Assembly (NCBI GenBank): GCA_024711325.1
Contig: JANJTC010000002.1
Coordinates: 248,001-312,000 of the forward strand
Direction: 5' to 3'
Length of the DNA stretch: 64,000 nucleotides
DNA from: Bacteriovoracaceae bacterium
Lineage (GTDB): Bacteria > Bdellovibrionota > Bacteriovoracia > Bacteriovoracales > Bacteriovoracaceae
Positions 1 to 64,000 of the stretch are shown piece after piece (the first letter of the stretch is position 1; each line of letters begins with the position of its first letter). The position numbers were made by a program, and so were the translations under genes. The notes under the pieces were generated by a model, which ran no database searches, was not told where the DNA came from, and saw only the letters and a program-made list of their open reading frames with translations.

Positions 1-881
1 TCAAGGATACCTATATCCAGTATCGCCCTATGGCATATCTTTTTCCTGGTATTCGATTGTTTTTTGTATTTGATCCCCATAGGGTTGGCCTTCATTTCAC
101 CGAAAGGCTCGGCGGGCTTCTCAGAAACTTCTATCACCTGTGCTTCTAGTTCAAAGGTAAATGGGTACATTCCCTTTATCGTTTTTTCCGTGAATAGGTC
201 GGCCCCGAAGAAAAGGGCTTCTCCAACTCTGAAATGATTGACCTCCAGGGGAAAATCTTTAGACGTAAGGAGGAGAGGCAAGGTAACTGTAGTTCCCCCT
301 GAAACATAGGTCAGTTTTTTCTTGAATTTTAGTTCAAGAATTGTTTTATACATGCAGAGTTGGAGAAGCTTATCTACTGATGGCATTACACCATGAAGAC
401 AATTGAGATTGGCCCCAAGACCAATAACTTCAATCCCGTTGAGATTGAAGATCTTAGAGTAAAATTCGACCAAATCATCTCCGAGAATACCTTCTCTTAG
501 ATCACCTAGTTCAATCATGACAATGATTTTGTGAATTTTGTTCTGAGATAAAGCTTCTTCGGAAATCCTTTTTATCGTCTCGTATTCTGTATTGAAGCTG
601 ATATCTGCATACTTAACGAGATTCTTAATTACAGATTGTGCTGGCGGCTTAATATAAACCGTTTCAATATCTGGATTGATATCCTTGATGACTTTGAGGT
701 TATGAATACGAGAATCACAAACCTGTTTAGGATGCAAGTCTAATACTTCTTTAAGATATTCCTTATTACCGCATAAAAGTTTAGTCACTACGGCCCACTC
801 AATATTATGGGCCTTGAATTTTTTTTGTAGAAACTGAAAGTTATGGCGTAGCTTATCTCGATAGAGGTAGAGCTTTGCCAT
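1..881 (-). CDS. Alanine/ornithine racemase-family PLP enzyme, C-terminus cut by window edge
   Basis: The minus-strand frame is open from ATG at 881 to the window edge, about 293 codons, so the C-terminus is missing. The protein begins MAKLYLYRDKLRHNFQFL. The stretch WAVVTKLLCGN supplies the probable PLP-binding lysine (about residue 34), followed by VCDSRIHNL, TYVSGGTT and NHFRVGEALFFG. This order matches the alanine/ornithine racemase family (fold-type III PLP enzymes with an alanine-racemase N-terminal TIM barrel). Such enzymes racemise a free amino acid in the cytoplasm; the substrate cannot be decided here. The ATG shares one base with the TAA stop of the upstream acetyltransferase gene (TAATG), so the two are translationally coupled. 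It may supply or recycle a D-amino acid, but that is inference. Confidence 0.8.
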   Translation of the reverse strand, partial: MAKLYLYRDKLRHNFQFLQKKFKAHNIEWAVVTKLLCGNKEYLKEVLDLHPKQVCDSRIHNLKVIKDINPDIETVYIKPPAQSVIKNLVKYADISFNTEYETIKRISEEALSQNKIHKIIVMIELGDLREGILGDDLVEFYSKIFNLNGIEVIGLGANLNCLHGVMPSVDKLLQLCMYKTILELKFKKKLTYVSGGTTVTLPLLLTSKDFPLEVNHFRVGEALFFGADLFTEKTIKGMYPFTFELEAQVIEVSEKPAEPFGEMKANPMGIKYKKQSNTRKKICHRAILDIGIL

Positions 882-1330
882 TACGGATACCAGCGCATTT
901 CTGCATATTTACTCGAGAACCCGATCCGTTCATAGAGCTTTTTTGCGGGGTTATCATATTCTACATGGAGTGCAATGGGGGCCTTGACCGAGTCTTTCAC
1001 CAACGTAATAAGTTGAAGACCAATGCCTTTGCCCCGTTCATTCTTGTCCGTGGCTATGTAAACCAGCAGATAATCAGGAACAAACGATTGCATATTCGTT
1101 CGAGTGAGGAATACTACGCCTTTTATGACTTGTTTTTCATCTAATGCTACAAAGACATATCCTCCTTTATCGGGATGGATAATATAGTCAAGGCAAGCGC
1201 GAATGTCTTCTTCTGGGTCTCTGTACTGTTCAAGAGAGTGGTAGAGAAATTTGACGAGTTGATCTTGATAAGCGGGATTGCAAAGTTCGGAACGGGATAA
1301 TTTTTTATACGTAATGTTTGTTGCCAGCAA
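881..1330 (-). CDS. GNAT family N-acetyltransferase
   Basis: About 149 aa. The acetyl-CoA binding signature is the stretch NERGKGIG (R/QxxGxG type), followed by an alpha/beta segment and ALHVEYDNPAKKLYERIGF, the usual GNAT motif B (N-x-x-A-x-x-L-Y-x-x-x-G-F). The substrate is not predictable. The start is not an obvious ATG: a strong GGAGG lies at about 1339-1343 and a TTG codon at 1330 follows it by 8 nt, so I prefer TTG at 1330. An upstream TTG at 1345 would put the ribosome site inside the gene. The stop overlaps the ATG of the racemase gene downstream, so the two are one operon; the enzyme may act on a related amino acid or just share transcription. Confidence 0.8.
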   Translation of the reverse strand: MLATNITYKKLSRSELCNPAYQDQLVKFLYHSLEQYRDPEEDIRACLDYIIHPDKGGYVFVALDEKQVIKGVVFLTRTNMQSFVPDYLLVYIATDKNERGKGIGLQLITLVKDSVKAPIALHVEYDNPAKKLYERIGFSSKYAEMRWYP

Positions 1331-1418
1331 AACATTCACCTCCAATTAATTAATAGTTATAGTTACTTTTAGCGACCTTGATAGAAAATATCAAGGCCTT
1401 GTGCAAAAGAGTCTGTCA

Positions 1419-1997
1419 TCAGGCTTTTTTTAGGAAAGCTGAGACCAGAACAATTTGTATTCCATTCACGCGACCTTCAACGTGCTTTGGATTATTTGTT
1501 AAGCTAATGTTTTTAACGAGAGTGCCTCTTTTGGCAGTGAATCCTCCGCCTTTAACTTCAAGGTCTTTAATTAAGGTTACTGAATCACCTTCCTGAAGTT
1601 TCGTTCCATTGCTATCAAGAGTAGGGGCATCAGTATTCAATTCTTCTTCTGCCGGTAACCCCTCATTGGCCCAGCCTAAAATTGATTCATCAAGATAGAG
1701 CTGTTCTAACAATTCCTGTGCCCAGATTTCTCCCTTTAGTTGATGAAGCATTCGATAGGCCATTATTTGCACTGGTTGAAATTCACTCCACATACTTTCA
1801 TTAAGACAGCGCCAGTGATTTGTATCGATGTTTTCCGGATGTTCAATTTGATTTAAACAAGTTTCACACACAATAAGCGCTGTATTCTCATCGAGTTTCT
1901 TAACGGGTGGAATTTCGTACAATGATAAGTTATTTGTCTTTGAGCAAAGCTCGCATTTAGAATGGGCACGACTTAAAAGGGTGTCAGAAAGACTCAT
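1419..1997 (-). CDS. PhnA/YjdM-type zinc-ribbon protein
   Basis: 192 aa. The N-terminus has CELC (about residues 15-18) and a second CETC pair, consistent with a zinc ribbon. The C-terminal half has DSNGTKLQEGDSVTLIKDL and VKGGGFTAKRGTLVKNI, which is the signature of the PhnA/YjdM family (SH3-like beta domain). The family was named after the E. coli phosphonate locus, but most members are not shown to hydrolyse phosphonates, so I do not assign a reaction. GGAG sits 7 nt before the ATG. It stands alone, divergent from the universal stress protein gene at 2129. Confidence 0.85.
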   Translation of the reverse strand: MSLSDTLLSRAHSKCELCSKTNNLSLYEIPPVKKLDENTALIVCETCLNQIEHPENIDTNHWRCLNESMWSEFQPVQIMAYRMLHQLKGEIWAQELLEQLYLDESILGWANEGLPAEEELNTDAPTLDSNGTKLQEGDSVTLIKDLEVKGGGFTAKRGTLVKNISLTNNPKHVEGRVNGIQIVLVSAFLKKA

Positions 1998-2048
1998 AAT
2001 TAGCTCCGTATAAATTAAGCATCGAGTCTATCACAATACCTGCAGAAT

Positions 2049-2071
2049 GTTAAGCGAGGATTGAGCTTAAC
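2049..2071. promoter_or_regulatory. Inverted repeat in divergent phnA/usp promoter region
   Basis: GTTAAGC (2049-2055) and GCTTAAC (2065-2071) form a perfect 7-bp inverted repeat with a 9-nt spacer, between the divergent genes starting at 1997 and 2129. No T-run follows. It could be an operator or a short mRNA hairpin; no regulator is identified. Confidence 0.3.
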
Positions 2072-2128
2072 TTGTCATGACCGGTTGATTCTATGTAAAA
2101 TGGATTTGCTCCAACAAAGGGAAATTTT

Positions 2129-2572
2129 ATGAAAGTAAATAAGGTTATAATTGCTGTAAGTATGGAAGAAGAAACTCAACGCCCGCTGTTCCAGTTGAAG
2201 GATTTAAATTTTTCTCATGATACAGAAATTCATTTGATTCATGTTATGCCAGTTATTCTTTATGCTCGTGGAATGGATTTAACCGTACTGACCTATCCTT
2301 TAGAGGAAGAGCGGCCAAAAATAGTGGATACCGTAACCGACAAGCTTAAAAAACTTGCCAGCGAGATTTTCCCCGGACACTCCAACATAGTCTATGAATG
2401 CTTGTTTGATTCGAATGAAAAAGCTGCTTTTTGTGATTATGTTCAGGAGCAAAAAGCTGATTTAGTTGTGGTTGCAACAAGAGGAAGACACGGTCTTAAA
2501 AACTTCTTTGACAGCTCATTTGCTCAGCACCAATTGAAGCATTCGCCTACTAATGTTTTAGTTCTGCGATAG
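2129..2572 (+). CDS. Universal stress protein (UspA family)
   Basis: 147 aa, single Usp domain. It starts with a hydrophobic strand (KVNKVIIAVSM), has IHLIHVMPVI after the first helix and ends with DLVVVATRGRHGLKNFF...TNVLVLR, the classic Usp C-terminal strand-turn-helix. The ATP-binding G-2x-G-9x-G(S/T) motif is only partly present (TRGRHGLKNFFDSS), so nucleotide binding is doubtful. AGGGAAA precedes the ATG. These proteins accumulate on starvation or low oxygen. The gene is followed 57 nt later by a DEAD-box helicase on the same strand. Confidence 0.88.
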   Translation: MKVNKVIIAVSMEEETQRPLFQLKDLNFSHDTEIHLIHVMPVILYARGMDLTVLTYPLEEERPKIVDTVTDKLKKLASEIFPGHSNIVYECLFDSNEKAAFCDYVQEQKADLVVVATRGRHGLKNFFDSSFAQHQLKHSPTNVLVLR

Positions 2573-2629
2573 AACGATTTATCCTTTTTTGATTCATATA
2601 GCGAATTTATGTGTGATAGGATAGGGGCC

Positions 2630-3976
2630 ATGGAAAATCAAAATTTAGCTTCTTGGTCCGAAATGGGCCTTTCTCCTGAAATGTTAGAGTTGATTGAACA
2701 GGCAGGTTTTAAAACGCCCACAGCAGTTCAAGCTCAAACTATACCAGTTGTTCTCGAAGGTCAGGACGTCCTGGCATCATCCCAGACTGGAAGTGGCAAA
2801 ACGGCCAGTTTTGTCATACCCGCAGTTGAACGCTTTAAAGGGAAAAATGGGACATACATTCTTGCCCTTTCTCCTACGAGAGAGATTGCGCAGCAAACCG
2901 GAGCTGTTTTTGAAGCTTTTGCTTCAGCTTACGGTATGAAAGTGGCAGTCTGTATCGGTGGGGCCTCTATTCCCGTTGAAAAAGAAGCTCTGTCCTCATC
3001 GCCTCATATCATAGTGGCAACCCCCGGAAGACTATGTGATCACCTTGAACGAGGTAATGTCTGGTTAGACTTTATTCAGTGCCTTATTTTTGATGAAGCT
3101 GACAGAATGCTGGAAATGGGATTTGCTAAGCAAATAGATACCATTACCGAACAAATCCCTAAAGAAAGGCAGACTTTAATGTTCTCTGCCACTTTCTCTC
3201 CGACTGTTGAAAAACTTGCTCGCAAGGCCCTAAGAAACCCGAAAGAGATCATTATTAAACGAACAGCAGAGTCTGCTCCAAAAATTGACCAGCGTCTTTT
3301 TTGGATCTCTGAGGATCAGAAATTAGGAAATCTCATCCGAATTTTAAGACATGAGAAAGGTACTATGTTTGTCTTTGTGAAGGCAAAGGAGCGTGCTTAT
3401 CAAGTCTGGCGCTCCCTTCAGAATGCAGGTTTTGAAAGTGTGACCTATATCCATTCTGATTTACCTCAAGATGCCCGTGAACTTGCTGTGGCCGAGTTTA
3501 AGGCCGGGAAATATCGCGTCATTATTGCCACTGATGTTATGGGACGAGGCATTGATGTTGATGATGTGGCCCATGTTGTGAACTATGATGTCCCAAGGGA
3601 AGCGGCTGATTATATCCACCGAATTGGGAGGACTGGCCGTCGTGGTCTGACTGGTAAGGCCAGTACATTTGCGGTTCCCGGAAAGGATGACAGGGCCATT
3701 AAAGACATCGAGAAGCTCAGAGGAGTTCCAGCACCTAAGCCAGATGATCGTCCTGAAAGATCATCTGCTGAAAGAGGTCGTGGAAATCGGCCTCAAAAAG
3801 GCCATTCACAGGAAAGGACTCGAACTCCCCATCCTCAGCGTGAAAAAGAGAAAGTTCAAATTCAGAAAGTTTCTCAAGTCGTGCCCGAGGCTACTGCTGT
3901 TTCAGCGCCTGAAAATAAATCGTCAGGAATTATAGCTAAATTGATGTCATTTTTCAGAGGTAGTCGTCAGAGTTAG
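2630..3976 (+). CDS. DEAD-box ATP-dependent RNA helicase (RhlE-like)
   Basis: About 448 aa. Motifs in order: Q-motif near FKTPTAVQAQTIP, Walker A SSQTGSGKT, PTREIAQ, VATPGRL, DEADRMLEMGF (motif II), SAT (motif III), then in domain 2 ATDVMGRGIDVDDV and HRIGRTGRRG (motif VI). The C-terminal 80 residues are basic and Arg/Glu/Pro-rich, an RNA-binding tail typical of RhlE/DeaD-like helicases. It unwinds structured RNA in ribosome assembly or mRNA decay. I chose ATG at 2630 because AGGATAGGGG precedes it; the in-frame ATG at 2609 has no ribosome site. A strong hairpin terminator begins at its stop codon. Confidence 0.92.
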   Translation: MENQNLASWSEMGLSPEMLELIEQAGFKTPTAVQAQTIPVVLEGQDVLASSQTGSGKTASFVIPAVERFKGKNGTYILALSPTREIAQQTGAVFEAFASAYGMKVAVCIGGASIPVEKEALSSSPHIIVATPGRLCDHLERGNVWLDFIQCLIFDEADRMLEMGFAKQIDTITEQIPKERQTLMFSATFSPTVEKLARKALRNPKEIIIKRTAESAPKIDQRLFWISEDQKLGNLIRILRHEKGTMFVFVKAKERAYQVWRSLQNAGFESVTYIHSDLPQDARELAVAEFKAGKYRVIIATDVMGRGIDVDDVAHVVNYDVPREAADYIHRIGRTGRRGLTGKASTFAVPGKDDRAIKDIEKLRGVPAPKPDDRPERSSAERGRGNRPQKGHSQERTRTPHPQREKEKVQIQKVSQVVPEATAVSAPENKSSGIIAKLMSFFRGSRQS

Positions 3977-4005
3977 CAAGGCCACCTTTTAAGCGGCCTT
4001 GCTAA
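3973..4005. terminator. Hairpin terminator after DEAD-box helicase
   Basis: TTAGCAAGGCC (3973-3983) and GGCCTTGCTAA (3995-4005) are perfect 11-bp arms around an 11-nt loop, starting at the helicase stop codon. It lies between convergent genes (the next gene, on the minus strand, stops at 4013). The T-run is poor, but the stem is GC-rich and well placed to act in both directions. Confidence 0.7.
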
Positions 4006-4012
4006 ATATGAG

Positions 4013-4540
4013 CTATAACAATGATGACTGAACTTTTTGAGCATGCTTTAAATGCCCTTCAATATTAGTTCTGGTGGTCTCAAGCATGGCCTTGAGATCT
4101 TCACTTTTAGCGTTCGGTATTAGAGTATTGTCTAATTTCTCCAGGACTTTTTTATGCATATCAACCTGAGTTTGCATATATTCCTTATCAAATTCTTTAC
4201 CCTTGAGTGTTTTTAGTTTTTCAACCTTATCTTCACTGGTGAATTTTAAGTCCATGGATGATTTAGTCTCTTTTAGTTTTATGTTTTCCGCTTTGGCCAG
4301 ATTTGAAGCTTTATCATTATTTTTTGCATGTTCCTTGAACATCATGTCGGCAAACTTTTTAACTTCTGGATTCTCGGCATTTTTTTTGGCGACTTTTGCC
4401 ATCGTCATTTCCTGCGTGTTGACTGTCATTATAGCATTGGTTATCTCTGCATCGCTTTTAGGTTTTTGGGAAACGTTAGTTTGGGCCGTAAGACCACCTG
4501 AAATAACCAGGGCCATGCAAGTTAAGAAAATTTTTTTCAT
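4013..4540 (-). CDS. Exported DUF4142 protein
   Basis: 175 aa from ATG at 4540, which has AAGGAGC 6-7 nt upstream; an in-frame upstream extension is not supported. An N-terminal Sec signal (MKKIFLTCMALVISGGLTAQ) is followed by a mostly helical, Lys/Glu-rich domain with SDAEITNAIM, TQEMTMAKVAKKNAEN and KKFADMMFKEHAKNN. This pattern is the DUF4142 (ferritin-like helical bundle) family. Members are periplasmic and often sit with stress genes; no activity is established. Neighbours (Usp, BON protein, hydrophilic small proteins) fit an envelope-stress role by context only. Confidence 0.8.
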   Translation of the reverse strand: MKKIFLTCMALVISGGLTAQTNVSQKPKSDAEITNAIMTVNTQEMTMAKVAKKNAENPEVKKFADMMFKEHAKNNDKASNLAKAENIKLKETKSSMDLKFTSEDKVEKLKTLKGKEFDKEYMQTQVDMHKKVLEKLDNTLIPNAKSEDLKAMLETTRTNIEGHLKHAQKVQSSLL

Positions 4541-4623
4541 AGTTGCTCCTTGTTGATTAAGATCTTCCGTTATTTTAAACAGCAATGATTTTTAACCAAG
4601 GCTAGCTGCAGAGATAGTGATGC

Positions 4624-4652
4624 TCTCAATTAATCTTGCGTGTGAATTGAGA
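4624..4652. promoter_or_regulatory. Inverted repeat upstream of small hydrophilic protein genes
   Basis: TCTCAATT (4624-4631) and AATTGAGA (4645-4652) are perfect 8-bp arms with a 13-nt spacer, about 50 nt before the ATG at 4702 and about 85 nt from the divergent start at 4540. It is probably an operator or promoter-overlapping site shared by the divergent genes; the regulator is unknown. Confidence 0.35.
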
Positions 4653-4701
4653 CTAAAACTTTATTGAACAGGGTAAGATAAAACTTTCAAAGGAGCTATT
4701 T

Positions 4702-4887
4702 ATGAATAACCAACCAGATCAGCCAATTAAAGAAAATCCTACCCCACCGAACGAGGGACAAAGTGTTCAACCAAGTAGACCTGATACCGAAATTAATCCC
4801 GCACGACCAGGCAATAACACCGAAGTGGATCTGGATAAAAGTAAAACCAAAACTTATCCGGATAAAACACCACCTGAGCGCCACTAG
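4702..4887 (+). CDS. Small proline-rich hydrophilic protein
   Basis: 61 aa with no hydrophobic segment, rich in Pro, Asn, Asp and Lys (for example IKENPTPPNEGQ and KTYPDKTPPERH), so probably disordered. AAAGGAG lies 7 nt before the ATG, which supports real translation. I do not recognise a family. It is followed 8 nt later by another small hydrophilic protein gene, and the two are probably one transcript. Composition resembles small stress-induced disordered proteins, but that is only a resemblance. Confidence 0.6.
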   Translation: MNNQPDQPIKENPTPPNEGQSVQPSRPDTEINPARPGNNTEVDLDKSKTKTYPDKTPPERH

Positions 4888-4895
4888 GGGGAAAG

Positions 4896-5180
4896 ATGAA
4901 AGTAAGTTTAGTAAAAAAATTGGTAGCTATTTATAAGTTCTTAAAGCAAGAAATAGAAGACCAGAAGGTCAAAAGACAAAATTTGAAACGAGAGAATTTA
5001 AAAAATAATTATCTTCAGGAAAACTTTTCTCAGAAGGTGAGGGAAGAATCCATTGATCAGACTCATCAATCCATGAAGGACTCTCAAGGCGTTTCAGATT
5101 TTTCCGGCTCATCCTATAATGGGCCAGGGAATGTTGATCGAGAGAAAACTAATTCAAACATGGGTCAAAGGAACTTTTAG
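4896..5180 (+). CDS. Small hydrophilic protein, unknown function
   Basis: 94 aa. The first 45 residues are strongly basic and helical (LVKKLVAIYKFLKQEI, then a Lys/Arg/Asn-rich stretch); the rest is Ser/Gly/Asn-rich and probably disordered (VSDFSGSSYNGPGN). TAGGGGGAAAG lies immediately upstream, overlapping the end of the preceding gene. No family recognised. Convergent with the BON gene whose stop is at 5186. Confidence 0.55.
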   Translation: MKVSLVKKLVAIYKFLKQEIEDQKVKRQNLKRENLKNNYLQENFSQKVREESIDQTHQSMKDSQGVSDFSGSSYNGPGNVDREKTNSNMGQRNF

Positions 5181-5185
5181 TTTAA

Positions 5186-5458
5186 TTAGGATGGGGGTAG
5201 TTTTACTACCAGTTGATTTCGAATGCCTTTAAGGCCTATGAGATTTTTGAGTTTTTCTTCAGCATTCTGTTTCATTTTATCTGTGGCAACAGAACCTTGT
5301 AAGGTAAGTATACCATCTTTTACCAATACTTCGATGGTGGTAGGGTCACAAGTCTGATCACGCCAGATAATCTCACGAGCTTCCTCCTGAATGACATCAT
5401 CAGGTCTCTCCCAATTTTGCGGTCCGATTGCCTGTTGTTTATCTAATGCGTTGTCCAT
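5186..5458 (-). CDS. Small BON-domain protein
   Basis: 90 aa, one BON domain and no signal peptide. The core runs through VIQEEAREIIWRDQTCD, IEVLVKDGILTLQGSV and ENLIGLKGIRNQL-type elements, the alpha-beta-alpha-beta BON layout. GGAGG lies 6 nt before the ATG. A leading GPQNWERPDDVIQEE segment resembles the GPKGWxRSDxxI segment of the two BON proteins at 27749 and 28255, so the three are related. BON domains bind membranes or other envelope components; cytosolic single-domain forms are usually stress-induced. Confidence 0.8.
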   Translation of the reverse strand: MDNALDKQQAIGPQNWERPDDVIQEEAREIIWRDQTCDPTTIEVLVKDGILTLQGSVATDKMKQNAEEKLKNLIGLKGIRNQLVVKLPPS

Positions 5459-5588
5459 GATTGCCTCCAGTGATCTGCTTCTTACTATCTTAGGCCAATT
5501 ATACTTGGCCGCAAAATTGAGTTCCTATAAAGGTCACTTGAGTCATTGGCCATGCCATTATGTTAAAACAAACTATTGAGGTGAATAC

Positions 5589-7133
5589 ATGACTCAACTC
5601 GTAGAAAAAAAAGAAAATATTAAGGCCTATATATTCGATCTTGATGGAGTCTTAACCCAAACTCACAATTTACATGCCCGAGCTTGGAATAAGTTGTTCC
5701 TGGAGTTTTTAGGGAAGCGCAGACAGGGCCCTCATACTGAGAATGAAGATCTTCATGATTATGATGATAAAAATGATTATCAACGTTTCTTGGATGGTAA
5801 GCCCCGATTAGAAGGCATCAAGAGTTTTTTTAGATCCCGAAATATCCCTTATGAGGAAAATCTCATAAGGGAGCTAGGCGAGAAGAAAAATATTTTCTAC
5901 CAAAAGCTCCTTGAAATGGAAGGTCCTCACACAGTTCCAGAGAGTGTTAGTTTTATTCAAAAATTAAGAGAACATAACGTACCCATGGCAGTGGTTTCAT
6001 CCAGCCGCAATTGTCGTTTAATCCTTAAGATGGCAGGAATCGATGATTATTTTAAAGTGATCATTGATCCACAAATTGCAGAGAGCAAGCACCTCCAGGG
6101 AAAACCCAGACCTGATTATTTTATTGAAGCTGCTCAGAAACTTAATAAACGGCAGAATGAGTGTGCCATTGTTGAGGATTCCTTAGCTGGGGTTAAAGCA
6201 GGTAAGGATGGGGATTTTAAAAAAGTATATGCAATTAAATTAGACAAAGATAAACAAGCAATGGAAAAGCTTAAAGCGGAGGGGGCAGATCAGGTCCTCT
6301 CCTCCCTATGGGAGATTAAAGAAGCTCAAGAAATGTTAACATTACCTGATGTCTTTACCGTATTTAAGGATATTTTCCCTGAAAGCGAAAAAAAGAATTA
6401 TTTCTTATTTCTTGATTTTGATGGAACCTTGTCCCCCATTGTGGCAGAACCAGAAAAGGCACGGCCGCTTGAAGGAATTAAAGAAATCGTACAACGATGT
6501 TCGGAATTTTTCCCAGTCTGTATAATTACCGGTAGGGACACCGAAGTGATTAAAAAGCTGCTGCCCTTAACAGACATCTACTATGCAGCTTGCCACGGTT
6601 TTGAGATTACAGGACCAAAAGAATATCACTACGAGTTGCCTGAAGCTCTCGCTCTAATTCCTGTTTTTGATAAGGCCCAACATTTACTCACATTGAGGCT
6701 TTCAGCAATGGAAGGTCTTATCATTGAAAGGAAAAAATTTGGTCTGGCCTTTCATTATCGGAAGATAGGATCAGACTCAGTTATTGCAGAACTAAAAAAA
6801 GAAATTCAGGAATATTGTCTTAATCATCAGGAACTCCGTTTTCAATTGGGGGAAAAGGTCATCGAAATTCAACCTCATCTCAATTGGGATAAAGGTAAAG
6901 CGCTATTGAAGCTCTATCAGGTACTCAATTTGAAGATGAAAGATACTCCTCCATTGTATCTTGGGGATGGAAATACAGATGAAGATGCCTTTCGTGAAAT
7001 GAGAGACTGTGGAGTTCCTATACTTGCCAGTATTGAAGCTCGGCCTACCTTGGCCCGATATCATTTGAAAGGGCCACAAAAAGTAAAAAAATTCCTGGAA
7101 ACCATCTATGAGCATAAGAAGAAGGAGAATTAG
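5589..7133 (+). CDS. Double HAD fusion: beta-phosphoglucomutase-like plus trehalose-6-phosphate phosphatase-like
   Basis: 514 aa with two complete HAD units. The N-terminal half (about 10-245) has IFDLDGVLTQTH with Asp17/Asp19, VSSSRNCRLIL and IVEDSLAGVKAG, the pattern of beta-phosphoglucomutase-type HADs. The C-terminal half (about 265-510) has FLDFDGTLSPI near residue 276, CIITGRDTEV and YLGDGNTDEDAF, the OtsB-like trehalose-6-phosphate phosphatase layout. One half would isomerise beta-glucose-1-phosphate to glucose-6-phosphate, the other would release trehalose from trehalose-6-phosphate. The GH65 phosphorylase gene starts 1 nt after its stop, which supports a joint trehalose or related disaccharide pathway. 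GAGGTG precedes the ATG. No OtsA synthase gene is seen in the window. Confidence 0.85.
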   Translation: MTQLVEKKENIKAYIFDLDGVLTQTHNLHARAWNKLFLEFLGKRRQGPHTENEDLHDYDDKNDYQRFLDGKPRLEGIKSFFRSRNIPYEENLIRELGEKKNIFYQKLLEMEGPHTVPESVSFIQKLREHNVPMAVVSSSRNCRLILKMAGIDDYFKVIIDPQIAESKHLQGKPRPDYFIEAAQKLNKRQNECAIVEDSLAGVKAGKDGDFKKVYAIKLDKDKQAMEKLKAEGADQVLSSLWEIKEAQEMLTLPDVFTVFKDIFPESEKKNYFLFLDFDGTLSPIVAEPEKARPLEGIKEIVQRCSEFFPVCIITGRDTEVIKKLLPLTDIYYAACHGFEITGPKEYHYELPEALALIPVFDKAQHLLTLRLSAMEGLIIERKKFGLAFHYRKIGSDSVIAELKKEIQEYCLNHQELRFQLGEKVIEIQPHLNWDKGKALLKLYQVLNLKMKDTPPLYLGDGNTDEDAFREMRDCGVPILASIEARPTLARYHLKGPQKVKKFLETIYEHKKKEN

Positions 7134-7134
7134 C

Positions 7135-9576
7135 ATGTCTGATTGGGACTGGGAGTACCATGAGTGGAATCCACAAGAAGAGAAGCTAAGAGAGACTCTT
7201 TGTACTTTAGGTAATGGTTATTTCGCCACTCGTGGAGCAAGGGAAGAGACTTCAATCGCCCCAGATCGTTATGCAGGGACCTATCTCGGTGGAGGCTTTA
7301 ATCGTGCTGAGACTTTAATTCAAGGCAAAATCATTGAGAATGAAGATTTGGTTAACTGGCCTGATTGGACTTCATTATCAATAAGACTCAATGGAGGGGA
7401 CTGGTTCTCAATGGATAAAGTTGAAATTCTTAAATTTCATCAGCAACTTGATATGGAACGAGGATTTTTAAAAAGATCGGTTCTTTTCAGAACTCAGGGA
7501 CTTGAAACGGAACTTATTACAAAACGTTTTGTAAGCATGGCCAATCCTCACATCGCTGGTATCAGTTGGAGCGTGACTTCGTTAAACTGGGAAGGCGAAA
7601 TGGAAGTCAAATCCATGATTGATGGTTCAGTCATGAATCACGGAGTCGCACGTTATCGACAATTAAATGGAAAACATCTTGAAATCCTCGATTCAGGAAT
7701 CGTTACAGAGGACTCCACTTACATTCTGGCGAGAACACTTCAATCACAAATTACGATGGCCATCGTTGCCCGAACCCGTGCTTATGAAAAAAATGATTTT
7801 TTGCCTTTAGAAAGAAGAAATTTTCAAGAAAAAGAAAGAGTGGGGCAGTTACTAAAGTTTAAATGTCGAAAACAGCACACCCTTTGTATTGAAAAAATTG
7901 TGACGATTTTCACTTCCAATGATTTTGCCATCAGCCATCCTTTACTGGCCGCAAAGAAATTAAGTTCCGGCTGCAGAACTTTTAAGCAACTGCTACATGA
8001 GCATCTGGATCAGTGGAAATTTTTATGGGATCGGTTCAATATTTCTTTGAAAGAAATGAAAGAAGAGAACAAAATTCTTAGATTACATATCTTCCACTTA
8101 CTTCAAACTGTATCGCATAATTCAATTGGCCGGGATGTAAGCGTACCTTCACGAGGGCTGCATGGAGAGGCCTATCGTGGCCATATATTCTGGGATGAAA
8201 CATTTATTTTTCCTTTTATCTATTATCGGATGCCTGAATTGGCACGATCTCTTCTCATGTACCGATATCGTCGTCTGGACGAGGCCCGAAGGCTAGCTTG
8301 CGAGGAAGGTCTTTCTGGAGCTATGTTTCCCTGGCAAAGTGGCAGTGATGGACGTGAAGAGAGCCAGGTACTTCATTTAAACCCTGAATCTGGGAACTGG
8401 ATACCAGATCATACTCACAGGCAACGGCATATTAATGGCGCCATCGTTTATAATATTCATAAATATTTTCAGGTGACCAATGACAGGGAATTTATCTCCT
8501 TATATGGAGCAGAAATAATACTGGAAATCGCCCAATTCTGGGTTGATTTGGCCCAGTTTAATCCAATAAAAGAACGCTATGAAATACGTGGAGTGGTGGG
8601 ACCAGATGAATTTCACACGAAGTATCCTGAAGTTGAATGTTTAGGGCTCAATAATAATGCATATACAAATTATATGGCCTCCTGGTCCATCAGGAGGGCA
8701 TTAGAAATCCTTGAGGCACTGGCAGTTACTCGTAGACTTGAACTACTGGATCGAGTCAATGTTACCGAAGGTGATTTAGTGACCTGGGAACACGTCAGTC
8801 GAAACATCTTTATACCTTTTATAAATAATGAATTGATCTCCCAGTTTGAGGGGTACGAGAACCTGCAAGATTTTAATTGGGACAAGTATCGTGCCATGTA
8901 TGTCGATCTTCAAAGGTTAGATCGCATTCTAGAAGCTGAAGGGGACTCGGTTAATCGATATAAAATAAACAAGCAAGGTGATGTGTTAATGCTCTTTTAT
9001 CTCTTTGGACAGGAGGAGCTGATTGATGGTCTTAAATGGATGGGATATGACTTCAGACCTGAATTCGTTTCAAAAAATATTCAGTATTATTTGAATCATT
9101 CTTCCAGTGGCTCTTCATTAAGTCGAATCGTGCATGCCTGGGTTTTGGCCCGATCCGATCGGAAAAACTCCTGGAGCGTTTTTCAAGAAGCTTTAAGAAG
9201 TGATATAGTGGATATTCAAGGTGGTACCACTAGTGAAGGAATACACTTGGGGGCAATGTCTGGAACAGTGGACATTGTACAACGCTGTTTTACAGGCATG
9301 GAAATGAATCAGGGGGTTTTATGGTTTAATCCACAACTTCCTTTGGAACTTAAAGGTATTGAGCTTGTTCTTCGTTACCATGGTCACTGGCTGACGGTAA
9401 AAGTAGATCATGAGAATCTAAGAATTTCTATCGATCGCAGTTGGGAGTTAGAGGGCAAGCTGGGATTTAAAGGGGAGATTTATAAATTCCAGGAAGGTTC
9501 TTCATTTAATTTCAAGCTAAAAGAAGAAAAAGCTAGGCCGTTAAAACCAGATGACTCATCATTTGCAACTGTCTGA
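7135..9576 (+). CDS. Glycoside hydrolase family 65 phosphorylase (trehalose/maltose phosphorylase type)
   Basis: 813 aa from ATG at 7135, with AAGGAG ending about 5 nt before it. The N-terminal beta-sandwich begins EYHEWNPQEEKLRETLCTLGNGYFATRG, here cited only in part, with LGNGYFATRG being diagnostic. The (alpha/alpha)6 barrel contains RGLHGEAYRGHIFWDETF and GVVGPDEFHTKYP, whose Glu492 is the general acid of GH65. The C-terminus has the small beta-domain. GH65 phosphorylases split trehalose, maltose, kojibiose and similar sugars into beta-glucose-1-phosphate plus glucose; the upstream mutase-like HAD can then feed glucose-6-phosphate. Trehalose is the likeliest substrate by context. The 3' end overlaps the convergent PilZ-like gene by 44 nt. 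Confidence 0.88.
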   Translation: MSDWDWEYHEWNPQEEKLRETLCTLGNGYFATRGAREETSIAPDRYAGTYLGGGFNRAETLIQGKIIENEDLVNWPDWTSLSIRLNGGDWFSMDKVEILKFHQQLDMERGFLKRSVLFRTQGLETELITKRFVSMANPHIAGISWSVTSLNWEGEMEVKSMIDGSVMNHGVARYRQLNGKHLEILDSGIVTEDSTYILARTLQSQITMAIVARTRAYEKNDFLPLERRNFQEKERVGQLLKFKCRKQHTLCIEKIVTIFTSNDFAISHPLLAAKKLSSGCRTFKQLLHEHLDQWKFLWDRFNISLKEMKEENKILRLHIFHLLQTVSHNSIGRDVSVPSRGLHGEAYRGHIFWDETFIFPFIYYRMPELARSLLMYRYRRLDEARRLACEEGLSGAMFPWQSGSDGREESQVLHLNPESGNWIPDHTHRQRHINGAIVYNIHKYFQVTNDREFISLYGAEIILEIAQFWVDLAQFNPIKERYEIRGVVGPDEFHTKYPEVECLGLNNNAYTNYMASWSIRRALEILEALAVTRRLELLDRVNVTEGDLVTWEHVSRNIFIPFINNELISQFEGYENLQDFNWDKYRAMYVDLQRLDRILEAEGDSVNRYKINKQGDVLMLFYLFGQEELIDGLKWMGYDFRPEFVSKNIQYYLNHSSSGSSLSRIVHAWVLARSDRKNSWSVFQEALRSDIVDIQGGTTSEGIHLGAMSGTVDIVQRCFTGMEMNQGVLWFNPQLPLELKGIELVLRYHGHWLTVKVDHENLRISIDRSWELEGKLGFKGEIYKFQEGSSFNFKLKEEKARPLKPDDSSFATV

Positions 9577-10270
9577 ATATCTCATCGGGTATTTCATCAT
9601 CCAAAGAAACACCGACCCTTAAACTTTTTGCCTGATCCAATAGATAAACAACCTTACCAAAAATAGGATTTTCAAATTTTATGTTATTAATGCTTTTAAT
9701 CCAAATATGATCATGCTTTTGAAGAGCACCTTCTTCAACGTTCTGAAGCATCAAACCTAACCCCTTGGGCGAGAAGTCAAATAGACCCGCTTCTAAACTA
9801 CAATTTCCACCCCGCTTTTCAGTCCTGTATATGGAACTCTTGATGTGACTCTCGAGGGGCATCATATAGCGTTCACCCTCTCTTAAGGCCAAAGCTCGAG
9901 CGTTCTTAGGAAAAGACGTTATGAGAGTACTTCCCTCAACCAGGTATTGCTTAGGTGTTAAGTGGAAAAAGAGTTTACGATAGTTGAGTTTAATTTTTAT
10001 GTGCCGTTCTTCTTCTGCTGAGAAATCTTCATATAACTCTATTTTGATCATATTCATAGAATCAATCGAGATGGTTTTTATGGGAGAGACCCGGTTCGAA
10101 CTTAGCGTCGGTTGTTCAATTTCTCCTCCAAAAACTACTGCCTTACATAGAAGTTTTGGCAACTCCTGTGGGTCAATAGTATGAAAGAGTGAAAGATCCA
10201 TATTTTTTCCTGTTGTGTCCTCCCATATCGGTCTTAAACGGAATAAATGAACTTTCATTTTCAAATTCAT
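9533..10270 (-). CDS. PilZ-like domain protein
   Basis: 245 aa, no signal peptide or membrane segment. A C-terminal region (about 140-235) contains YRTEKRGG, then LFDFSPKGLGLML and a hydrophobic strand before GVSLDDEIPDE. The arginine-rich patch followed by (D/N)xSxxG is the c-di-GMP binding pattern of PilZ domains (RxxxR...DxSxxG), though spacing is not classical. The N-terminal 130 residues look like a YcgR-N-type beta domain. It could be a c-di-GMP effector; that is moderately supported. No clear ribosome site precedes the ATG at 10270, and ATG 10258 is an alternative start. Confidence 0.6.
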   Translation of the reverse strand: MNLKMKVHLFRLRPIWEDTTGKNMDLSLFHTIDPQELPKLLCKAVVFGGEIEQPTLSSNRVSPIKTISIDSMNMIKIELYEDFSAEEERHIKIKLNYRKLFFHLTPKQYLVEGSTLITSFPKNARALALREGERYMMPLESHIKSSIYRTEKRGGNCSLEAGLFDFSPKGLGLMLQNVEEGALQKHDHIWIKSINNIKFENPIFGKVVYLLDQAKSLRVGVSLDDEIPDEIFRQLQMMSHLVLTA

Positions 10271-10294
10271 AATAAAACCGAGGTTTTAACTACG

Positions 10295-11119
10295 CTAAAA
10301 TCGTCGGGAAAATGCCCGGTAAGAGTAGTTTACCTCTGAGCTATTAAACTGAGATCTACTCTGGCCGGTATTCTCCTCGTTTTCAACATGAAGGGGTAAG
10401 CGGTTGTACATGTGACTTTTCACATGAAAACAATGTTCCGGCCCGTAATTATTTGCCCGATAATGCGCATAAGTCGATACGGGGCAACTTTTCTTGGATT
10501 GAATGAAAACATCCGACCACGCCTTCATGGTTAAGGGTGTGTTGATAAATCTGCGGTCCATGACGTATTCTGTGACTATTTCATTCTCTTTTACCAAGGC
10601 ATAAGGTGAAACATGAAACCACCATTTATAATTATATTTGCGGATGTAAGTACTGGTGAAAAACATGAAAACTTTCCGTGAAATCAGCTTATGTTTTTTC
10701 CACTCTTCATAACTCCAGACATGGGCGCGATCTGTGCACTCTGTTCTATTATAGTAGTTGCGATTCATGCCATTAAAAATTCTACTTGCTTCTGAATAGT
10801 CGGGAAGTATGGTTGCGTCCTCTGAGATGTTGTCAAAAGCATCAAATCCTTCTTCTTTGGCAAATGTTTTTGGAAGAGATTTAACAGAAAGAAGTCGATT
10901 GTTTTTATCTACTTCAACTTCAACTCGGTCACCAGTCATAAAATCGTCAGGAGAAAAGTATTGAGAATTAAAAAAGAAGATTCGCCCATTTGTAAGATAG
11001 ACAAGTCGCTCCTGATCTTCCTGATCTTTAGAAACAGAATGAATAGTATCAATAAAGCGCTCAGCAAAGGCAGCACTTGTTATCATGATACAAATTAAGA
11101 AAGTAAGAACTTTTCTCAT
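10295..11119 (-). CDS. Secreted protein-glutamine deamidase-like protein (paralogue 1)
   Basis: 274 aa with a Sec signal (cleavage after about residue 19, SAAFA). The catalytic-looking triad is Cys128 in ECTDRAHVW, His169 in WWFHVSPY and Asp188 in YVMDRRF. Cys in a (C)xxRAH context, then His and Asp in this order, is the pattern of the protein-glutaminase family (papain-like fold, deamidates protein glutamines). Residues 20-80 form a small beta domain. A second Cys pair (SCP and EHCFHV) may form a disulfide. GGAGGACAC precedes the ATG. A paralogue lies at 12820-13638, with the histidine kinase gene between them. Target is unknown; a role on envelope or prey proteins is speculation. Confidence 0.75.
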   Translation of the reverse strand: MRKVLTFLICIMITSAAFAERFIDTIHSVSKDQEDQERLVYLTNGRIFFFNSQYFSPDDFMTGDRVEVEVDKNNRLLSVKSLPKTFAKEEGFDAFDNISEDATILPDYSEASRIFNGMNRNYYNRTECTDRAHVWSYEEWKKHKLISRKVFMFFTSTYIRKYNYKWWFHVSPYALVKENEIVTEYVMDRRFINTPLTMKAWSDVFIQSKKSCPVSTYAHYRANNYGPEHCFHVKSHMYNRLPLHVENEENTGQSRSQFNSSEVNYSYRAFSRRF

Positions 11120-11233
11120 GTGTCCTCCAATATTTCCTCATTAATCTAAACCAGATTGAATCAAAGGCCCCTCTGAATAAATTAATAAGAAATAAAAACG
11201 CTGAGTCAGAATTGACCAATGCATAAAGGGAAC

Positions 11234-12583
11234 TTATCCCGTGCTGGTAAGTGGAAGTGTAAAAGTGAAAGTACTGCCTGATTGGAGCTGACTTTCTACC
11301 CAAATCTTACCGCCATGAGCTTCTACGAAGCCTTTTACAATTGCCAGTCCGAGTCCTGTTCCCATTTTGGCAGTTTCTTTAACCTGCCAGTAACGCTCAA
11401 ATAAATGAGGCAGGGCTTCAGGAGAAATACCAGGACCTGTATCCTTAACAGAAATCGTTACTCTTGTTTCTTCCAGACGGACCTCAATTTCTATTTTATC
11501 ACCACTATCTAAGAACTTGATGGCGTTTCCAATAAGGTTTGAGAAAACCTGCATGAGCCTTTTTTTATCACAGTAAATATTCACTGGTCCGGGAGGTAGT
11601 TTATTCTGAATCGTAATCGATTTCTCCTTGGCAATCGGTATCAGAATTAACTCAACCTCCTTTATGATTTCTAATAAATCTTCTTCTTTTAGATCCAGAA
11701 TCAGTTTACCCGCTTCAATCTTAGATTGATCGAGAAGGTTAAGAATCAGGTCATTCATGACTTGTGAAGCACGTTCAATTGAAGTTATCGTTTTCAAGAT
11801 CCTCTCATCCTTAAGATGATCTTTTTCAATTTTTCTTTTTAGTAGTTCAAGGCTTAAGATGATTGTTGAAAGGGGATTTTTTAAGTCATGCGAAACGACC
11901 GCCAGTACATCATCGCGGGATTTGACTGCCTTAATAACTGCTTCATGATTTTTTTTACTTTGAATCAGTAGAGAGTGAACCAGAAAGAAGAGGATAATTC
12001 CAACCAATAAGGGAAGAATTGTAGATAAGATTATATGTTGAAGAAGTTTTTGTCTGGTGCTGTCTATCTTGTTCCTTGCGAGCTTGTAATGAAAGGCTTC
12101 TGCCTCAATTAAATTTGAAATGACTGCCTGAAGTTCTCTGTTAGTAGGCCTTATTTTGTTTCTAAGCAATTGAGCGAATTCTGTTTTGGTTTGCGGTGGA
12201 CTTTTAATTGCAAGATTCATTACCTCAGTTTTTCTTGAGGATAGGATAACAATCCTATTCAGCATATCGAGTTTCTGATCATACAAAGGCGATCGCTTTA
12301 GTTTTTCTAACGTTTCAGCAAAATGATTATTACTCTCTTTAAACTCCCGTAAATTATATTCTGCTCCTGTCAGTAAATAACTCTTCCAGTTTGAGTCAGT
12401 ACTGTTGTTCATGACTTTTAAACGCTTACTAAGAAGACTACTGTTATAATGCACATCCAGATTCTTAATTGTGGCCTGAGTGGAAGTTTTAAAAAAATAG
12501 TATATGTAGAGACCATCAAAAAGAGGTATTAAGAATAAGAAACTTAAATAAATAAATAACTTTTTTACTGTCTTTTTTTCCAT
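11234..12583 (-). CDS. Membrane sensor histidine kinase with CHASE3-like sensor
   Basis: 449 aa. One N-terminal membrane helix (about 8-31), an extracytoplasmic helical region of about 150 residues with LLSKRLKVMNN and WKSYLLTG elements typical of CHASE3, and a second membrane helix near 185-207. The cytoplasmic part has H-box VVSHDLKNPL, N-box NLIGNAIKF, G1 DTGPGISPEAL, F-box LFERYWQ and G2 GTGLGLAIVKG, so it is a complete orthodox kinase. No response regulator is adjacent, so it is an orphan in this window. Its neighbours on both sides are the deamidase-like paralogues, which it may help control. Confidence 0.9.
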   Translation of the reverse strand: MEKKTVKKLFIYLSFLFLIPLFDGLYIYYFFKTSTQATIKNLDVHYNSSLLSKRLKVMNNSTDSNWKSYLLTGAEYNLREFKESNNHFAETLEKLKRSPLYDQKLDMLNRIVILSSRKTEVMNLAIKSPPQTKTEFAQLLRNKIRPTNRELQAVISNLIEAEAFHYKLARNKIDSTRQKLLQHIILSTILPLLVGIILFFLVHSLLIQSKKNHEAVIKAVKSRDDVLAVVSHDLKNPLSTIILSLELLKRKIEKDHLKDERILKTITSIERASQVMNDLILNLLDQSKIEAGKLILDLKEEDLLEIIKEVELILIPIAKEKSITIQNKLPPGPVNIYCDKKRLMQVFSNLIGNAIKFLDSGDKIEIEVRLEETRVTISVKDTGPGISPEALPHLFERYWQVKETAKMGTGLGLAIVKGFVEAHGGKIWVESQLQSGSTFTFTLPLTSTG

Positions 12584-12642
12584 TTTTCTCGTTGTTTTGA
12601 ACTTTTAAATTCCTGTAAAATAATCAATGCCAGGAGCTTCGT

Positions 12643-12816
12643 ATGACTACTGCTGATTTAGGATTTCCCATTCTTTTTACCATCCTTGTCCTTTGGGGAA
12701 TTTTTGCGATACTGGGGATAGTTACAACGCTGATGAAAAATGGCAAACTTCCGGGAAACTTGAAAAAAGTGTTCCATCGCCATCATGGATATTCTCATCG
12801 GAGACCTTCCCACTAA
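12643..12816 (+). CDS. 57-aa membrane microprotein
   Basis: ATG at 12643 to TAA at 12814-12816, preceded by CCAGGAG with a 6-nt gap, so translation is well supported. The first 30 residues are one hydrophobic helix (FPILFTILVLWGIFAILGIV); the tail is very basic and His-rich (KKVFHRHHGYSHRRPSH). It lies between the histidine kinase gene (divergent start at 12583) and the second deamidase-like gene (convergent stop at 12820), and is the only plus-strand gene there. I recognise no family. A basic single-pass protein beside a sensor kinase could be a modulator, which is inference. Confidence 0.65.
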   Translation: MTTADLGFPILFTILVLWGIFAILGIVTTLMKNGKLPGNLKKVFHRHHGYSHRRPSH

Positions 12817-12819
12817 GTA

Positions 12820-13638
12820 TTATCTTCCTCGTCTGTTGAAGGCACGATAAGAGAAATTAACTTCACTGGTGTTAAACCGTGTCTGAACCCTCCCGTAATC
12901 TTCTTGCATTCGCACGTGATAAGGGAGGCGATTATACATTGAGCTTTTAACATGAAAGCAATGTTCGGGACCATTTTTGTTTCTACGATAGTGAGCGTAG
13001 GTGGTCACAGGACAGCTTCTTTTGGAGTAGATGAAAATATCTGACCAGCTTTTTCGGGTCCTTGGAGCACTAGTGAATCTTCGGTCCATAATATATTCCT
13101 GTTCTCCTACCAATGTGTAAGGAGAAACATGAAACCACCAATGATAGTTATATCTTCTGATATAAGTATTGGTAAAGAACATGAAAACTTTTCTGGAAAT
13201 AAGCCCGTGCTTTTTCCATTCCTCAAAGGACCATACATGAGCGCGATCAGTGCATTCAGTATTTCTTTTATAGCTTCTATTCATTCCTTTAAAAATAGAA
13301 TTGGCCTCAGCGTAACTACTTAGCACGGTTGCATCTTGCTCTAACTCCGTTTCTGTGTTTGGTAATGATTCTTCGGGTAACGTTTCATCGGGAAGGGAGC
13401 TGATTGACTCAAGCCGGTTTTTTTTATCCACTTCTGCTTCAATCATTTGGCCTGTTTCAAAATCTTCTGTCGAGAATTCAGTTTGTGAAACTCTAATGAC
13501 ACGTCCGCTAATTAAATATAATAAATGATCCTGCCCCTTCATACCTGGTGACAATGAATGTATTTTATCGGTGATCCTTTCAGCATTGGCCAAACTGATG
13601 AGCGAAAAGAATATTATGAGTAAGAAAATATTTTTCAT
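12820..13638 (-). CDS. Secreted protein-glutamine deamidase-like protein (paralogue 2)
   Basis: 272 aa, clearly a duplicate of the protein encoded at 10295-11119. Sec signal (SLANA cleavage region), then the same order: Cys129 in ECTDRAHVW, His170 in WWFHVSPY and Asp185 in YIMDRRF. SCPVTTYAHYR, EHCFHVKSSMYNRLP and a final NYSYRAF-like tail (here NFSYRAF) are shared too. The linker (residues 82-105) is the least conserved and acidic. All three triad residues are kept in both copies, so neither looks degenerate. GGAGG precedes the ATG. Function as a protein deamidase is inferred from the triad pattern. Confidence 0.75.
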   Translation of the reverse strand: MKNIFLLIIFFSLISLANAERITDKIHSLSPGMKGQDHLLYLISGRVIRVSQTEFSTEDFETGQMIEAEVDKKNRLESISSLPDETLPEESLPNTETELEQDATVLSSYAEANSIFKGMNRSYKRNTECTDRAHVWSFEEWKKHGLISRKVFMFFTNTYIRRYNYHWWFHVSPYTLVGEQEYIMDRRFTSAPRTRKSWSDIFIYSKRSCPVTTYAHYRRNKNGPEHCFHVKSSMYNRLPYHVRMQEDYGRVQTRFNTSEVNFSYRAFNRRGR

Positions 13639-13736
13639 AGATCGCCTCCATTTAGGAAATTTAAACTGTTTTGGAGGAAATCAAAGCTGAAGTTTTCAAT
13701 AATTATAGAACGTAGAGCAAGCTGAGTATTTAACTA

Positions 13737-14600
13737 TTATATGATGAACATCAAAGACGTTATGCTGACAATGATCCAGAGTCCAAATCCAAAGAGGAAT
13801 GGTTTTATACCAACTTCTTTAAACCTCGCCATATTGAAGGTTAGTCCTATAAAAAAAAGCGTTAAGGAGAATCCTGCTTTTGAAATACTCAGCAAAGTAT
13901 CTTTTAAGAAAGCGATAGGAGGGATGAAGGTGAAAGCGAGGGAAAAGGCCAGGAATGCAAAGATAAACCATGGCAAATTTAACTTCTTTTTAGTCGTTTG
14001 ATTTTGGTAAAATCCAAAACTAAACGTGATAGGGATGATCCATAAAGCGCGGGTAAGCTTAATGGTTGTTGCTGTCTCTAATGCATGCTGTCCGTAAATT
14101 GTTGATGCTGCAACGACAGAACTAGTATCGTGGATGGCCAATGCGGCCCAAAGGCCGAACTGGTCCTGGGAAAGTTGGAATAAGTTTCCCAGTAAGGGAA
14201 AAACAAAGACTGCAATTGCATTAAGAAAAAATACAATGGCAAATGAAATGGTAATGGTCATGGTGTCTGCGGCGATGATGGGGGCAAGGGCACCAATGGC
14301 GCTTCCTCCACAAATGGCAGTCCCCATAGTGATTAAAAGATTTAACTTCTTATCTAGATTTAAGATTCTTCCAGCAAGATATCCCAGTAAAAAAATGCCA
14401 ATGATGCTAAGGAAAGTTATGACAACGCCCTCAGCACCTTGTTTAATGACGTGATTAAAGTTTAAGGATGAGCCTAATAATACAACACTTATTTGAAGCA
14501 AGCGGGTGGACCATGTTTTTGCTCTTAATTGAATGTTTTCATTCTGGGAAACGGCAAAAGAAAGCAAAATTCCGCTGAGTAAAAACCATTGTGGATACAT
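13737..14600 (-). CDS. YeiH/UPF0324-family membrane protein (putative anion exporter)
   Basis: 287 aa with about nine hydrophobic segments. Characteristic stretches are TRLLQISVVLLGSSLNF, MGTAICGGSAIGALAP and LAIHDTSSVVAAS, which match the UPF0324/YeiH family (annotated as putative sulfate exporters; transport not firmly shown). It may start further upstream than usual family members, since the first helix begins right at the start, but the rhodanese stop at 14616 limits this. The upstream rhodanese gene lies 15 nt away, so the pair forms an operon, which favours a role in sulfur-compound handling. Confidence 0.82.
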   Translation of the reverse strand: MYPQWFLLSGILLSFAVSQNENIQLRAKTWSTRLLQISVVLLGSSLNFNHVIKQGAEGVVITFLSIIGIFLLGYLAGRILNLDKKLNLLITMGTAICGGSAIGALAPIIAADTMTITISFAIVFFLNAIAVFVFPLLGNLFQLSQDQFGLWAALAIHDTSSVVAASTIYGQHALETATTIKLTRALWIIPITFSFGFYQNQTTKKKLNLPWFIFAFLAFSLAFTFIPPIAFLKDTLLSISKAGFSLTLFFIGLTFNMARFKEVGIKPFLFGFGLWIIVSITSLMFII

Positions 14601-14615
14601 TAGACTCTTTTTTAA

Positions 14616-14978
14616 CTACTGTTTCGTCGGCAGTTGATCTTTTAAAGTTTCGTAGCCACCCAGATTTTCTGATTGCAGCCCATTTTCTTTTAAGATTTTT
14701 TGAACTTTACCAGATCGGTTTCCAGTGCGGCAATATAGGAATATCTCTTTACCCTCAACCATAGCTACAAAGTCTTTTTTCCAATCGCCATCAGTGGTAA
14801 TTTTTGACATTGGGAACCATTTAGCGTTTTTTATCATCCCTTGCTCTACCTCATGTGCTTCTCGCACATCAACAAGAACTGCCTTGCCTTCCTGGGCGAG
14901 AGAATAGGCTTCCTCGGGAGTAGTTGCGAACAAAGTTAAGCTGAAAAAAGTCATTAAAACCATGAGTATCAATTTCAT
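14616..14978 (-). CDS. Periplasmic rhodanese-like protein
   Basis: 120 aa. Sec signal (MKLILMVLMTFFSLTLFA), then a single rhodanese domain with LVDVREAHEVEQGMI and the active-site loop CRTGNRSGK (catalytic Cys present, six-residue loop plus S/R typical of sulfurtransferases). Ends ENLGGYETLK. AGGAGG lies before the ATG. It would carry a persulfide sulfur in the periplasm; coupling with the downstream YeiH-like membrane protein suggests joint sulfur metabolism. Confidence 0.88.
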   Translation of the reverse strand: MKLILMVLMTFFSLTLFATTPEEAYSLAQEGKAVLVDVREAHEVEQGMIKNAKWFPMSKITTDGDWKKDFVAMVEGKEIFLYCRTGNRSGKVQKILKENGLQSENLGGYETLKDQLPTKQ

Positions 14979-15085
14979 TTGAACCTCCTATAGACAGTTA
15001 AATTAACTTACCAGAAAATAACGGAAAATAATGTTCATTTGCAGCATTTAACCTAAATTAACCATTCTTTCTAAGATTGACCAAT

Positions 15086-15871
15086 ATGCATAATTTAAAA
15101 TTGCCCTTTTACTTCTTCTTACTTGTTATTTCTTTCTCTTCATTTGGCCGAAACGTAGAAAAAACCGCCGAAAATATTTTTGGCATAGATACTCTGGGGA
15201 AATTTTCTTATCACAATGCCATGTATGTTGCTGGGGGTAATGATGATTTAAAGCTTCAATTTAGTTTTAAGTATCGGCTGGCAAGATCCTGGAACGTCTA
15301 TTTTGCTTATACTCAGCTCATGTTCTGGAATATTTATGACGAATCCAAACCATTTGCTGACGTTAATTACAATCCCGAAGTCTTCTATCGGCTCTTTGAA
15401 GGATGGGGTGATAGTTTTATGAACCTTGATATAGGTTACATTCATTCCTCAAACGGGAAGGAGAGTTTGGAGTCGAGGTCCCTGGATAGGGTGTTTCTAC
15501 GTTCGAATTTTGGTGCAAAGATTGAGCGCAATTATATCGCCATTCAAGTCATGGCCTATCAAGTCTACAATGAAGATGAGACCAATCAGGATATCATTAA
15601 TCATTTAGGTTACTATTCACTTGGTTTTTTTGTATCGGACATCATTCTAATGGAGAATAAACATATAGATTTGGAGGCCAAGGTATTTGCTGGAAGTAAA
15701 CTTTATGATTTTGATAAAGGGGGGTACCTCTTAGGGCTAACCTATGATTTTGAATCCTCAGATTTTAATCCCTCTATTTATTTACAGCGCTTTGAAGGTT
15801 TTGCTGAAAGTCTCGATCGTTACAATATTAAGCGGACTGAGTATCGGTTAGGCATTTTGCTGTCTTTTTAG
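15086..15871 (+). CDS. pldA: Outer-membrane phospholipase A (OMPLA/PldA-like)
   Basis: About 261 aa. Sec signal (MHNLKLPFYFFLLVISFSSFG) and a beta-barrel with YTQLMFWNIYDESKPF, NYNPEVFY and GYIHSSNGKESLESRSLDR. The last block holds the OMPLA catalytic His and Ser (H-x-S-N-G); the position of the E. coli catalytic Asn (SWNR) is Asp here (SLDR), as in some other family members. It hydrolyses phospholipids in the outer membrane when lipid asymmetry is lost. I chose ATG at 15086 over TTG at 15077 because the signal peptide starts there; no strong ribosome site is visible. Confidence 0.87.
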   Translation: MHNLKLPFYFFLLVISFSSFGRNVEKTAENIFGIDTLGKFSYHNAMYVAGGNDDLKLQFSFKYRLARSWNVYFAYTQLMFWNIYDESKPFADVNYNPEVFYRLFEGWGDSFMNLDIGYIHSSNGKESLESRSLDRVFLRSNFGAKIERNYIAIQVMAYQVYNEDETNQDIINHLGYYSLGFFVSDIILMENKHIDLEAKVFAGSKLYDFDKGGYLLGLTYDFESSDFNPSIYLQRFEGFAESLDRYNIKRTEYRLGILLSF

Positions 15872-15928
15872 AGCTATCGGGGCAAAAAGAGTTGGCCAAT
15901 TTGACCAAGAATTTATTAAATAAAGAAT

Positions 15929-16555
15929 ATGAAAAAACCATTACTTCGCGGTCATATCCACCAAGAATCATTCTTTCTGGCCTTAGGTGCTTGTGCAATG
16001 TTGGTTGCTAAAGCGACCACTTCCATGTCTTTTATTGCAAGTCTTGTCTATTCAACATGTCTTGTAATGTTATTTGGAATCAGTGCCGTTTATCACCGTC
16101 CCAATTGGAGTGTCAGAAAACGTGCCATTATGAGACGCATAGATCATTCTGCCATTTACCTTTTAATTGCCGGATGCTTCACACCTTTATGTTTGCTTGC
16201 ATTACCTGAAGCAACTGGGATTCAACTTTTAAAAATTGTTTATGTCGCCGTGACTTTTGGAATCGTGAAAAGTATTTTTTGGGTCAAGGCCCCTAAATGG
16301 TTATCTGGTTTATTGTATACGGGAGTTGCAGCACTTTTTATGCCCTACATTTCAGAGTTTAATCAAGGTTTAGGTTTTACTAATATGATCCTTATCTGGT
16401 TAGGTTGTATTATTTATTTCATTGGCGGTATTTTTTATACTTTTAAACGCCCAAACTTTTTCCCCGATATCTTTGGTCATCATGAACTTTTCCATTTCTT
16501 CACAGTCATTGGGGCCATACTTCATTTTATTGTGATGTATCGTTTAATTTCCTAA
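15929..16555 (+). CDS. HlyIII/PAQR-family membrane protein
   Basis: 208 aa, about seven membrane helices. Family markers are SAVYHRPNW and RRIDHSAIYLLIAGCFTP near the N-terminus and HHELFHFFTVIGAILHF near the C-terminus, whose Ser/His/Asp residues are the proposed metal site of the CREST superfamily. Some HlyIII-type proteins affect membrane lipids; haemolysis is not implied. Its TAA stop overlaps the next ATG (TAATG), so it is coupled to the thioesterase-like gene. Confidence 0.85.
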   Translation: MKKPLLRGHIHQESFFLALGACAMLVAKATTSMSFIASLVYSTCLVMLFGISAVYHRPNWSVRKRAIMRRIDHSAIYLLIAGCFTPLCLLALPEATGIQLLKIVYVAVTFGIVKSIFWVKAPKWLSGLLYTGVAALFMPYISEFNQGLGFTNMILIWLGCIIYFIGGIFYTFKRPNFFPDIFGHHELFHFFTVIGAILHFIVMYRLIS

Positions 16556-17001
16556 TGAACGAAAACCTGAGAGATTATCTTTACAGTCAGATCCCTTTAT
16601 CAAAGGCCATGAGTGTTGAGATCAAGCAGGCGGATCTCTCAGGAGTCGAAGTTACCGCCCCATTGGCCCCTAATAGTAACCATATGGATACTGCTTTTGG
16701 GGGAAGCCTTGGAACCCTGCTTATTCTTTCCGGTTACGCTTATTTGTTTCATCGTTTACAAATGAGTGGAATTCAATGTCATGTACTCATTAAAGAAAGT
16801 AAAACCAATTACCTTTTACCTGTTAAAGAAGATCTACGAGCCATATGCGTCGCACCTCAAGAAGAGGACTATGCAAAATTCTTGGGTATTTTGCAAAGAC
16901 GTGGCATTGCAAGAATTATTTTGACTGCGTATATTGAAACCTCTGAAGGCCGGGCCTGTCTTTTTTCGGGTGAATTCATAGCACAAAAAGCGCAGCGATA
17001 G
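16555..17001 (+). CDS. YiiD_C-type hotdog thioesterase-like protein
   Basis: 148 aa, single hotdog domain. ANHMDTAFGGSLGTLLILSGYA-type elements (I read NSNHMDTAFGGSLGTLL) and IKESKTNYLLPV match the C-terminal thioesterase domain of YiiD. It lacks the acetyltransferase half found in E. coli YiiD. Likely acts on an acyl-CoA or acyl-ACP in the cytoplasm, substrate unknown. Its start codon overlaps the stop of the HlyIII-like gene by one base. Confidence 0.78.
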   Translation: MNENLRDYLYSQIPLSKAMSVEIKQADLSGVEVTAPLAPNSNHMDTAFGGSLGTLLILSGYAYLFHRLQMSGIQCHVLIKESKTNYLLPVKEDLRAICVAPQEEDYAKFLGILQRRGIARIILTAYIETSEGRACLFSGEFIAQKAQR

Positions 17002-17052
17002 GCCATCTGCTCCTTCTTAAAATATGATATTCCAGATTAGCTCTGGAGGTTC

Positions 17053-17856
17053 ATGATGAGGAAATCTTTTTTTCTTAGCTTCGTCTTCTGCTTCATATTT
17101 TTTTTCCAAAGTTGCTCCAGCCTAAATCCTGATGAGTCCGATATCAATGCTATGGCCTTGAAGGCCTACAATGAAGTTAAAACTCAGGCAAAGATTTCCC
17201 AGAACGCTGAATGGACAGCTATGTTGAATCGGGTAGCTCCTCGCATAGCCAAAGCATCTGGCAAAAACTTTGATTGGGAATGGATGCTCATTGAAAGTCC
17301 AGAAGTGAATGCCTGGTGTATGCCAGGAGGGAAAATGGCCGTCTATACTGGAATCATGCCTGTGCTTAAAACCGAAGCCGCATTGGCGGCCGTCCTGGGT
17401 CACGAGGTTGCTCACGCAACTAAAAAGCATGGTAAACAAAGTTATGCCCGGGCCATAAAAGGGAACTTAGCGGGACTAGTGATTGGGGCCACAACTTCAA
17501 TTGGTGGACAGCTTTTATGTAAATCTGAATCATGTCGACTCCTTACAGGGCTTGGAGGGGCAGCAGCTGGTTTTGCCATCGCGTTCTTTGATCGAAAATT
17601 TTCTCGAGGAAATGAAACTGAGGCTGATCATTTTGGGCAAGAGTATATGGCCCGTGCCGGCTATGACCCTGCAGAGGCGATCAAGCTTTGGGAAAGGATG
17701 GGGGCGGCCAGTGGCGGGAAGGCCCCGCCAGAATTTATCTCAACCCATCCCTCAGATGTTACTCGTAAACAGAACCTGACCAAGTGGTTACCCGAAGCGC
17801 GGAAGATCTACTCTAAAGCGCCAGAACAACATGGATTGGGTCAGGAGATTAAGTAA
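17053..17856 (+). CDS. Lipoprotein M48-family metalloprotease
   Basis: 267 aa. The signal ends in a lipobox (FFQSCSS; Cys at about 21), so the protein is lipid-anchored. The zinc site is HEVAHATKKH (HExxH) with the third ligand in ETEADHFG, the M48 layout. STHPSDVTRK follows, as in LoiP/YcaL and BepA-like proteases. It degrades or checks envelope proteins, for example during outer-membrane protein assembly. GGAGG lies 5 nt before the ATG. The gene is single; the next gene starts 70 nt later. Confidence 0.92.
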   Translation: MMRKSFFLSFVFCFIFFFQSCSSLNPDESDINAMALKAYNEVKTQAKISQNAEWTAMLNRVAPRIAKASGKNFDWEWMLIESPEVNAWCMPGGKMAVYTGIMPVLKTEAALAAVLGHEVAHATKKHGKQSYARAIKGNLAGLVIGATTSIGGQLLCKSESCRLLTGLGGAAAGFAIAFFDRKFSRGNETEADHFGQEYMARAGYDPAEAIKLWERMGAASGGKAPPEFISTHPSDVTRKQNLTKWLPEARKIYSKAPEQHGLGQEIK

Positions 17857-17926
17857 TAAGCTGACCGATATCACTAAATTTAAACCACAATGAACCGATA
17901 AGTTCCTAAGAACTTTGAGGTTATTA

Positions 17927-18427
17927 ATGGTTTTGAGATTTTTCCTCTATTTCAACTTAAGTCTTTTCAGTTACAGTCTTTGTTATGCTGACGGCTTCAA
18001 TAACGAGTGGAGCCTCACTAGCAACATTGATGGTGTTAAAGTCTGGATGCTCAGATCCAATTCAGATGTTACAGGGTCCTGGCAGGAGATTGCAGGAAAA
18101 AAATCAATCGATTGGTCCGCCGCAGGTCAAAAAAATTTCTTCCAATCCTTTGAAACAAAAAAAAGGAAAATGCTCTCCTTCGTTGGAATTTCTAAATGGA
18201 GAGCAGATCATTATGAGTGGACCAAAAATTCACAGTGGCATGAATTAAATGTTAAGGGTCACTATCAGGATTCTTCAGGTCAGGAAATCGTTTTCAAAGA
18301 AGTTCATCTCTTCCATCCGGATAAAACAATTCAAATCCTTCACACCAGACCAGCTTCTCTAAAAAATGGAGAAGAATTTTCAAAGCAGTTCTTTAGTTTT
18401 ATCAAACCGGAAGTCATTATTAAATGA
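17927..18427 (+). CDS. Exported protein of unknown function
   Basis: About 166 aa. A Sec signal (MVLRFFLYFNLSLFSYSLCYA) precedes a beta-rich domain with NIDGVKVWML, GKKSIDWSAAGQ and HYQDSSGQEIVF. No family recognised; the size and alternation of strands recall START-like or lipocalin-like folds, which is only a guess. I chose ATG at 17927 because GAGG lies 7 nt upstream; the TTG at 17915 overlaps that site. It overlaps the next gene by 4 nt (ATGA), so both are coupled. Confidence 0.6.
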   Translation: MVLRFFLYFNLSLFSYSLCYADGFNNEWSLTSNIDGVKVWMLRSNSDVTGSWQEIAGKKSIDWSAAGQKNFFQSFETKKRKMLSFVGISKWRADHYEWTKNSQWHELNVKGHYQDSSGQEIVFKEVHLFHPDKTIQILHTRPASLKNGEEFSKQFFSFIKPEVIIK

Positions 18428-19899
18428 AACAAGTCATAGGCCTTCTGCTCATTTCTGTTTTTTTATTGAATAGTCGTGTTTGGGCCGATGATTTTACTCT
18501 ACAGCCGACTCTACATTCCTATCAGGAGATTTGTATCAGTCAGGGCATACAGCCTTTAACCAGTTCGTTAACTGATATGTGTAAAATTGTGACTCAGAAT
18601 GAACTTTGTAAAGATGTCCCTCGAAGCGATCTGTTAAAGTGTGAAGCTTTGGAGAAAAACAGTCAGCTTGACGCTTGGGAGTTTATAAAAGGTTGCTCTA
18701 AAGGTGCTTTTGATTCAGTCAAAGAAACACTCGTGTTTCTTTGGGACATTATGCAATTGGCATGGGATGGAGAAAAACGGGGTGAGGCCATAGAACAGGC
18801 TTCGGAGTATATGGGCATGGCCAAGCTCTATCTCCATACCGAATATCAAAAGGCACTTACTAAGAGCAGTCCTCCGATGAAAGAAACCAAGGCGCTCCTT
18901 TCCATGGGAGGTGCCATTGCAAGTATGCTTATGAATAAAATTTCGGATATGGTTTCCCAAGAATATAAAGAATTTGGATGCCTTAACTTTGAAGCTAAAT
19001 CCAAGTATATGTGTAAGATCATGGGGGATATTTTCCTTCCGCCGGCGGGAGTTGTGGCCTTAATTAAATATGGCCCCAAGGCAGTTAAACAATTTCCGAA
19101 TTTAAAATCTGTATTTGTCAGTACAGCAACAAAGAGTGTTTGGGCAAAGTTTCCTAAACTTCAGAAGACTTTAGATCAGATTAAGTTTACGGATGGTAAG
19201 AAAATTCAACATGCGAGAGATATACCTTTTGAACTCTCAGGAGAATTTCGACCAGTCGGCGGTTATGAAATGATGAAAAGAGCTGATCAACTGGACCCTG
19301 ATATTCAGAAAACTGTCACTGGAGTTTATAATGCTTTAGGAGATAAGGTCGTTTTAGAAAGTTACTTTAAAAAATTATTCCAAGAGAGCGCAGAATGGAT
19401 GGCGCAGAAAGGTCGTCCGGAGGATTTAAAACTTTTAGAAAAAGGTGTAGTCTCTGAACATGCTATTGCCGTTACCCTGGTTAAGCGCTTTAAGGCCAGC
19501 GGGGATAATGGATTTACCACAGTCATGAAGAGTTCCGATAAGTTTTTAAGTTATGGTGGAAAGGCAATTGATTCAAAGGATGTGGCCACCCGGAATGATT
19601 CATTCCGAACTGCCATTCGAACCGGCCCGTTCATTGATCGTTTTTTTAAGGAAGGTTCCCGTGAAAATCATGGTGTGTTTACTCACATGATTCAGAGAGA
19701 TATTGTAAGTGACGTGGTAAAAAAAGGTATGAATGGTTCGCCTAATAAATTTTATGAGTTCTTAGGCTCCAAAAAAGGCGTTAACTGGTGGGCCGACTTA
19801 TTTGATTCAGGAGATAATACTAAAACTTTCACCCGACCAGAGAATATCTCCGGATATGTGCACCATAATCTCACTGATGCTAAATTTAAAGACAGGTAA
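18424..19899 (+). CDS. Large exported protein of unknown function
   Basis: 491 aa. Sec signal (MKQVIGLLLISVFLLNSRVWA), then a Cys-containing region (EICISQG, DMCKIV, ELCKDV, KCEAL), helical segments about 90-190 and a C-terminal domain containing YEMMKRADQLD, FKASGDNGFTTVMKSSDKF and RTAIRTGPFIDRFFKEG. The ending GVNWWADLFDSGDN is unusual. No family recognised. Coupled by overlaps on both sides (ATGA upstream, TAATG downstream), giving a three-gene operon. An effector or envelope role is possible given export and size; I cannot say more. Confidence 0.65.
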   Translation: MKQVIGLLLISVFLLNSRVWADDFTLQPTLHSYQEICISQGIQPLTSSLTDMCKIVTQNELCKDVPRSDLLKCEALEKNSQLDAWEFIKGCSKGAFDSVKETLVFLWDIMQLAWDGEKRGEAIEQASEYMGMAKLYLHTEYQKALTKSSPPMKETKALLSMGGAIASMLMNKISDMVSQEYKEFGCLNFEAKSKYMCKIMGDIFLPPAGVVALIKYGPKAVKQFPNLKSVFVSTATKSVWAKFPKLQKTLDQIKFTDGKKIQHARDIPFELSGEFRPVGGYEMMKRADQLDPDIQKTVTGVYNALGDKVVLESYFKKLFQESAEWMAQKGRPEDLKLLEKGVVSEHAIAVTLVKRFKASGDNGFTTVMKSSDKFLSYGGKAIDSKDVATRNDSFRTAIRTGPFIDRFFKEGSRENHGVFTHMIQRDIVSDVVKKGMNGSPNKFYEFLGSKKGVNWWADLFDSGDNTKTFTRPENISGYVHHNLTDAKFKDR

Positions 19900-20396
19900 T
19901 GATGAAAGAACCTGATCGTCTCATTCCATCCTGGATACTACCTGAGTATGTCTTCATTCCGGGAGTTAACCCTCATCCTAAAAAAGAGGGGGGACACATG
20001 GAGGGGCAAGTTGACCCTAAGGCACTACCTCTTGATATCAATCATCCCGAAGAATCAGATTTTTTAAGATATGCCCTGGATCTCTTCAACTATGAATATT
20101 ATTGGGAGAGTCATGTTTATTTTGAGGCCTTATGGAATGCCCACGCTCGTCAAGGGAGCGTCGCTAATTTTCTTAAGGCCATGATTAAGCTGGGAGCTGC
20201 AGGGGTAAAGTTAAAAATTAATCAAAGGGCAAGTGCCTTGGATCATTTCCTCAGGGCCAAAGAACTTTTCCTGTTGGTTGAAATTAATGAAGGAACGTTA
20301 TTCCTGGGGTTCGATTTAAAAGAAATTATCCGCGAAATTGATTTAGCGTTGAAAGCTGATGCTCCCAGATTGATCATTCAACCGGTTTGGAAATAA
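19899..20396 (+). CDS. DUF309-family protein
   Basis: 165 aa. The core contains FNYEYYWESHVYFEALWNA, which carries the F-N-x-x-x-Y-W-E-x-H pattern of DUF309, followed by FLKAMIKLGAAGVKLKIN. DUF309 proteins are helical and of unknown biochemical activity. An acidic/proline-rich N-terminal 35 residues precedes it. Its ATG overlaps the preceding stop, so it is the last gene of the 17927-20396 operon. The 3' end overlaps the convergent gene at 20343 by 54 nt. Confidence 0.75.
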   Translation: MMKEPDRLIPSWILPEYVFIPGVNPHPKKEGGHMEGQVDPKALPLDINHPEESDFLRYALDLFNYEYYWESHVYFEALWNAHARQGSVANFLKAMIKLGAAGVKLKINQRASALDHFLRAKELFLLVEINEGTLFLGFDLKEIIREIDLALKADAPRLIIQPVWK

Positions 20397-21353
20397 ATCA
20401 TTTAAAATAAATTCGGAAACCTGGTGAAGTTGAGTCTTCTTTAACCGTTGCTCAAAGAGCACGGGATTGTTTCCTGTTAGCTTAAGCTCATTTAAGATGA
20501 CAGTTTGATCAAAAAGAATTCGTTTTTTTAAGTCTAATGAGGTCTTTTGACATTTTTTTTGTCGGCACCATTTATAAAAAGAAAGATTTTTTTGACCATT
20601 GAAGGGAATGAAACGCATCTTATCCAGAATACCCATACCTGTTATAAGTTTAATTTCTGGAACTGCATACATCGTGGTTTGCAGATAGGTTTGTTCGAAG
20701 GACACAAAATTGGTGATGAAATCTTCCTGTGTGAAAGCATTGAATGCGGTCTTTAAATGTTTTACTGCTTCGATTTGTTCTTCCTCAGGGACCTGATCTT
20801 TCAAAAGATCTTGTACAAAAGTTTTTCCACATAGAGTGGCGGCCGCCATGCTCCAGGAAAGATTTTTATAAAGTTCAAAACTATGTGACATCAAAATACC
20901 AGAGACCATGAGAGGAAGTATTCGAATTGACGCTCCAAGAATCATACCTGAGATTAAAGTTTGATCCTCCCGACTTAAGGGAAGATCATGAAATCGTTGC
21001 CAATAATGAAAACGAACCAGCCGGCCTAGATGATGAGAAGCATTAGCATAAACATAACTCATGGCCAGGATCTCTTCTTTTGAAATCCGACTGAGTCCCA
21101 AATAACTAAGTGTGACTAATTGATTCTTAAAAACATCATGTTCAATCCCATCCAGGGCTGCTTGTTCCAGCAGTTCATCAATGTGAGATGACATGAGTTC
21201 TTGCCAGAAGGTGCTTTTCATTGCCTGAGGTGAACGACACAACTCTTGATGACTTTGATTATCTGAATAAAAAATCTCAGGCAAAATATCTGTTCTGGCA
21301 ATGAGCTTGGGTGATATTAGAATAAAGATCAAGAGTGTAAAGAGATACTTCAT
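20343..21353 (-). CDS. Exported helical protein of unknown function
   Basis: 336 aa. Sec signal (MKYLFTLLIFILISPKLIA), then an almost entirely helical chain with SHHLGRLVRFHYWQRFHDLP and a central hydrophobic stretch (ILPLMVSGILMSHSFEL) that may be a membrane-associated helix. Three Cys are near the middle and end (TLCGK, YKWCRQKKC). No family recognised. Convergent and overlapping with the DUF309 gene; the start codon has no clear ribosome site, so the start is uncertain. Confidence 0.55.
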   Translation of the reverse strand: MKYLFTLLIFILISPKLIARTDILPEIFYSDNQSHQELCRSPQAMKSTFWQELMSSHIDELLEQAALDGIEHDVFKNQLVTLSYLGLSRISKEEILAMSYVYANASHHLGRLVRFHYWQRFHDLPLSREDQTLISGMILGASIRILPLMVSGILMSHSFELYKNLSWSMAAATLCGKTFVQDLLKDQVPEEEQIEAVKHLKTAFNAFTQEDFITNFVSFEQTYLQTTMYAVPEIKLITGMGILDKMRFIPFNGQKNLSFYKWCRQKKCQKTSLDLKKRILFDQTVILNELKLTGNNPVLFEQRLKKTQLHQVSEFILNDLFPNRLNDQSGSISFQR

Positions 21354-21396
21354 TTTTTAATTAGAACATGACAAATTCGAGTTAGCAAAAACATCA

Positions 21397-22296
21397 TCAA
21401 AAATACTTTTCAAGTCTGGGGGCAATATAATCAATGAATTTTCTGATTTTTGGAGGAATTTCTTTTTGCTGTGGGATGAGAATCTGTATAGGAAGACCTT
21501 CAACCTTCCAGTCTTTAGTTACTTGTACTAATTCACCACTTTCTAAAAACCTTTTGACCATAAATACGGGTAAAAGAGCGACGCCTGTTCCTCTTAAGAC
21601 CATAGATCTTAAAACAAAGAAATTGTTACTGCCAAAGCGGGGAATAAACTTAAACTTTAGTTTCTCCTTCCCATTGGTGATTTTAACAAAGTGAGTTTTT
21701 AAATCAAATGCTTCAAAGGCCAGGAAAGGAATTTTTTCCAGATCTTTCAGTCTTCGGGGTTGATATTTTTGGAAGAGGAGCGGACTCATGACAAAGATCA
21801 TTTCTATGTGGCCAATTTTTTTTTGGATCATAGTACTGTCTTTAATCCTTCCTATACGAATAGAGATATCAACGGAGTTTTTTACCAGATCAACAATATC
21901 GTTACTCGCATGAACACCAATCTGAATTTTTGGATAGATTTCCATGAATTCATGACAAAGTTGACCCAAAAGTTCTGTCCCAATGTCATCGGGAACGGTG
22001 ACTTTAATCAGCCCGGAAGTTTCATCACTCTCTGAGGCAACTTGTTCAATTGATTTTTTAAGTTCCAGCATAAGCGGCGAGATGCGATTAAAGAGTTCAG
22101 TACCTGCTTGAGTGAGATGAAATTGACGGGTGGTTCGATAAATCAGTTGCAGGCCAAGCTCTTTTTCTAAGGAAGAGATGACTCGACTGATTCTGGATTT
22201 TGGTTGTTTCAGGTTAAGGGCAGCCTTAGAAAAACTACCGGCCAGAACTACTTCCCGAAAGATTCTTAATTTATTGAGGTCAATAGTGTTAGTCAT
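21397..22296 (-). CDS. LysR-family transcriptional regulator
   Basis: 299 aa. N-terminal winged HTH with LNKLRIFREVVLAGSFSKAALNL, here abbreviated to its key part FREVVLAGSFSKAA, and IIYRTTRQ-like wing (LIYRTTRQF). The C-terminal two-lobe effector domain starts around GLIKVTVPDDIG. It is divergent from the DOPA-dioxygenase-like and NmrA-like genes at 22390 and 23259, the usual arrangement for a LysR regulator and its targets. A CCAATATTGG palindrome lies between them. Inducer unknown. Confidence 0.92.
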   Translation of the reverse strand: MTNTIDLNKLRIFREVVLAGSFSKAALNLKQPKSRISRVISSLEKELGLQLIYRTTRQFHLTQAGTELFNRISPLMLELKKSIEQVASESDETSGLIKVTVPDDIGTELLGQLCHEFMEIYPKIQIGVHASNDIVDLVKNSVDISIRIGRIKDSTMIQKKIGHIEMIFVMSPLLFQKYQPRRLKDLEKIPFLAFEAFDLKTHFVKITNGKEKLKFKFIPRFGSNNFFVLRSMVLRGTGVALLPVFMVKRFLESGELVQVTKDWKVEGLPIQILIPQQKEIPPKIRKFIDYIAPRLEKYF

Positions 22297-22313
22297 TCAA
22301 GATCCAGATAGAT

Positions 22314-22332
22314 TGTTGCCAATATTGGAACA
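22314..22332. promoter_or_regulatory. Candidate LysR operator (CCAATATTGG)
   Basis: The 10-bp perfect palindrome CCAATATTGG (22319-22328) is flanked by TGTT and AACA with one extra base on the left. It lies 18-36 nt before the LysR start (22296) and 58-76 nt before the plus-strand start at 22390. This position and dyad symmetry fit autoregulation plus activation of the divergent genes. Confidence 0.4.
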
Positions 22333-22389
22333 CTGATATCTGATTTTGTCTACTTTTAGCATCAATGCCTATGTGGGATACTCATATTT

Positions 22390-23250
22390 ATGAATAGACG
22401 TATTTTTATAGGAAGTCTGGTGGGAGGAGTTATGAGTACCGTCATTTATAATTCAGAGAGGAAAAATAAGAATTTTGTACGAATGCCGACTTTATTTGCT
22501 GGCCATGGCACTCCCATGAATGCCCTCGAAAGTAACAATTTTACAAAGTTTTTAACCACCTTACCAATGAATTTACCCAAACCTTCCGCAATATTAAGTA
22601 TCTCAGCGCATTGGGAAACCAGGGGAACTAAAATTCTTAAATTGGAACATCCGAAAACCATTCATGACTTTGGAGGTTTTCCAGAAGCGCTATATAAAAT
22701 CCAATACCCTGCAAAAGGGTCTTTGGAAATTGCTGATCAGGTTATTGATCTAGCGCGATTACATCAGGTGGAAGCTGATACGAGCTGGGGTCTGGATCAC
22801 GGAACATGGACTCTTTTAAAATATATGTATCCTCAGGCAGATATTCCAGTGCTTCAGTTAAGTCTGAACCAAAATATGAACTTTGAAGATCATTTGAGTC
22901 TTGCCTCCGAACTTAAACCACTTCGAGATCAAGGTGTCCTCATACTAGGTAGTGGAAATATCACTCACAATCTTAGAAGAGTTGTATGGGATGAAGATGC
23001 GATACCTCTGGATTGGGCGTTGGAGTTTGATGAACTGATTAAAAAAGCGCTGATAGAAAGAAACACATCAGTACTTTTGGGGAAAGAGGCAAAGTACAAA
23101 TCTTTGTGGTCTCTGGCCCATCCTTCACTTGAGCATTATCTTCCTCTTTTATATGCCTTTGGGGCCTCAGATGAAAAAGAACAAGTTAAATTTCTTCACG
23201 AGGGGATGCAATTAGGCTCCCTCTCAATGCGTTCCATGATTTTTGGATAG
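22390..23250 (+). CDS. Exported LigB/DODA-type extradiol dioxygenase-like protein
   Basis: 286 aa. The family signature is MPTLFAGHGTPMNAL near residue 33 with AHWETRGTKI, SWGLDHGTW and GSGNITHNLR; His in GHGTP, AHWE and the later HGTW supply the usual metal ligands. The fold is the DOPA 4,5-dioxygenase/YgiD type. Unusually it has about 30 extra N-terminal residues beginning MNRRIFIGSLVGG, which resemble a twin-arginine or membrane signal, so the enzyme may be exported. Substrate is unknown. Downstream partner is the NmrA-like gene 8 nt away. Confidence 0.82.
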   Translation: MNRRIFIGSLVGGVMSTVIYNSERKNKNFVRMPTLFAGHGTPMNALESNNFTKFLTTLPMNLPKPSAILSISAHWETRGTKILKLEHPKTIHDFGGFPEALYKIQYPAKGSLEIADQVIDLARLHQVEADTSWGLDHGTWTLLKYMYPQADIPVLQLSLNQNMNFEDHLSLASELKPLRDQGVLILGSGNITHNLRRVVWDEDAIPLDWALEFDELIKKALIERNTSVLLGKEAKYKSLWSLAHPSLEHYLPLLYAFGASDEKEQVKFLHEGMQLGSLSMRSMIFG

Positions 23251-23258
23251 GAGTATTT

Positions 23259-24125
23259 ATGAAAGATAAAAATTTAATGATTACAGGCGCCGCAGGTCAG
23301 CTAGGTTCTAAAGTTATGGAAATTCTTACTCAGAATTTTCAAGGTAAACTCATTGCAGGTTCCAGACATCCGGAAAAACTTAAAGTCTTCGAAAAATCAG
23401 GTGTTGAGTTACGGGAAATTGATTTTGATCAAATTGATACTCTAGAAAAGGGGTTCCTCAATGTTGATAAACTTCTTATTATCAGTACTGATTCATTGGC
23501 CGTTCCAGGCCTTAGATTAAAACAGCATCTGAATGCTATTCAAGCTGCCAAAGCGGCCGGCGTAAAGCATATTGTTTATACCTCCCTAACCGGGGCTGAA
23601 GCTTCTCCCATATTCTTTTCTCCTGACCATTATGGGACAGAAGAGGCAATAAAAGCTTCTGGTCTCGACTATACGATACTCCGACATAATTGGTATGTAG
23701 AAAATCTTCTTCCCTCCCTAGTTCCGGCCATCCAAGCAGGGAAGATTGAAACTTCAACAGCCGATGGTAAAGTGGCCTTTATCTCCCGTGATGATTGTGC
23801 TCGCATTGATGCATACATAATGATTTCGGATAAATTTAAAAATGTGACTATTGATGTGACAGGAGAGAAAGCCTATTCCTATTCAGAAATCTCCCGATAC
23901 TTATCTGAATGCGTGGGCCACCTAGTTGAGCATAAGAGAGTGAGTAGCTCAGATCTGCGGAATAATCTGGCATCTCAGCAATTTCCCTCTTTTGTCATAG
24001 ATCTTATTTCGACTTACGAAGAAGCAGTTGCAAAGGGTTATCAGGAAAAAACAAATCACTTCGTTCGGGAACTGACAGGGATTGCTCCTAAAAGCCTTTT
24101 TGATTATATAAAAGACATGCGATAA
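23259..24125 (+). CDS. NmrA-like NAD(P)-binding protein (QorB-like)
   Basis: 288 aa. Rossmann fold with MITGAAGQLGSKVMEIL (GxxGxxG), then HIVYTSLTGAEASP and EAIKASGLDYTILRHNWYVENL, the pattern of NmrA/QorB-type atypical short-chain dehydrogenases. It may reduce a quinone or act as a redox sensor. AGGAG precedes the ATG. Shares a transcript with the DODA-like gene and probably the LysR regulator's control. Confidence 0.88.
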   Translation: MKDKNLMITGAAGQLGSKVMEILTQNFQGKLIAGSRHPEKLKVFEKSGVELREIDFDQIDTLEKGFLNVDKLLIISTDSLAVPGLRLKQHLNAIQAAKAAGVKHIVYTSLTGAEASPIFFSPDHYGTEEAIKASGLDYTILRHNWYVENLLPSLVPAIQAGKIETSTADGKVAFISRDDCARIDAYIMISDKFKNVTIDVTGEKAYSYSEISRYLSECVGHLVEHKRVSSSDLRNNLASQQFPSFVIDLISTYEEAVAKGYQEKTNHFVRELTGIAPKSLFDYIKDMR

Positions 24126-24211
24126 CGCTCTCTTTCCTGTCCTGATTGATCCTTTGTATTGGGGCATATGTTTCTGCTATCTTGTCTTTGCCGTATTTAA
24201 AGGAGCTAATC

Positions 24212-24832
24212 ATGAAAGCTAGTATCTCTTCACTTTTTCTTACTCTCTTATTAATGGCCAGCAGTCATGGGGCCGGGTTAAAACTCAAACCTGGTAAATA
24301 TATTATAGATTCTGCTCATACCCGGGTTTCTTTCTTGATTGACCATTTTGTAGTTTCTCAAGTCCAAGGACGTTTCAATGACGTCAAAGGAAGTTATGTA
24401 CTCTCTGAAAAGATGTCTGATTGCAAAATTGATGTGACTATCCCAGTGAGTTCTTTGGATACAGCTGTCCTCAAACGCGATGAGCACTTGAAAAGTGCTG
24501 ATTTCTTTGATGTTTCTAAATATCCAAATATGGCTTTCAAAAGTAAAAAATTTACCGGGAGTTTGGACAATTTTAAAGTTACGGGAGATCTTACGATTAA
24601 GGATGTAACGAAAGAAGTGACATTGAATGGTAAGTACACAGGTTCGGTGAAAGATTCGTGGAATAACATTCGCTCTGCAGTTCGGGCCTCAGGAAAGATT
24701 AATCGTAAAGATTTTAATATCAAATATAATGATATGGTTGAAATCGGACCTGCAGTCGGAGATGAAGTCACGATCAATATTCTATCCGAAGGTATTTATC
24801 AGGATCCTAAAGCGCCCAAGAAGGATGAATAA
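24212..24832 (+). CDS. YceI-family periplasmic lipid-binding protein
   Basis: 206 aa. Start at 24212 is fixed by AAAGGAGC 6 nt upstream; a longer in-frame reading is not supported. Sec signal (LLLMASSHG), then the YceI barrel with KYIIDSAHTRVSFLIDH, SLDTAVLKRDEHLKSADFF, FKSKKFTG and DLTIKDVTKEVTLNGKY. YceI proteins bind isoprenoid-like lipids such as polyprenols or quinones. Ends 2 nt before the convergent VIT1-like gene. Confidence 0.9.
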   Translation: MKASISSLFLTLLLMASSHGAGLKLKPGKYIIDSAHTRVSFLIDHFVVSQVQGRFNDVKGSYVLSEKMSDCKIDVTIPVSSLDTAVLKRDEHLKSADFFDVSKYPNMAFKSKKFTGSLDNFKVTGDLTIKDVTKEVTLNGKYTGSVKDSWNNIRSAVRASGKINRKDFNIKYNDMVEIGPAVGDEVTINILSEGIYQDPKAPKKDE

Positions 24833-24833
24833 C

Positions 24834-25580
24834 TTAATCAATGATACCCTTGAGAAAACTTCCGGCAAAATAAGCCAGAGCAGCAGCGCTGGCACCAATG
24901 ATCAGTGTTTTAAGCCCGGAGAGCCAGGCAGACTCTATTGACCATCGGCTTTTCATACAACCCACGGCAAAGAAGGCAATGCCGGTTAAAATGGAAGTAA
25001 GTAAGAAAGAAGGATCATTTGAAATAATGTAAGGAGCAAGAGGAACCATTCCAAAAATCATGAAAGCGAGGAATGTGGTCACGGCGGCCTTGAAGGCCGA
25101 AGGTAACACACCTGATATTCCGTATTCCTCTTGTAGCATGGTTTGAAGCCAAAGTTCCTTGTCTTCAGTGATATTGGCAACGGCCTGGTCCAGTGCTTCG
25201 TCACTGAATCCTTTGGCCATATAAATTTGCCTGATTTCTTCTCGTTCTCCCTCAGGATCTGTTTTTATCTGATCAGTCTCAAAATCTATTAATAAATTCA
25301 TTTCGTCTATTTCAGTTTTGGTTCCCAAATAATTACTGGCCGCCATGGAAAACCCATCAGCTAGTATATTTGCTGCCCCCAAGATGAGAATTGTTTGATT
25401 AGAGAGCTGGGCCCCGATTACTCCGGCAACAATTGCAAAAGTTGTGACAGTACCGTCGATGGCTCCATAAACGAAGTCTTTGGTATAAGTCTTTGATCTC
25501 GATTCTTTAAGTCTGAGACCTATATCTTCTGGATTATGGCTGTGATAGAGGGCCCTGGGAAATCTGGACGGTGTTTTCAT
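24834..25580 (-). CDS. VIT1/CCC1-family metal transporter-like membrane protein
   Basis: 248 aa. YGAIDGTVTTFAIVAGV and GAANILADGFSMAASNYLG are signatures of the first helices of VIT1/CCC1 iron/manganese transporters; the metal-binding loop region EEIRQIYMAKGFSDEALD follows, then three more helices. It would move ferrous iron or manganese across the inner membrane, direction not certain. The gene is convergent with yceI-like and divergent from nothing nearby; no metal box was identified. Confidence 0.88.
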   Translation of the reverse strand: MKTPSRFPRALYHSHNPEDIGLRLKESRSKTYTKDFVYGAIDGTVTTFAIVAGVIGAQLSNQTILILGAANILADGFSMAASNYLGTKTEIDEMNLLIDFETDQIKTDPEGEREEIRQIYMAKGFSDEALDQAVANITEDKELWLQTMLQEEYGISGVLPSAFKAAVTTFLAFMIFGMVPLAPYIISNDPSFLLTSILTGIAFFAVGCMKSRWSIESAWLSGLKTLIIGASAAALAYFAGSFLKGIID

Positions 25581-25621
25581 GGATCTATTCTATCCGATCC
25601 AGGGCCATAAGTTAAGTGCTG

Positions 25622-26377
25622 TTACTCAGGTATTAAATCAGTGGGTCTGGCCTCAACTTTCCAGAGAACTCCACAGGCAACTGGTATGGATTCGTAAGGG
25701 GATAGTCCATCCATTGTGGCAACTGTTTTTGGCAGTTCCTTTTTATTGTTGGCCCCTTGAATAAGCACAATTCTTCCAGGGAAAGTGATCCCTTCCTCCT
25801 GCCCAATTTTAATAATGAGATCTTCAGGATCTTGATCTACACTTTTTAAGTCGCTAAACATCCTGTCAAAGCTTGCTGTTCTTTCATAAAAGTATCTGCC
25901 AGTGTTTATATCTCCCACGGGATTCTCATTCTGACCTTCCATTTGAGAATCAATATTTCCATCCAGAGGAATCGTGATCTTGCCTATGGCCGTCATTGCT
26001 TCCCGAATATCAATATAGGCATCTTTGTTTAAATCATCATTTATGTTTGGACATCTCCTTCCGGTATAAATCGCTTGTCTGTGCTCAATACCCTTATGAC
26101 CATATTGGAGTTTTACATATGTGGAAAAGCGATCTTCCTCTCGTTCAACTCCGGCCAGACCAACTTTCTTAAAGTGGAGATTGTAATTAATCGGATAGAG
26201 ATCCGCCGCATAAAAGCCTTTGATGTTAGAGCCATCACTGTTGATTGTTTCATTTTGATTTGAAACTTCTTCCTGCACAGGAGTTGAAGAAGAAGCTGCC
26301 TCATCCAGTGATTTTGCACAGGAGTTGAAGAGGCATAAAGTTGCAAGTGGGAGAGTTAATTTAATAAATTCTTTCAT
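25622..26377 (-). CDS. EF-hand-like lipoprotein A
   Basis: 251 aa from ATG at 26377 (CGGGGAA upstream). Signal ends in a lipobox (LCLFNSCAK; Cys about residue 20). The domain contains DLNKDAYIDIREA, close to the EF-hand loop D-x-N-x-D-x-x-I-D-x-x-E, then KITIPLDG, GRYFYERTASFDRM and a final PVACGVLWKV. The protein encoded divergently at 26594-27739 has the same order of elements, so the two are paralogues. Calcium binding is suggested by the loop; function unknown. Confidence 0.65.
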   Translation of the reverse strand: MKEFIKLTLPLATLCLFNSCAKSLDEAASSSTPVQEEVSNQNETINSDGSNIKGFYAADLYPINYNLHFKKVGLAGVEREEDRFSTYVKLQYGHKGIEHRQAIYTGRRCPNINDDLNKDAYIDIREAMTAIGKITIPLDGNIDSQMEGQNENPVGDINTGRYFYERTASFDRMFSDLKSVDQDPEDLIIKIGQEEGITFPGRIVLIQGANNKKELPKTVATMDGLSPYESIPVACGVLWKVEARPTDLIPE

Positions 26378-26469
26378 TTGTTCCCCGAGGTTAGTTGAGT
26401 ACAAAGACAACCCATCTTGAAATTAGAATCTTTTTTTGTCTACTTAAGGACTCCCTTATGAATGATTAA

Positions 26470-26535
26470 GGAAGCAGTCCGCAGGGGGAAAATTGACCTG
26501 CAACATGAGGGGTATGTCGTCGTTCTGCGGCTTCC
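26470..26535 (+). promoter_or_regulatory. Long stem-loop in leader of EF-hand-like lipoprotein B
   Basis: GGAAGC (26470-26475) pairs with GCTTCC (26530-26535) and CGCAG (26480-26484) with CTGCG (26525-26529), with a 4-nt bulge and a 40-nt loop. It lies in the 216-nt gap between the divergent lipoprotein genes, 59 nt before the ATG at 26594. The segment is clearly richer in G+C than its surroundings. It matches no riboswitch family I know; it may be a structured leader or a short ncRNA. Confidence 0.35.
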
Positions 26536-26593
26536 GGCCGGCACTTCACTTGCCATGTTAAGGAGTGAGCTGGACTTAACCAGGAGACTAACT

Positions 26594-27739
26594 ATGAATG
26601 TTTTAATATCTAGAAAGCTGACCCCTTTGTTTATTCTATTCTCTTTATTGAATTTCTTCGTGGCCTGCGGCAGTAATGATGATGATGATGGTGATAGCGT
26701 TACAACTGTGCCTCCTCAAAGTGAAGAGCAACAGGATGATCCAGGAACTTATCAGGCCATTCTTACTCCATTGAACCTCACTGCTGCAGGAAGTTCTAAA
26801 GGGGAGGCGCTGATCCGGATTAGAGGTGATGAAGTTAAAATCGATGTTGATGGGGAAAAGACACCGAGACGAATTATTCATTGGCAGCATGTTCATGTCG
26901 GGGGCAGTTGTCCTACACCGCTTAATGATATTAATCAGGATGGATTCATTGATTATGTAGAAGCTCAAGCTTCCACAGGAAAAATATTAATCCCATTGGA
27001 TAGTGATCTTAGTTCTCAGGCCGCTGATGGCGTTTATCCTGTTTCCAATCATTTTGGTAATTATTTTTATGATGAAGAAACCTCTTTAGCGAGAATGCTG
27101 GCCGATCTTCGGGCACCTGATCCCGTTCCCGGAGATGATTTAGTCAAACTTGATCCCAGTGATAATTTAAACTTGGCCGGAAGAGCTGTGATGGTTCATG
27201 GTGTGAGTCGCTTTTTCCCATTACCTGCAACAGTGACCTCACAAGGAGGAGCTCCTGCTCATCGAACATTACCTATTGCTTGTGGAGTTCTGGTTAGAGT
27301 GGCAGATTCGGAAGAGGTGCCACCACCAGTTCCCGTACCCACTCCAACACCACCAGTATGTCCAGATGAAACAGCTTTTAGTACCCGTATCTCAAATAAT
27401 TTACTCATAGGTGGTGTCCGATGTCAGGGTGGGGAAACCACTGAAGTCACAGGCGATGATGGGACAACTCGCATATTTGTATGTCGTGAAGGTCAATGGT
27501 TGGTAACGGTAGATAATGTTAATACCTGTATACCTGGTGGTGGATGTACGGAGGTTGGAGTATTGCCTGTAATAAGTAGCCTCAATAGAACTTCTCCTTC
27601 TGATCCTCCGAGACACTGTTCCTTCAATATAAACCCGATTAGTCCCATTTCTGGTGATCAAAGAGATATCCTCGAGGATCATCAGGTAAGATTCTTTCAA
27701 AATCGGGATCCAATTGTGATACCGAAAAATAATCCTTAG
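26594..27739 (+). CDS. EF-hand-like lipoprotein B with extended C-terminus
   Basis: 381 aa from ATG at 26594, which has AGGAG 7 nt upstream; the open frame extends further upstream but that part covers the structured leader and is not supported. Lipobox FFVACGS (Cys about 23). A run of Asp follows (NDDDDGD). Then HWQHVHVGG, DINQDGFIDYVEA (a complete EF-hand-type loop), KILIPLDSD, NYFYDEETSLARM and PIACGVLVRV, all matching lipoprotein A. The extra C-terminal 130 residues have a Pro/Thr linker and four Cys. Followed by a BON gene after 9 nt. Confidence 0.7.
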   Translation: MNVLISRKLTPLFILFSLLNFFVACGSNDDDDGDSVTTVPPQSEEQQDDPGTYQAILTPLNLTAAGSSKGEALIRIRGDEVKIDVDGEKTPRRIIHWQHVHVGGSCPTPLNDINQDGFIDYVEAQASTGKILIPLDSDLSSQAADGVYPVSNHFGNYFYDEETSLARMLADLRAPDPVPGDDLVKLDPSDNLNLAGRAVMVHGVSRFFPLPATVTSQGGAPAHRTLPIACGVLVRVADSEEVPPPVPVPTPTPPVCPDETAFSTRISNNLLIGGVRCQGGETTEVTGDDGTTRIFVCREGQWLVTVDNVNTCIPGGGCTEVGVLPVISSLNRTSPSDPPRHCSFNINPISPISGDQRDILEDHQVRFFQNRDPIVIPKNNP

Positions 27740-27748
27740 GAGGAGACT

Positions 27749-28099
27749 ATGAATCACAATGATGAATTTGAATCCCCTTATCCGGGAACTGCCGTCGGAA
27801 AGATAGAAAGATACACAAAACGTAATCCATTGTTCAGTCAATCAATCAGCTCTAATGCAGGAAAAGGTCCAAAAGGCTGGCAAAGAAGTGATGACTGGAT
27901 AAAGGAAGCTGTCTGTGAAGCTTTATATAGAAGTCCTGAGGTTGATGCCCGGGATATAGAAGTGGAGGTTCATGACGGCGTGGTATTTCTGACAGGTTCT
28001 GTTAGCGATCGCTGGATGAAAAGGGAAGCCGAAAAATGTGTAGATAAAATCAATGGGGTTAGAGATGTAATGAACAAAGTTAGTTTTAAAACGCTTTAG
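27749..28099 (+). CDS. BON-domain protein with GPKGW segment
   Basis: 116 aa. N-terminal 35 residues are polar; then GKGPKGWQRSDDWIKEAV leads into one BON domain (DARDIEVEVHDGVVFLTGSV, DKINGVRDVMNKV). No signal peptide. AGGAGG lies 6 nt before ATG. The protein closely resembles the one encoded at 28255 across the GPKGW segment and BON core, so they are duplicates. Function likely stress-related, inferred from family. Confidence 0.82.
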   Translation: MNHNDEFESPYPGTAVGKIERYTKRNPLFSQSISSNAGKGPKGWQRSDDWIKEAVCEALYRSPEVDARDIEVEVHDGVVFLTGSVSDRWMKREAEKCVDKINGVRDVMNKVSFKTL

Positions 28100-28204
28100 A
28101 AAACTTCAATGTTAAAGAAGTTCTCTTCTTTATGGAGCTCTTTTAAAATGGTCTTAGTCCTCAAGGTTTCTTATGCAGAATTTCTGATAAGCGCCGGGAG
28201 TGAT

Positions 28205-28240
28205 AACAAATGGCCGTCTCATGATGGCCATTTGTTTTTA
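28205..28240 (+). terminator. Rho-independent terminator between BON genes
   Basis: AACAAATGGCC (28205-28215) and GGCCATTTGTT (28226-28236) are perfect 11-bp arms around a 10-nt loop, followed by a short T-run that continues the right arm (TTTTTA). It ends about 15 nt before the GTG start of the next BON gene, so it can end the upstream transcript or attenuate the downstream gene. Confidence 0.75.
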
Positions 28241-28254
28241 ACAAGGAGATATTC

Positions 28255-28821
28255 GTGAAACAACCAAAAAGAATGAACTATGGTTTTGGCGGCTTCAGTG
28301 ATCAATATGATAATAATCGTATGAGAAGTATGGACCGCGATCAACATCCAGGCAGTGTTACGGGTATACCATTTGAGGACGATTTTGATATTGAAACTAA
28401 TGATTATTTTCCCAATCATGGAGAAGGTGATTCCTGGAGGAGGCGATACTTTGATTCTTCTCGTGACGAAGATTTAGGTCGGAGTCAATTAGGGACATCC
28501 TGGAACCAAAATATAGAACCCATGGATAACCTTGCCCGTTCTGATTTAAGACCGGATCTATATCCTGAGAAGAACTTTAAAGGACGTGGGCCTAAAGGTT
28601 GGAAACGCTCTGATGAAAAGATCCGGGAAGAGGTCTGCCTTGCCCTTGAACGTAGTCATGATATTGATGCCTCCCAAATGGAAGTAACGGTTGAAGAGGG
28701 ATGTGTATCATTGAAAGGGAGAATCGAGACTAAAGGAATGCAAAGAGCTGCCGAAGACCTGATAGAAAGTGTTCCCGGCGTGATTGATGTTTTCTCTCAA
28801 TTAAAAATTGATAAAAAATAA
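28255..28821 (+). CDS. BON-domain protein with extended N-terminus
   Basis: 188 aa with a GTG start at 28255 supported by AAGGAG 7 nt upstream. The first 105 residues are acidic/polar with Asp and Arg repeats (YDNNRMRSMDRDQ) and probably disordered. Then RGPKGWKRSDEKIREEVC and the BON core MEVTVEEGCVSLKGRI, ESVPGVIDVFSQL. No signal peptide is visible. The terminator just upstream means it probably has its own transcription or readthrough control. Confidence 0.8.
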   Translation: MKQPKRMNYGFGGFSDQYDNNRMRSMDRDQHPGSVTGIPFEDDFDIETNDYFPNHGEGDSWRRRYFDSSRDEDLGRSQLGTSWNQNIEPMDNLARSDLRPDLYPEKNFKGRGPKGWKRSDEKIREEVCLALERSHDIDASQMEVTVEEGCVSLKGRIETKGMQRAAEDLIESVPGVIDVFSQLKIDKK

Positions 28822-28828
28822 AAATGAG

Positions 28829-29032
28829 CTACAGGGAAGCTTGATCTTTTTTGGCTTGTTCAGTTTGTAGTTGTGCCTCTTCAAGCTTGACGTCCCACTT
28901 CTTTCCCATGCTTTTGATTTGTTCCAGTTGTCGTAGGATTTCCTGTTCCATTTCAGAGACTTTGTCATCAGAAGAGAAAGCTAGCGATGATATCAAAATG
29001 AGCAGAGTGAAGATAAAAAATTTCGTTTTCAT
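28829..29032 (-). CDS. Small exported coiled-coil protein
   Basis: About 67 aa. Sec signal (MKTKFFIFTLLILISSLAFSS) then a charged helix with heptad spacing (VSEMEQEILRQLEQIKSM) of about 45 residues. I prefer ATG at 29032 over TTG at 29059 because the signal peptide starts there, though no strong ribosome site is seen. No family recognised. Convergent with the BON gene (7 nt gap). Confidence 0.55.
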   Translation of the reverse strand: MKTKFFIFTLLILISSLAFSSDDKVSEMEQEILRQLEQIKSMGKKWDVKLEEAQLQTEQAKKDQASL

Positions 29033-29071
29033 ATGGGTATAGTAGATAAAATTGTTCAAAAGTTCAATTCA

Positions 29072-30634
29072 TCACTTAGTATATTTCAAACCCAATTGAT
29101 CCCGAAGATGATAAAGATTACTCCTGTGAAGTCCTAACTCTTGAGCTGCTCTTGCCCAGTTCCCATCATGCCGCTTAACCGCATCTAAAATTAATTCTTT
29201 TTTATAAAAGGTAAGAGCTTCTTGGAGAGTAGGATATTGCTCCATGAGGGGTTTTTTTATGATTTGCTCATCAATGGCCCTGGTCTCCTCAATTGAAGGC
29301 AGAAAAAGATGTTTAGGTTCAATTAATATTACAGACTTACTCATGACTGAACTTTCCTGGGAAGCATGCAAAGTCGCACGAGAAATAATGTTCTTGAGCT
29401 CTCTGACGTTTCCCGGCCAGTCATAGCGGGTAAGTTTGTTGATGGAAGCTTCGCTAAGACGAAATGGTTTAGAACCTAATCTTCTTTGATAAGTATCACA
29501 GAAAAATCCAGTCAACAGGGGAATGTCATGCAGATGTTCCCGAAGGGGAGGTGTTGTTAAGGGATAAACATTCAACCGGTGATACAAATCCGATCTGAAG
29601 CTTCCTTTCTTGATTTCATCTTCAAGGTTACGATTGGTAGCGGCGATGACTCTCACATCTACTTTGCGGGGACGGTCATCTCCCACACGTTGGATTTCTC
29701 CTTCTTGAATCGCCCGGAGTAATTTGGCCTGAATGGATAAGGGAAGCTCACCAATTTCGTCCAAGAAAAGCGTGCCATGATTTGCGACTTCAAACTTTCC
29801 CATCCTGTCCTGAATCGCTCCAGTGAAGGAACCTTTACGATGTCCGAAAAGTTCGCTTTCAGCAATGCTCTCAGGTAAGGCGGCACAGTTGACATAGATG
29901 AGTGGTCTGTCACTTCGTCGGGAGTAAGCATGGATTCCCCGGGCCACTAATTCCTTACCAGTTCCTGTCTCTCCCATAACCAGTACGGCCAGATCTGATT
30001 TTGCCACCAATTTAATATTTTCTTTAAGACGGGTAATTTGAGTTCCTGTTCCTATTAATTCACCACCACCACGGGTAGACACTTGTTCCATCAAATCCTG
30101 GGCCAGCATTCCTTGCACTCGGGCGGCTTCTTCAAGAGTGTCCAGCAGACGGGAAGTTCGGAGAGTGGCCCCCGAGAGGGCAGCAACTGCTCTTAAAAAA
30201 TCATCACTGATTTGATCAAAAGCATGAGGGCGCAAAGAATCAGCGGTGAGAATTCCTATTGTTTTGTTCTCTACGATTAAAGGACATCCCATGCAGGCAT
30301 GAACATGTTCTAAGGCCTTAGGATCTTCATCAACCATGCCATCAAAAGGATCTGGTAAATCACAATCAAGAGGAAATCGAACGGGTGATTTAGCGTGAGC
30401 AATAATGTCGAGGCGAGGGTGTTCCTTTAAAGGATAAACTTTCTCAGTCGCCTCGGAAGTAAGGCCAAAACTTGCCAAGGGTACCAAGTGATCGTTTTCC
30501 AGAACCATCAAAACAGAGGCGTCGTAAGGGACGGTCTCCCTGAAAATTCTAAGCAGTTCATGATAACGATCCTTGGAAGACAGAGTGGCATTAAGGTTGA
30601 CGGCGATTTGGATTAGATTTTGGATATCATTCAT
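29072..30634 (-). CDS. norR: NorR-type nitric-oxide-responsive sigma-54 activator
   Basis: 520 aa. N-terminal GAF domain (about 1-170), then an AAA+ domain with Walker A GETGTGKE, GSFTGA (a GAFTGA-loop variant that contacts sigma-54), Walker B LFLDEIGELP and the R-finger region, and a C-terminal Fis-type HTH (WARAAQELGLHRSNLYHL). The order and the GAF domain fit NorR, whose GAF iron binds NO. The neighbour on the other side of a shared 149-nt promoter region is ric, a known kind of NO-repair gene controlled by NorR in other bacteria. No norB/norVW gene is visible, so its known target here is ric. Confidence 0.88.
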   Translation of the reverse strand: MNDIQNLIQIAVNLNATLSSKDRYHELLRIFRETVPYDASVLMVLENDHLVPLASFGLTSEATEKVYPLKEHPRLDIIAHAKSPVRFPLDCDLPDPFDGMVDEDPKALEHVHACMGCPLIVENKTIGILTADSLRPHAFDQISDDFLRAVAALSGATLRTSRLLDTLEEAARVQGMLAQDLMEQVSTRGGGELIGTGTQITRLKENIKLVAKSDLAVLVMGETGTGKELVARGIHAYSRRSDRPLIYVNCAALPESIAESELFGHRKGSFTGAIQDRMGKFEVANHGTLFLDEIGELPLSIQAKLLRAIQEGEIQRVGDDRPRKVDVRVIAATNRNLEDEIKKGSFRSDLYHRLNVYPLTTPPLREHLHDIPLLTGFFCDTYQRRLGSKPFRLSEASINKLTRYDWPGNVRELKNIISRATLHASQESSVMSKSVILIEPKHLFLPSIEETRAIDEQIIKKPLMEQYPTLQEALTFYKKELILDAVKRHDGNWARAAQELGLHRSNLYHLRDQLGLKYTK

Positions 30635-30652
30635 GTGATGTATTATACATAG

Positions 30653-30675
30653 CTTGATATGAAAATCATATCAAG
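30653..30675. promoter_or_regulatory. Perfect inverted repeat, candidate NorR enhancer site
   Basis: CTTGATATGA (30653-30662) and TCATATCAAG (30666-30675) are perfect 10-bp arms around AAA. The centre lies 75 nt upstream of the -24 element of the sigma-54 promoter for ric and 30 nt from the norR start, a normal enhancer position that also permits autoregulation. The site lacks the GT-N7-AC core described for E. coli NorR, so binding by this NorR is an inference. Confidence 0.6.
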
Positions 30676-30737
30676 GAAGTGATATTTATTTAATATCTAT
30701 AAAATCGTAAGTCGTTGAATTTATATGAAAATTTATG

Positions 30738-30753
30738 TGGCACAGTCCTTGCG
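30738..30753 (+). promoter_or_regulatory. Sigma-54 promoter for ric
   Basis: TGGCAC (30738-30743), a 5-nt spacer AGTCC and TTGC (30749-30752) match the sigma-54 -24/-12 consensus with the invariant GG and GC in place. The predicted transcript starts near 30764 and leads to AAGGAG and the ATG at 30784. It pairs with the NorR-type activator encoded divergently. Confidence 0.85.
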
Positions 30754-30783
30754 AAGTAAATAGAAAAAGAACAAGGAGTTCCT

Positions 30784-31437
30784 ATGCAAATTGCTGATCA
30801 ACAACTGTCCGAACTTGCCATTACCTTACCAATGGCCACTGAAATTTTTAGAAAAAATCGCTTAGACTTCTGCTGTGGAGGTAAACAAACCCTGCGTGAG
30901 GCCTGTGAAAAAAGAAAAATAGACCTGAACTCTATGGTCAAGCAACTTGAAGGTCTGGCAAAAAAAAGCGGCCCAACTTATGAAGAGATGCCACTAGATG
31001 AAATGACCGCCTATATTGTTGATAGATACCATAATGACCTACGAAGACGTTTTCCTGAGCTTCTGGCACTTGCCCAAAAAGTTGAGCAAGTTCATGGTGA
31101 CCACGCCAATTGTCCAGTTGGACTCTTCGCTCTTTTAAATGACATGCATAAAGAAATGTTGATGCACATGATGAAGGAAGAAAATGTCCTTTTCCCAATG
31201 ATCCAAAACGGGGCCGGTCATAATGCTTTCATGCCAATTAAAGTAATGAATGCAGAACATGAGTCTCATGGACAGCAACTGGAAGAGGCCCACCGCCTGA
31301 CTTCAGACTTCACTCCTCCGGAAGGTGCCTGCGGAACATGGCGGGCGTTGTATTCAGGACTAGAGAAACTTGAAGAAGAGATTATGGAGCATATCCATCT
31401 GGAAAATAATATTTTATTCCCAAGAGCGCTTGGTTAA
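30784..31437 (+). CDS. ric: Di-iron iron-sulfur cluster repair protein (RIC/YtfE/ScdA)
   Basis: 217 aa. N-terminal ScdA-type domain with ITLPMATEIFRKNRLDFCCGG (part: NRLDFCCGGKQ), then a hemerythrin-like domain with IVDRYHNDLRR, VHGDHANC, LMHMMKEENVLFPMI, NAEHESHGQQL and HIHLENNILFPRA; these His/Glu residues form the di-iron site. RIC proteins repair Fe-S clusters damaged by nitric oxide. The sigma-54 promoter and NorR gene immediately upstream, plus a strong terminator after the stop, make it a single-gene NO-response unit. Confidence 0.94.
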   Translation: MQIADQQLSELAITLPMATEIFRKNRLDFCCGGKQTLREACEKRKIDLNSMVKQLEGLAKKSGPTYEEMPLDEMTAYIVDRYHNDLRRRFPELLALAQKVEQVHGDHANCPVGLFALLNDMHKEMLMHMMKEENVLFPMIQNGAGHNAFMPIKVMNAEHESHGQQLEEAHRLTSDFTPPEGACGTWRALYSGLEKLEEEIMEHIHLENNILFPRALG

Positions 31438-31443
31438 TAAAGC

Positions 31444-31481
31444 AGCAGGATGATCTCTAAAATCATCCTGCTAATTTTTTT
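31444..31481 (+). terminator. Rho-independent terminator of ric
   Basis: AGCAGGATGAT (31444-31454) and ATCATCCTGCT (31462-31472) are perfect 11-bp arms with a 7-nt loop, followed by AA and a seven-T run (31475-31481). It begins 7 nt after the ric stop and overlaps the last codons of the convergent cNMP-like gene (31463). Confidence 0.92.
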
Positions 31482-31819
31482 AAAAGGGGAAATACTTGCG
31501 ACTTATGATCATCCAAAGCAATTAGTAACTCTGATTTAGGGATGATGAGTAAATTCGAATTTTTTTTAACATGCCATCTGAACCGATTTGGTACGAGGTT
31601 TATGAGATGGTGGACACCCAGAAGAAAACCCGGTTGTACTGAACCAATGAGCTTTTTATTCTTGAAAAAACAAATCTCCCCACTAAGTAGTAATAGTCCT
31701 GTCAGAGGTACTTGACGTTCGTAACTGAAGTCACAGGCAAAAGGAAAACAGAACTCTTCAAAGTGTTTTCTTAAAAGATCAATTTCAAGAAGTTCTAATT
31801 TTTTTAGATTAATAGGCAT
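31463..31819 (-). CDS. Stand-alone CRP-like beta-roll protein without HTH (paralogue 1)
   Basis: 118 aa, a single cNMP-binding-type beta-roll: VPLTGLLLLSGEICFF, IGSVQPGFLLGVHHLIN and SNLLIIPKSELL follow the order of a CRP-family sensor domain, but the chain stops before the C-helix and there is no DNA-binding domain. A paralogue lies at 52036-52389. Both have the unusual LG(V/I)HH(L/I) segment. The phosphate-binding cassette is degenerate, so a different ligand is likely. An FNR-like box lies 60 nt upstream. Function unknown; it may be a ligand sensor that works through a partner. Confidence 0.6.
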   Translation of the reverse strand: MPINLKKLELLEIDLLRKHFEEFCFPFACDFSYERQVPLTGLLLLSGEICFFKNKKLIGSVQPGFLLGVHHLINLVPNRFRWHVKKNSNLLIIPKSELLIALDDHKSQVFPLLKKLAG

Positions 31820-31879
31820 TATTTATCATACAGGCAGAAAAGAGCTATCAGGCACATGTTTTAGATCAAGTACTGAAAA

Positions 31880-31893
31880 CTGATGCAGGTCAT
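31880..31893. promoter_or_regulatory. FNR/DNR-like box (CTGATGCAGGTCAT) between cNMP-like gene and resB
   Basis: CTGAT-GCAG-GTCAT, one of five intergenic matches to YTGAY-N4-RTCAK in this window. Centre is 67 nt from the minus-strand start at 31819 and 40 nt from the plus-strand start at 31927. A TATTCT element at 31915-31920 is roughly at -10 distance for the resB side. Which gene it serves is open. Confidence 0.55.
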
Positions 31894-31926
31894 TTTTTTT
31901 CACGGGAAAAGGTCTATTCTCGCCAT

Positions 31927-33555
31927 ATGAATTCACTTTTAAAGACTTACAAAAAAATTGAATATTTCTTTGGTAACTTAAAATTTGCCGTCCTGATTAT
32001 AGCCCTTTTTTCGCTGGCACTGGCATATGGTACTTTTATGGAATCCTTCCATGGAACTGAGTATGCAGGTCGTTTGGTTTATAAGGCGTGGTGGTTTTTT
32101 GGTCTTCAGTTCCTGATGTTTCTTTCCATCTTATTTGCCACTTTAATTCGATTACCGATCAGAAAAAATCTTTATGGATTTTACGTCATCCATTCAGGCC
32201 TTATCATTATTTTTCTTGGTTCTTTTATAACTTATTATTCAGGTATTGACGGGTCGCTGGTTCTTTTGCCCAATCTTGCTTCCAGAGAAATTCAGGTCAA
32301 TGAAGATGAACTTCAAATCACTTTGCCTTCAAAAAACAAGGAATTGAAACTGAGTTTACCTTACGTGGCGGGAGAGCAAAAATTTCATGTGGACCATGAC
32401 GGAATACGAATCAAGCGTTTCCTGCCTTTTGCTGAAGAGAGGCTTACCTGGATTCCGTTATCGAAAGGGGAGCCAGAGACCGCTTCATCGCGATACCAGA
32501 TTTATACGGAAAATTTTGGGGAATTTATTATTCTAAGTCATCACCCAAATTCCTCTTTCAGTTCAAATCTTCAGTTAGGGCCTATGAATGTCCACTATTT
32601 ACCTGAAGCACTCGCCACTTGTTTTGGAGTGAAAACCTCACACGGTCTCATCGTATGGAATAGTGAGACTGGAGAATGCCTGAGTCCTGATTTGAAACAG
32701 ATTAAAAAAAGTACTGTGACTGGTAAAGTTCTGGCAGAGGTAAGTTTTAATCAGAGAAATATTTCTTTTTTTCCGGATATGTCACCCCTTCCTGTGGATG
32801 AAGAATTAAAGATTGACCATTCTTCGCCATTTAGAATTTTTAGTAAAAAACTATTTGAAAAAGGTGTTCACATCTTTCTTTTCGGAAAGAGTCTTTCTTA
32901 TTTTGATAAGTTGACTAATACATGGAAGGGAGAATCATTTCATTCGCAAGACCCCGTGTCTTTGCCATGGATGGGTCTAAAACTTCGCTTAATTGAGCAT
33001 CGGGCGGACGCTTATCCTGCCATGGTTCCATTTTATTCAGTCCCAACACAAGAAAATGGGAAAATAGTATCAGGTGACTTGAAGGTCATGGAAATTGAAG
33101 TTGATGGAAAAACGATCTGGGTAAAATCAACGGAGCCGTATGAATTGGACCGACGAGGAGAAAAAGTCGTATTTGAATTAGGGAAAAAAAAGATCACTTT
33201 ACCTTACGAGCTGATACTTAATAATTTTAAAATGGAGACTGATCCTGGTACTAAGAATCCTGCCAGTTATGAAAGTTTTGTCACTTTATTTCAAGGAAAT
33301 AAAGGAAGTAGTCAGCATCATGTATTTATGAACAATCCACTCAAGGTAGACGATTTCACTTTCTATCAAGCATCGTATTTTAAAACAGGTGAAACTTTTG
33401 GAAGCGTTTTGAGTGTGAATTTCGATCCAGGAAGACCCTGGAAGTATCTGGGCTCATTCTTTTTGGTGTTTGGATCAATCTGGCATTATTTCATTCGTCG
33501 CAAAGCTTTGGCACCGTCCGCGGTTTCATCTCGTGATCCACGGCCACAAAAGTAA
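31927..33555 (+). CDS. resB: ResB-like cytochrome c biogenesis protein
   Basis: 542 aa. N-terminal membrane helices at about 17-37 (FAVLIIALFSLALAYGTFM), 56-74 and 84-104 (IHSGLIIIFLGSFITYYSG), a large extracytoplasmic domain of about 380 residues and a final helix near 517-535. This is the ResB/Ccs1 layout, which with ResC/CcsA forms the System II heme-delivery and attachment complex. No ResC gene is adjacent, which is unusual. Context: clade II nos cluster with a cytochrome c domain lies downstream. The start codon has no obvious ribosome site. The 3' end overlaps the convergent thioesterase gene by 65 nt. Confidence 0.85.
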   Translation: MNSLLKTYKKIEYFFGNLKFAVLIIALFSLALAYGTFMESFHGTEYAGRLVYKAWWFFGLQFLMFLSILFATLIRLPIRKNLYGFYVIHSGLIIIFLGSFITYYSGIDGSLVLLPNLASREIQVNEDELQITLPSKNKELKLSLPYVAGEQKFHVDHDGIRIKRFLPFAEERLTWIPLSKGEPETASSRYQIYTENFGEFIILSHHPNSSFSSNLQLGPMNVHYLPEALATCFGVKTSHGLIVWNSETGECLSPDLKQIKKSTVTGKVLAEVSFNQRNISFFPDMSPLPVDEELKIDHSSPFRIFSKKLFEKGVHIFLFGKSLSYFDKLTNTWKGESFHSQDPVSLPWMGLKLRLIEHRADAYPAMVPFYSVPTQENGKIVSGDLKVMEIEVDGKTIWVKSTEPYELDRRGEKVVFELGKKKITLPYELILNNFKMETDPGTKNPASYESFVTLFQGNKGSSQHHVFMNNPLKVDDFTFYQASYFKTGETFGSVLSVNFDPGRPWKYLGSFFLVFGSIWHYFIRRKALAPSAVSSRDPRPQK

Positions 33556-33949
33556 GGATTGCTTTGGTCGCTTCAGTTACCGTTCCTGATTTGGCATCCT
33601 CTGTTGAGACTTGAACTTCTATTTTCATGGAAGTGTTTCCCGTTTTAACCAGCCTGGCCTCAATACTGACATGTTGTCCGATGAGAATGGGAGAAGAAAA
33701 GTGCACAGCTTCAACATGTATAGTGGCAACATCCATTCCAGAGTGTTTTTCCGCTACCATTGCTGCTGCCATATCTATCCAGGCAAGAAGAATACCTCCA
33801 AACATCAACCCATTGGGGTTAGCATGTTGAGGCATCACTATGTGCTTTGATTTCACGCAACTATATGCTGACGTTCTTGTTACAGGTGTTTTATCTGTCA
33901 TGGAAAGATACTGACATGTCGACTTCTTCCGGTACATGATCCATGTCAT
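33491..33949 (-). CDS. Acyl-CoA thioesterase, hotdog fold (YciA-like)
   Basis: 152 aa at most. The domain contains KHIVMPQHANPNGLMFGG, LLAWIDMAAAMVAEKHSG and VHFSSPILIGQHVSIEARL, the pattern of YciA/BACH-type acyl-CoA thioesterases, with the catalytic Asp in the AWIDMAA helix. Releases CoA from acyl-CoA in the cytoplasm. The start is uncertain: ATGs at 33949, 33937 and 33901 are all in frame and none has a good ribosome site; the conserved domain begins soon after 33901. Divergent from deoA (start 33987). Confidence 0.88.
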   Translation of the reverse strand: MTWIMYRKKSTCQYLSMTDKTPVTRTSAYSCVKSKHIVMPQHANPNGLMFGGILLAWIDMAAAMVAEKHSGMDVATIHVEAVHFSSPILIGQHVSIEARLVKTGNTSMKIEVQVSTEDAKSGTVTEATKAILTFVAVDHEMKPRTVPKLCDE

Positions 33950-33986
33950 ATCCTGAACTGGGTTTTAAGCGTAAATTTCCGTTACT

Positions 33987-35336
33987 ATGAGAGAAGTCTA
34001 TACTGCACAAGAAATAATCGCCAAAAAACGCGATGGAAAGCTACTTACGCCAGATGAAATTAAATGGTTTGTTAGTGGAATTATTAACGGTCAAGTTGCT
34101 GATTTTCAGATTACTGCCCTGTTAATGGCCATTTATATTAATGGCTGTGATAAGGAAGAGACTTCAGCTTTAACTGAGGCCATGCTCTATTCAGGATCGA
34201 TTCTAAGTTTTAATGATTCTACAGTCATTGATAAGCACTCGACAGGAGGAGTAGGTGATAAAACATCACTTATCCTTGGGCCCATCGCTGCGGCCTGCGG
34301 TGTGAAGATTCCCATGATATCTGGGCGTGGTTTAGGTCATACGGGTGGAACTATTGATAAAATGGAGTCCATACCAGGTTTTAGAACTGAGCTATCCATT
34401 CAGGAATTTTTAAGTGCTGTGAATCAAGTCGGTATTGCCATTATTGGTCAGTCACAGGAGCTTGTACCCGCTGATAAAATTATTTATAAGCTTCGAGATT
34501 TGTCAGCAACCGTTGCCTCAATTCCTCTTATCACAGCTTCAATCATGAGTAAAAAGTTGGCGGAAGATACCAGCGGATTAGTCATAGATATAAAATTTGG
34601 TCAGGGCGCTTTCATGAAGACTAAGCAAGAGGCACAGATACTCGCAAAATGTCTTCGGGATACCGCTCTCAGCTTCCAGAAGAATATTCTTATTATGCTG
34701 ACAGACATGTCTCAGCCTTTAGGCAAGGCAATTGGAAATAGTAATGAAGTCATCGAGAGCATAGAAACCTTAAAGGGCAGAGGCCCTGCCGACGTGACTG
34801 AACTGTCAGTGGAGCTGGCCGCAGGAATGGTTTATCTGGCCAGGATTACACTCACAATGAATGAGGCGCGCTTACTTGCTTCCGAGCAGATCAATAATGG
34901 GCAGGCCCTAAAAAAATTCCAGGAGATGATTGAAGCTCAGGGAGGAAATTCCGGTATCACGGAAGACTATTCTTTGTTACCACAAGCTGAAATGAAAACC
35001 CAAGTTCTGGCAAAAAGGGATGGATTTGTAACTTCAATTGATGTCGTTCAACTTGGACTCAGTTTATGTGACATGGGTGGGGGACGTCATTTACCTGCTG
35101 ATAAAGTTGATCATGCTGTCGGATTTTTAAATCACGTGAAGTTAGGACAAAGAGTAAAAAAAGGTGATTTGCTTTTAACGATCCAGCATCATCCACACCA
35201 GGAAAAAATGGTTCAGGAGATGCGAGCGATGATGATTGAAAAGATATTTCGCATTGACGAGAAACTAATTAATAAACTTCCAAACCTGATAGAGGAAGTT
35301 GAATACTACTGGGCCAATAGCAAGGAGTCCCAATGA
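33987..35336 (+). CDS. deoA: Thymidine/pyrimidine-nucleoside phosphorylase
   Basis: 449 aa. Conserved elements: [12 protein letters not shown] (phosphate site), [18 protein letters not shown] (part: [14 protein letters not shown]), [17 protein letters not shown] and the C-terminal alpha/beta hammerhead with [15 protein letters not shown]. Splits thymidine or uridine with phosphate into base and (deoxy)ribose-1-phosphate. The stop overlaps the start of deoD by 4 nt, so the two form a nucleoside salvage operon. Useful for scavenging nucleic acid breakdown products. Confidence 0.93.
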
Positions 35337-36031
35337 GCATCCATATAGGTGGAATTAGAGAAGATGTGGCCGAAACCGTTCTGCTTCCTGGAGATCCACT
35401 CCGGGCAAAGTTTATAGCTGAAAATATCCTGCAAGATGCTAAATGCTATTCAGAAGTCCGAGGGATGTTTGGATATACTGGCTTTTATCAGGACAAGCGA
35501 ATATCAGTTCAAGGCACAGGTATGGGATTACCGTCACATTCCATCTACGTAAATGAGCTGATTGATCATTTTGGAGTTAAGACTTTGATTAGAGTCGGAT
35601 CTTGTGGGTCCTTTCAGGAAAATATTAAGCTTCGTGATGTTATTCTTGCAATGAGCTCATGCTCTGAATCTAGTTTTAATCAGAAAACTTTTAAGGGGAT
35701 GGACTTTGCTCCAACTGCCGATTTTGAATTATTACTGAAGGCCTATCAATACGCCAAATCCAAAATGTCGAATGTTCATGTGGGAAGTATCCTGTCCTCT
35801 GATGTCTTTTATAATGAAGATCCGGAGGAGTGGAAACTTTGGGCGAAGTATGGTGTTTTAGGTGTGGAAATGGAAACTTCCGCCCTTTATACCATTGCTG
35901 CTCGTAAGAAATGCCGTGCTCTAAGTGTCCTCACGGTAAGTGATAGCTTTCTTACTTCAGAGGGAAGTACAGCTGAAGAGAGAGAACGTACTTTTACCCA
36001 GATGATTGATATTGCGCTTAATTCAATCTAA
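35333..36031 (+). CDS. deoD: Purine-nucleoside phosphorylase (DeoD type)
   Basis: 232 aa, hexameric PNP family. [32 protein letters not shown] and [13 protein letters not shown] supply phosphate and sugar sites; [15 protein letters not shown] and SDSFLTSE the base site with the catalytic Asp. Phosphorolyses purine (deoxy)nucleosides. Translationally coupled to deoA (ATGA overlap). Length and motif order are full. Confidence 0.94.
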
Positions 36032-36099
36032 TTATTAAAAACAGTCTCCCCCTGACTTTTCTATGGGCAAGGTGTAACCTTTTAAAAGGATGGGGATAC

Positions 36100-37269
36100 A
36101 TGGAAAGAGAATTAATCACATACGACGAACTGATTCATCAGAGGCCGAATTTATTTTCTGCTTCGGCCGTCTATATTACAGAGGATCAGTTTTTACAGAT
36201 ACAAAAAATAATTTCAGCTGTTGAGAATGTGGCCCGATTAAAAGGGTATCAACGGAAGATTTTATCTGAAGTTCCTGCCATCGCTCATCTGGACTTTGGC
36301 CCCCAAAGCGTTTTCATGGGCTATGATTTCCATTTATGTGAAGAGGGACCTAAGCTCATTGAAATTAACAGTAATGCTGGCGGTGCTTTGTTGAATCTAA
36401 AACTGGCCCGGGTTTTTCAGCTTACCGGAACTGAGGGGAATGTAAGAACACCCACTGAGTTACAGGGCTTGGAGAAAAATTTATTTGAAATGTTCCTTGA
36501 AGAATGGAAGCTTCAGCGAGGAGATCAGAGACTTAAAACGGTGGCCATCATCGATGATGATCCACTGAGTCAGTATCTGTATCCAGAGTTTGAGCTTTTT
36601 AAGAAGCTGTTTGAAAGCTTTGGAGTGATGGCCTTAATCATTGATTCATCTCAGGTCATACACCGCGACGGAAAGCTTTGGCATAATGAAACTGTCATTG
36701 ACATGGTCTATAACCGCCTGACTGACTTCTATTTTGAGCAGCCTAAACACGTCCCCCTCCGGCAGGCCTATAGAGCAAATTCAGTGGTCGTGACTCCTCA
36801 TCCTAGAGGACATGCTTTTTTTGCCAACAAACGCAATCTTGAAACTTTATCTAGTAACCAAGCGTTAACTGAACTAGGTGCCAGGGATGAAGATCGTGAG
36901 ACACTGCTTAAAGGCATACCAAAAACATTAGAAGTGACAATTGATCGCACCAAAGATCTATGGGAGAATCGTCGATCACTCTTTTTTAAAACGGCCACAG
37001 GCTATGGAAGTAAGGCAGCTTATCGGGGCGATAAACTCACAATTAGAGTCTGGAATGAAATTATAAAAGGTGATTATGTTGCTCAGACCTTCGCACCTCC
37101 CAGTAAAATTCTAATTAAAAATGGCGAAAAAGATTCAGAGCTTAAAGTCGATATTCGTGCCTATGTCTATCAAGGTAAAATTCAACTCATGGCATCTCGC
37201 CTCTATAGTGGACAAACCACTAATTTCAGGACTCCCGGCGGCGGCTTTGCCCCCGTTTTTTTGAAATAA
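36100..37269 (+). CDS. ATP-grasp-like protein of unknown function
   Basis: 389 aa, no signal peptide. Residues about 60-110 contain MGYDFHLCEEGPKLIEINSNAGG; the EINSNAGG segment is the type of metal-binding Glu/Asn element found at the end of ATP-grasp sites. A Rossmann-like part follows (VAIIDDDPLSQYL) and a Lys-containing ATP-grasp-type strand late (FFKTATGYGSKAAY, then VAQTFAPPSKI). The order suggests a rearranged ATP-grasp ligase. Substrate unknown. GGGGA precedes the ATG. It is a single gene upstream of the cus operon. Confidence 0.6.
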   Translation: MERELITYDELIHQRPNLFSASAVYITEDQFLQIQKIISAVENVARLKGYQRKILSEVPAIAHLDFGPQSVFMGYDFHLCEEGPKLIEINSNAGGALLNLKLARVFQLTGTEGNVRTPTELQGLEKNLFEMFLEEWKLQRGDQRLKTVAIIDDDPLSQYLYPEFELFKKLFESFGVMALIIDSSQVIHRDGKLWHNETVIDMVYNRLTDFYFEQPKHVPLRQAYRANSVVVTPHPRGHAFFANKRNLETLSSNQALTELGARDEDRETLLKGIPKTLEVTIDRTKDLWENRRSLFFKTATGYGSKAAYRGDKLTIRVWNEIIKGDYVAQTFAPPSKILIKNGEKDSELKVDIRAYVYQGKIQLMASRLYSGQTTNFRTPGGGFAPVFLK

Positions 37270-37327
37270 ATTTATTCTGTCACAAACCATACTTTATTAG
37301 CGTCTGTGAACCCGACAGGAGTTTTAA

Positions 37328-38587
37328 ATGTTTTTGAAGTACACATGTCTTCTTTTGATGGTTTATCCCATAAGTGCTCTGGCCATCGAACTTACCCCTA
37401 AATTAGTCCTAGAGACGGTTTACAATAATAATCCCGATCTGGCCTCATCCAAGGCCATCGTTGAATCTGAGAAGGCTGCTATCTCATCTCAATATTCTCT
37501 TTCAGGCCCACGTCTAGGCCTTATGAAAGAAAGCGACATGAATACGATGCAAATGAAAGATGGACCAATGAAGACATGGTCTATCTCTCAAGAGATTATG
37601 TTCCCCACAAAGTACTTCTCAAAAGGAGACATCCAGAAAACAAGATTTAAAAAAAATCAGGAAGTATATGAGGACAAACGATTGGAACTCAGATCGGAAG
37701 CTCTTTCAGTATATTTTCGGTATTATACTTTTAGAAGAATATTCTCCTTATTAAAGGCCCAAAAAGAAACTCTAAGAGAAATTGCCAGGATTGCGGAAAA
37801 TCGACGTTCTACCGGAGTAGTACCTCAGCAGGATGAGATGAAGGCCCATGTTGAACAAACCAAAATCGAAAATGAATTACTTCTCATGGCCCAGGAATAT
37901 GCAGAAGCAGGTTACACTCTTAATGCCATTTTAAATCGTCCAATTGAAAGTGAAATTAAGTTACCGGAAAAGGACTTCAATTTAAAAGATGACGTCAAAC
38001 TGGTTTCTGATTTTGAAGAACTTAATATACAAGCTTCAAATCTTATAAGAAGTGAGGAGTATTCTGTGAAGGAGGCGGGGCTGGAAAAAGATCTGGCCCA
38101 AATGGGTTACCTCCCGGACTTTATGCTGACTTATAAAAAGGCATATGGAAATAATGCTATTTCAACGGCAGAAGCTTTTGGAATAGAGATGACTGTTCCT
38201 CTTTGGTTTTTGAAAAAAGAAAGAAGTGAAGTTAGCGCAGCTACCTTGAAAGAATTTGCTGCCAAAAGAAAACTCGAGTCAGTTAAACGAAATATTGAAT
38301 CATCGGTCAGGATTTTAAAAAGCAAAGTTATCACTTATTCTAAACTTCTTCAGATATATGAAACGGCACTCATCCCGCAAGCGACGAGTACTTTGAATTC
38401 ATCCCGATCGGCCTATAGCACCGGCAAAGTTGGTTTCCAGGAACTACTGGATGCAGAAAGAACCCTCTATTCGACTCGAATTGAGTATTATCAAAATTTT
38501 TCAAAATTCATAGATGCAGTAACAGGATTGGAAAGGGTCGCGGGCATAAGTGTCAGCAAACTTCCTTTTTCTGAGGAGGACATTTGA
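37328..38587 (+). CDS. TolC/CusC-type outer-membrane efflux protein
   Basis: 419 aa. Sec signal (ending SALA), then the two-repeat TolC helical barrel: TPKLVLETVYNNNPDLASSK in the first repeat and SSRSAYSTGKVGFQELLDAERTL in the second (the GxxxFxxLLDAxRTL motif of heavy-metal efflux proteins; cited in part). MKESDMNTMQMKDGPMKTW near residue 65 is Met-rich, as in copper efflux proteins. Provides the outer channel of the CusCBA-type system. AGGAG precedes the ATG; the stop overlaps the TTG start of the adaptor gene. Confidence 0.88.
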   Translation: MFLKYTCLLLMVYPISALAIELTPKLVLETVYNNNPDLASSKAIVESEKAAISSQYSLSGPRLGLMKESDMNTMQMKDGPMKTWSISQEIMFPTKYFSKGDIQKTRFKKNQEVYEDKRLELRSEALSVYFRYYTFRRIFSLLKAQKETLREIARIAENRRSTGVVPQQDEMKAHVEQTKIENELLLMAQEYAEAGYTLNAILNRPIESEIKLPEKDFNLKDDVKLVSDFEELNIQASNLIRSEEYSVKEAGLEKDLAQMGYLPDFMLTYKKAYGNNAISTAEAFGIEMTVPLWFLKKERSEVSAATLKEFAAKRKLESVKRNIESSVRILKSKVITYSKLLQIYETALIPQATSTLNSSRSAYSTGKVGFQELLDAERTLYSTRIEYYQNFSKFIDAVTGLERVAGISVSKLPFSEEDI

Positions 38588-39711
38588 AGCACCTTAGTTT
38601 ATTTCTATCAGTTATACTTTTTTTTGCCATTTCCTCTTGTAATAAAAATGATGATGCTGATACCGGACATAATCATCAGGAAGAGGTTTGGATATGTCCC
38701 ATGCATCCTCAAATCAGAAAGGATTCTCCGGGGAAATGTCCCATTTGCCATATGGACTTGGTGAAGATGAACGACGTTCCGGAAGATTCAAAAGATGTGG
38801 ATAAAACGAAAACTACTCTTCCTGAGGGGCATGCCAAGGTAAACCTTTCTTCTGGTCGTCAACAATTGATCGGGGTAAAAACCGGGATTGTTGAGAAAAA
38901 GCCTTTATTTAAAGTCATTGAAGCGTCTGGAAAAATTGCTTTTGATCCAGAACTCTACACTGCTCAAGCTGAATACATTGAGGCGATTAATCAAAAAGAG
39001 CGAGTTAAGGATTCCACTGTAGATGAGGTAAAGCACTCGGCAAATCGAATGGTAGAATCCGCCAAGCTTCGTTTAAAAGTGTTGGGTTTATCTGACGACC
39101 ATATTCGCAGACTGGGCAGAAGTGGAGTGGCAGGATCTGCACTACTCATTCCAAAATCAGGTGAAAAATTGTGGGTTTATGCTGAGGTTTTTGAGATGGA
39201 TCTGGCCTGGATTCATCCTGGCCATGAAGCTACTGTTTCTGGAAGTTCACTGGGAAATAAAAAGCTCAAAGGGCAGGTTGTTTCTGTGGATAGGGTCATT
39301 AATAAGGATACCAGGACAGCGAAAGTCAGAATTCTCATACCTGATACCAAAGCAAACTTACGGCCGGAATCCTATCTGGACGTAAGTATTCTCTCTCCTT
39401 TAGGAGAGCAGATAACTGTGCCTTTTAATGCCATTTTAGATACCGGCAAAGAGGCCTGGGTTTATGTTGTTAACAAGGACAATCAGTTTGAACCCAGACT
39501 GATTACGATTAAAGAAAGAGCAGGTGATCAAATCGCAATTGAGTCGGGAGTTTCAGCTGGAGAAAAAATTGTAACCAGTGCTAATTTCCTGATTGATTCT
39601 GAGTCGAGACTGCAAGGATCCGGCATTCAGGAGTCGGATAAAAAAACACCAACTTGTCCCGATGGGCAATTTTGGCATGAACAGATGAATCACTGTATGG
39701 ACAGGCCATGA
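38584..39711 (+). CDS. cusB: CusB-type periplasmic adaptor with heavy-metal-binding domain
   Basis: 375 aa. TTG start at 38584, set by a strong GAGGAGG about 5 nt before; the TTG overlaps the TGA stop of the outer-membrane gene. Lipobox FAISSCNKN (Cys about 19). Residues 37-62 hold WICPMHPQIRKDSPGKCP, a HMBD metal-binding motif (Cys/Met/His) as in Cu/Ag efflux adaptors. The membrane-fusion core follows. The last 20 residues are Cys/His/Met-rich (CPDGQFWHEQMNHCMD), a second likely metal site. Links CusA to the outer channel. Confidence 0.9.
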   Translation: MKHLSLFLSVILFFAISSCNKNDDADTGHNHQEEVWICPMHPQIRKDSPGKCPICHMDLVKMNDVPEDSKDVDKTKTTLPEGHAKVNLSSGRQQLIGVKTGIVEKKPLFKVIEASGKIAFDPELYTAQAEYIEAINQKERVKDSTVDEVKHSANRMVESAKLRLKVLGLSDDHIRRLGRSGVAGSALLIPKSGEKLWVYAEVFEMDLAWIHPGHEATVSGSSLGNKKLKGQVVSVDRVINKDTRTAKVRILIPDTKANLRPESYLDVSILSPLGEQITVPFNAILDTGKEAWVYVVNKDNQFEPRLITIKERAGDQIAIESGVSAGEKIVTSANFLIDSESRLQGSGIQESDKKTPTCPDGQFWHEQMNHCMDRP

Positions 39712-42700
39712 TTGAAAAAATTATTGATTTCTCCGCGAGAAACAGATTTATTGTTTTACTCCTGACTTTCATCCTTGGAATGGGGGGATGGTTTAGCTTT
39801 AAAAATATTCCTATTGATGCTATTCCTGATCTCTCTGATACACAGGTTATCATTTACTCCAAATGGGACCGCTCGCCCGATATTATTGAAGACCAGGTTA
39901 CTTATCCTATTATTACCGCCCTTTTGGGCGCGCCAAAAGTAAAAGACATTCGTGGTTTCTCTGATTTTGGTTATTCTTATGTTTACGTCATTTTTGAAGA
40001 TGGTGTCGATCCCTATTGGGCCAGATCCCGTACTCTCGAGTATTTATCCAAAATTCAGCCCCAACTTCCTGACGGAGTACAAACAGAAATGGGCCCGGAT
40101 GCTACAGGTGTAGGTTGGGTCTTTCAGTATGCTTTGGTTGATAAGACCGGAAATAATTCTCTGGCCGATCTTCGCTCTTATCAGGATTGGTTTTTAAGAT
40201 ACTTGTTGCAAACTGTTCCGGGAGTTGCCGAAGTTGCTTCTGTGGGCGGATATCAAAAGCAGTATCAGGTTAAGATCAATCCCAATGCTCTGCTTGCCTA
40301 TAAAATCCCTATCGATAAAGTTGCCAGCGCAATTAAAGAAAGTAACAACGATGTCGGTGCCAGGATGCTTGAAATCTCCGGAGCAGAGTACATGATCCGT
40401 GGGAAAGGGTACATCAAGGGTTTAAAAGACATCGAAAACGTGGTTATTGGTTATGAAAACGGGACTCCCATATTTATTAAGAATGTGGCCCAGGTAACAG
40501 TTGGACCTGAAATCAGAAGGGGAGTTACTGACCTGGATGGTGAAGGCGATGCTGTTGGTGGAATTATCGTCATGAGATATGGTGAAAATGCCACGAAGGT
40601 CATTGAAGGAGTTAAAGAAAAGATTCGAACCATCACTCCGAACCTTCCAAAGGGAGTTGAGCTGGTTATAACTTACGACCGATCAGACTTAATTGAACGT
40701 GCGATCGCGACTTTAAAGCATGAACTTTTTCTTGAAATGCTGATTGTTTGTATTGTGATTCTAGTCTTCTTACTTCATATTCCGAGTGCTCTCATTCCTA
40801 TCATGACCCTGCCACTGGCAGTACTCATGAGTTTCATCCCTATGTACTACTTCGATCTATCTTCAAATATCATGAGTCTGGGAGGGATTGCTATTGCTAT
40901 CGGTGCCATGGTTGATGCCGCTATTGTGGTGGTTGAAAACTCCCACAAGCACATTGAAGAATGGGAAAAAAATGGCAGACAAGGAGATCCCAAAGAAGTG
41001 GTGATTACCGCCATCAAGGAAGTTGGACCGGCGAGCTTTTATTCCTTACTGGTCATTGCAGTTTCTTTTTTACCGATCTTTGCTTTGGAAGATCAGGAAG
41101 GAAAACTATTTAAGCCTTTGGCCTATACTAAGAATCTTTCGATGATCATCGCCGCTATCCTGGCCATAACTTTAGATCCCGCCTTACGAGTGACGTTGAC
41201 TCACTTTTCGGTTAAGCACTATAAACCACGTTGGCTAAGTAATGTCCGGAATGCCGTGCTGGTCGGGAAGACATATTCAGAAGAAGAACACCCCATCAGT
41301 AAAGTTTTATTCAAACTTTACGGTCCGATTGTGGATTGGGTTATCGAACATCGCTATAAAACTCTTCTATTTGCTTTTATTGCATTGGTGGCCACGATTC
41401 CAGTCTATTTGAAATTAGGTTCTGAGTTCATGCCTCCATTGAATGAAGGAACAATTTTATACATGCCTACGACCATGCCTGGAATGTCGGCAAGTTCTGC
41501 TCAGGATTTATTGCAAAGACAGGATAAAATTTTAAAGTCCTTTCCTGAAGTTGAAAGAGTTTTTGGTAAGGCCGGCAGGGCCGAAACTTCTACTGATTCA
41601 GCGCCTTTTTCCATGGTTGAAACCACCATTATTCTTAAGTCGCAGGATCAATGGAGAAAAAAGGAAAGATGGTATTCTGACCTACCGGAATTCTTGCAGT
41701 GGCCTTTTACATTTATCTGGTCTGATACTTTAAGTTGGGAAGAATTAATCTCTGAAATGGATAAGGCCACTAAATTTCCCGGAACGACTAATGCCTGGAC
41801 CATGCCTATTAGAACCCGGATTGATATGCTTTCAACCGGCATTCGAACACCTGTAGGTATAAAAGTACTCGGATCAAATTTAAAAGAAGTTGAAAAAGTT
41901 GCCATCGAATTGGAAAAAGTTGTTTCGAAAGTTGAAGGGACTCGAAGTGCATTTGCCGAGAGAGTTTCAGGTGGGTATTTTCTTGACTTCAACTTTCATC
42001 GCGAAAAGCTGGCCCGTTATGGTCTTTCCATAGATCAGGCCCAGATGGCGCTGATGACGGCAGTTGGAGGAGAGCCGGTAACTAAAACAGTGGAGGGCAG
42101 AGAACGTTATACGGTGAATGTGAGATATTTTGCCGACTTTAGATCTAACGTTGATGCACTCAAGAGAGTATTGATCAGTACTCCGGCAGGTAATCAGATA
42201 CCAATGGGTCAGGTGGCCACAATTGAAATGGTTCAGGGCCCATCTATGATTAGAAATGAGAACGGGTTACTCTCAAGTTTTGTCTATGTCGACGTGGCGG
42301 ATCGGGACATTGGTAGCTATGTTAAAGCTGCCAAGAAGTTGGTGGAAGAAGAATACTCGCTTCCGCCTGGAATTGATCTTTCCTGGAGTGGCCAGTATGA
42401 AAACATGGAAAGAGTTAAAGAGAAACTAAAAGTCATCATACCACTTACTTTATTTATCATTATATTTCTCATTTATCTCAATACCAAGTCTTGGATTAAA
42501 ACCAGTATCGTCCTTCTGGCAGTGCCATTTTCGGCCATCGGTGCTTTTTGGATTTTATATATTCTTGATTACAATATGAGTATCGCGGTTTGGGTTGGTC
42601 TTCTGGCACTTCTTGGAGTTGATGCCGAGACGGGAATTTTTATGCTGCTGTATCTGGATATTGCTTACGAGAAAGCCGTCAAAGACGGAAAGATGAATTC

Positions 42701-42953
42701 CTTTGATGATTTGAAATTAGCTGTGCATGAGGGAGCAGTCAAACGAGTCAGACCTAAGGTCATGACAGTCGGGACAACATTTATTGCGCTTTTACCGATC
42801 ATGCTTGCAAGTACTTCTCAAGCAGGTGCTGATGTCATGAAAAGGATTGCAGCACCCATGTTTGGTGGAATTATTAGTTCATTTGCTCTGGAGCTTCTGG
42901 TGTACCCAGCAGTCTTTACCATCTGGAAATGGAATTTTAGATCAAAGAAGTAA
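39708..42953 (+). CDS. cusA: CusA-type heavy-metal efflux RND transporter
   Basis: 1081 aa, complete RND protein with 12 membrane helices and two large periplasmic loops. DTQVIIYSKWDRSPDIIEDQ and EGRERYTVNVRYF match the CusA/CzcA heavy-metal subfamily. The helix-4 proton relay region is GAMVDAAIVVVEN. Energised by protons, it exports Cu(I)/Ag(I) or divalent metals; the Met-rich partners favour copper/silver. It starts by ATGA overlap with cusB. The nos genes, which need copper, begin about 900 nt downstream, which suggests shared copper control. Confidence 0.93.
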   Translation: MIEKIIDFSARNRFIVLLLTFILGMGGWFSFKNIPIDAIPDLSDTQVIIYSKWDRSPDIIEDQVTYPIITALLGAPKVKDIRGFSDFGYSYVYVIFEDGVDPYWARSRTLEYLSKIQPQLPDGVQTEMGPDATGVGWVFQYALVDKTGNNSLADLRSYQDWFLRYLLQTVPGVAEVASVGGYQKQYQVKINPNALLAYKIPIDKVASAIKESNNDVGARMLEISGAEYMIRGKGYIKGLKDIENVVIGYENGTPIFIKNVAQVTVGPEIRRGVTDLDGEGDAVGGIIVMRYGENATKVIEGVKEKIRTITPNLPKGVELVITYDRSDLIERAIATLKHELFLEMLIVCIVILVFLLHIPSALIPIMTLPLAVLMSFIPMYYFDLSSNIMSLGGIAIAIGAMVDAAIVVVENSHKHIEEWEKNGRQGDPKEVVITAIKEVGPASFYSLLVIAVSFLPIFALEDQEGKLFKPLAYTKNLSMIIAAILAITLDPALRVTLTHFSVKHYKPRWLSNVRNAVLVGKTYSEEEHPISKVLFKLYGPIVDWVIEHRYKTLLFAFIALVATIPVYLKLGSEFMPPLNEGTILYMPTTMPGMSASSAQDLLQRQDKILKSFPEVERVFGKAGRAETSTDSAPFSMVETTIILKSQDQWRKKERWYSDLPEFLQWPFTFIWSDTLSWEELISEMDKATKFPGTTNAWTMPIRTRIDMLSTGIRTPVGIKVLGSNLKEVEKVAIELEKVVSKVEGTRSAFAERVSGGYFLDFNFHREKLARYGLSIDQAQMALMTAVGGEPVTKTVEGRERYTVNVRYFADFRSNVDALKRVLISTPAGNQIPMGQVATIEMVQGPSMIRNENGLLSSFVYVDVADRDIGSYVKAAKKLVEEEYSLPPGIDLSWSGQYENMERVKEKLKVIIPLTLFIIIFLIYLNTKSWIKTSIVLLAVPFSAIGAFWILYILDYNMSIAVWVGLLALLGVDAETGIFMLLYLDIAYEKAVKDGKMNSFDDLKLAVHEGAVKRVRPKVMTVGTTFIALLPIMLASTSQAGADVMKRIAAPMFGGIISSFALELLVYPAVFTIWKWNFRSKK

Positions 42954-42995
42954 TATCAGTGTATGAAGGCCTTAAATAATAGCCTAATACTGATA
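42954..42995. terminator. Imperfect hairpin at cusA/TauE-like convergent junction
   Basis: TATCAGT (42954-42960) and ACTGATA (42989-42995), with GGC/GCC pairing further inside, form a long imperfect stem starting just after the cusA stop and reaching into the end of the convergent gene. No T-run. Could act as a bidirectional terminator. Confidence 0.4.
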
Positions 42996-43699
42996 GCAAG
43001 AATTAAGACTCCTGTTCCCTTCTGTATAAGGGAATAGGAGATCTTTGAATGAGTTCCGATACGTGAACCAATTTGGCCTGCGATAATTACTATTATAAAG
43101 AGAGGTAGATAGGAATACAGTTCCTCGGTCCTGAAATCTTTAGTTAATTGTCCTCCCAGACCAGCAGCGGAATTCACTAGTATAAAAAAGCTAGCGACAG
43201 CTGCGGCATCTTTCGATCTGGCCCATCCCATGTTGATAAGTATGGGTGATAAGAAAATGCCGCCTCCAATTCCTACCATGCCTGAAAGGAGTCCTAAGGC
43301 AGCACCAACGATTAATGAAAGCTTGATAGATGGGCTTTTGATTTCAGTGATATTCCGGTCTGGTAGAAAAAGTATTCTTATTCCACTAATAATCAGACTG
43401 ACGGTAAGGAGTAGATAAAAAGTCTGTTCCTTGATTGGAAAGAGCCCTCCCACGAAGGACATGGGAATGGAACTTAGAACAAAGGGTAAAATGAGTTTTT
43501 TTGAGATATGACCATTCTTCCAGTAATGATAACATCCTCCAGAGACCACCAGAAGATTACAAACCAGAGCAATCTTTGGGATTAATTGGTAGGGAATATT
43601 GGAAACAGCTAACACGGCAATATAAGAAGATCCTCCTCCAAAACCCACGGTGGAATAAAGTAGAGCTATCACAAAAAAAGATGGGACAAGTATCAGCAT
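42956..43699 (-). CDS. TauE/SafE-family membrane exporter
   Basis: 247 aa with about eight membrane helices. STVGFGGGSSYIAVLAV near the start and GMVGIGGGIFLSPILINMG in the middle are the duplicated GxGGG motifs of TauE/SafE (sulfite/organosulfonate or other anion exporters). AGAGGAT precedes the ATG. Divergent from the nos operon (177-nt gap that contains the nos FNR-like box). Substrate unknown. Confidence 0.9.
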   Translation of the reverse strand: MLILVPSFFVIALLYSTVGFGGGSSYIAVLAVSNIPYQLIPKIALVCNLLVVSGGCYHYWKNGHISKKLILPFVLSSIPMSFVGGLFPIKEQTFYLLLTVSLIISGIRILFLPDRNITEIKSPSIKLSLIVGAALGLLSGMVGIGGGIFLSPILINMGWARSKDAAAVASFFILVNSAAGLGGQLTKDFRTEELYSYLPLFIIVIIAGQIGSRIGTHSKISYSLIQKGTGVLILAISIRLLFKAFIH

Positions 43700-43796
43700 A
43701 AATCCTCTTTAAAATAGTAACTTAGCAGACTTCTATTGTCAGAGAAAAACCTACTATTTAGATCCCATATAATCTTGAGAAATACTTTCTTTAAAT

Positions 43797-43838
43797 CTGA
43801 TCCTCGTCATGTTTTATCCTCAGGTTCGTCTATATATT
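43797..43838 (+). promoter_or_regulatory. FNR/DNR-like box and -10 element of the nos operon
   Basis: CTGAT-CCTC-GTCAT at 43797-43810, and TATATT at 43833-43838. From box centre to -10 is 29.5 nt, so the box sits near -41.5 of a predicted start around 43845, the class II activator position. The leader to the nosZ ATG (43877) would be about 32 nt. The same box-to-TATATT spacing is present before the fnr-type gene. Confidence 0.75.
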
Positions 43839-43876
43839 TCATATATATATTTAAACAACCCTTAAGAGGAAAGAAT

Positions 43877-45793
43877 ATGAAACCAATTCTTGTTGCTTTA
43901 TGTCTCATGCTTCTGTTCTCTGCCTGTACCAAAAAGACGGGCGATGAACAAAGCGCAGAACTTTCGGACCAGTTCGTAAACGGTGAATTGTCGGAAGTTG
44001 CTAAGGCCCGAGGCCTTAAACCTGAAGACCTTGTGTCAGCAGTTAAAACCTATAATCCAAGTGGTGCTCTGGACGAATACCTTGCCTTCTTTGGGACTGG
44101 TGTTTCAGGTCGTCTGGCCGTTGTAGGAATGCCATCAATGAAGATTCTCAAGTACGTTGCCGTCTTTTCTGCTGAACCATGGCAGGGGTTTGCTTTCGAT
44201 GATGAAAGTAAAGCTATTATTAAAGGCAGTGCTCGTGAAGAAATCGAATACAGCTTTGGTGATATGGGAACTCCCGCTCTCTCCCTGACAAATGGGACAC
44301 ATGACGGCAGAGCTCTGTTTGTTGCCGATGGGTCAAATGGACGAGTTGGTATTGTTGATCTTGCGGAATATGAAACAAAACAAATTGTCACTCATCCTTA
44401 TTTAAGAAACAGCAATGCTGATATCTCAGTCAGCGCTAATTCTGAATACGTAGCTCAAACAACTGCTAATCCTGAAAATTTTGTTGGTGCAGGTAACGAA
44501 AGCCGCGCCATCGCTGGTGCGAGTTTCTGGCGCTTCATTGAAAAAGAAAGAGAAGGTCATAAGCACTTTTTTATCGATCCATCGACTTCATTCACAGTGT
44601 TGTTGCCGAGTGGAAAACAATCTTCACCAGCAATGGGTAAGGGTGAAAGTGATGGTTTAATGCTTTCAATTTCTCAGGGCGCAACACCTTATCTTAACGT
44701 TGTTAATTGGAAAACAGCTGAAGGCCTGATTTCAACTAAAGCTTTCAAAGTTAGTGGTCACTTTACCATGGATGAGAAAACTGCTTTGGCATCAAAAGTT
44801 TTGGCCCGTCACGAGCTACCGGCAGGGGCCTACAAGGTCACAATCTCCGGTAATGGCAAATTTGCAGCAATCTCGAACAAAACCAGTTCTAATTTGCATC
44901 TTTTGGATTTAAAAGCATTGTCCGCTGGCACGGTTTCTCTGGCCAATATCGATGTTGGAGGAGCTTCAGTTGCTGCTGCTTTCACTGAAAAAAATCTTTA
45001 TGTGACTGTCCATAATCCTAATAAAGTCGTACGAATCGGTCTTTCTGATAAATCTGTAAAATCAAGTCATGCTTTGGATTTTCCTGCTGGAAGTATCATT
45101 ATCCCAGAGGCCGATACTAACAAAACTCAGGAGCGCTATGCGGTTGTAGTTAACCACTCGCCCTATGGAAGATTTACCAGAATCGGACCTCAAACAGGAT
45201 TGTCTGCTCACTTGCTTGATATTCGTGAAGACAAAATCAGCGGTATCTATGATGCTTCAATACCACAATCAACCCGTCTGGGCGGTGTTGTGATGGCGAC
45301 AACGATCAATAAACCGATCTTCCGCTATAAGATTGGGACTGATCCGAGAACAGGTTTGATTTCTTCTTATAAGACACCATCAGGTCAAGAGAAGATTGTG
45401 CGTGATGGAAAGCGTGTTCATGTTTACGCAACAGTTATCCGAAGTCACATTACTCCTGATTACATTGAAGTTGAGCAAGGTGACACAGTAAGTATCCACA
45501 TTACCAGTAATGAGCAGTCAAGAGATCAGACTCATGGTTTCACCATCGATTCATACAACGTCCACGGAAGTTGGGAACCGGGTAAAACCGCCACTGTTAC
45601 TTTTGTGGCCGATCGCTCAGGTGTCTTCCCATTCTATTGCACAGAATTTTGTTCTGCACTTCACTTAGAAATGCAAGGTTACTTACTGGTTAAACCAATG
45701 AGCGACAAGAACATCAGTCAGTCTGATAGTTTACAAAAATTACGTAATAATCCAAAAATGAAGAGTTTCTTCAACTACATAAAAGGTGAATAA
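43877..45793 (+). CDS. nosZ: NosZ-like lipoprotein keeping only the CuA site (split nitrous oxide reductase, subunit 1)
   Basis: 638 aa. Start at 43877 is set by AGAGGAAAG and the lipoprotein signal (MLLFSACTKK, Cys17). Residues 40-490 align with the seven-bladed NosZ propeller of the next gene, residues 505-606 with the cupredoxin domain. CuA ligands are all present: His553 (QTHGF), Cys588, Cys592, His596 and Met599 in YCTEFCSALHLEM; Glu590 stands where Trp gives a main-chain carbonyl. All seven CuZ histidines are lost: HH becomes Gly131-Thr132, the others Asn180, Tyr319, Ser364, Ser406 and Leu468. So it cannot build CuZ but can hold CuA. The reading frame is intact and the residues around lost sites still fit the fold. 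Likely partner: the CuZ-only subunit encoded 1 nt downstream. Confidence 0.92.
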   Translation: MKPILVALCLMLLFSACTKKTGDEQSAELSDQFVNGELSEVAKARGLKPEDLVSAVKTYNPSGALDEYLAFFGTGVSGRLAVVGMPSMKILKYVAVFSAEPWQGFAFDDESKAIIKGSAREEIEYSFGDMGTPALSLTNGTHDGRALFVADGSNGRVGIVDLAEYETKQIVTHPYLRNSNADISVSANSEYVAQTTANPENFVGAGNESRAIAGASFWRFIEKEREGHKHFFIDPSTSFTVLLPSGKQSSPAMGKGESDGLMLSISQGATPYLNVVNWKTAEGLISTKAFKVSGHFTMDEKTALASKVLARHELPAGAYKVTISGNGKFAAISNKTSSNLHLLDLKALSAGTVSLANIDVGGASVAAAFTEKNLYVTVHNPNKVVRIGLSDKSVKSSHALDFPAGSIIIPEADTNKTQERYAVVVNHSPYGRFTRIGPQTGLSAHLLDIREDKISGIYDASIPQSTRLGGVVMATTINKPIFRYKIGTDPRTGLISSYKTPSGQEKIVRDGKRVHVYATVIRSHITPDYIEVEQGDTVSIHITSNEQSRDQTHGFTIDSYNVHGSWEPGKTATVTFVADRSGVFPFYCTEFCSALHLEMQGYLLVKPMSDKNISQSDSLQKLRNNPKMKSFFNYIKGE

Positions 45794-45794
45794 C

Positions 45795-48113
45795 ATGAAA
45801 AATAGATATCTCACATTCATGGCCTTAGTCGGTTTAGTGGGATCAGCTTATGCTGACAGTAATTTAACTCAAAAAATTATGGATATCGCTAAGGAGAGAA
45901 AGCTCAAGCCTGATGATGTTTTAGCAGCTGCTCAAACCTTCACTCCAGCTGGAAAAGAAGATGAGTTTGTGTGTGTGAACTCAGGTGGCCAGGCGGCTTC
46001 GGCTATCCTTTACGGTGTTCCTTCAATGAGGATTTATAAGTATGTACCTACTGCTGCTCATGACCCGGCATCAGGGTATATGCATGATCTTCAGACCAGG
46101 GCCATGGTTAGAAAAGGACGGATGGTTGACTCTCAGGAATTATCCTGGGCCGACACCCACCACCCGGCCTTCTCAGAGACCAATGGTAAGTATGATGGTC
46201 GTTATGCCTTTTTGAATGATAAGGCCAATCCACGGATTTTTGTTATCGATCTTAAGGATTTTGAAACGAAGCAAGTCATCCATAACCCGATTTTTATGTC
46301 GGCCCACGGTGGAGCCTTCGCTACTCCTAATACTGAATATATCGTTGAAGGTGCTCAGTATGCTGCTCCTACTGATCGCAAGTATGTTCCTCTGAATCAA
46401 GATAATTATAATAAGCACTATCGTGGAGGAATTACGTTCCACAAGTTTGATAATGAGAAGGGTAAAATTGATTCTAAGAAATCTTTCACCGTTATTGCTC
46501 CTCCTTACTCGCAGGACTTAAGTGATGCTGGTAAGGGGGAAAGTTACGGTTATAGCTTTACCAACTCTTTTTGTTCTGAACGCTATATCGGTACAGGTCC
46601 TGATGGGAAACAGCCTCCATTTGAAGCAGGTTGTTCTGCTCGTGATACTGACTTCATGCATGTTGTTCATTGGCAAAAAGCAGAGGAGTTGTTCAAGAAG
46701 GGCAAATTCAAAATGGTTAACAACCACGCGGTTATTCCGATGGATGTTGCCGCTAAGGAAGGAGTTCTCTTTTTGATTCCGGAACCTAAGTCTCCTCACG
46801 GGAATGATGTTTCTCCAGATGGACGTTTCATCATTGTTGCCGGGAAACTGGATACACATGCTTCAGTGTATGACTTCCGTAAAATTAAAAAGTTAGTTGA
46901 GGAGAAGGATTTTGCCGGACATGATGAGTACGGGATACCTATCCTTGATCTTCAGAAATCTTTGCATGGTCAGGTCCAGGTTGGTCTGGGACCTCTTCAT
47001 ACCCAGTACGGCTCTGAGCCGGGTGTAGTGTACACTTCATTGTATCTGGATTCACAAGTCGTGAAATGGGACTATATCAACAAGAAAGTCCTGGATAAGG
47101 TTTCTGTTAACTATAACATTGGTCACCTTGTTTCCATGCAAGGGGATTCAGTTGAGCCAGCAGGTAAATATTTAATTGCACTTAACAAACTTGCAATCGA
47201 CAGGTTTGATCCAGTAGGTCCTTTGTTGCCTCAGAATCACCAGTTAATTGATACTTCTAAACCTAAGATGCGGGTCATTTATGATCTTCCTCTTCCATTG
47301 GGTGAGCCTCACTACACTGTCTGTATAGACAATAAGAAGCTTAATCCCATCACGACCTATCCAGTAGGTACTGATCCGGTACAGATGAAGCTTTCACCTG
47401 TGGCAACTTTTAAGGGTAAGGAAAAGGTCGTACGTAACGGTAAAAAAGTTGAAGTTTTTGGTACACTTTCACGCGATGGTGTAGTGCCTATGAATGTTGA
47501 TGTTACTCAAGGGGATGAAGTTATTTTCCACTTAACAAACATTGAGCAAGAGGAAGGCAAGCTGATTAAGTTTACTGTAAATGGAATGGGTGTACTTGGG
47601 GTTTTCACTCCGGGAAAAACATCCAGCTTAAGGTTTGTCGCTTCACAAAAAGGCAGTTACTCTTATAGTGCTGAGGATATCTCTTCTCCTTTTGGAGCTC
47701 AGGATTTTGGGCAGTTGAACGTTAAATTTGACCAGCAGTTTGAGAATCGACGTCAGGAAGCCCGGGCCCTTGAGTCAGAATATGTAGCGGCCCTCTTTAA
47801 ACTTCCAGAAGTTAGTAAAGTGGCAGCTACAGAGAAATTACATCCAGGAGCAGTTAAATTTGAAGAGTATGGATGTATCGGATGTCACATTCATGGAGAA
47901 GCAGAGACAGCTCCTGATTTGACTAACGTAACAGTCCGTCGTTCAAAAGATTGGATCAAGAAGTTTGTGGCCAATCCTGAGAACTACTACACTGATCCTA
48001 CGATTGCTCCTCTAGTTGCAAAATATGCGCTGGAAATGCCTAATCTTGAGGTTCCGCCTGAAGATATCGACCTGATCATTGAATATCTTGATCAGTTTAA
48101 GAGTAAAAAATAG
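45795..48113 (+). CDS. nosZ: NosZ with CuZ site only and a C-terminal cytochrome c (split nitrous oxide reductase, subunit 2)
   Basis: 772 aa, Sec signal (GLVGSAYA, no twin-arginine), as in clade II NosZ. All seven CuZ ligands are present: His122, His123 (THHPAF), His171 (AHGGAF), His335 (SPHGND), His402 (PLHTQY), His444 (IGHL) and His506 (GEPHY). The cupredoxin domain (545-645) is kept, but all CuA ligands are gone: Ile591, Ala626, Ser630, Gly634 and Asp637 replace His, Cys, Cys, His and Met. The C-terminal 110 residues form a monohaem cytochrome c (CIGCH, Cys694/Cys697/His698; likely axial Met748 in EMPN). It would reduce N2O to N2 at CuZ, but needs CuA from another polypeptide. Start at ATG 45795, one base after the upstream stop, with AAAGGTG before it. 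Confidence 0.95.
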   Translation: MKNRYLTFMALVGLVGSAYADSNLTQKIMDIAKERKLKPDDVLAAAQTFTPAGKEDEFVCVNSGGQAASAILYGVPSMRIYKYVPTAAHDPASGYMHDLQTRAMVRKGRMVDSQELSWADTHHPAFSETNGKYDGRYAFLNDKANPRIFVIDLKDFETKQVIHNPIFMSAHGGAFATPNTEYIVEGAQYAAPTDRKYVPLNQDNYNKHYRGGITFHKFDNEKGKIDSKKSFTVIAPPYSQDLSDAGKGESYGYSFTNSFCSERYIGTGPDGKQPPFEAGCSARDTDFMHVVHWQKAEELFKKGKFKMVNNHAVIPMDVAAKEGVLFLIPEPKSPHGNDVSPDGRFIIVAGKLDTHASVYDFRKIKKLVEEKDFAGHDEYGIPILDLQKSLHGQVQVGLGPLHTQYGSEPGVVYTSLYLDSQVVKWDYINKKVLDKVSVNYNIGHLVSMQGDSVEPAGKYLIALNKLAIDRFDPVGPLLPQNHQLIDTSKPKMRVIYDLPLPLGEPHYTVCIDNKKLNPITTYPVGTDPVQMKLSPVATFKGKEKVVRNGKKVEVFGTLSRDGVVPMNVDVTQGDEVIFHLTNIEQEEGKLIKFTVNGMGVLGVFTPGKTSSLRFVASQKGSYSYSAEDISSPFGAQDFGQLNVKFDQQFENRRQEARALESEYVAALFKLPEVSKVAATEKLHPGAVKFEEYGCIGCHIHGEAETAPDLTNVTVRRSKDWIKKFVANPENYYTDPTIAPLVAKYALEMPNLEVPPEDIDLIIEYLDQFKSKK

Positions 48114-48121
48114 AAGTATGT

Positions 48122-49396
48122 ATGAAACAGTTCCGGTTCTTAATTATTATCATCTTGTCATCATGGGCCCTCTCGGGGGCCTGTGATGACAGCATGAAAC
48201 CTGATCGACCAAGCGAAGGCTGGCACCAGGAAGTTAAGACCGGACCTTTACAAAAAGAAATCGATAAACTCCTCCCCAATTCAACTCTTAAGCTTGCCAA
48301 GGGTCTTCATCACGGACCTATTCATATTAAAACTCCAGGTGTAATAATCGAGGGAGTTCCGGGTGCCGTTATTACCGGCGATGAAATAGGTAGTGTCATT
48401 GTTATTGAGGCCAATGGAGTCACTATTAAAGGGATGACCATTAAGGGATCCGGTCTCTCTTATACTCAGGCCGATTCAGGGATTGGTTTAAGATCAGTCA
48501 ACAATATTAAACTTCTGGGTAATACGATTGAAGACTGCCTTTTTGGTATCGATGTCTATAGCGGGGATAATAACCTCATTCAGGATAATGTAATCTCTTC
48601 CAAAAATCTCGAAATAGGACTAAGAGGGGATGCAATTCGCCTATGGTCGGTTACAAATTCGAAAGTTTTAAACAATACCTGGAGTCATTCCCGGGATGTG
48701 GTGTCCTGGTATTCTCAAAAAATTGATTTTAAAGGGAATAAAGGAAGTGATTCCAGATACAGTATCCATAGCATGTACAGCAAGGGGTTAAAAATTCAGG
48801 ATAACGTGTTTAAACGAAACCAAGTTGGTATTTTTCTGATGTATGGAACTGACTTTATCATCAGCAATAATTACATCGAAAGGGCCCAGGGTGCGACAGG
48901 GATGGGAATAGGGCTAAAAGAAACTTCCAATATCATCGCTCAAAATAACACCATTAATTATTCCGCCGTAGGTGTGTTAGTGGATAATTCTCCTTTCAAC
49001 GCCGGCAGCAGAAGCTGGTTTTATGGGAACAAATTTGCCTTTAACGGTAAGGGTGTTGTTTTGAGCAATGATTTAGTTGGGGGCGAATTCAAAAAGAATA
49101 CATTCGTAGGTAACCTTCAGGATGTGGATACTGAGCATAGAAGAGGGAGCCAGAGTGAATGGGATAAGAATACCTGGGATAAGTATGTTGGATTCGATGA
49201 AGATCGAAATAACGTTGGTGATACTCCCTTCGTGATAAGAATTTATGGTGATTCACTCAGAAAATCGAATCCTAAATCATCACTCTTTTATGGCACTCCA
49301 CTTTTTACTCTGGTGGGAATCATTGAAGAGGTGGCAAATCTCGGTGAACCGATTATCGTTCTAACCGATAAAAACCCTAGCATTTTAAAGAATTAA
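48122..49396 (+). CDS. nosD: NosD, periplasmic copper-site maturation protein
   Basis: 424 aa. Signal (LIIIILSSWALSGAC; a Cys near the cleavage region suggests a possible lipoprotein). The rest is a parallel beta-helix with repeated NxI/NxV-type coils (NNIKLLGNTIEDC, NNLIQDNVI, FIISNNYIERA), the CASH/NosD carbohydrate-binding-like fold. NosD works with the NosFY ABC transporter to supply sulfide or copper for CuZ assembly. Eight nt after nosZ subunit 2. Confidence 0.93.
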   Translation: MKQFRFLIIIILSSWALSGACDDSMKPDRPSEGWHQEVKTGPLQKEIDKLLPNSTLKLAKGLHHGPIHIKTPGVIIEGVPGAVITGDEIGSVIVIEANGVTIKGMTIKGSGLSYTQADSGIGLRSVNNIKLLGNTIEDCLFGIDVYSGDNNLIQDNVISSKNLEIGLRGDAIRLWSVTNSKVLNNTWSHSRDVVSWYSQKIDFKGNKGSDSRYSIHSMYSKGLKIQDNVFKRNQVGIFLMYGTDFIISNNYIERAQGATGMGIGLKETSNIIAQNNTINYSAVGVLVDNSPFNAGSRSWFYGNKFAFNGKGVVLSNDLVGGEFKKNTFVGNLQDVDTEHRRGSQSEWDKNTWDKYVGFDEDRNNVGDTPFVIRIYGDSLRKSNPKSSLFYGTPLFTLVGIIEEVANLGEPIIVLTDKNPSILKN

Positions 49397-49398
49397 TT

Positions 49399-50262
49399 AT
49401 GATTAAAGTACAAAATGTCGTTAAAACTTTTAAAGCAGTGCCGGTTCTTAGGAATCTTAATCTGGAAATCAATCCCCGTGAGAGAGTGGCCTTAGTAGGA
49501 CAAAATGGTTGTGGTAAAACCACATTAATCAGATGTCTGCTGGGTCTGTACCATTTTGATGGGAACATTGATATTTTTGAATCAAACATCAAGAGTGAGC
49601 GTGAAGAGGCCTTGAGGAAAATCGCTTTTGTGCCTCAGACCCCACCTGCTTTAAAAAATACTGTAGGTGAAATTATAAAGCTTACTTCGGAGTTGTGTGG
49701 ATTTCCTGCTTCCGATATAGACCCTGTCGCTCGTCGACTTGGTTTGGACATTTCAAAATGCAGTTCGATTCCCTTTAAGAGTCTCTCGGGGGGAATGAAG
49801 CAGAAGTTACTTATCGCATGTGCATTGGCACGAAAACCTTTACTCCTCATTATGGACGAGCCTTCGGCCAATTTGGATCCACAGGCCCGAGCTGTCTTTT
49901 TTAAGCTACTTTCGGAATTACCTGTTGAGACTACCATGCTCCTAACTTCTCACCGGGTGGATGAGCTTGCGGGAATTGTTTCAAGGGTGATCGAGCTTGA
50001 TGCTGGAGTTATTACGATTGATGACATTGTGGAAAGTGGGGAATCAGATGCCTTAACCGGTGAACAAATTTGTGTACTAGAGTTAAAGCGCCTGCCTGAT
50101 TCTGTAAAAGGAGTCTTGCAGGAATGGTCTTTTAATCCTCAGGATAATGACGGGTTGAAATGGGAGGGGATTATTCCATCCGCTGACAGCTTTAGATTTC
50201 ATGCCACGCTTACACGCTGGTCTGGAATAATTGAGAGTGTCACTCTTAGGAGAAATAAATGA
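49399..50262 (+). CDS. nosF: NosF, ABC transporter ATPase for NosZ maturation
   Basis: 287 aa. Walker A GQNGCGKTT, signature LSGGMKQK, Walker B LLLIMDEPSAN and H-loop LLTSHRVDEL are complete. Starts 2 nt after nosD. Pairs with the membrane protein NosY (50647). The C-terminal 80 residues form an extra beta domain. The stop overlaps the nosL ATG (ATGA). Confidence 0.93.
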   Translation: MIKVQNVVKTFKAVPVLRNLNLEINPRERVALVGQNGCGKTTLIRCLLGLYHFDGNIDIFESNIKSEREEALRKIAFVPQTPPALKNTVGEIIKLTSELCGFPASDIDPVARRLGLDISKCSSIPFKSLSGGMKQKLLIACALARKPLLLIMDEPSANLDPQARAVFFKLLSELPVETTMLLTSHRVDELAGIVSRVIELDAGVITIDDIVESGESDALTGEQICVLELKRLPDSVKGVLQEWSFNPQDNDGLKWEGIIPSADSFRFHATLTRWSGIIESVTLRRNK

Positions 50263-50645
50263 AGAAACTAGTTTTGATGCTATTTTTATTAATTCTTACC
50301 GCTTGTCAGGAATCAGGAGAACTAAGGCCCCAAGAACCATTATGGGGACGTGAAGGCTGTGCCAGATGTAGAATGGTCTTAAGTGAAAAACGGTATGCCG
50401 TACAAAGAGTCCTATCAAATGGCGATATTCATTTTTATGATGATTTAAACTGTGCCTTACAACACAAGCATGATGAGGATAAGGGCACTCTTTATGTTCA
50501 TCCGCATGGTGATGAGAAGTGGGTTCTCGCAGAACAAGTAAAGTACCAATCTGGTTTAAGGACTCCCATGAATTCTGGATATGGTGCCGTCACTGAAGGT
50601 GGAGAAATCAGTTTCTCTGAAATTCAGGAAAAGTTTAAGGAATAG
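50259..50645 (+). CDS. nosL: NosL, copper chaperone lipoprotein
   Basis: 128 aa. Lipobox LILTACQES (Cys about 16). The copper motif is CARCRM (Cys-x-x-Cys-x-Met) at about 36-41. NosL binds Cu(I) and delivers it to the NosDFY machinery or apo-NosZ. Overlaps nosF by 4 nt and is 1 nt from nosY. Confidence 0.93.
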   Translation: MKKLVLMLFLLILTACQESGELRPQEPLWGREGCARCRMVLSEKRYAVQRVLSNGDIHFYDDLNCALQHKHDEDKGTLYVHPHGDEKWVLAEQVKYQSGLRTPMNSGYGAVTEGGEISFSEIQEKFKE

Positions 50646-50646
50646 A

Positions 50647-51474
50647 ATGAGACACGCAATATTATTAGCAATGCTTGAAATGAAGGAGACCTTCCGGGCA
50701 AAATGGTACCAGCTTTATGTTTTAACTGTTGCCACCATGATATCCATTTTCTTTTATTTTGGTCTTGCCGAATCCAGGGCCTTGGGATTTACCGGTCTGG
50801 GTCGACTTCTTTTAACATTGATTCAAATAAGTATCATCGTATTACCTATCTTTACGATGATGACCACGGTGAGGACTTTAGTGGGAGACCGGGAAGCAGG
50901 AGTTTGGGAATATAACTTATCAGTTCCTGTGAAGTTGTCTTCATTCTATTGGGGAAGAGGTCTTGGTCGCTTTTTATCACTGTTCTTGCCACTTGCCTTA
51001 GGAATGATTGCTGCTGGGATTGTGACAATGATCAAAGGGTATCCCGTTCCATGGCAGGTGATATTTTTATATACAGGCTTTATCGGGGCCAATTTGTTAT
51101 TCTTCACTGGGATTGCATTCCTTCTCTCTGTTCTTTCAAAGACCCAGGAGATGGCCCTTGGTCTTGGATTTATATTATGGCTTGCCTTTGAGGCCATGAT
51201 CGATGCCCTTCTTTTAGGGCTTTTACTCAAGCAGAGGGTCTTAGCAGAAATTATTCTTGGAGCAGCTTTTTTAAATCCTCTACAGTCTTTCCGAATGGCG
51301 GCCATCGGGCTTTTTGATCCGGAATTAACTGTTCTGGGTCCCATTGCCTATACCATCATCGAAAAAATTGGCCTGAGCAATCTTCTTGCATGGGCCATCT
51401 TATGGCCTTCATTTGCTGGCCTTGGACTTATGGCCTTGGGTTACTTTATCTTTAAAAAGAAGGATTTAATATGA
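50647..51474 (+). CDS. nosY: NosY, ABC transporter permease
   Basis: 275 aa with six hydrophobic segments, including ISIIVLPIFTMMTTVRTLVGDREAG-type elements (VRTLVGDREAG is the coupling region) and NPLQSFRMAAIGLFDPEL. This is the NosY/ABC-2 permease pattern. Start at 50647 follows GGAAT, directly after the nosL stop. Forms the NosDFY complex with NosF and NosD. Overlaps the next gene by 4 nt. Confidence 0.93.
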   Translation: MRHAILLAMLEMKETFRAKWYQLYVLTVATMISIFFYFGLAESRALGFTGLGRLLLTLIQISIIVLPIFTMMTTVRTLVGDREAGVWEYNLSVPVKLSSFYWGRGLGRFLSLFLPLALGMIAAGIVTMIKGYPVPWQVIFLYTGFIGANLLFFTGIAFLLSVLSKTQEMALGLGFILWLAFEAMIDALLLGLLLKQRVLAEIILGAAFLNPLQSFRMAAIGLFDPELTVLGPIAYTIIEKIGLSNLLAWAILWPSFAGLGLMALGYFIFKKKDLI

Positions 51475-52052
51475 ATCGGTTATTTTCAAAAACATTCATC
51501 CTAGCTGCCATTAGTGTTGTCTGTTATATCTTCGTATACACCCAGCCCATGTGGAATTTTAAATTCAAGGCCCCTCAGTACCCTATGGGTTTGGAGTTGG
51601 ATATTTTTATGACAGGAGCTAAGGGAGACGTTGCCGAAATTGATATCATTAATCACTATATTGGAATGCAAAAACTGGAAGATGCTGCAAAAAATGAAAA
51701 GGCCATGGCCCCTTTTGTCCTGATGGGTTTGTCAGTTTTATCTCTTGCTCATGGTTTGTTTCCACGGAAGAAAGTGCTCCATATACTCTCATTGGCCATC
51801 CTGGGTTTTCCGTTGGCATTCGTCACAATTTTTCAGCTTTGGCTTTATAAATTCGGTCATGATTTAAATCCTGCCGCCCCAGTAAGGCTTACTCCCTTTA
51901 CTCCAGTCATACTAGGAGAGGGAATCATTGGGCAGTTTACAACTTATGCTGTTCCGGGAAATGGATTTTATCTCAGCTGCTTTGCCGCACTCTGCGTGAT
52001 TATTTCGGTTTTTATTTCAAGGAAGAATGAAACAGTTAAAGAAACTTTTTAA
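51471..52052 (+). CDS. Membrane protein at the end of the nos operon
   Basis: 193 aa. Four hydrophobic segments (about 8-25, 80-98, 103-127 and 163-182) with an extracytoplasmic loop containing QYPMGLELDIFMTGAKGDV and IDIINHYIGMQKLE. ATGA overlap with nosY shows it is part of the nos operon. It has no obvious metal-binding motif. Similar membrane proteins occur at the end of some nos clusters without a defined role; I do not name it. Convergent overlap of 17 nt with the next gene. Confidence 0.7.
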   Translation: MNRLFSKTFILAAISVVCYIFVYTQPMWNFKFKAPQYPMGLELDIFMTGAKGDVAEIDIINHYIGMQKLEDAAKNEKAMAPFVLMGLSVLSLAHGLFPRKKVLHILSLAILGFPLAFVTIFQLWLYKFGHDLNPAAPVRLTPFTPVILGEGIIGQFTTYAVPGNGFYLSCFAALCVIISVFISRKNETVKETF

Positions 52053-52389
52053 TTAATTGATAAAGTTTTGAATCAGTAAAACGAAAGGCTTCCAGAAGTT
52101 CAAATTTCCCAATGAGAACGATCTTGGAGCCTTTGAGTATTTTGCAACCCATGCTCACTGGCAAATCATTTAGTATGTGATGAATTCCCAAAATATGGCC
52201 TGAAGGAATACTTTCTTTAGGTTTGGATTTTTTCGTTAATTGTATTTCCCCTTGAAGCAAGGCCAGAACGGCGTGGGGTATTTGCTTTTCGTACAAAAAG
52301 TCCATGTCAGTAGGGATAGTCAGAAGATCTTCTCTGGATTGAAAAAAGGAAAGATCTTCTGGCTGAAGTTTATTTAAACTTTTCTTCAT
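52036..52389 (-). CDS. Stand-alone CRP-like beta-roll protein without HTH (paralogue 2)
   Basis: 117 aa. Same layout as the protein at 31463-31819: IPHAVLALLQGEIQL, IPSGHILGIHHILND and SKIVLIGKFELL. Both share the LG(V/I)HH motif and stop before a DNA-binding domain. It lies in the same orientation as the fnr-type gene, starting 8 nt after that stop, so it is in one transcript with it. It may be a partner or an anti-activator of the FNR-type protein; unproven. Confidence 0.6.
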   Translation of the reverse strand: MKKSLNKLQPEDLSFFQSREDLLTIPTDMDFLYEKQIPHAVLALLQGEIQLTKKSKPKESIPSGHILGIHHILNDLPVSMGCKILKGSKIVLIGKFELLEAFRFTDSKLYQLIKKFL

Positions 52390-52397
52390 TACAAGAG

Positions 52398-53108
52398 TTA
52401 ATAGTTTAAGTTTGCGAATTGAAGAAGTCGCTTCTCATCCAGGATATAAAGAGTTTTACCTTCCTGCTCAATTAAACCTTCATGTTTAAAATCTGAAATA
52501 AAGCGTATGACTGTTTCATTGGCCGTTCCAATAATAGATGCAATTTCTTCTCTGGTAAGTTTGATGTTAAGGCGCCATCTACCTTCTTCCTGAACTCCAT
52601 AAGCTTTCATAAGAGAGAGAAGCAATTCAGCGAGCCTTTCACACACATTCTTTTGAACCATGGAGGTACTTCGTGCCTCTGCAATCCCCATTTCGCGACT
52701 GAGTTTTTGAATCATGTTAATGGCAAGAGATGGCTCGTCGTGAAGTACTTTATAGATGAATTTTTTATCGATAAAACAAACAGATGCATCCTCAATTACG
52801 GTGGCAGTGGCCGTGTAATTTTCTCTGCTGAATAAACTTCTATGACCTAGAACATCACCTGGACCAGCAATTCTGATAATTGATTCTTTACCATCGTTAC
52901 CAATCTTGGCAATTTTTACTTTTCCTTCATTGATGCAGAATAGACCGAAAGGAGGATTGCCCTGGAAAAAGATGGTGTGACCCTTCTTGTAGTTATTCAT
53001 AACCTTGTTATGACTGATGCTCGAGAGTGGAGCATCTTCTAGACCACAAAAGACGCTCTTTTCTTTATTGGTACATTTTTCGCAATCAATGATACGGGAT
53101 TTATCCAT
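52398..53108 (-). CDS. fnr: FNR/CRP-family regulator with N-terminal cysteines
   Basis: 236 aa from ATG at 53108 (GAGG 6 nt before; a longer TTG start is unlikely). N-terminal Cys9, Cys12 and Cys21 (DCEKCTNKEKSVFCGL) plus Cys111 in the beta-roll recall the four [4Fe-4S] ligands of FNR, but the spacing C-x2-C-x8-C is longer than in E. coli FNR. The sensor domain is followed by a dimer helix and an HTH with LTREEIASIIGTANETVIRF; the E-x-x-x-R of the recognition helix is kept, but Ile replaces the Ser of FNR. Probably the regulator of the five FNR-like boxes, one in its own promoter. Oxygen or NO sensing is likely, not proven. Confidence 0.85.
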   Translation of the reverse strand: MDKSRIIDCEKCTNKEKSVFCGLEDAPLSSISHNKVMNNYKKGHTIFFQGNPPFGLFCINEGKVKIAKIGNDGKESIIRIAGPGDVLGHRSLFSRENYTATATVIEDASVCFIDKKFIYKVLHDEPSLAINMIQKLSREMGIAEARSTSMVQKNVCERLAELLLSLMKAYGVQEEGRWRLNIKLTREEIASIIGTANETVIRFISDFKHEGLIEQEGKTLYILDEKRLLQFANLNY

Positions 53109-53132
53109 AGTGAACCTCAATTTTTATGCTTC

Positions 53133-53174
53133 AATATAGCATAAAGCGAGGAAGCAGATGCTGATCCAGGTCAG
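53133..53174 (-). promoter_or_regulatory. FNR/DNR-like box and -10 element of the fnr-type gene
   Basis: Read on the minus strand, the box CTGAC-CTGG-ATCAG (plus-strand 53161-53174, CTGATCCAGGTCAG) is followed by TATATT at 53138-53133. Centre-to--10 distance is 29.5 nt, identical to the nos promoter. An 8-bp inverted repeat (TTTATGCT at 53123-53130 and AGCATAAA at 53138-53145) overlaps the -10 region. Supports autoregulation. Confidence 0.7.
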
Positions 53175-53178
53175 CTTT

Positions 53179-53628
53179 TTACTTAAGTCTTAAAATTCTT
53201 TTAAGACTTAAGGGATTCTTTGATTCACCCAAGATTTCAAGAAGATAGAGGAGGAAGTCGTCACTGGTGACGATTCCAGTAATCTTGTCATCATTTTTGA
53301 CCAGAAAACACGAGACTTTTAGTTCCAGCATATCTCTTACTATTTTCTCAATGCTTTCATCTTCATGGACGGCATGAACGGGTGAGGCCATGAAGTCAGC
53401 GACTCTTTTATGAGATTGGATGTGAGTCTCTTTGCCGATGCTGCTATTGATGACGGTCATGGCGCGATGAACGTCTCTGTCACTCAATATGCCAATAAAT
53501 TCGCCTTTGAGATCCACTACCGGTAAGTGTCTTATCGAGAGTTTTTTCATCAACTCACTGGCAGATTGCATGGTAGCATCAGGCCCAATTGTCTGGAGCC
53601 TATGAGACATGATTTTCTTTATCTGCAT
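53179..53628 (-). CDS. Double CBS-domain protein
   Basis: 149 aa, two CBS repeats and nothing else. The first has IMSHRLQTIG, LMKKLSIRHLPVVDLKGEFIGILSDRD-type elements (here IRHLPVVDLKGEFIGI), the second FMASPVHAVHEDESIEKIV and CFLVKNDDKITGIVTS. Such proteins bind adenosine nucleotides and report energy state. ATG at 53628 has GGAG before it. The gene follows the small conserved gene at 53639 by 10 nt, and its last codons lie in a long perfect inverted repeat. Confidence 0.88.
   Translation of the reverse strand: MQIKKIMSHRLQTIGPDATMQSASELMKKLSIRHLPVVDLKGEFIGILSDRDVHRAMTVINSSIGKETHIQSHKRVADFMASPVHAVHEDESIEKIVRDMLELKVSCFLVKNDDKITGIVTSDDFLLYLLEILGESKNPLSLKRILRLK
53182..53212. repeat. 31-bp perfect inverted repeat at the CBS gene 3' end
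   Basis: CTTAAGTCTTAAAA (53182-53195) and TTTTAAGACTTAAG (53199-53212) are perfect 14-bp arms with a 3-nt loop. It starts 1 nt beyond the CBS stop codon and covers its last 10 codons. AT-rich, no T-run on either side. May slow RNA decay or separate the CBS and fnr transcripts. Confidence 0.55.
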
Positions 53629-53638
53629 ATCTTCTCCG

Positions 53639-54007
53639 TTAAGCAATAATGATCGGTCTCTCTTGCCTATCTAGAATGATATAACGAGAAAGATCATTCC
53701 CGTTAGCAACATCATTACTCATTTTGGTCAGATGCGCTTCCACATCAATATGGGCACCTAAGCACCCAATGAATACAAAGTCCCACTTATCGCTGATCGA
53801 ATCTGCTTCCTTTACTAATGCTGAAAGAGTCGTTAATTCATCGACCGTTTTATCAACACACATAACAGGAGCAATGGTGCCGCTATTATGATGGGATTTT
53901 ACTCCATTCTTAAGTGAAGTCGCTTTAGCAAACAGGAATAGGAATCGTTGAGGTATTGGTTCTTGTTTTGCTGCAATTAGAAGGTCATTGAAATTAGTGA
54001 TTTGCAT
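53639..54007 (-). CDS. Small conserved protein upstream of CBS gene
   Basis: 122 aa, no signal peptide. Starts MQITNFNDLLIAAKQEPIPQ and contains RFLFLFAKAT, APVMCVDKTVDELTTLSALV and WDFVFIGCLG. It belongs to a small family found near respiratory genes in proteobacteria, sometimes misnamed as a ribonucleotide reductase subunit; there is no similarity to that enzyme's active site. Function unknown. AGGAAG precedes the ATG; it is coupled to the CBS gene. Confidence 0.65.
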   Translation of the reverse strand: MQITNFNDLLIAAKQEPIPQRFLFLFAKATSLKNGVKSHHNSGTIAPVMCVDKTVDELTTLSALVKEADSISDKWDFVFIGCLGAHIDVEAHLTKMSNDVANGNDLSRYIILDRQERPIIIA

Positions 54008-54072
54008 ACAGCTTCCTGTTGGTTAAATAATATATCATGTCGAGGCCAAATAACTTGACCCGGCCCATTAGT

Positions 54073-55245
54073 TTAAATGAACCTTTTAGCAGAAATAAAA
54101 TTTGGAATACAACGTCCATAGATACCATCTACCAGGACTTTGGCCGAGTGAAAGGCCAGCCCCAATCCATGGCCGGTAAAACCACAGCAAAAGAACATCT
54201 GAGAATCTCCAGGCACTGCTCCAACCATTGGCTGACCATCCACACTAAAACCCATAATTCCTGACCAACGATGGGTAATCTTGGCCTGACTTACATTGGG
54301 TATATGATCTCGGAGAAACTGCTCCAATGCTTTTTGAATCGTGTCAGTTATTTCGTCTGAATAACCCTTCTCGACATCTTTTTGAAGTTGCCTAAAACCG
54401 CCGATGATCATTTCTCCTGTGGGCAGTTGTCTGAAATAATCCAGAACAAAATTGGCATAACAGGGACCTTCCATAAATTTTGGAACGGGTGAAGTTGATA
54501 AAATTTGTGCTCGGGTAGGGAAAACTTTCGTTTCGAAAAATGGGTGGAGCAGGGATGAGTATCCATTGGTCGCCAGTATTACGAGTGAGGCTTCTATTTT
54601 ATTTTTATTAGTGTGAACTAATTTATTCTCACCTTTAGTTTCAATGTGATGAACTTCATTGCTGGTAAAAAAAGAAATATTTTTATCAAGCTTATTTCGA
54701 ATGGCATTTAAAAGCGCAATGGGGTGTATAGAGGCATCATCACAATACTTTATGCCTCCTGAGAAACCTCGGGCCCCCAGACGTTTTTCAACGTCCTGCT
54801 CATCAAGTTCTTCGATATTGATTGATAAGGATCTCATCAGATTGGCAGAGTCCTTTAATTCCTTCAGTTCACTTTCCGTACTGGCCAGGGAAAAGCTTCC
54901 TTTCTGCTCAAATAGTAATTGCTCTGAATGATCCTGAATGATTTCCTGCTTAAGCAGATCCAGATTCTTTTCAGAAAAGTGCCAAATTTCCAAAGCCTCA
55001 GAAGCGCCATGTTTTCCAACGAGTCGATTAAAGTGTTCAACAGATCCACAGGTGATAAAGCCGGCATTTCTTCCCGTTGCACCTGAACCCAATTCATATT
55101 TTTCAATCAGGGCAATTTTCAAAGAAGGATCTTCTTTGTGTAACCAATAGGCACAGGAGAGACCGGTGATCCCCCCGCCAATGATTGCAATGTCGAAATA
55201 TAGTTTTTGACCTTCGGATTGGTCATTCCAATAAGAAACGCTCAT
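54073..55245 (-). CDS. FAD-dependent amine/amino-acid oxidoreductase (DAO family)
   Basis: 390 aa. Begins with a dinucleotide fold: FDIAIIGGGITGLSCAYWL (GxGxxG), then LIEKYELGSGATGRNAGF, typical of DadA/PuuB-like FAD oxidoreductases. Later HRWSGIMGFSVDGQPMVG and CCGFTGHGLGLAF close the FAD site. Substrate would be an amine or amino acid; which one cannot be read. It sits next to the nitrate-reductase-like cluster in the same direction and has an FNR-like box 35-48 nt upstream, so it probably functions anaerobically. Confidence 0.88.
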   Translation of the reverse strand: MSVSYWNDQSEGQKLYFDIAIIGGGITGLSCAYWLHKEDPSLKIALIEKYELGSGATGRNAGFITCGSVEHFNRLVGKHGASEALEIWHFSEKNLDLLKQEIIQDHSEQLLFEQKGSFSLASTESELKELKDSANLMRSLSINIEELDEQDVEKRLGARGFSGGIKYCDDASIHPIALLNAIRNKLDKNISFFTSNEVHHIETKGENKLVHTNKNKIEASLVILATNGYSSLLHPFFETKVFPTRAQILSTSPVPKFMEGPCYANFVLDYFRQLPTGEMIIGGFRQLQKDVEKGYSDEITDTIQKALEQFLRDHIPNVSQAKITHRWSGIMGFSVDGQPMVGAVPGDSQMFFCCGFTGHGLGLAFHSAKVLVDGIYGRCIPNFISAKRFI

Positions 55246-55279
55246 CCTAAAGTGATAGCATCAATCAGAATGCAGGAAT

Positions 55280-55293
55280 CTGACCTAAGTCAG
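55280..55293. promoter_or_regulatory. FNR/DNR-like box upstream of FAD oxidoreductase
   Basis: CTGAC-CTAA-GTCAG is a perfect 5-4-5 palindrome. Its centre is 41 nt from the start codon at 55245; if it acts at -41.5, transcription would start at the ATG itself, so the transcript would be leaderless or the true position differs. The -10 match (TATCAC) is fair only. Confidence 0.55.
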
Positions 55294-55303
55294 AAAAAAT
55301 CCT

Positions 55304-55513
55304 TCATTTGATATAAATTATTAAACCCAGGATCAGGAGAAAGCATAATAGGCTGGCACCGGCCGCAGGCCAGACAAAAGTCAGGTCATTGGCAAGATAG
55401 GCATTCATCGAGGCCATCAAAAGCCATAATTGTAAAATCACCAGAACGAGGACAATCGCCAGAACTCCAGTCAGAATGGTTGCTGCATTCTTGTCGTAGT
55501 GTGGTCCTTTCAT
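55304..55513 (-). CDS. Small two-helix membrane protein (DUF6755-like)
   Basis: 69 aa with two hydrophobic helices (about 12-33 and 47-68) joined by a short loop. GVLAIVLVLVILQLWLL is the first. It overlaps the Rieske gene (ATGA at 55510-55513), so it belongs to the molybdoenzyme operon. Such small proteins accompany Rieske/b-type complexes as assembly or stability subunits. No catalytic motif. Confidence 0.7.
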   Translation of the reverse strand: MKGPHYDKNAATILTGVLAIVLVLVILQLWLLMASMNAYLANDLTFVWPAAGASLLCFLLILGLIIYIK

Positions 55514-56025
55514 ATGGCCATTCCTTCGGCATATATATCACCGTTGTGAAATTTAAGTTTTACCCTGGCCAGTGCCCGAGGTGGAGGACCGGCCAAAGGG
55601 GACCCGTTATTCATATCAAAGTAACCTGCATGGCATGGGCAATAGAGTTGTTTTTCCTCCATCTTTGGAATTACCGGACACATGAGATGTGTGCATTTAT
55701 TTGAATAGGCCACAAATTTTGTTTCACTTAATCGAATCAAAAGGCAAGTATCTCCCTTGTCCGGATAAGTGAAGGTAATAAAATTATTGACCTGAATACT
55801 ATCAATGGAGGCAATCTTTTTTATCGGTAATTGAGCTGCTGACTTACGAAAAAAGTTTTGCAGACCAATATAGAGCTGACCCACCACGAACGATCCACTT
55901 ATCAGAAGAAGAAATTTTGTGAATTCTCTTCTTTCAATAAAATGTTCTTTGACTTCATCCACGGGGAAGTCTTCTCGCCATTTTGTACTTTCGCTTAATG
56001 GTTGAACTTTTTTGATCTTATCCAT
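55510..56025 (-). CDS. Rieske iron-sulfur protein
   Basis: 171 aa. Near the N-terminus RREFTKFLLLISGS is a twin-arginine motif followed by a hydrophobic anchor. The C-terminal domain holds CTHLMCP and YCPCHAGYF, that is both Cys-x-His and Cys-x2-His cluster ligands plus the disulfide Cys pair, so a complete [2Fe-2S] Rieske site. It would sit in the periplasm. In an operon with a molybdoenzyme and FeS subunit, it probably carries electrons. Its start is adjacent to the stop of the FeS gene. Confidence 0.9.
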   Translation of the reverse strand: MDKIKKVQPLSESTKWREDFPVDEVKEHFIERREFTKFLLLISGSFVVGQLYIGLQNFFRKSAAQLPIKKIASIDSIQVNNFITFTYPDKGDTCLLIRLSETKFVAYSNKCTHLMCPVIPKMEEKQLYCPCHAGYFDMNNGSPLAGPPPRALARVKLKFHNGDIYAEGMAI

Positions 56026-56670
56026 CTACTCCCCCAGAAAATCCAGACTAACATCAGCAAGATGATCTTCCATATTTTGACTAATGCTTGAATCATTCAT
56101 GGAAGCTGTGACATCAATGTATTGTTCTTTGGTATTTTTTGGAACCATCATGAAAACTTTTGTTTTTATATGTTGATTACCAAATTTAAATTCATTTACT
56201 GGAGTAGAACTTTGTCTTTGTTTGATGATTTCATCTTTAGGGCCAAAGGTCAGGGCCTGACTAGGGCAGACTGTAGCGCACATGGGCTTTTTCCCTTCTG
56301 ATGTCCTGTCATAGCACATGTCACATTTCATCATCAGCTCAAACTTTGTCTCCATTTTAGGAACTCCAAAAGGACAGGAGAGGACGCAGTTATTGCAGGC
56401 AATACATCTGGGTTTTTTTGCGGATTGAACAACACCATCACTTGTCCGCTTAATAGCATCGGCCGGACAAACTTCGGCACAGGTAGGGGAATCACAATGC
56501 ATGCAAACTACTGGCACAGTTTGAGGGGAATCTTCCCGTTGAATTGTTTCAAGGTGAATCATGGAGTGACCTTTGTGAGTGTCACATTCAGCGCATGCTT
56601 GCACACATGATTGACAACCGATACAGCGGTTGGCATCTACAAAAAAGGCCATCTCAGGGGATACACTCAT
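56026..56670 (-). CDS. Four-cluster [4Fe-4S] electron-transfer subunit
   Basis: 214 aa. Four Cys clusters: [37 protein letters not shown] and CDMCYDRT...CATVCP. This is the DmsB/NrfC/NarH-type ferredoxin subunit. No signal peptide, so it is cytoplasmic, docking on the catalytic subunit, whose stop codon overlaps its start by 4 nt. Passes electrons between the membrane part and the molybdenum site. Confidence 0.93.
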
Positions 56671-58877
56671 TGAACAACCTCTCTCGTACTTTTATAAATC
56701 TTAACAGCGCAGGCCTTATATTCAGGTATCTTGGATATGGGGTCCTGGGCCGAATTGGTCAGCTGGTTTGCACTTTTTCTGCCTTCCCAGTGGTAAGGAA
56801 TGAACACAGTGTCGGGACGAATGGTTTTCACGACCATGGCCTTAAAGTCTGCTTTACCTCTACGGCTTTCTACGGTGACCATATCACCATTCTGAATACC
56901 AAAGTGCTGGGCAAGCTTGGGATGAATTTCAACAAATGGTTCAGGACATTGATCATTTAGTGGTCCAATCCTCCTGGTTTGATTTCCTGAAAGGAATTGG
57001 CTGACTACCCGGCCGGTTGTCAGAATGATGGGATACTCTTTGTCTGTTTCTTCTTTCGGTGGTGAATACTTTGCGGCATGGAAGCGGGCCTTGCCGTCGG
57101 CAAAATAAAAAGGTCCAGCTCCCTTCGCGATAGGATTCCATGAACCGGGTTCAAAAAGACGGGGAGTTCCAGGGTGATCTTCCGTTGGGCAAGGCCAGAA
57201 GACGCCCATTTGTTTTTCTATCTTTTCCCAAGTGATGCCGTAGTAGTCACTGATGCCGCCTTTACTTGCAACTCTTAACTCTTCGAAAATCTCTCTTGGT
57301 CCTTCAAATTTTAGACCATGATTTCGGCCCACTTCGCGGGCAATATCCTGAATAATCTTCCAATCGGCCCTGGCGTCTCCAGGCGCATCGACGACTTTAT
57401 TAATTTTGATGACCCGCCCTTCTACCTGAGTGACTGTTCCCTCGTCTTCCTCCTGAAGTGAACCTGGAAGAACAATGTCCGCATATTGAGCGGTTTCACT
57501 CATAAAAAAATCTATAGCGACAAAGAAATCAAGTTTCTCCAACATTTTACGGATGAAATTGTTGTCGGGTAAAGATACCAGAGGATTGAAGCAGATGGAT
57601 AATAGACCCTTTATCTCGCCTCTATCAACTTTACGGAAAATCTCATAGGCATCTACACCTTTTCTTGGAATGTCTTTTTCATCCACTCCCCAAACTTTTG
57701 CGATGTATTCCCGGTGTTCTGGATTTTCAATGTCACGGTTTCCAGGAAGCTGATCACATTTCTGACCATGCTCCCTTCCTCCCTGGCCATTGGCCTGACC
57801 TGTAATCATTCCGTAGCCACAGCCCTCTCTGCCAATTCTTCCTGAGGCCAGTACGAGATTGATGGCACCCAGACAGTTTTCTACACCATGACTGTGGTGT
57901 TCAATTCCTCGGGCATGAAGCATGAAACTTTTAGAAGCTTGTCCCCAAAGTTCTGCTGCTTTCATGATACTTTTTTCATCAATTCCGGTTTCTTTGGCCG
58001 TTTTGTCAAGTGTCCATTGTGAGACATGTTCTTTAAGATCTTCAAATCCAACCGTGTGCTCATTGATAAACTTCTGATCAATCCAGTTGTTCTGAATCAT
58101 AATATTAAGCACGCCATGGAAAAGAACAATGTCACGACCAGGTTTAACCGGAAGGTAAAGGTCACATGTGCGGGCGATAGGAGTAATCCGTGGATCGACC
58201 ACTATAATCTTGGCACCCTTTTCACGGGCGGCCCAAATGTACTCAGTAGTGATGGGTGAACATTCTGCAACGTTTGAACCTGCGATCCAAATAACATCAG
58301 ATTTTGTAATGTCATCCCAGGCATTGGCCGACCGATCAATACCGAAAGCTTTTTTACAAGCGGCTCCGGCACTTACCATACAAAGGCGTCCATTATAATC
58401 GATATTGGCCGTCTTTAGACAAAGGCGTGCAAACTTACCCATCAAATAAGTTTTTTCAGTCGTAAGACTGGCACCGGTTAAAACGGCAAAGGCATCATAA
58501 CCGTGCTGTGCTTGTATTTTATTAATTTCCTGAGCAACTTTTTTAACAGCTTCATCATAGTCCATTGCCCTGAACCCCTCAGGTGATGAAGGATCTTTTG
58601 CGTAGGCATGTAAGAGTCGATCTGGATGAGAATTCTGCAAATAGCGTTTCACTCCCTTAGGACAAAGCATACCCCGATTGAATGGAAATTCTTCCCATGG
58701 CTCGATTCCAATGATTTTATTTTCTCGCACTTTGAGTTGCATGCCACATTGCTGTCCACAAAAACAACAATGAGTTTTTACAAGTTTGTCAGGCTCAAGA
58801 CCTCGATCACTTCTTTCCTGATCATCCAGCTGATAAGAAGTGTGAGGACCAAACTTTTTAAAATAAGCGTTTTCCAC
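56667..58877 (-). CDS. Molybdopterin oxidoreductase, NasC/NarB/NapA-type (nitrate reductase-like)
   Basis: 736 aa. GTG start at 58877 with AAGGA 6 nt before. N-terminal [4Fe-4S] ligands are Cys37, Cys40, Cys44 and Cys72 (CCFCGQQC and LCPKGV). Cys166 in [10 protein letters not shown] is the probable Mo ligand; the (N)xRxCM pattern is that of assimilatory or periplasmic nitrate reductases rather than formate dehydrogenase. [20 protein letters not shown] is the bis-MGD binding region (cited in part). No signal peptide, so the catalytic part is cytoplasmic. Together with FeS, Rieske and b-type proteins it forms a membrane-linked complex; nitrate is the most probable substrate, not certain. Confidence 0.85.
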
Positions 58878-58878
58878 A

Positions 58879-59922
58879 TTAATCCTTTACTGGTTTCATA
58901 TGCCAGAGTTTACCTTGAGAAAGGCCCAGCAGGAGTCGTCGGCAGCGGGGACAAATTCTTTGATAGTGCCCGGTACCGTCATTGAGCTCATAGGCATAAC
59001 CTAGTTTTTTTTGAACTTTAATCAAATCATTTACATGCATTTCTGAGGCGTACTCAATTTCGCAGCGGTCACACTTGGCCATCTTTTCTTTTCCTATCTT
59101 TTTGTAGATTGCGACTCCAAACTGTGCTGGTCGCATAAAAATATGGAAGAATTTTCCAAAGGGAAGGCTGATGAGCGTAAAAATAACAGTGATGGCGTGG
59201 AAGATGCTTAAAAAACTATAACCGTATCCTTTGAGCCAGGTATAACTGACCGTGAGGAAAAGACCCGTGATACTTATAGAAAACAAGAGGAATAAAGGCA
59301 TGATGTCTTCACTGAAACTTTGAAGAACTGCTGCATCTTTGTCACGCATTCTTCGTCTAAATGCCAGCATTACTCCCAGGATGACGAGAAATGAGGCCAC
59401 TACAAGCCCATGGAAAATCAAATGTCCCAGGGTCGTTTCAATCTTAAAGGCAAGTGTAGGGAAACCAAAAGCAACGATCTTATAAGAAGTCAGATCCCCA
59501 TCAGGGACAATAAAATAAAGCCATCCGAAAACTAAAGGGAAGGTAATGGCGGCTGCCAGGATACAACCCCACATAATGAGCCAGTGAGCGAGTCCTCTTT
59601 CCTTACTACGCTTCCAGATAAAACTGTTACCACCAATAATTGTTATGATGCGTCCAATGAGAAATTTAACATTGGATGGAAAATATTTTGGGGTAAACAT
59701 TAACTGCCAGCCCCGCTGCCAGTACAGCTCGGTGGGCGGTCTTTGTAGCCACATGGTGTAGCGGTAAGTAATAGCAAATGCCGCAAAGAGCGTAGCAAAG
59801 GTATAACCCACCAAAGCAGCATCAAAATGCCGTAAATTTCTTGAACCCAGCCAAATGGAAAGGCCCAGTAGTAAAGTTACGATGATTGAATTAAGGAGTG
59901 ATTTTTTTACTTCTTTTTGCAT
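58879..59922 (-). CDS. Cytochrome b-like membrane subunit with C-terminal zinc ribbon
   Basis: 347 aa. Six hydrophobic helices; His in [23 protein letters not shown] and FFHIFMRP are candidates for heme b ligands, as in NarI/DsrM-type quinol subunits. The last 70 residues have KCDRCEIEY and RICPRCRRL, two CxxC pairs, a zinc-ribbon or rubredoxin-like tail. The start is ATG 59922 (AGGA 7 nt upstream). One base separates it from the molybdoenzyme start region. It probably oxidises or reduces quinol and links to the FeS subunit. Confidence 0.78.
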
Positions 59923-60010
59923 CAAGAAATCCTAATGAGATCTCATCACTTTTAAAAGGTGAATATGGCAAAAAGGATAACACAGATCAGGTTTTAGCGA
60001 ATGACAATTC

Positions 60011-60853
60011 TCAGGTTTTAAGATTAATTTTCCAGAACACTCCAAGCGAAAGGGCCGCTCCTCCAAGATGAAGCATGGTGATGACTGGTCGTAAAGCGGT
60101 GCCTACCGTCATGATTCCTAATGCGATTTGCACCATGATGATTAAACAACTTAAGGAAGGCAGAATGAAAAACTTCTGTTTATGAAGCTTAACAATAAGG
60201 ATATTTGAAAAAATAATGCTTAGTCCAATAGTTGGCCCCAGCAAGCGATGGAGCATATGGATGCTTTGAGATAGGGATTCCGGGAAAAGTAGATCCTTGC
60301 AGAGAATTGAATGAGAATAACCTAAACCACAAATTGTCCCTAGTCCCATATGCCTGATAAAGGCCCCCAGTAGGATCTGGAAATAAAGTAGAGCGAGAGT
60401 GGTCCTGAAAACTTTTTTATATCCAAGAGGGACTTCCATTTTTTTATCACTGGTAAGCAAGTGATGAAAATAAATGAGAGTACAAAAGAAAATCATGGAT
60501 AAAGCAAGGTGAGCAGTCGAAACGAGTGGTGGCAACTTATAGATTACGGTAAGTCCACCCAGTAGACCCTGGAGCAGAACCATGAAAAGGGCCGCATAGG
60601 CAACTGAGGAAACCTTGCTGCCTTTTTTAACAAAGATAACAGTCAGTAGAGTTAAGAATCCAACCAGTGAACCCAACAAGCGATGACTATGCTCAATGAG
60701 AACTCCGCCTTTCATTTCCGGCATGATTTGATTATGACATAAAGGCCAGTCAGGACAGGCCAGACTGGATCCTGTATTGTGAACATGTCCTCCTAAATTA
60801 ATCAATATAAACGTTAGAAGGATTAATACTAGCAGTAGATTTTTTAAACTCAT
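60011..60853 (-). CDS. ctaA: Heme A synthase (CtaA/COX15)
   Basis: About 280 aa, eight membrane helices in two repeats. GGHVHNTGSSLACPDWPLC has a Cys pair and a His typical of CtaA; LIEHSHRLLGSLVG and LHRLLGPTIG carry the heme-binding His pairs; a second Cys pair (TICGLGYSHSILC) is present. Converts heme O to heme A for aa3-type oxidases. The start is uncertain: ATG at 60853 is preceded by GGAGG at long distance, and an ATG at 60874 contains that same site. No cytochrome oxidase gene is seen here. Confidence 0.88.
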   Translation of the reverse strand: MSLKNLLLVLILLTFILINLGGHVHNTGSSLACPDWPLCHNQIMPEMKGGVLIEHSHRLLGSLVGFLTLLTVIFVKKGSKVSSVAYAALFMVLLQGLLGGLTVIYKLPPLVSTAHLALSMIFFCTLIYFHHLLTSDKKMEVPLGYKKVFRTTLALLYFQILLGAFIRHMGLGTICGLGYSHSILCKDLLFPESLSQSIHMLHRLLGPTIGLSIIFSNILIVKLHKQKFFILPSLSCLIIMVQIALGIMTVGTALRPVITMLHLGGAALSLGVFWKINLKT

Positions 60854-60889
60854 TATCAGTAATTTTACCTCCATTAATCACATATTACC

Positions 60890-60903
60890 TTGATTAGAAT
60901 CAT
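60890..60903. promoter_or_regulatory. FNR-like box between ctaA and outer-membrane channel gene
   Basis: TTGAT-TAGA-ATCAT, nearly the classical FNR box TTGAT-N4-ATCAA. Centre is 65 nt from the porin ATG (60962); TATTTT at 60926-60931 is at the expected -10 distance (29.5 nt). On the other strand, TAAAAT lies at the same distance towards ctaA. Confidence 0.65.
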
Positions 60904-60961
60904 TATTATTATTGAATCAGAATGTTATTTTCTTAAATAACTAATTCAACCGAGGATGGTT

Positions 60962-62230
60962 ATGAAAAGTATGTTGCCTATAGTTTCTCTTCTATTTACA
61001 TTTTCTGCATTTGCAGAAGAGGCCCCCCTTAAGAACTTCAAAGTCAGTGGGTGGGGGTTTGTCCGTCATGAATCCAAGAAAGACGCCGATTATGATTCAA
61101 AGCTTAAGGATAAGACCGAAGCTACTCAGACCAGAATCAATGTCTCAGTCAAAGGCGATTTTGCCGAAAATTTTGGCCACGTTTATTTGGCACCTCAGTT
61201 TTCTAAAATCTCAGGTCAAGATGAGTTTGCTCCCACTGGGACCTCCAACACGAGGAGTTCGACATCAGGAAGTTTGTATGACTCCAGGTTAGATATGCAT
61301 GAAGCTTATTTTGCTATCAAACCTACCAAGGATGAGCGCTTTTATGTTTTTGCTGGCCGACAAGAACTGGCCTATGGAGATCATCTGGTATTGGGTTCAG
61401 TGCCATGGCACAGAATCGGTCGTAGTTTTGATGGGGTCAGGGCCAGATATCAATTTGCTGAAAATCTAACCCTTGATGCTTTCACTATGAAGCTTCAGGA
61501 AAATAATTCTGCCACCAATGATCTTCGCGGCCAGGATGCTGATTTCCATGGTGCGTATTTGATGGGAAATTTCGGATCATATGTGAAAAGTGCGGATATG
61601 TACTTGCTTAGAAAGGACAATCAAAATGCTGGTAACTTCAGGGATACCAGTGCTTACGGTCTTCGGTTTAAATCAAAAATTGGGGAGAGTGCCTTTGACT
61701 ATCGCGCTGAAGGAACCTTCGAGCAGGTACGATTGGCCGGTGAAAGTTCCATAAAAGAAAGTGAATATCAGTACGATGTTGAACTAGGCTGGACACTCCC
61801 TTATTACAACACTCGTGTGGCCATGGAGTACTTTGATTCTTCCCGTGATTATGATCAATTATTTCCAACTTCTCATAAATGGGTAGGGTTTGCTGATCAA
61901 TTTTCTAGACGTAATTTGAAGGGATATGTTGCCCATCTGTCAACTTCACCAATTGAAAAAGTAACTTTCTTCGCTGACTATCACATCTTTCAAAAACATG
62001 ATTCCAAGAGAGGTGCCTATAATTTCGCAGGCAATACCCTGGGCAATCAAGGATCGTCTCAGGATGTTGCACAGGAATTGGATTTGATCGCATCCTATGA
62101 TTTCACCAAGACTCTTCAATTGAGTTATGGATACTCATGGGTTATGCCCGGAAAATATTTGAAAGACCAGAATGCCAGTAAAACTACTGACACTAATTGG
62201 TCTTACCTACAGCTACTTGCTAGATTCTAA
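60962..62230 (+). CDS. Outer-membrane beta-barrel channel (alginate-export-like)
   Basis: 422 aa from ATG at 60962 (GAGG 7 nt before). Sec signal (SLLFTFSAFA). The mature part is strand-rich, with FYVFAGRQELAYGDHLVLG, IGRSFDGVRARYQF and LTLDAFTMKLQ, the pattern of the alginate-export/porin family, and ends in an aromatic residue (LARF), as beta-barrels do. Probably an anion channel. The FNR-like box upstream suggests induction without oxygen, so it may admit nitrate or nitrous-oxide-related solutes; that is inference. Confidence 0.8.
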   Translation: MKSMLPIVSLLFTFSAFAEEAPLKNFKVSGWGFVRHESKKDADYDSKLKDKTEATQTRINVSVKGDFAENFGHVYLAPQFSKISGQDEFAPTGTSNTRSSTSGSLYDSRLDMHEAYFAIKPTKDERFYVFAGRQELAYGDHLVLGSVPWHRIGRSFDGVRARYQFAENLTLDAFTMKLQENNSATNDLRGQDADFHGAYLMGNFGSYVKSADMYLLRKDNQNAGNFRDTSAYGLRFKSKIGESAFDYRAEGTFEQVRLAGESSIKESEYQYDVELGWTLPYYNTRVAMEYFDSSRDYDQLFPTSHKWVGFADQFSRRNLKGYVAHLSTSPIEKVTFFADYHIFQKHDSKRGAYNFAGNTLGNQGSSQDVAQELDLIASYDFTKTLQLSYGYSWVMPGKYLKDQNASKTTDTNWSYLQLLARF

Positions 62231-62881
62231 CATTTCATCTAACTGGCCCGGAGTTAAATGCTTCTGGGCCAGTGAAAACACGATGTCATCTTCACGGAAA
62301 ATATGAAGTCGCATCATCTCAAGCAACGTATGAGACTTTCTTAGAAAATTTCCTAAAAGGATTGTTTGTGATGAGGGATCAATAATTTGATGGATCAAGG
62401 CCCAGGTGCATCTTGCTTCAGCGCCAACTTGCATGGCCTCTATATGTTCATTTTTCAGAATGTCTATGGGAGTAATAGGTCTTGCGGCCTTGCTATGTTC
62501 TCCAACCTCTAAAAAACGTTTAGCGAGTATTGGAAAAAGAATTTTTTCTTCTTGTTGATTATGCTGAATGAATTCAGTCATGAAAATATCAAAAAAGCTC
62601 TTAACCGCTTGTGCATTTTTTCCCAGAACATCACGGCTGGCACTTAAATCCAACAGTACCAGTTGAAACTTATCCATTTCAATCTTGAGCCTATTATGAT
62701 CGTCTACCAGCAACTTTAGGTAAGGATGAAGATTATCATAAAGTACCTTCACATTTGATGGAGGAGTCAGGGCATCAGGGGGACTTAATGGTGAATACTG
62801 GGAACCCCGGTCGATGGCAGATACTTCTGCTTGTTTTTTTACCGGGTCTATCTGTTGCAGATTAATATTTTCATCTTTCAT
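62213..62881 (-). CDS. Hemerythrin-like (HHE) domain protein
   Basis: 222 aa, no signal. Residues about 50-215 contain LVDDHNRLK, FIQHNQQEEKILFP, LKNEHIEAM and LHIFREDDIVFSL, the four-helix hemerythrin layout with His and Glu/Asp iron ligands. Could bind O2 or NO, or repair iron centres, as RIC at 30784 does. It starts 9 nt after the hemN stop, so they are one operon. Overlaps the convergent porin end by 18 nt. Confidence 0.85.
   Translation of the reverse strand: MKDENINLQQIDPVKKQAEVSAIDRGSQYSPLSPPDALTPPSNVKVLYDNLHPYLKLLVDDHNRLKIEMDKFQLVLLDLSASRDVLGKNAQAVKSFFDIFMTEFIQHNQQEEKILFPILAKRFLEVGEHSKAARPITPIDILKNEHIEAMQVGAEARCTWALIHQIIDPSSQTILLGNFLRKSHTLLEMMRLHIFREDDIVFSLAQKHLTPGQLDEMLESSK
62242..62273. 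terminator. Hairpin downstream of outer-membrane channel gene
   Basis: ACTGGCCC (62242-62249) and GGGCCAGT (62266-62273) are perfect 8-bp arms with a 16-nt loop, 11 nt after the porin stop. It lies inside the convergent hemerythrin gene and has no T-run. Weak support as terminator. Confidence 0.3.
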
Positions 62882-62890
62882 GAGGGCCTC

Positions 62891-64000
62891 TTAAATAGTT
62901 TGGCTAAATTTAGTTGTTGATGTCTGTTCTCTGAGGTGAAAATCAAAGCACATGGCGACGTTTCGGACAAAGATTTTTCCTGTCTCTGTGAGTGTGAGTT
63001 CATCTCCGATTTCTTCCACAATACCATCTTCCTTGAATGCCAGTAATTCCTCTTGAATGAGTGACCAATGTGGTATGTTCTTGTTCCCAAGAGTTGCCTG
63101 ATTTCTACACATGAGTTCAAGTATAATTTCCTGGATCAATAAGTCCCGGTCACTATGTGTATGTCCCTTCGCAATAGGTAAATGACCGGACTCAATTTTG
63201 TTTTGATACTCTTTTACATCTTTAATGTTTTGAAGAAAACTGAGTGAAGAGTCCGATATAGAAGTTGGTCCTAGGCCAATCAGGATTTGAGATTTCTTGT
63301 CCACATAACCCATAAAATTACGATGCAGGTTGTTTTTAATCTTTGCCTGATAAAGATAGCTTGAAGGAAGGGCAAAGTGATCCATTCCAACATCAATATA
63401 ACCGTTTTCCAGGAGAAGCTTCTTTCCTAGTTCATATAGTTCCCGTTTCTGCTCGGGAGAAGGTAAATCTTTTTCCGATATCAGTCTCTGATTTTTTATT
63501 CTATCCGGCAGATGAGCATAACTATAAAAAGCTATCAGGTCAGGTCTCATTTTAATGACGATTTCAATTGTGCTGGCAATAGAAGCAGTGGTCTGTTTAG
63601 GCAAACCGTATATAAGATCAAAATTAATAGATGAAATTCCATGCTCACGAATTTTATCGGTCAGGACTTCCACCATCATAGGTGATTGTTCACGGTTAAT
63701 TGTTTTCTGAACCAGAGGATCAAAATCCTGTATCCCTAAAGAAACTCTTTTTATTCCATTTTCTGCCAGTATTTTTAAATGAGCGGTTTGACATGTCCTG
63801 GGATCAATCTCAATTGAACCGATAAATGTTTCAAGTTTATTTTCTAAAAGGGTTTTAATGAGGCGATCCAGGTTTGCTGGCGAAAGGAAGGTAGGTGTTC
63901 CTCCTCCAAAATGGAGTGAATTTACGAAGGGTGTAAAACCTAGTTTTTTCTTATAAAGTTCCCATTCTTTAAGGACGACTTCCAGATAGACATCTTCCAC
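62891..64000 (-). CDS. hemN: Oxygen-independent coproporphyrinogen III oxidase (HemN), N-terminus cut by window end
   Basis: The frame is open to the window end; 369 residues are seen. HFGGGTPTFL, GSIEIDPRTC, VSLGIQDFDPLVQKTINREQ and FDLIYGLPKQT are the HemN radical-SAM pattern, then GMDHFALP and NLHRNFMGY in the substrate region. The CxxxCxxC cluster motif must lie in the missing N-terminus. Makes protoporphyrinogen without oxygen, fitting the anaerobic genes here. Followed 9 nt downstream by the hemerythrin-like gene. Confidence 0.93.
   Translation of the reverse strand: MEDVYLEVVLKEWELYKKKLGFTPFVNSLHFGGGTPTFLSPANLDRLIKTLLENKLETFIGSIEIDPRTCQTAHLKILAENGIKRVSLGIQDFDPLVQKTINREQSPMMVEVLTDKIREHGISSINFDLIYGLPKQTTASIASTIEIVIKMRPDLIAFYSYAHLPDRIKNQRLISEKDLPSPEQKRELYELGKKLLLENGYIDVGMDHFALPSSYLYQAKIKNNLHRNFMGYVDKKSQILIGLGPTSISDSSLSFLQNIKDVKEYQNKIESGHLPIAKGHTHSDRDLLIQEIILELMCRNQATLGNKNIPHWSLIQEELLAFKEDGIVEEIGDELTLTETGKIFVRNVAMCFDFHLREQTSTTKFSQTI

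What the first reader, a model, noticed from the sequence alone, without database searches (positions are those of the whole stretch)
43877..48113. Split-site (heterodimeric) nitrous oxide reductase: two tandem NosZ paralogues with complementary loss of CuA and CuZ ligands
Seen in sequence: subunit 1 has every CuA side-chain ligand (His553, Cys588, Cys592, His596, Met599) and none of seven CuZ His (replaced by Gly131, Thr132, Asn180, Tyr319, Ser364, Ser406, Leu468). Subunit 2 has all seven CuZ His (122, 123, 171, 335, 402, 444, 506) and no CuA ligand (Ile591, Ala626, Ser630, Gly634, Asp637). The genes are 1 nt apart. Established: NosZ is a head-to-tail homodimer and electrons cross from CuA of one subunit to CuZ of the other. 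Inference: the duplicates have specialised so only a 1:1 heterodimer contains one working CuA-CuZ pair. I know of no described NosZ of this kind.
Basis: partly seen in the sequence, partly recalled or inferred. Interest (0 to 1): 0.97.

Follow-up and report, generated by a model that had tools for sequence, protein, structure and literature searches.

The report
Nitrous oxide reductase split across two chains
Two adjacent bacterial genes encode relatives of the enzyme that destroys the greenhouse gas nitrous oxide, one keeping only its electron-entry copper site and the other only its catalytic copper site, and because relatives carry the same matched pair, the two proteins are predicted to work only together as one lopsided enzyme with a single active site.

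Summary
SUB1 (43877-45793) has every CuA ligand and no CuZ His. The genome (93% complete) has no other NosZ match above 32 bits. Of 298 NosZ-like rows from three seeded, partly capped searches, 117 have both sites, 59 CuA only, 120 CuZ only and 2 are fragments; none is intermediate. On a 64-row tree without ligand columns, the CuA-only and the CuZ-only rows each form one clade inside clade II NosZ. Twenty-five CuA-only/CuZ-only couples share an exact contig length (about 0.15 expected). Partner distances correlate (Mantel r 0.94). Conservation is reciprocal: SUB1 cupredoxin 79% and SUB2 propeller 75%, against SUB1 propeller 46% and SUB2 cupredoxin 48%. Both genes are under purifying selection; both predicted folds are whole NosZ. 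Best explanation: an obligate heterodimer with one CuA-CuZ site, inferred, not modelled as a complex. A Bacteroidota/Cloacimonetes-type branch (58 of the 120 CuZ-only rows) showed no partner and could be CuA-free. No description was found in the open-access papers searched; the closest is a DPANN report of CuA-only NosZ-like proteins.

The parts
43877..45793 (+). SUB1: CuA-bearing, CuZ-less NosZ paralogue, 638 aa, predicted lipoprotein (lipobox LFSAC, by eye)
44054..45316 (+). SUB1 propeller (res 60-480), no CuZ His, fast-evolving but constrained
45389..45694 (+). SUB1 cupredoxin domain (res 505-606), slow-evolving
45533..45535 (+). SUB1 His553, CuA ligand
45638..45673 (+). SUB1 CuA loop Cys588-Met599 (CTEFCSALHLEM) with Phe591 and Leu597
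45795..48113 (+). SUB2: CuZ-bearing, CuA-less NosZ paralogue with C-terminal haem c, 772 aa
46158..46163 (+). SUB2 His122-His123, CuZ ligands
46305..46307 (+). SUB2 His171, CuZ ligand
46797..46799 (+). SUB2 His335, CuZ ligand
46998..47000 (+). SUB2 His402, CuZ ligand
47124..47126 (+). SUB2 His444, CuZ ligand
47310..47312 (+). SUB2 His506, CuZ ligand
47421..47726 (+). SUB2 cupredoxin domain (res 543-644), no CuA ligand
47844..48098 (+). SUB2 cytochrome c domain (res 684-768; CIGCH 694-698; Met748 invariant in the 66-row alignment A3)
48122..49396 (+). nosD, NosZ maturation protein
49399..50262 (+). nosF-like ABC ATPase (named by family and position)
50259..50645 (+). nosL-like protein (32% identical to an annotated NosL; no Pfam or NCBIfam match)
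50581..51474 (+). nosY-like ABC permease (named by family and position; true start probably further in)
51471..52052 (+). membrane protein; a look-alike ORF stands in the nos regions of L009 and L016 (by eye)

Best explanation
This is a two-gene nitrous oxide reductase in which one chain (SUB1) carries only the CuA site and its tandem neighbour (SUB2) carries only the CuZ site plus a haem c motif, and the two chains are predicted to form an obligate head-to-tail heterodimer with one working CuA-CuZ pair. Shown by sequence: the complementary ligands, the haem c motif, adjacency, and the same pairing in relatives. Inferred: the dimer keeps the canonical NosZ geometry, so SUB1's cupredoxin covers SUB2's propeller, with Phe591 and Leu597 of the CuA loop lining the N2O pocket. 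Electrons would enter through SUB2's haem c (or a soluble donor), pass to CuA of SUB1, cross to CuZ of SUB2, and reduce N2O there. The other half (SUB1 propeller against SUB2 cupredoxin) would be catalytically dead and kept as scaffold. It probably arose by duplication of a clade II NosZ and complementary loss, or from two clade II lineages; even accessory C-terminal domains are parted, with haem c on the CuA-less chain and a helical tail on the CuZ-less chain of 18 relatives.
For: Ligands in each chain. Census of 298 rows: 117 both sites, 59 CuA only, 120 CuZ only, 2 fragments; second-sphere Lys/Glu kept in 120 of 120 CuZ-only rows, the Glu lost in 59 of 59 CuA-only rows; Phe591 kept in 59 of 59 CuA-only and 117 of 117 both-site rows, in 5 of 120 CuZ-only rows. 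Each class one clade, 64 of 298 rows x 590 columns, ligand columns removed, SH-aLRT 100 each, quick method. 25 couples with identical longest-contig length, chance about 0.15; 24 of 44 CuA-only rows on contigs of 5 kb or more are so coupled. Both genes read whole, 1 nt apart, in the window, L007, L008, L009. Mantel r 0.94 over 27 couples, 0 of 5000 shuffles as high. Reciprocal conservation: CuA-only chain cupredoxin 79%, propeller 46%; CuZ-only chain 48% and 75%; 15 both-site rows 62% and 59%. Window vs L008 dN/dS: SUB1 0.043, SUB2 0.027, each lowest in its live domain. Partial correlations highest for SUB1 cupredoxin-SUB2 propeller (0.61) and SUB1 propeller-SUB2 cupredoxin (0.59), the domains that would pack across the interface. 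Whole NosZ fold in both single-chain models. No other NosZ match above 32 bits in the genome.
Against: No complex was modelled and no protein made. Partial correlations are exploratory: the two top pairs also share the same pace of evolution (slow-slow, fast-fast); under ranks SUB2 propeller-SUB2 cupredoxin scores 0.46 and 0.37 against 0.31 and 0.36 for SUB1 propeller-SUB2 cupredoxin; in the 18-couple subset SUB1 propeller-SUB2 propeller (0.33-0.48) rivals SUB1 cupredoxin-SUB2 propeller (0.38-0.47). Nearest relatives agree between partners in only 17 of 27 couples. 58 of 120 CuZ-only rows have no partner found. Contig-length couples are indirect evidence of linkage. Geometry and electron route are taken from canonical NosZ.
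Confidence: 0.82

Rival explanations
1. SUB2 is a working CuA-free NosZ (homodimer) that takes electrons straight from its haem c, and SUB1 is a separate CuA electron shuttle or regulator that docks only transiently.
For: SUB2 has its own haem c; 58 of 120 CuZ-only rows have no CuA partner found.
Against: SUB1 keeps a whole NosZ fold, including a constrained propeller that a shuttle would not need; the CuA loop with its Phe and Leu is kept in 59 of 59 CuA-only rows; partner distances correlate and the genes adjoin.
Confidence: 0.1
2. SUB1 is a decaying duplicate and SUB2 a damaged NosZ; the operon is on its way out.
For: Each lost a full metal site; in L010 the second gene turns into unlike sequence near the contig end.
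Against: Window vs L008 dN/dS 0.043 and 0.027; the pattern is shared by 59 and 120 rows in two clades, with no intermediates among the 298 rows.
Confidence: 0.02
3. The pair assembles as a larger or mixed complex (for example a heterotetramer), or acts on something other than N2O, rather than as a simple 1:1 N2O reductase.
For: Stoichiometry and substrate are not shown by sequence; no complex was modelled.
Against: CuZ His, second-sphere Lys/Glu, NosD, an ABC ATPase and permease and a NosL-like gene are kept, as for N2O reduction.
Confidence: 0.06

Closest known systems
Clade II (Sec-type) NosZ, TIGR04246
   Same: Fold, CuA and CuZ ligands taken over the pair, NosD and NosF/L/Y-like neighbours; SUB2 scores 685 bits (cut-off 625)
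   Different: Known members hold both sites in one chain and act as homodimers; here each chain has lost one site, and SUB1 scores 350 bits
cNosZ with C-terminal haem c (Wolinella type, recalled; rows P0042, P0043, P0045-P0047 here)
   Same: Haem c motif behind the cupredoxin domain, as in SUB2
   Different: Those rows keep CuA on the haem-bearing chain; SUB2 has none and would have to use CuA of SUB1
DPANN nosZ-like proteins (PMC10936187, passages read)
   Same: CuA-bearing NosZ-like proteins without CuZ; in 2 MAGs a neighbouring protein with five conserved His was suggested to take a CuZ-like role
   Different: Those score 20-58 bits against the authors' nosZ profile and branch between Cox2 and clade II; no paired dimer is proposed in the passages read. 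Here both chains are full-length NosZ with complete complementary sites. Their sequences were not compared with ours
Clade III lactonase-type L-NosZ (NF052460)
   Same: Distant homology
   Different: SUB1 104 and SUB2 121 bits against a cut-off of 700

Membership tests
Clade II NosZ (canonical) | TIGR04246 score of 625 bits or more | tested here: inconclusive
   SUB2 met (684.9), SUB1 not met (350.2)
Clade II NosZ (canonical) | Seven CuZ His in the chain | tested here: inconclusive
   SUB2 7 of 7; SUB1 0 of 7
Clade II NosZ (canonical) | CuA ligands in the same chain as CuZ | tested here: not met
   SUB1 has CuA only, SUB2 CuZ only
Clade II NosZ (canonical) | Propeller plus cupredoxin fold in NosZ arrangement | tested here: met
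Clade II NosZ (canonical) | nos cluster with NosD, NosF, NosY, NosL | tested here: met
   NosD 322 bits over cut-off 300; ABC ATPase and permease by family and place; NosL-like by 32% identity to one annotated NosL, no family match
Clade II NosZ (canonical) | Head-to-tail dimer with CuA about 10 Angstrom from the partner's CuZ (recalled) | not testable with these tools
   no multi-chain modelling or coordinates available
cNosZ (haem c fusion) | C-terminal cytochrome c domain | tested here: met
   PF00034 on SUB2; CxxCH and Met748 invariant in the 66 rows of A3
cNosZ (haem c fusion) | CuA on the haem-bearing chain | tested here: not met
L-NosZ (clade III) | NF052460 score of 700 bits or more | tested here: not met
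   104 and 121 bits

The most novel reading that the evidence does not exclude
A whole branch of NosZ has left the two-sites-per-chain homodimer for an asymmetric design: in Bacteriovoracaceae and deltaproteobacterial/Myxococcota-like relatives an obligate heterodimer with one active site, and in its Bacteroidota/Cloacimonetes-type branch a CuA-free N2O reductase fed directly by haem c or by a partner not yet recognised.
Probability: 0.25. Interest if true: 0.97.

Novelty: new variant of a known kind. Interest (0 to 1): 0.9.

Why it matters
NosZ is the main known biological sink of N2O, and its textbook form is a homodimer with both copper sites in each chain. A natural heterodimer with one site per chain would let each site be mutated, loaded and measured alone, making inter-subunit electron transfer directly testable. 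It would also change counts of N2O reducers: the CuA-only chain falls under NCBI's cut-off in 4 of 4 tested (SUB1, P0039, P0175, P0184), one carries the name cupredoxin domain-containing protein (P0184), and one published pipeline says it removes nosZ sequences without the correct CuZ and CuA residues (PMC9188126, passage read).

Tried and rejected
Shifted ligands: looked for His near the lost CuZ columns in SUB1 and for Cys/His/Met in SUB2's cupredoxin; none fits. FNR-box pattern with up to 2 mismatches: no site in the stretch upstream of SUB1. Single-origin test: holding both split clades together is not rejected (p-AU 0.27), but the free tree puts the CuA-only clade beside three tailed both-site rows (support 88, not starred), so one duplication or two source lineages both remain open. 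Tail test: a profile of the about 121-aa tail of 18 CuA-only rows hits the 108 of 117 both-site rows that have a tail, and 0 of 120 CuA-less rows. The type's name rests on two named rows, P0163 (Bacteroidetes) and P0155 (Cloacimonetes); 6 of its 58 rows were in the tree. Limits: the protein lists were capped (one search shows 120 of 7946 hits, one search shows 120 of 631; one search shows all 48), so class sizes are not frequencies. Fragments P0048 and P0116 were set apart; P0037, a 374-aa piece, is counted as CuZ-less. dS is about 1.1-1.4 for L008 and saturated in parts for L009, so those ratios are rough; against L007 (dS 0.17) dN/dS is 0.060 and 0.023, with 0.076 and 0.095 in the dead domains.

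Full report
What is there. Two tandem ORFs encode NosZ paralogues: SUB1 (43877-45793, 638 aa) and SUB2 (45795-48113, 772 aa), the second ATG one base after the first stop. HMM alignment to solved NosZ puts all seven CuZ His in SUB2 and the whole CuA loop in SUB1. Column by column SUB1 has no CuZ His, and none within six residues of those columns; SUB2 has no CuA ligand and no Cys in its cupredoxin domain. The cluster goes on with NosD, an ABC ATPase, a NosL-like protein, a permease and a membrane protein, and ORFs alike by eye stand in the same order in L009. The genome (93% complete) has no other NosZ match above 32 bits.

It is a family, not a freak. A census of 298 NosZ-like rows gave three discrete classes: 117 with CuA 5/5 and CuZ 7/7; 59 with CuA 5/5 and at most two CuZ His (47 with none, 8 with one, 4 with two); 120 with CuZ 7/7 and at most one residue matching a CuA ligand; and two fragments. 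The rows come from searches seeded by SUB1, SUB2 and P0039, two of the lists capped at 120, plus the two window genes and nine named or genome NosZ, so class sizes are not frequencies in nature. The second-sphere Lys and Glu of CuZ (named in PMC8301774, passages read) are kept in 120 of 120 CuA-less rows; the Glu is lost in 59 of 59 CuZ-less rows. The Phe next to CuA, on the proposed electron path to CuZ in PMC8301774, is kept in 59 of 59 CuZ-less and 117 of 117 both-site rows but 5 of 120 CuA-less rows. All 120 CuA-less rows have one or two CxxCH motifs and none of the 59 CuZ-less rows has any. A tree of 64 of these rows, ligand columns removed, makes each split class one clade inside clade II (SH-aLRT 100 each; quick method).

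They travel as pairs. Exact equality of longest-contig length couples 25 CuZ-less with 25 CuA-less rows; near-misses of 1-50 bases predict 0.15. In the window, L007, L008 and L009 both genes are read whole, one base apart; in L010 the second gene starts 2 bases on but turns into unlike sequence before the contig end. L007-L010 are titled Bacteriovoracaceae, phylum Bdellovibrionota. Distances among partners correlate at Mantel r 0.94 over 27 couples (0 of 5000 shuffles), 0.93 within the 18 window-like couples and 0.82 within the 9 others (2 of 5000); nearest relatives agree in 17 of 27.

Reciprocal constraint. Mean pairwise identity over the 27 couples: CuZ-less chain, propeller 46%, cupredoxin 79%; CuA-less chain, propeller 75%, cupredoxin 48%; 15 both-site NosZ 59% and 62%. 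Window against L008: dN/dS 0.043 (SUB1) and 0.027 (SUB2), lowest in each live domain (0.010 and 0.0095) and 0.048 and 0.035 in the dead ones; against L007 the dead domains give 0.076 and 0.095. The dead domains are kept for something. Holding the other domains fixed, the strongest partial correlations are SUB1 cupredoxin with SUB2 propeller (0.61) and SUB1 propeller with SUB2 cupredoxin (0.59), against -0.13 to 0.32 for the other four pairs. This mostly survives distance correction and cubic controls, but under ranks SUB2 propeller-SUB2 cupredoxin is stronger than or level with the second pair, and in the 18-couple subset SUB1 propeller-SUB2 propeller rivals the first. Shared pace of evolution could cause part of it.

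How it most likely works. Canonical NosZ is a head-to-tail homodimer in which CuA of one chain serves CuZ of the other (recalled; general NosZ passages). With SUB1 and SUB2 in those places one interface has CuA facing CuZ and the other has neither. Electrons would come through SUB2's haem c or another donor to SUB1's CuA, then to SUB2's CuZ. The complex and the route are inferred.

Origin. The about 121-aa C-terminal tail of 18 CuZ-less rows is homologous to the tails of 108 both-site NosZ (5 of them with haem behind it) and absent from the 120 CuA-less rows. So accessory domains were parted too, as expected of complementary loss from a tailed, haem-bearing ancestor, or of two source lineages; the AU test does not decide (p 0.27).

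Open. 58 CuA-less rows of a Bacteroidota/Cloacimonetes type (named from two rows; 42 with a lipobox) have no CuZ-less partner found. They may have an unrecognised partner or do without CuA. In the second CuA-less branch the lineage names rest on P0098 (Myxococcota, itself not coupled) and, on the CuZ-less side, P0184 (Deltaproteobacteria, not coupled). Ten literature searches found no split or heterodimeric NosZ (open-access library only). The nearest report is PMC10936187 (passages read). PMC11409646 (passages read) reports 15 MAGs with two nosZ, none within 45 genes of each other, so not this arrangement. PMC6530538, PMC3475470 and PMC11148229 were seen as passages and mention no such split in them.

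Noticed in passing
P0109-P0168 (protein ids), except P0110 and P0116: 58 Bacteroidota/Cloacimonetes-type NosZ rows keep all CuZ His but have no CuA set, carry one haem c motif, and 42 of 58 have a lipobox; no CuA-bearing partner was found.
   Followed up: partly
   Followed up: yes
L010:11884-12052: The CuZ-bearing partner gene starts 2 bases after SUB1 but turns into unlike sequence after about 46 codons, just before the contig end; insertion or assembly edge.
   Followed up: partly
L015:2143-2661: A separate ORF behind a both-site NosZ is homologous to the C-terminal helical tail that other NosZ carry fused (HMM E 1.2e-10).
   Followed up: partly
L076 and L077 (G358): One genome of the window's phylum carries two both-site NosZ with fused haem c motif on different contigs.
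   Followed up: no
window:29072-31437: Sigma-54 activator with GAF domain beside a ScdA/hemerythrin protein, a pairing typical of NO response (recalled).
   Followed up: no
window:37328-42953: By sequence look, an outer-membrane factor, a membrane-fusion protein and an RND pump of heavy-metal (Cus-like) type lie close upstream of the nos cluster.
   Followed up: no
window:1-64000: FNR-box-like pattern TTGATN4ATCAA with up to 2 mismatches occurs 105 times against 76 expected (0 of 100 shuffles as high), with one perfect copy at 23419 inside an ORF.
   Followed up: no
window:10295-11119 and 12820-13638: Two similar secreted proteins of unknown function flank a histidine kinase (by eye).
   Followed up: no
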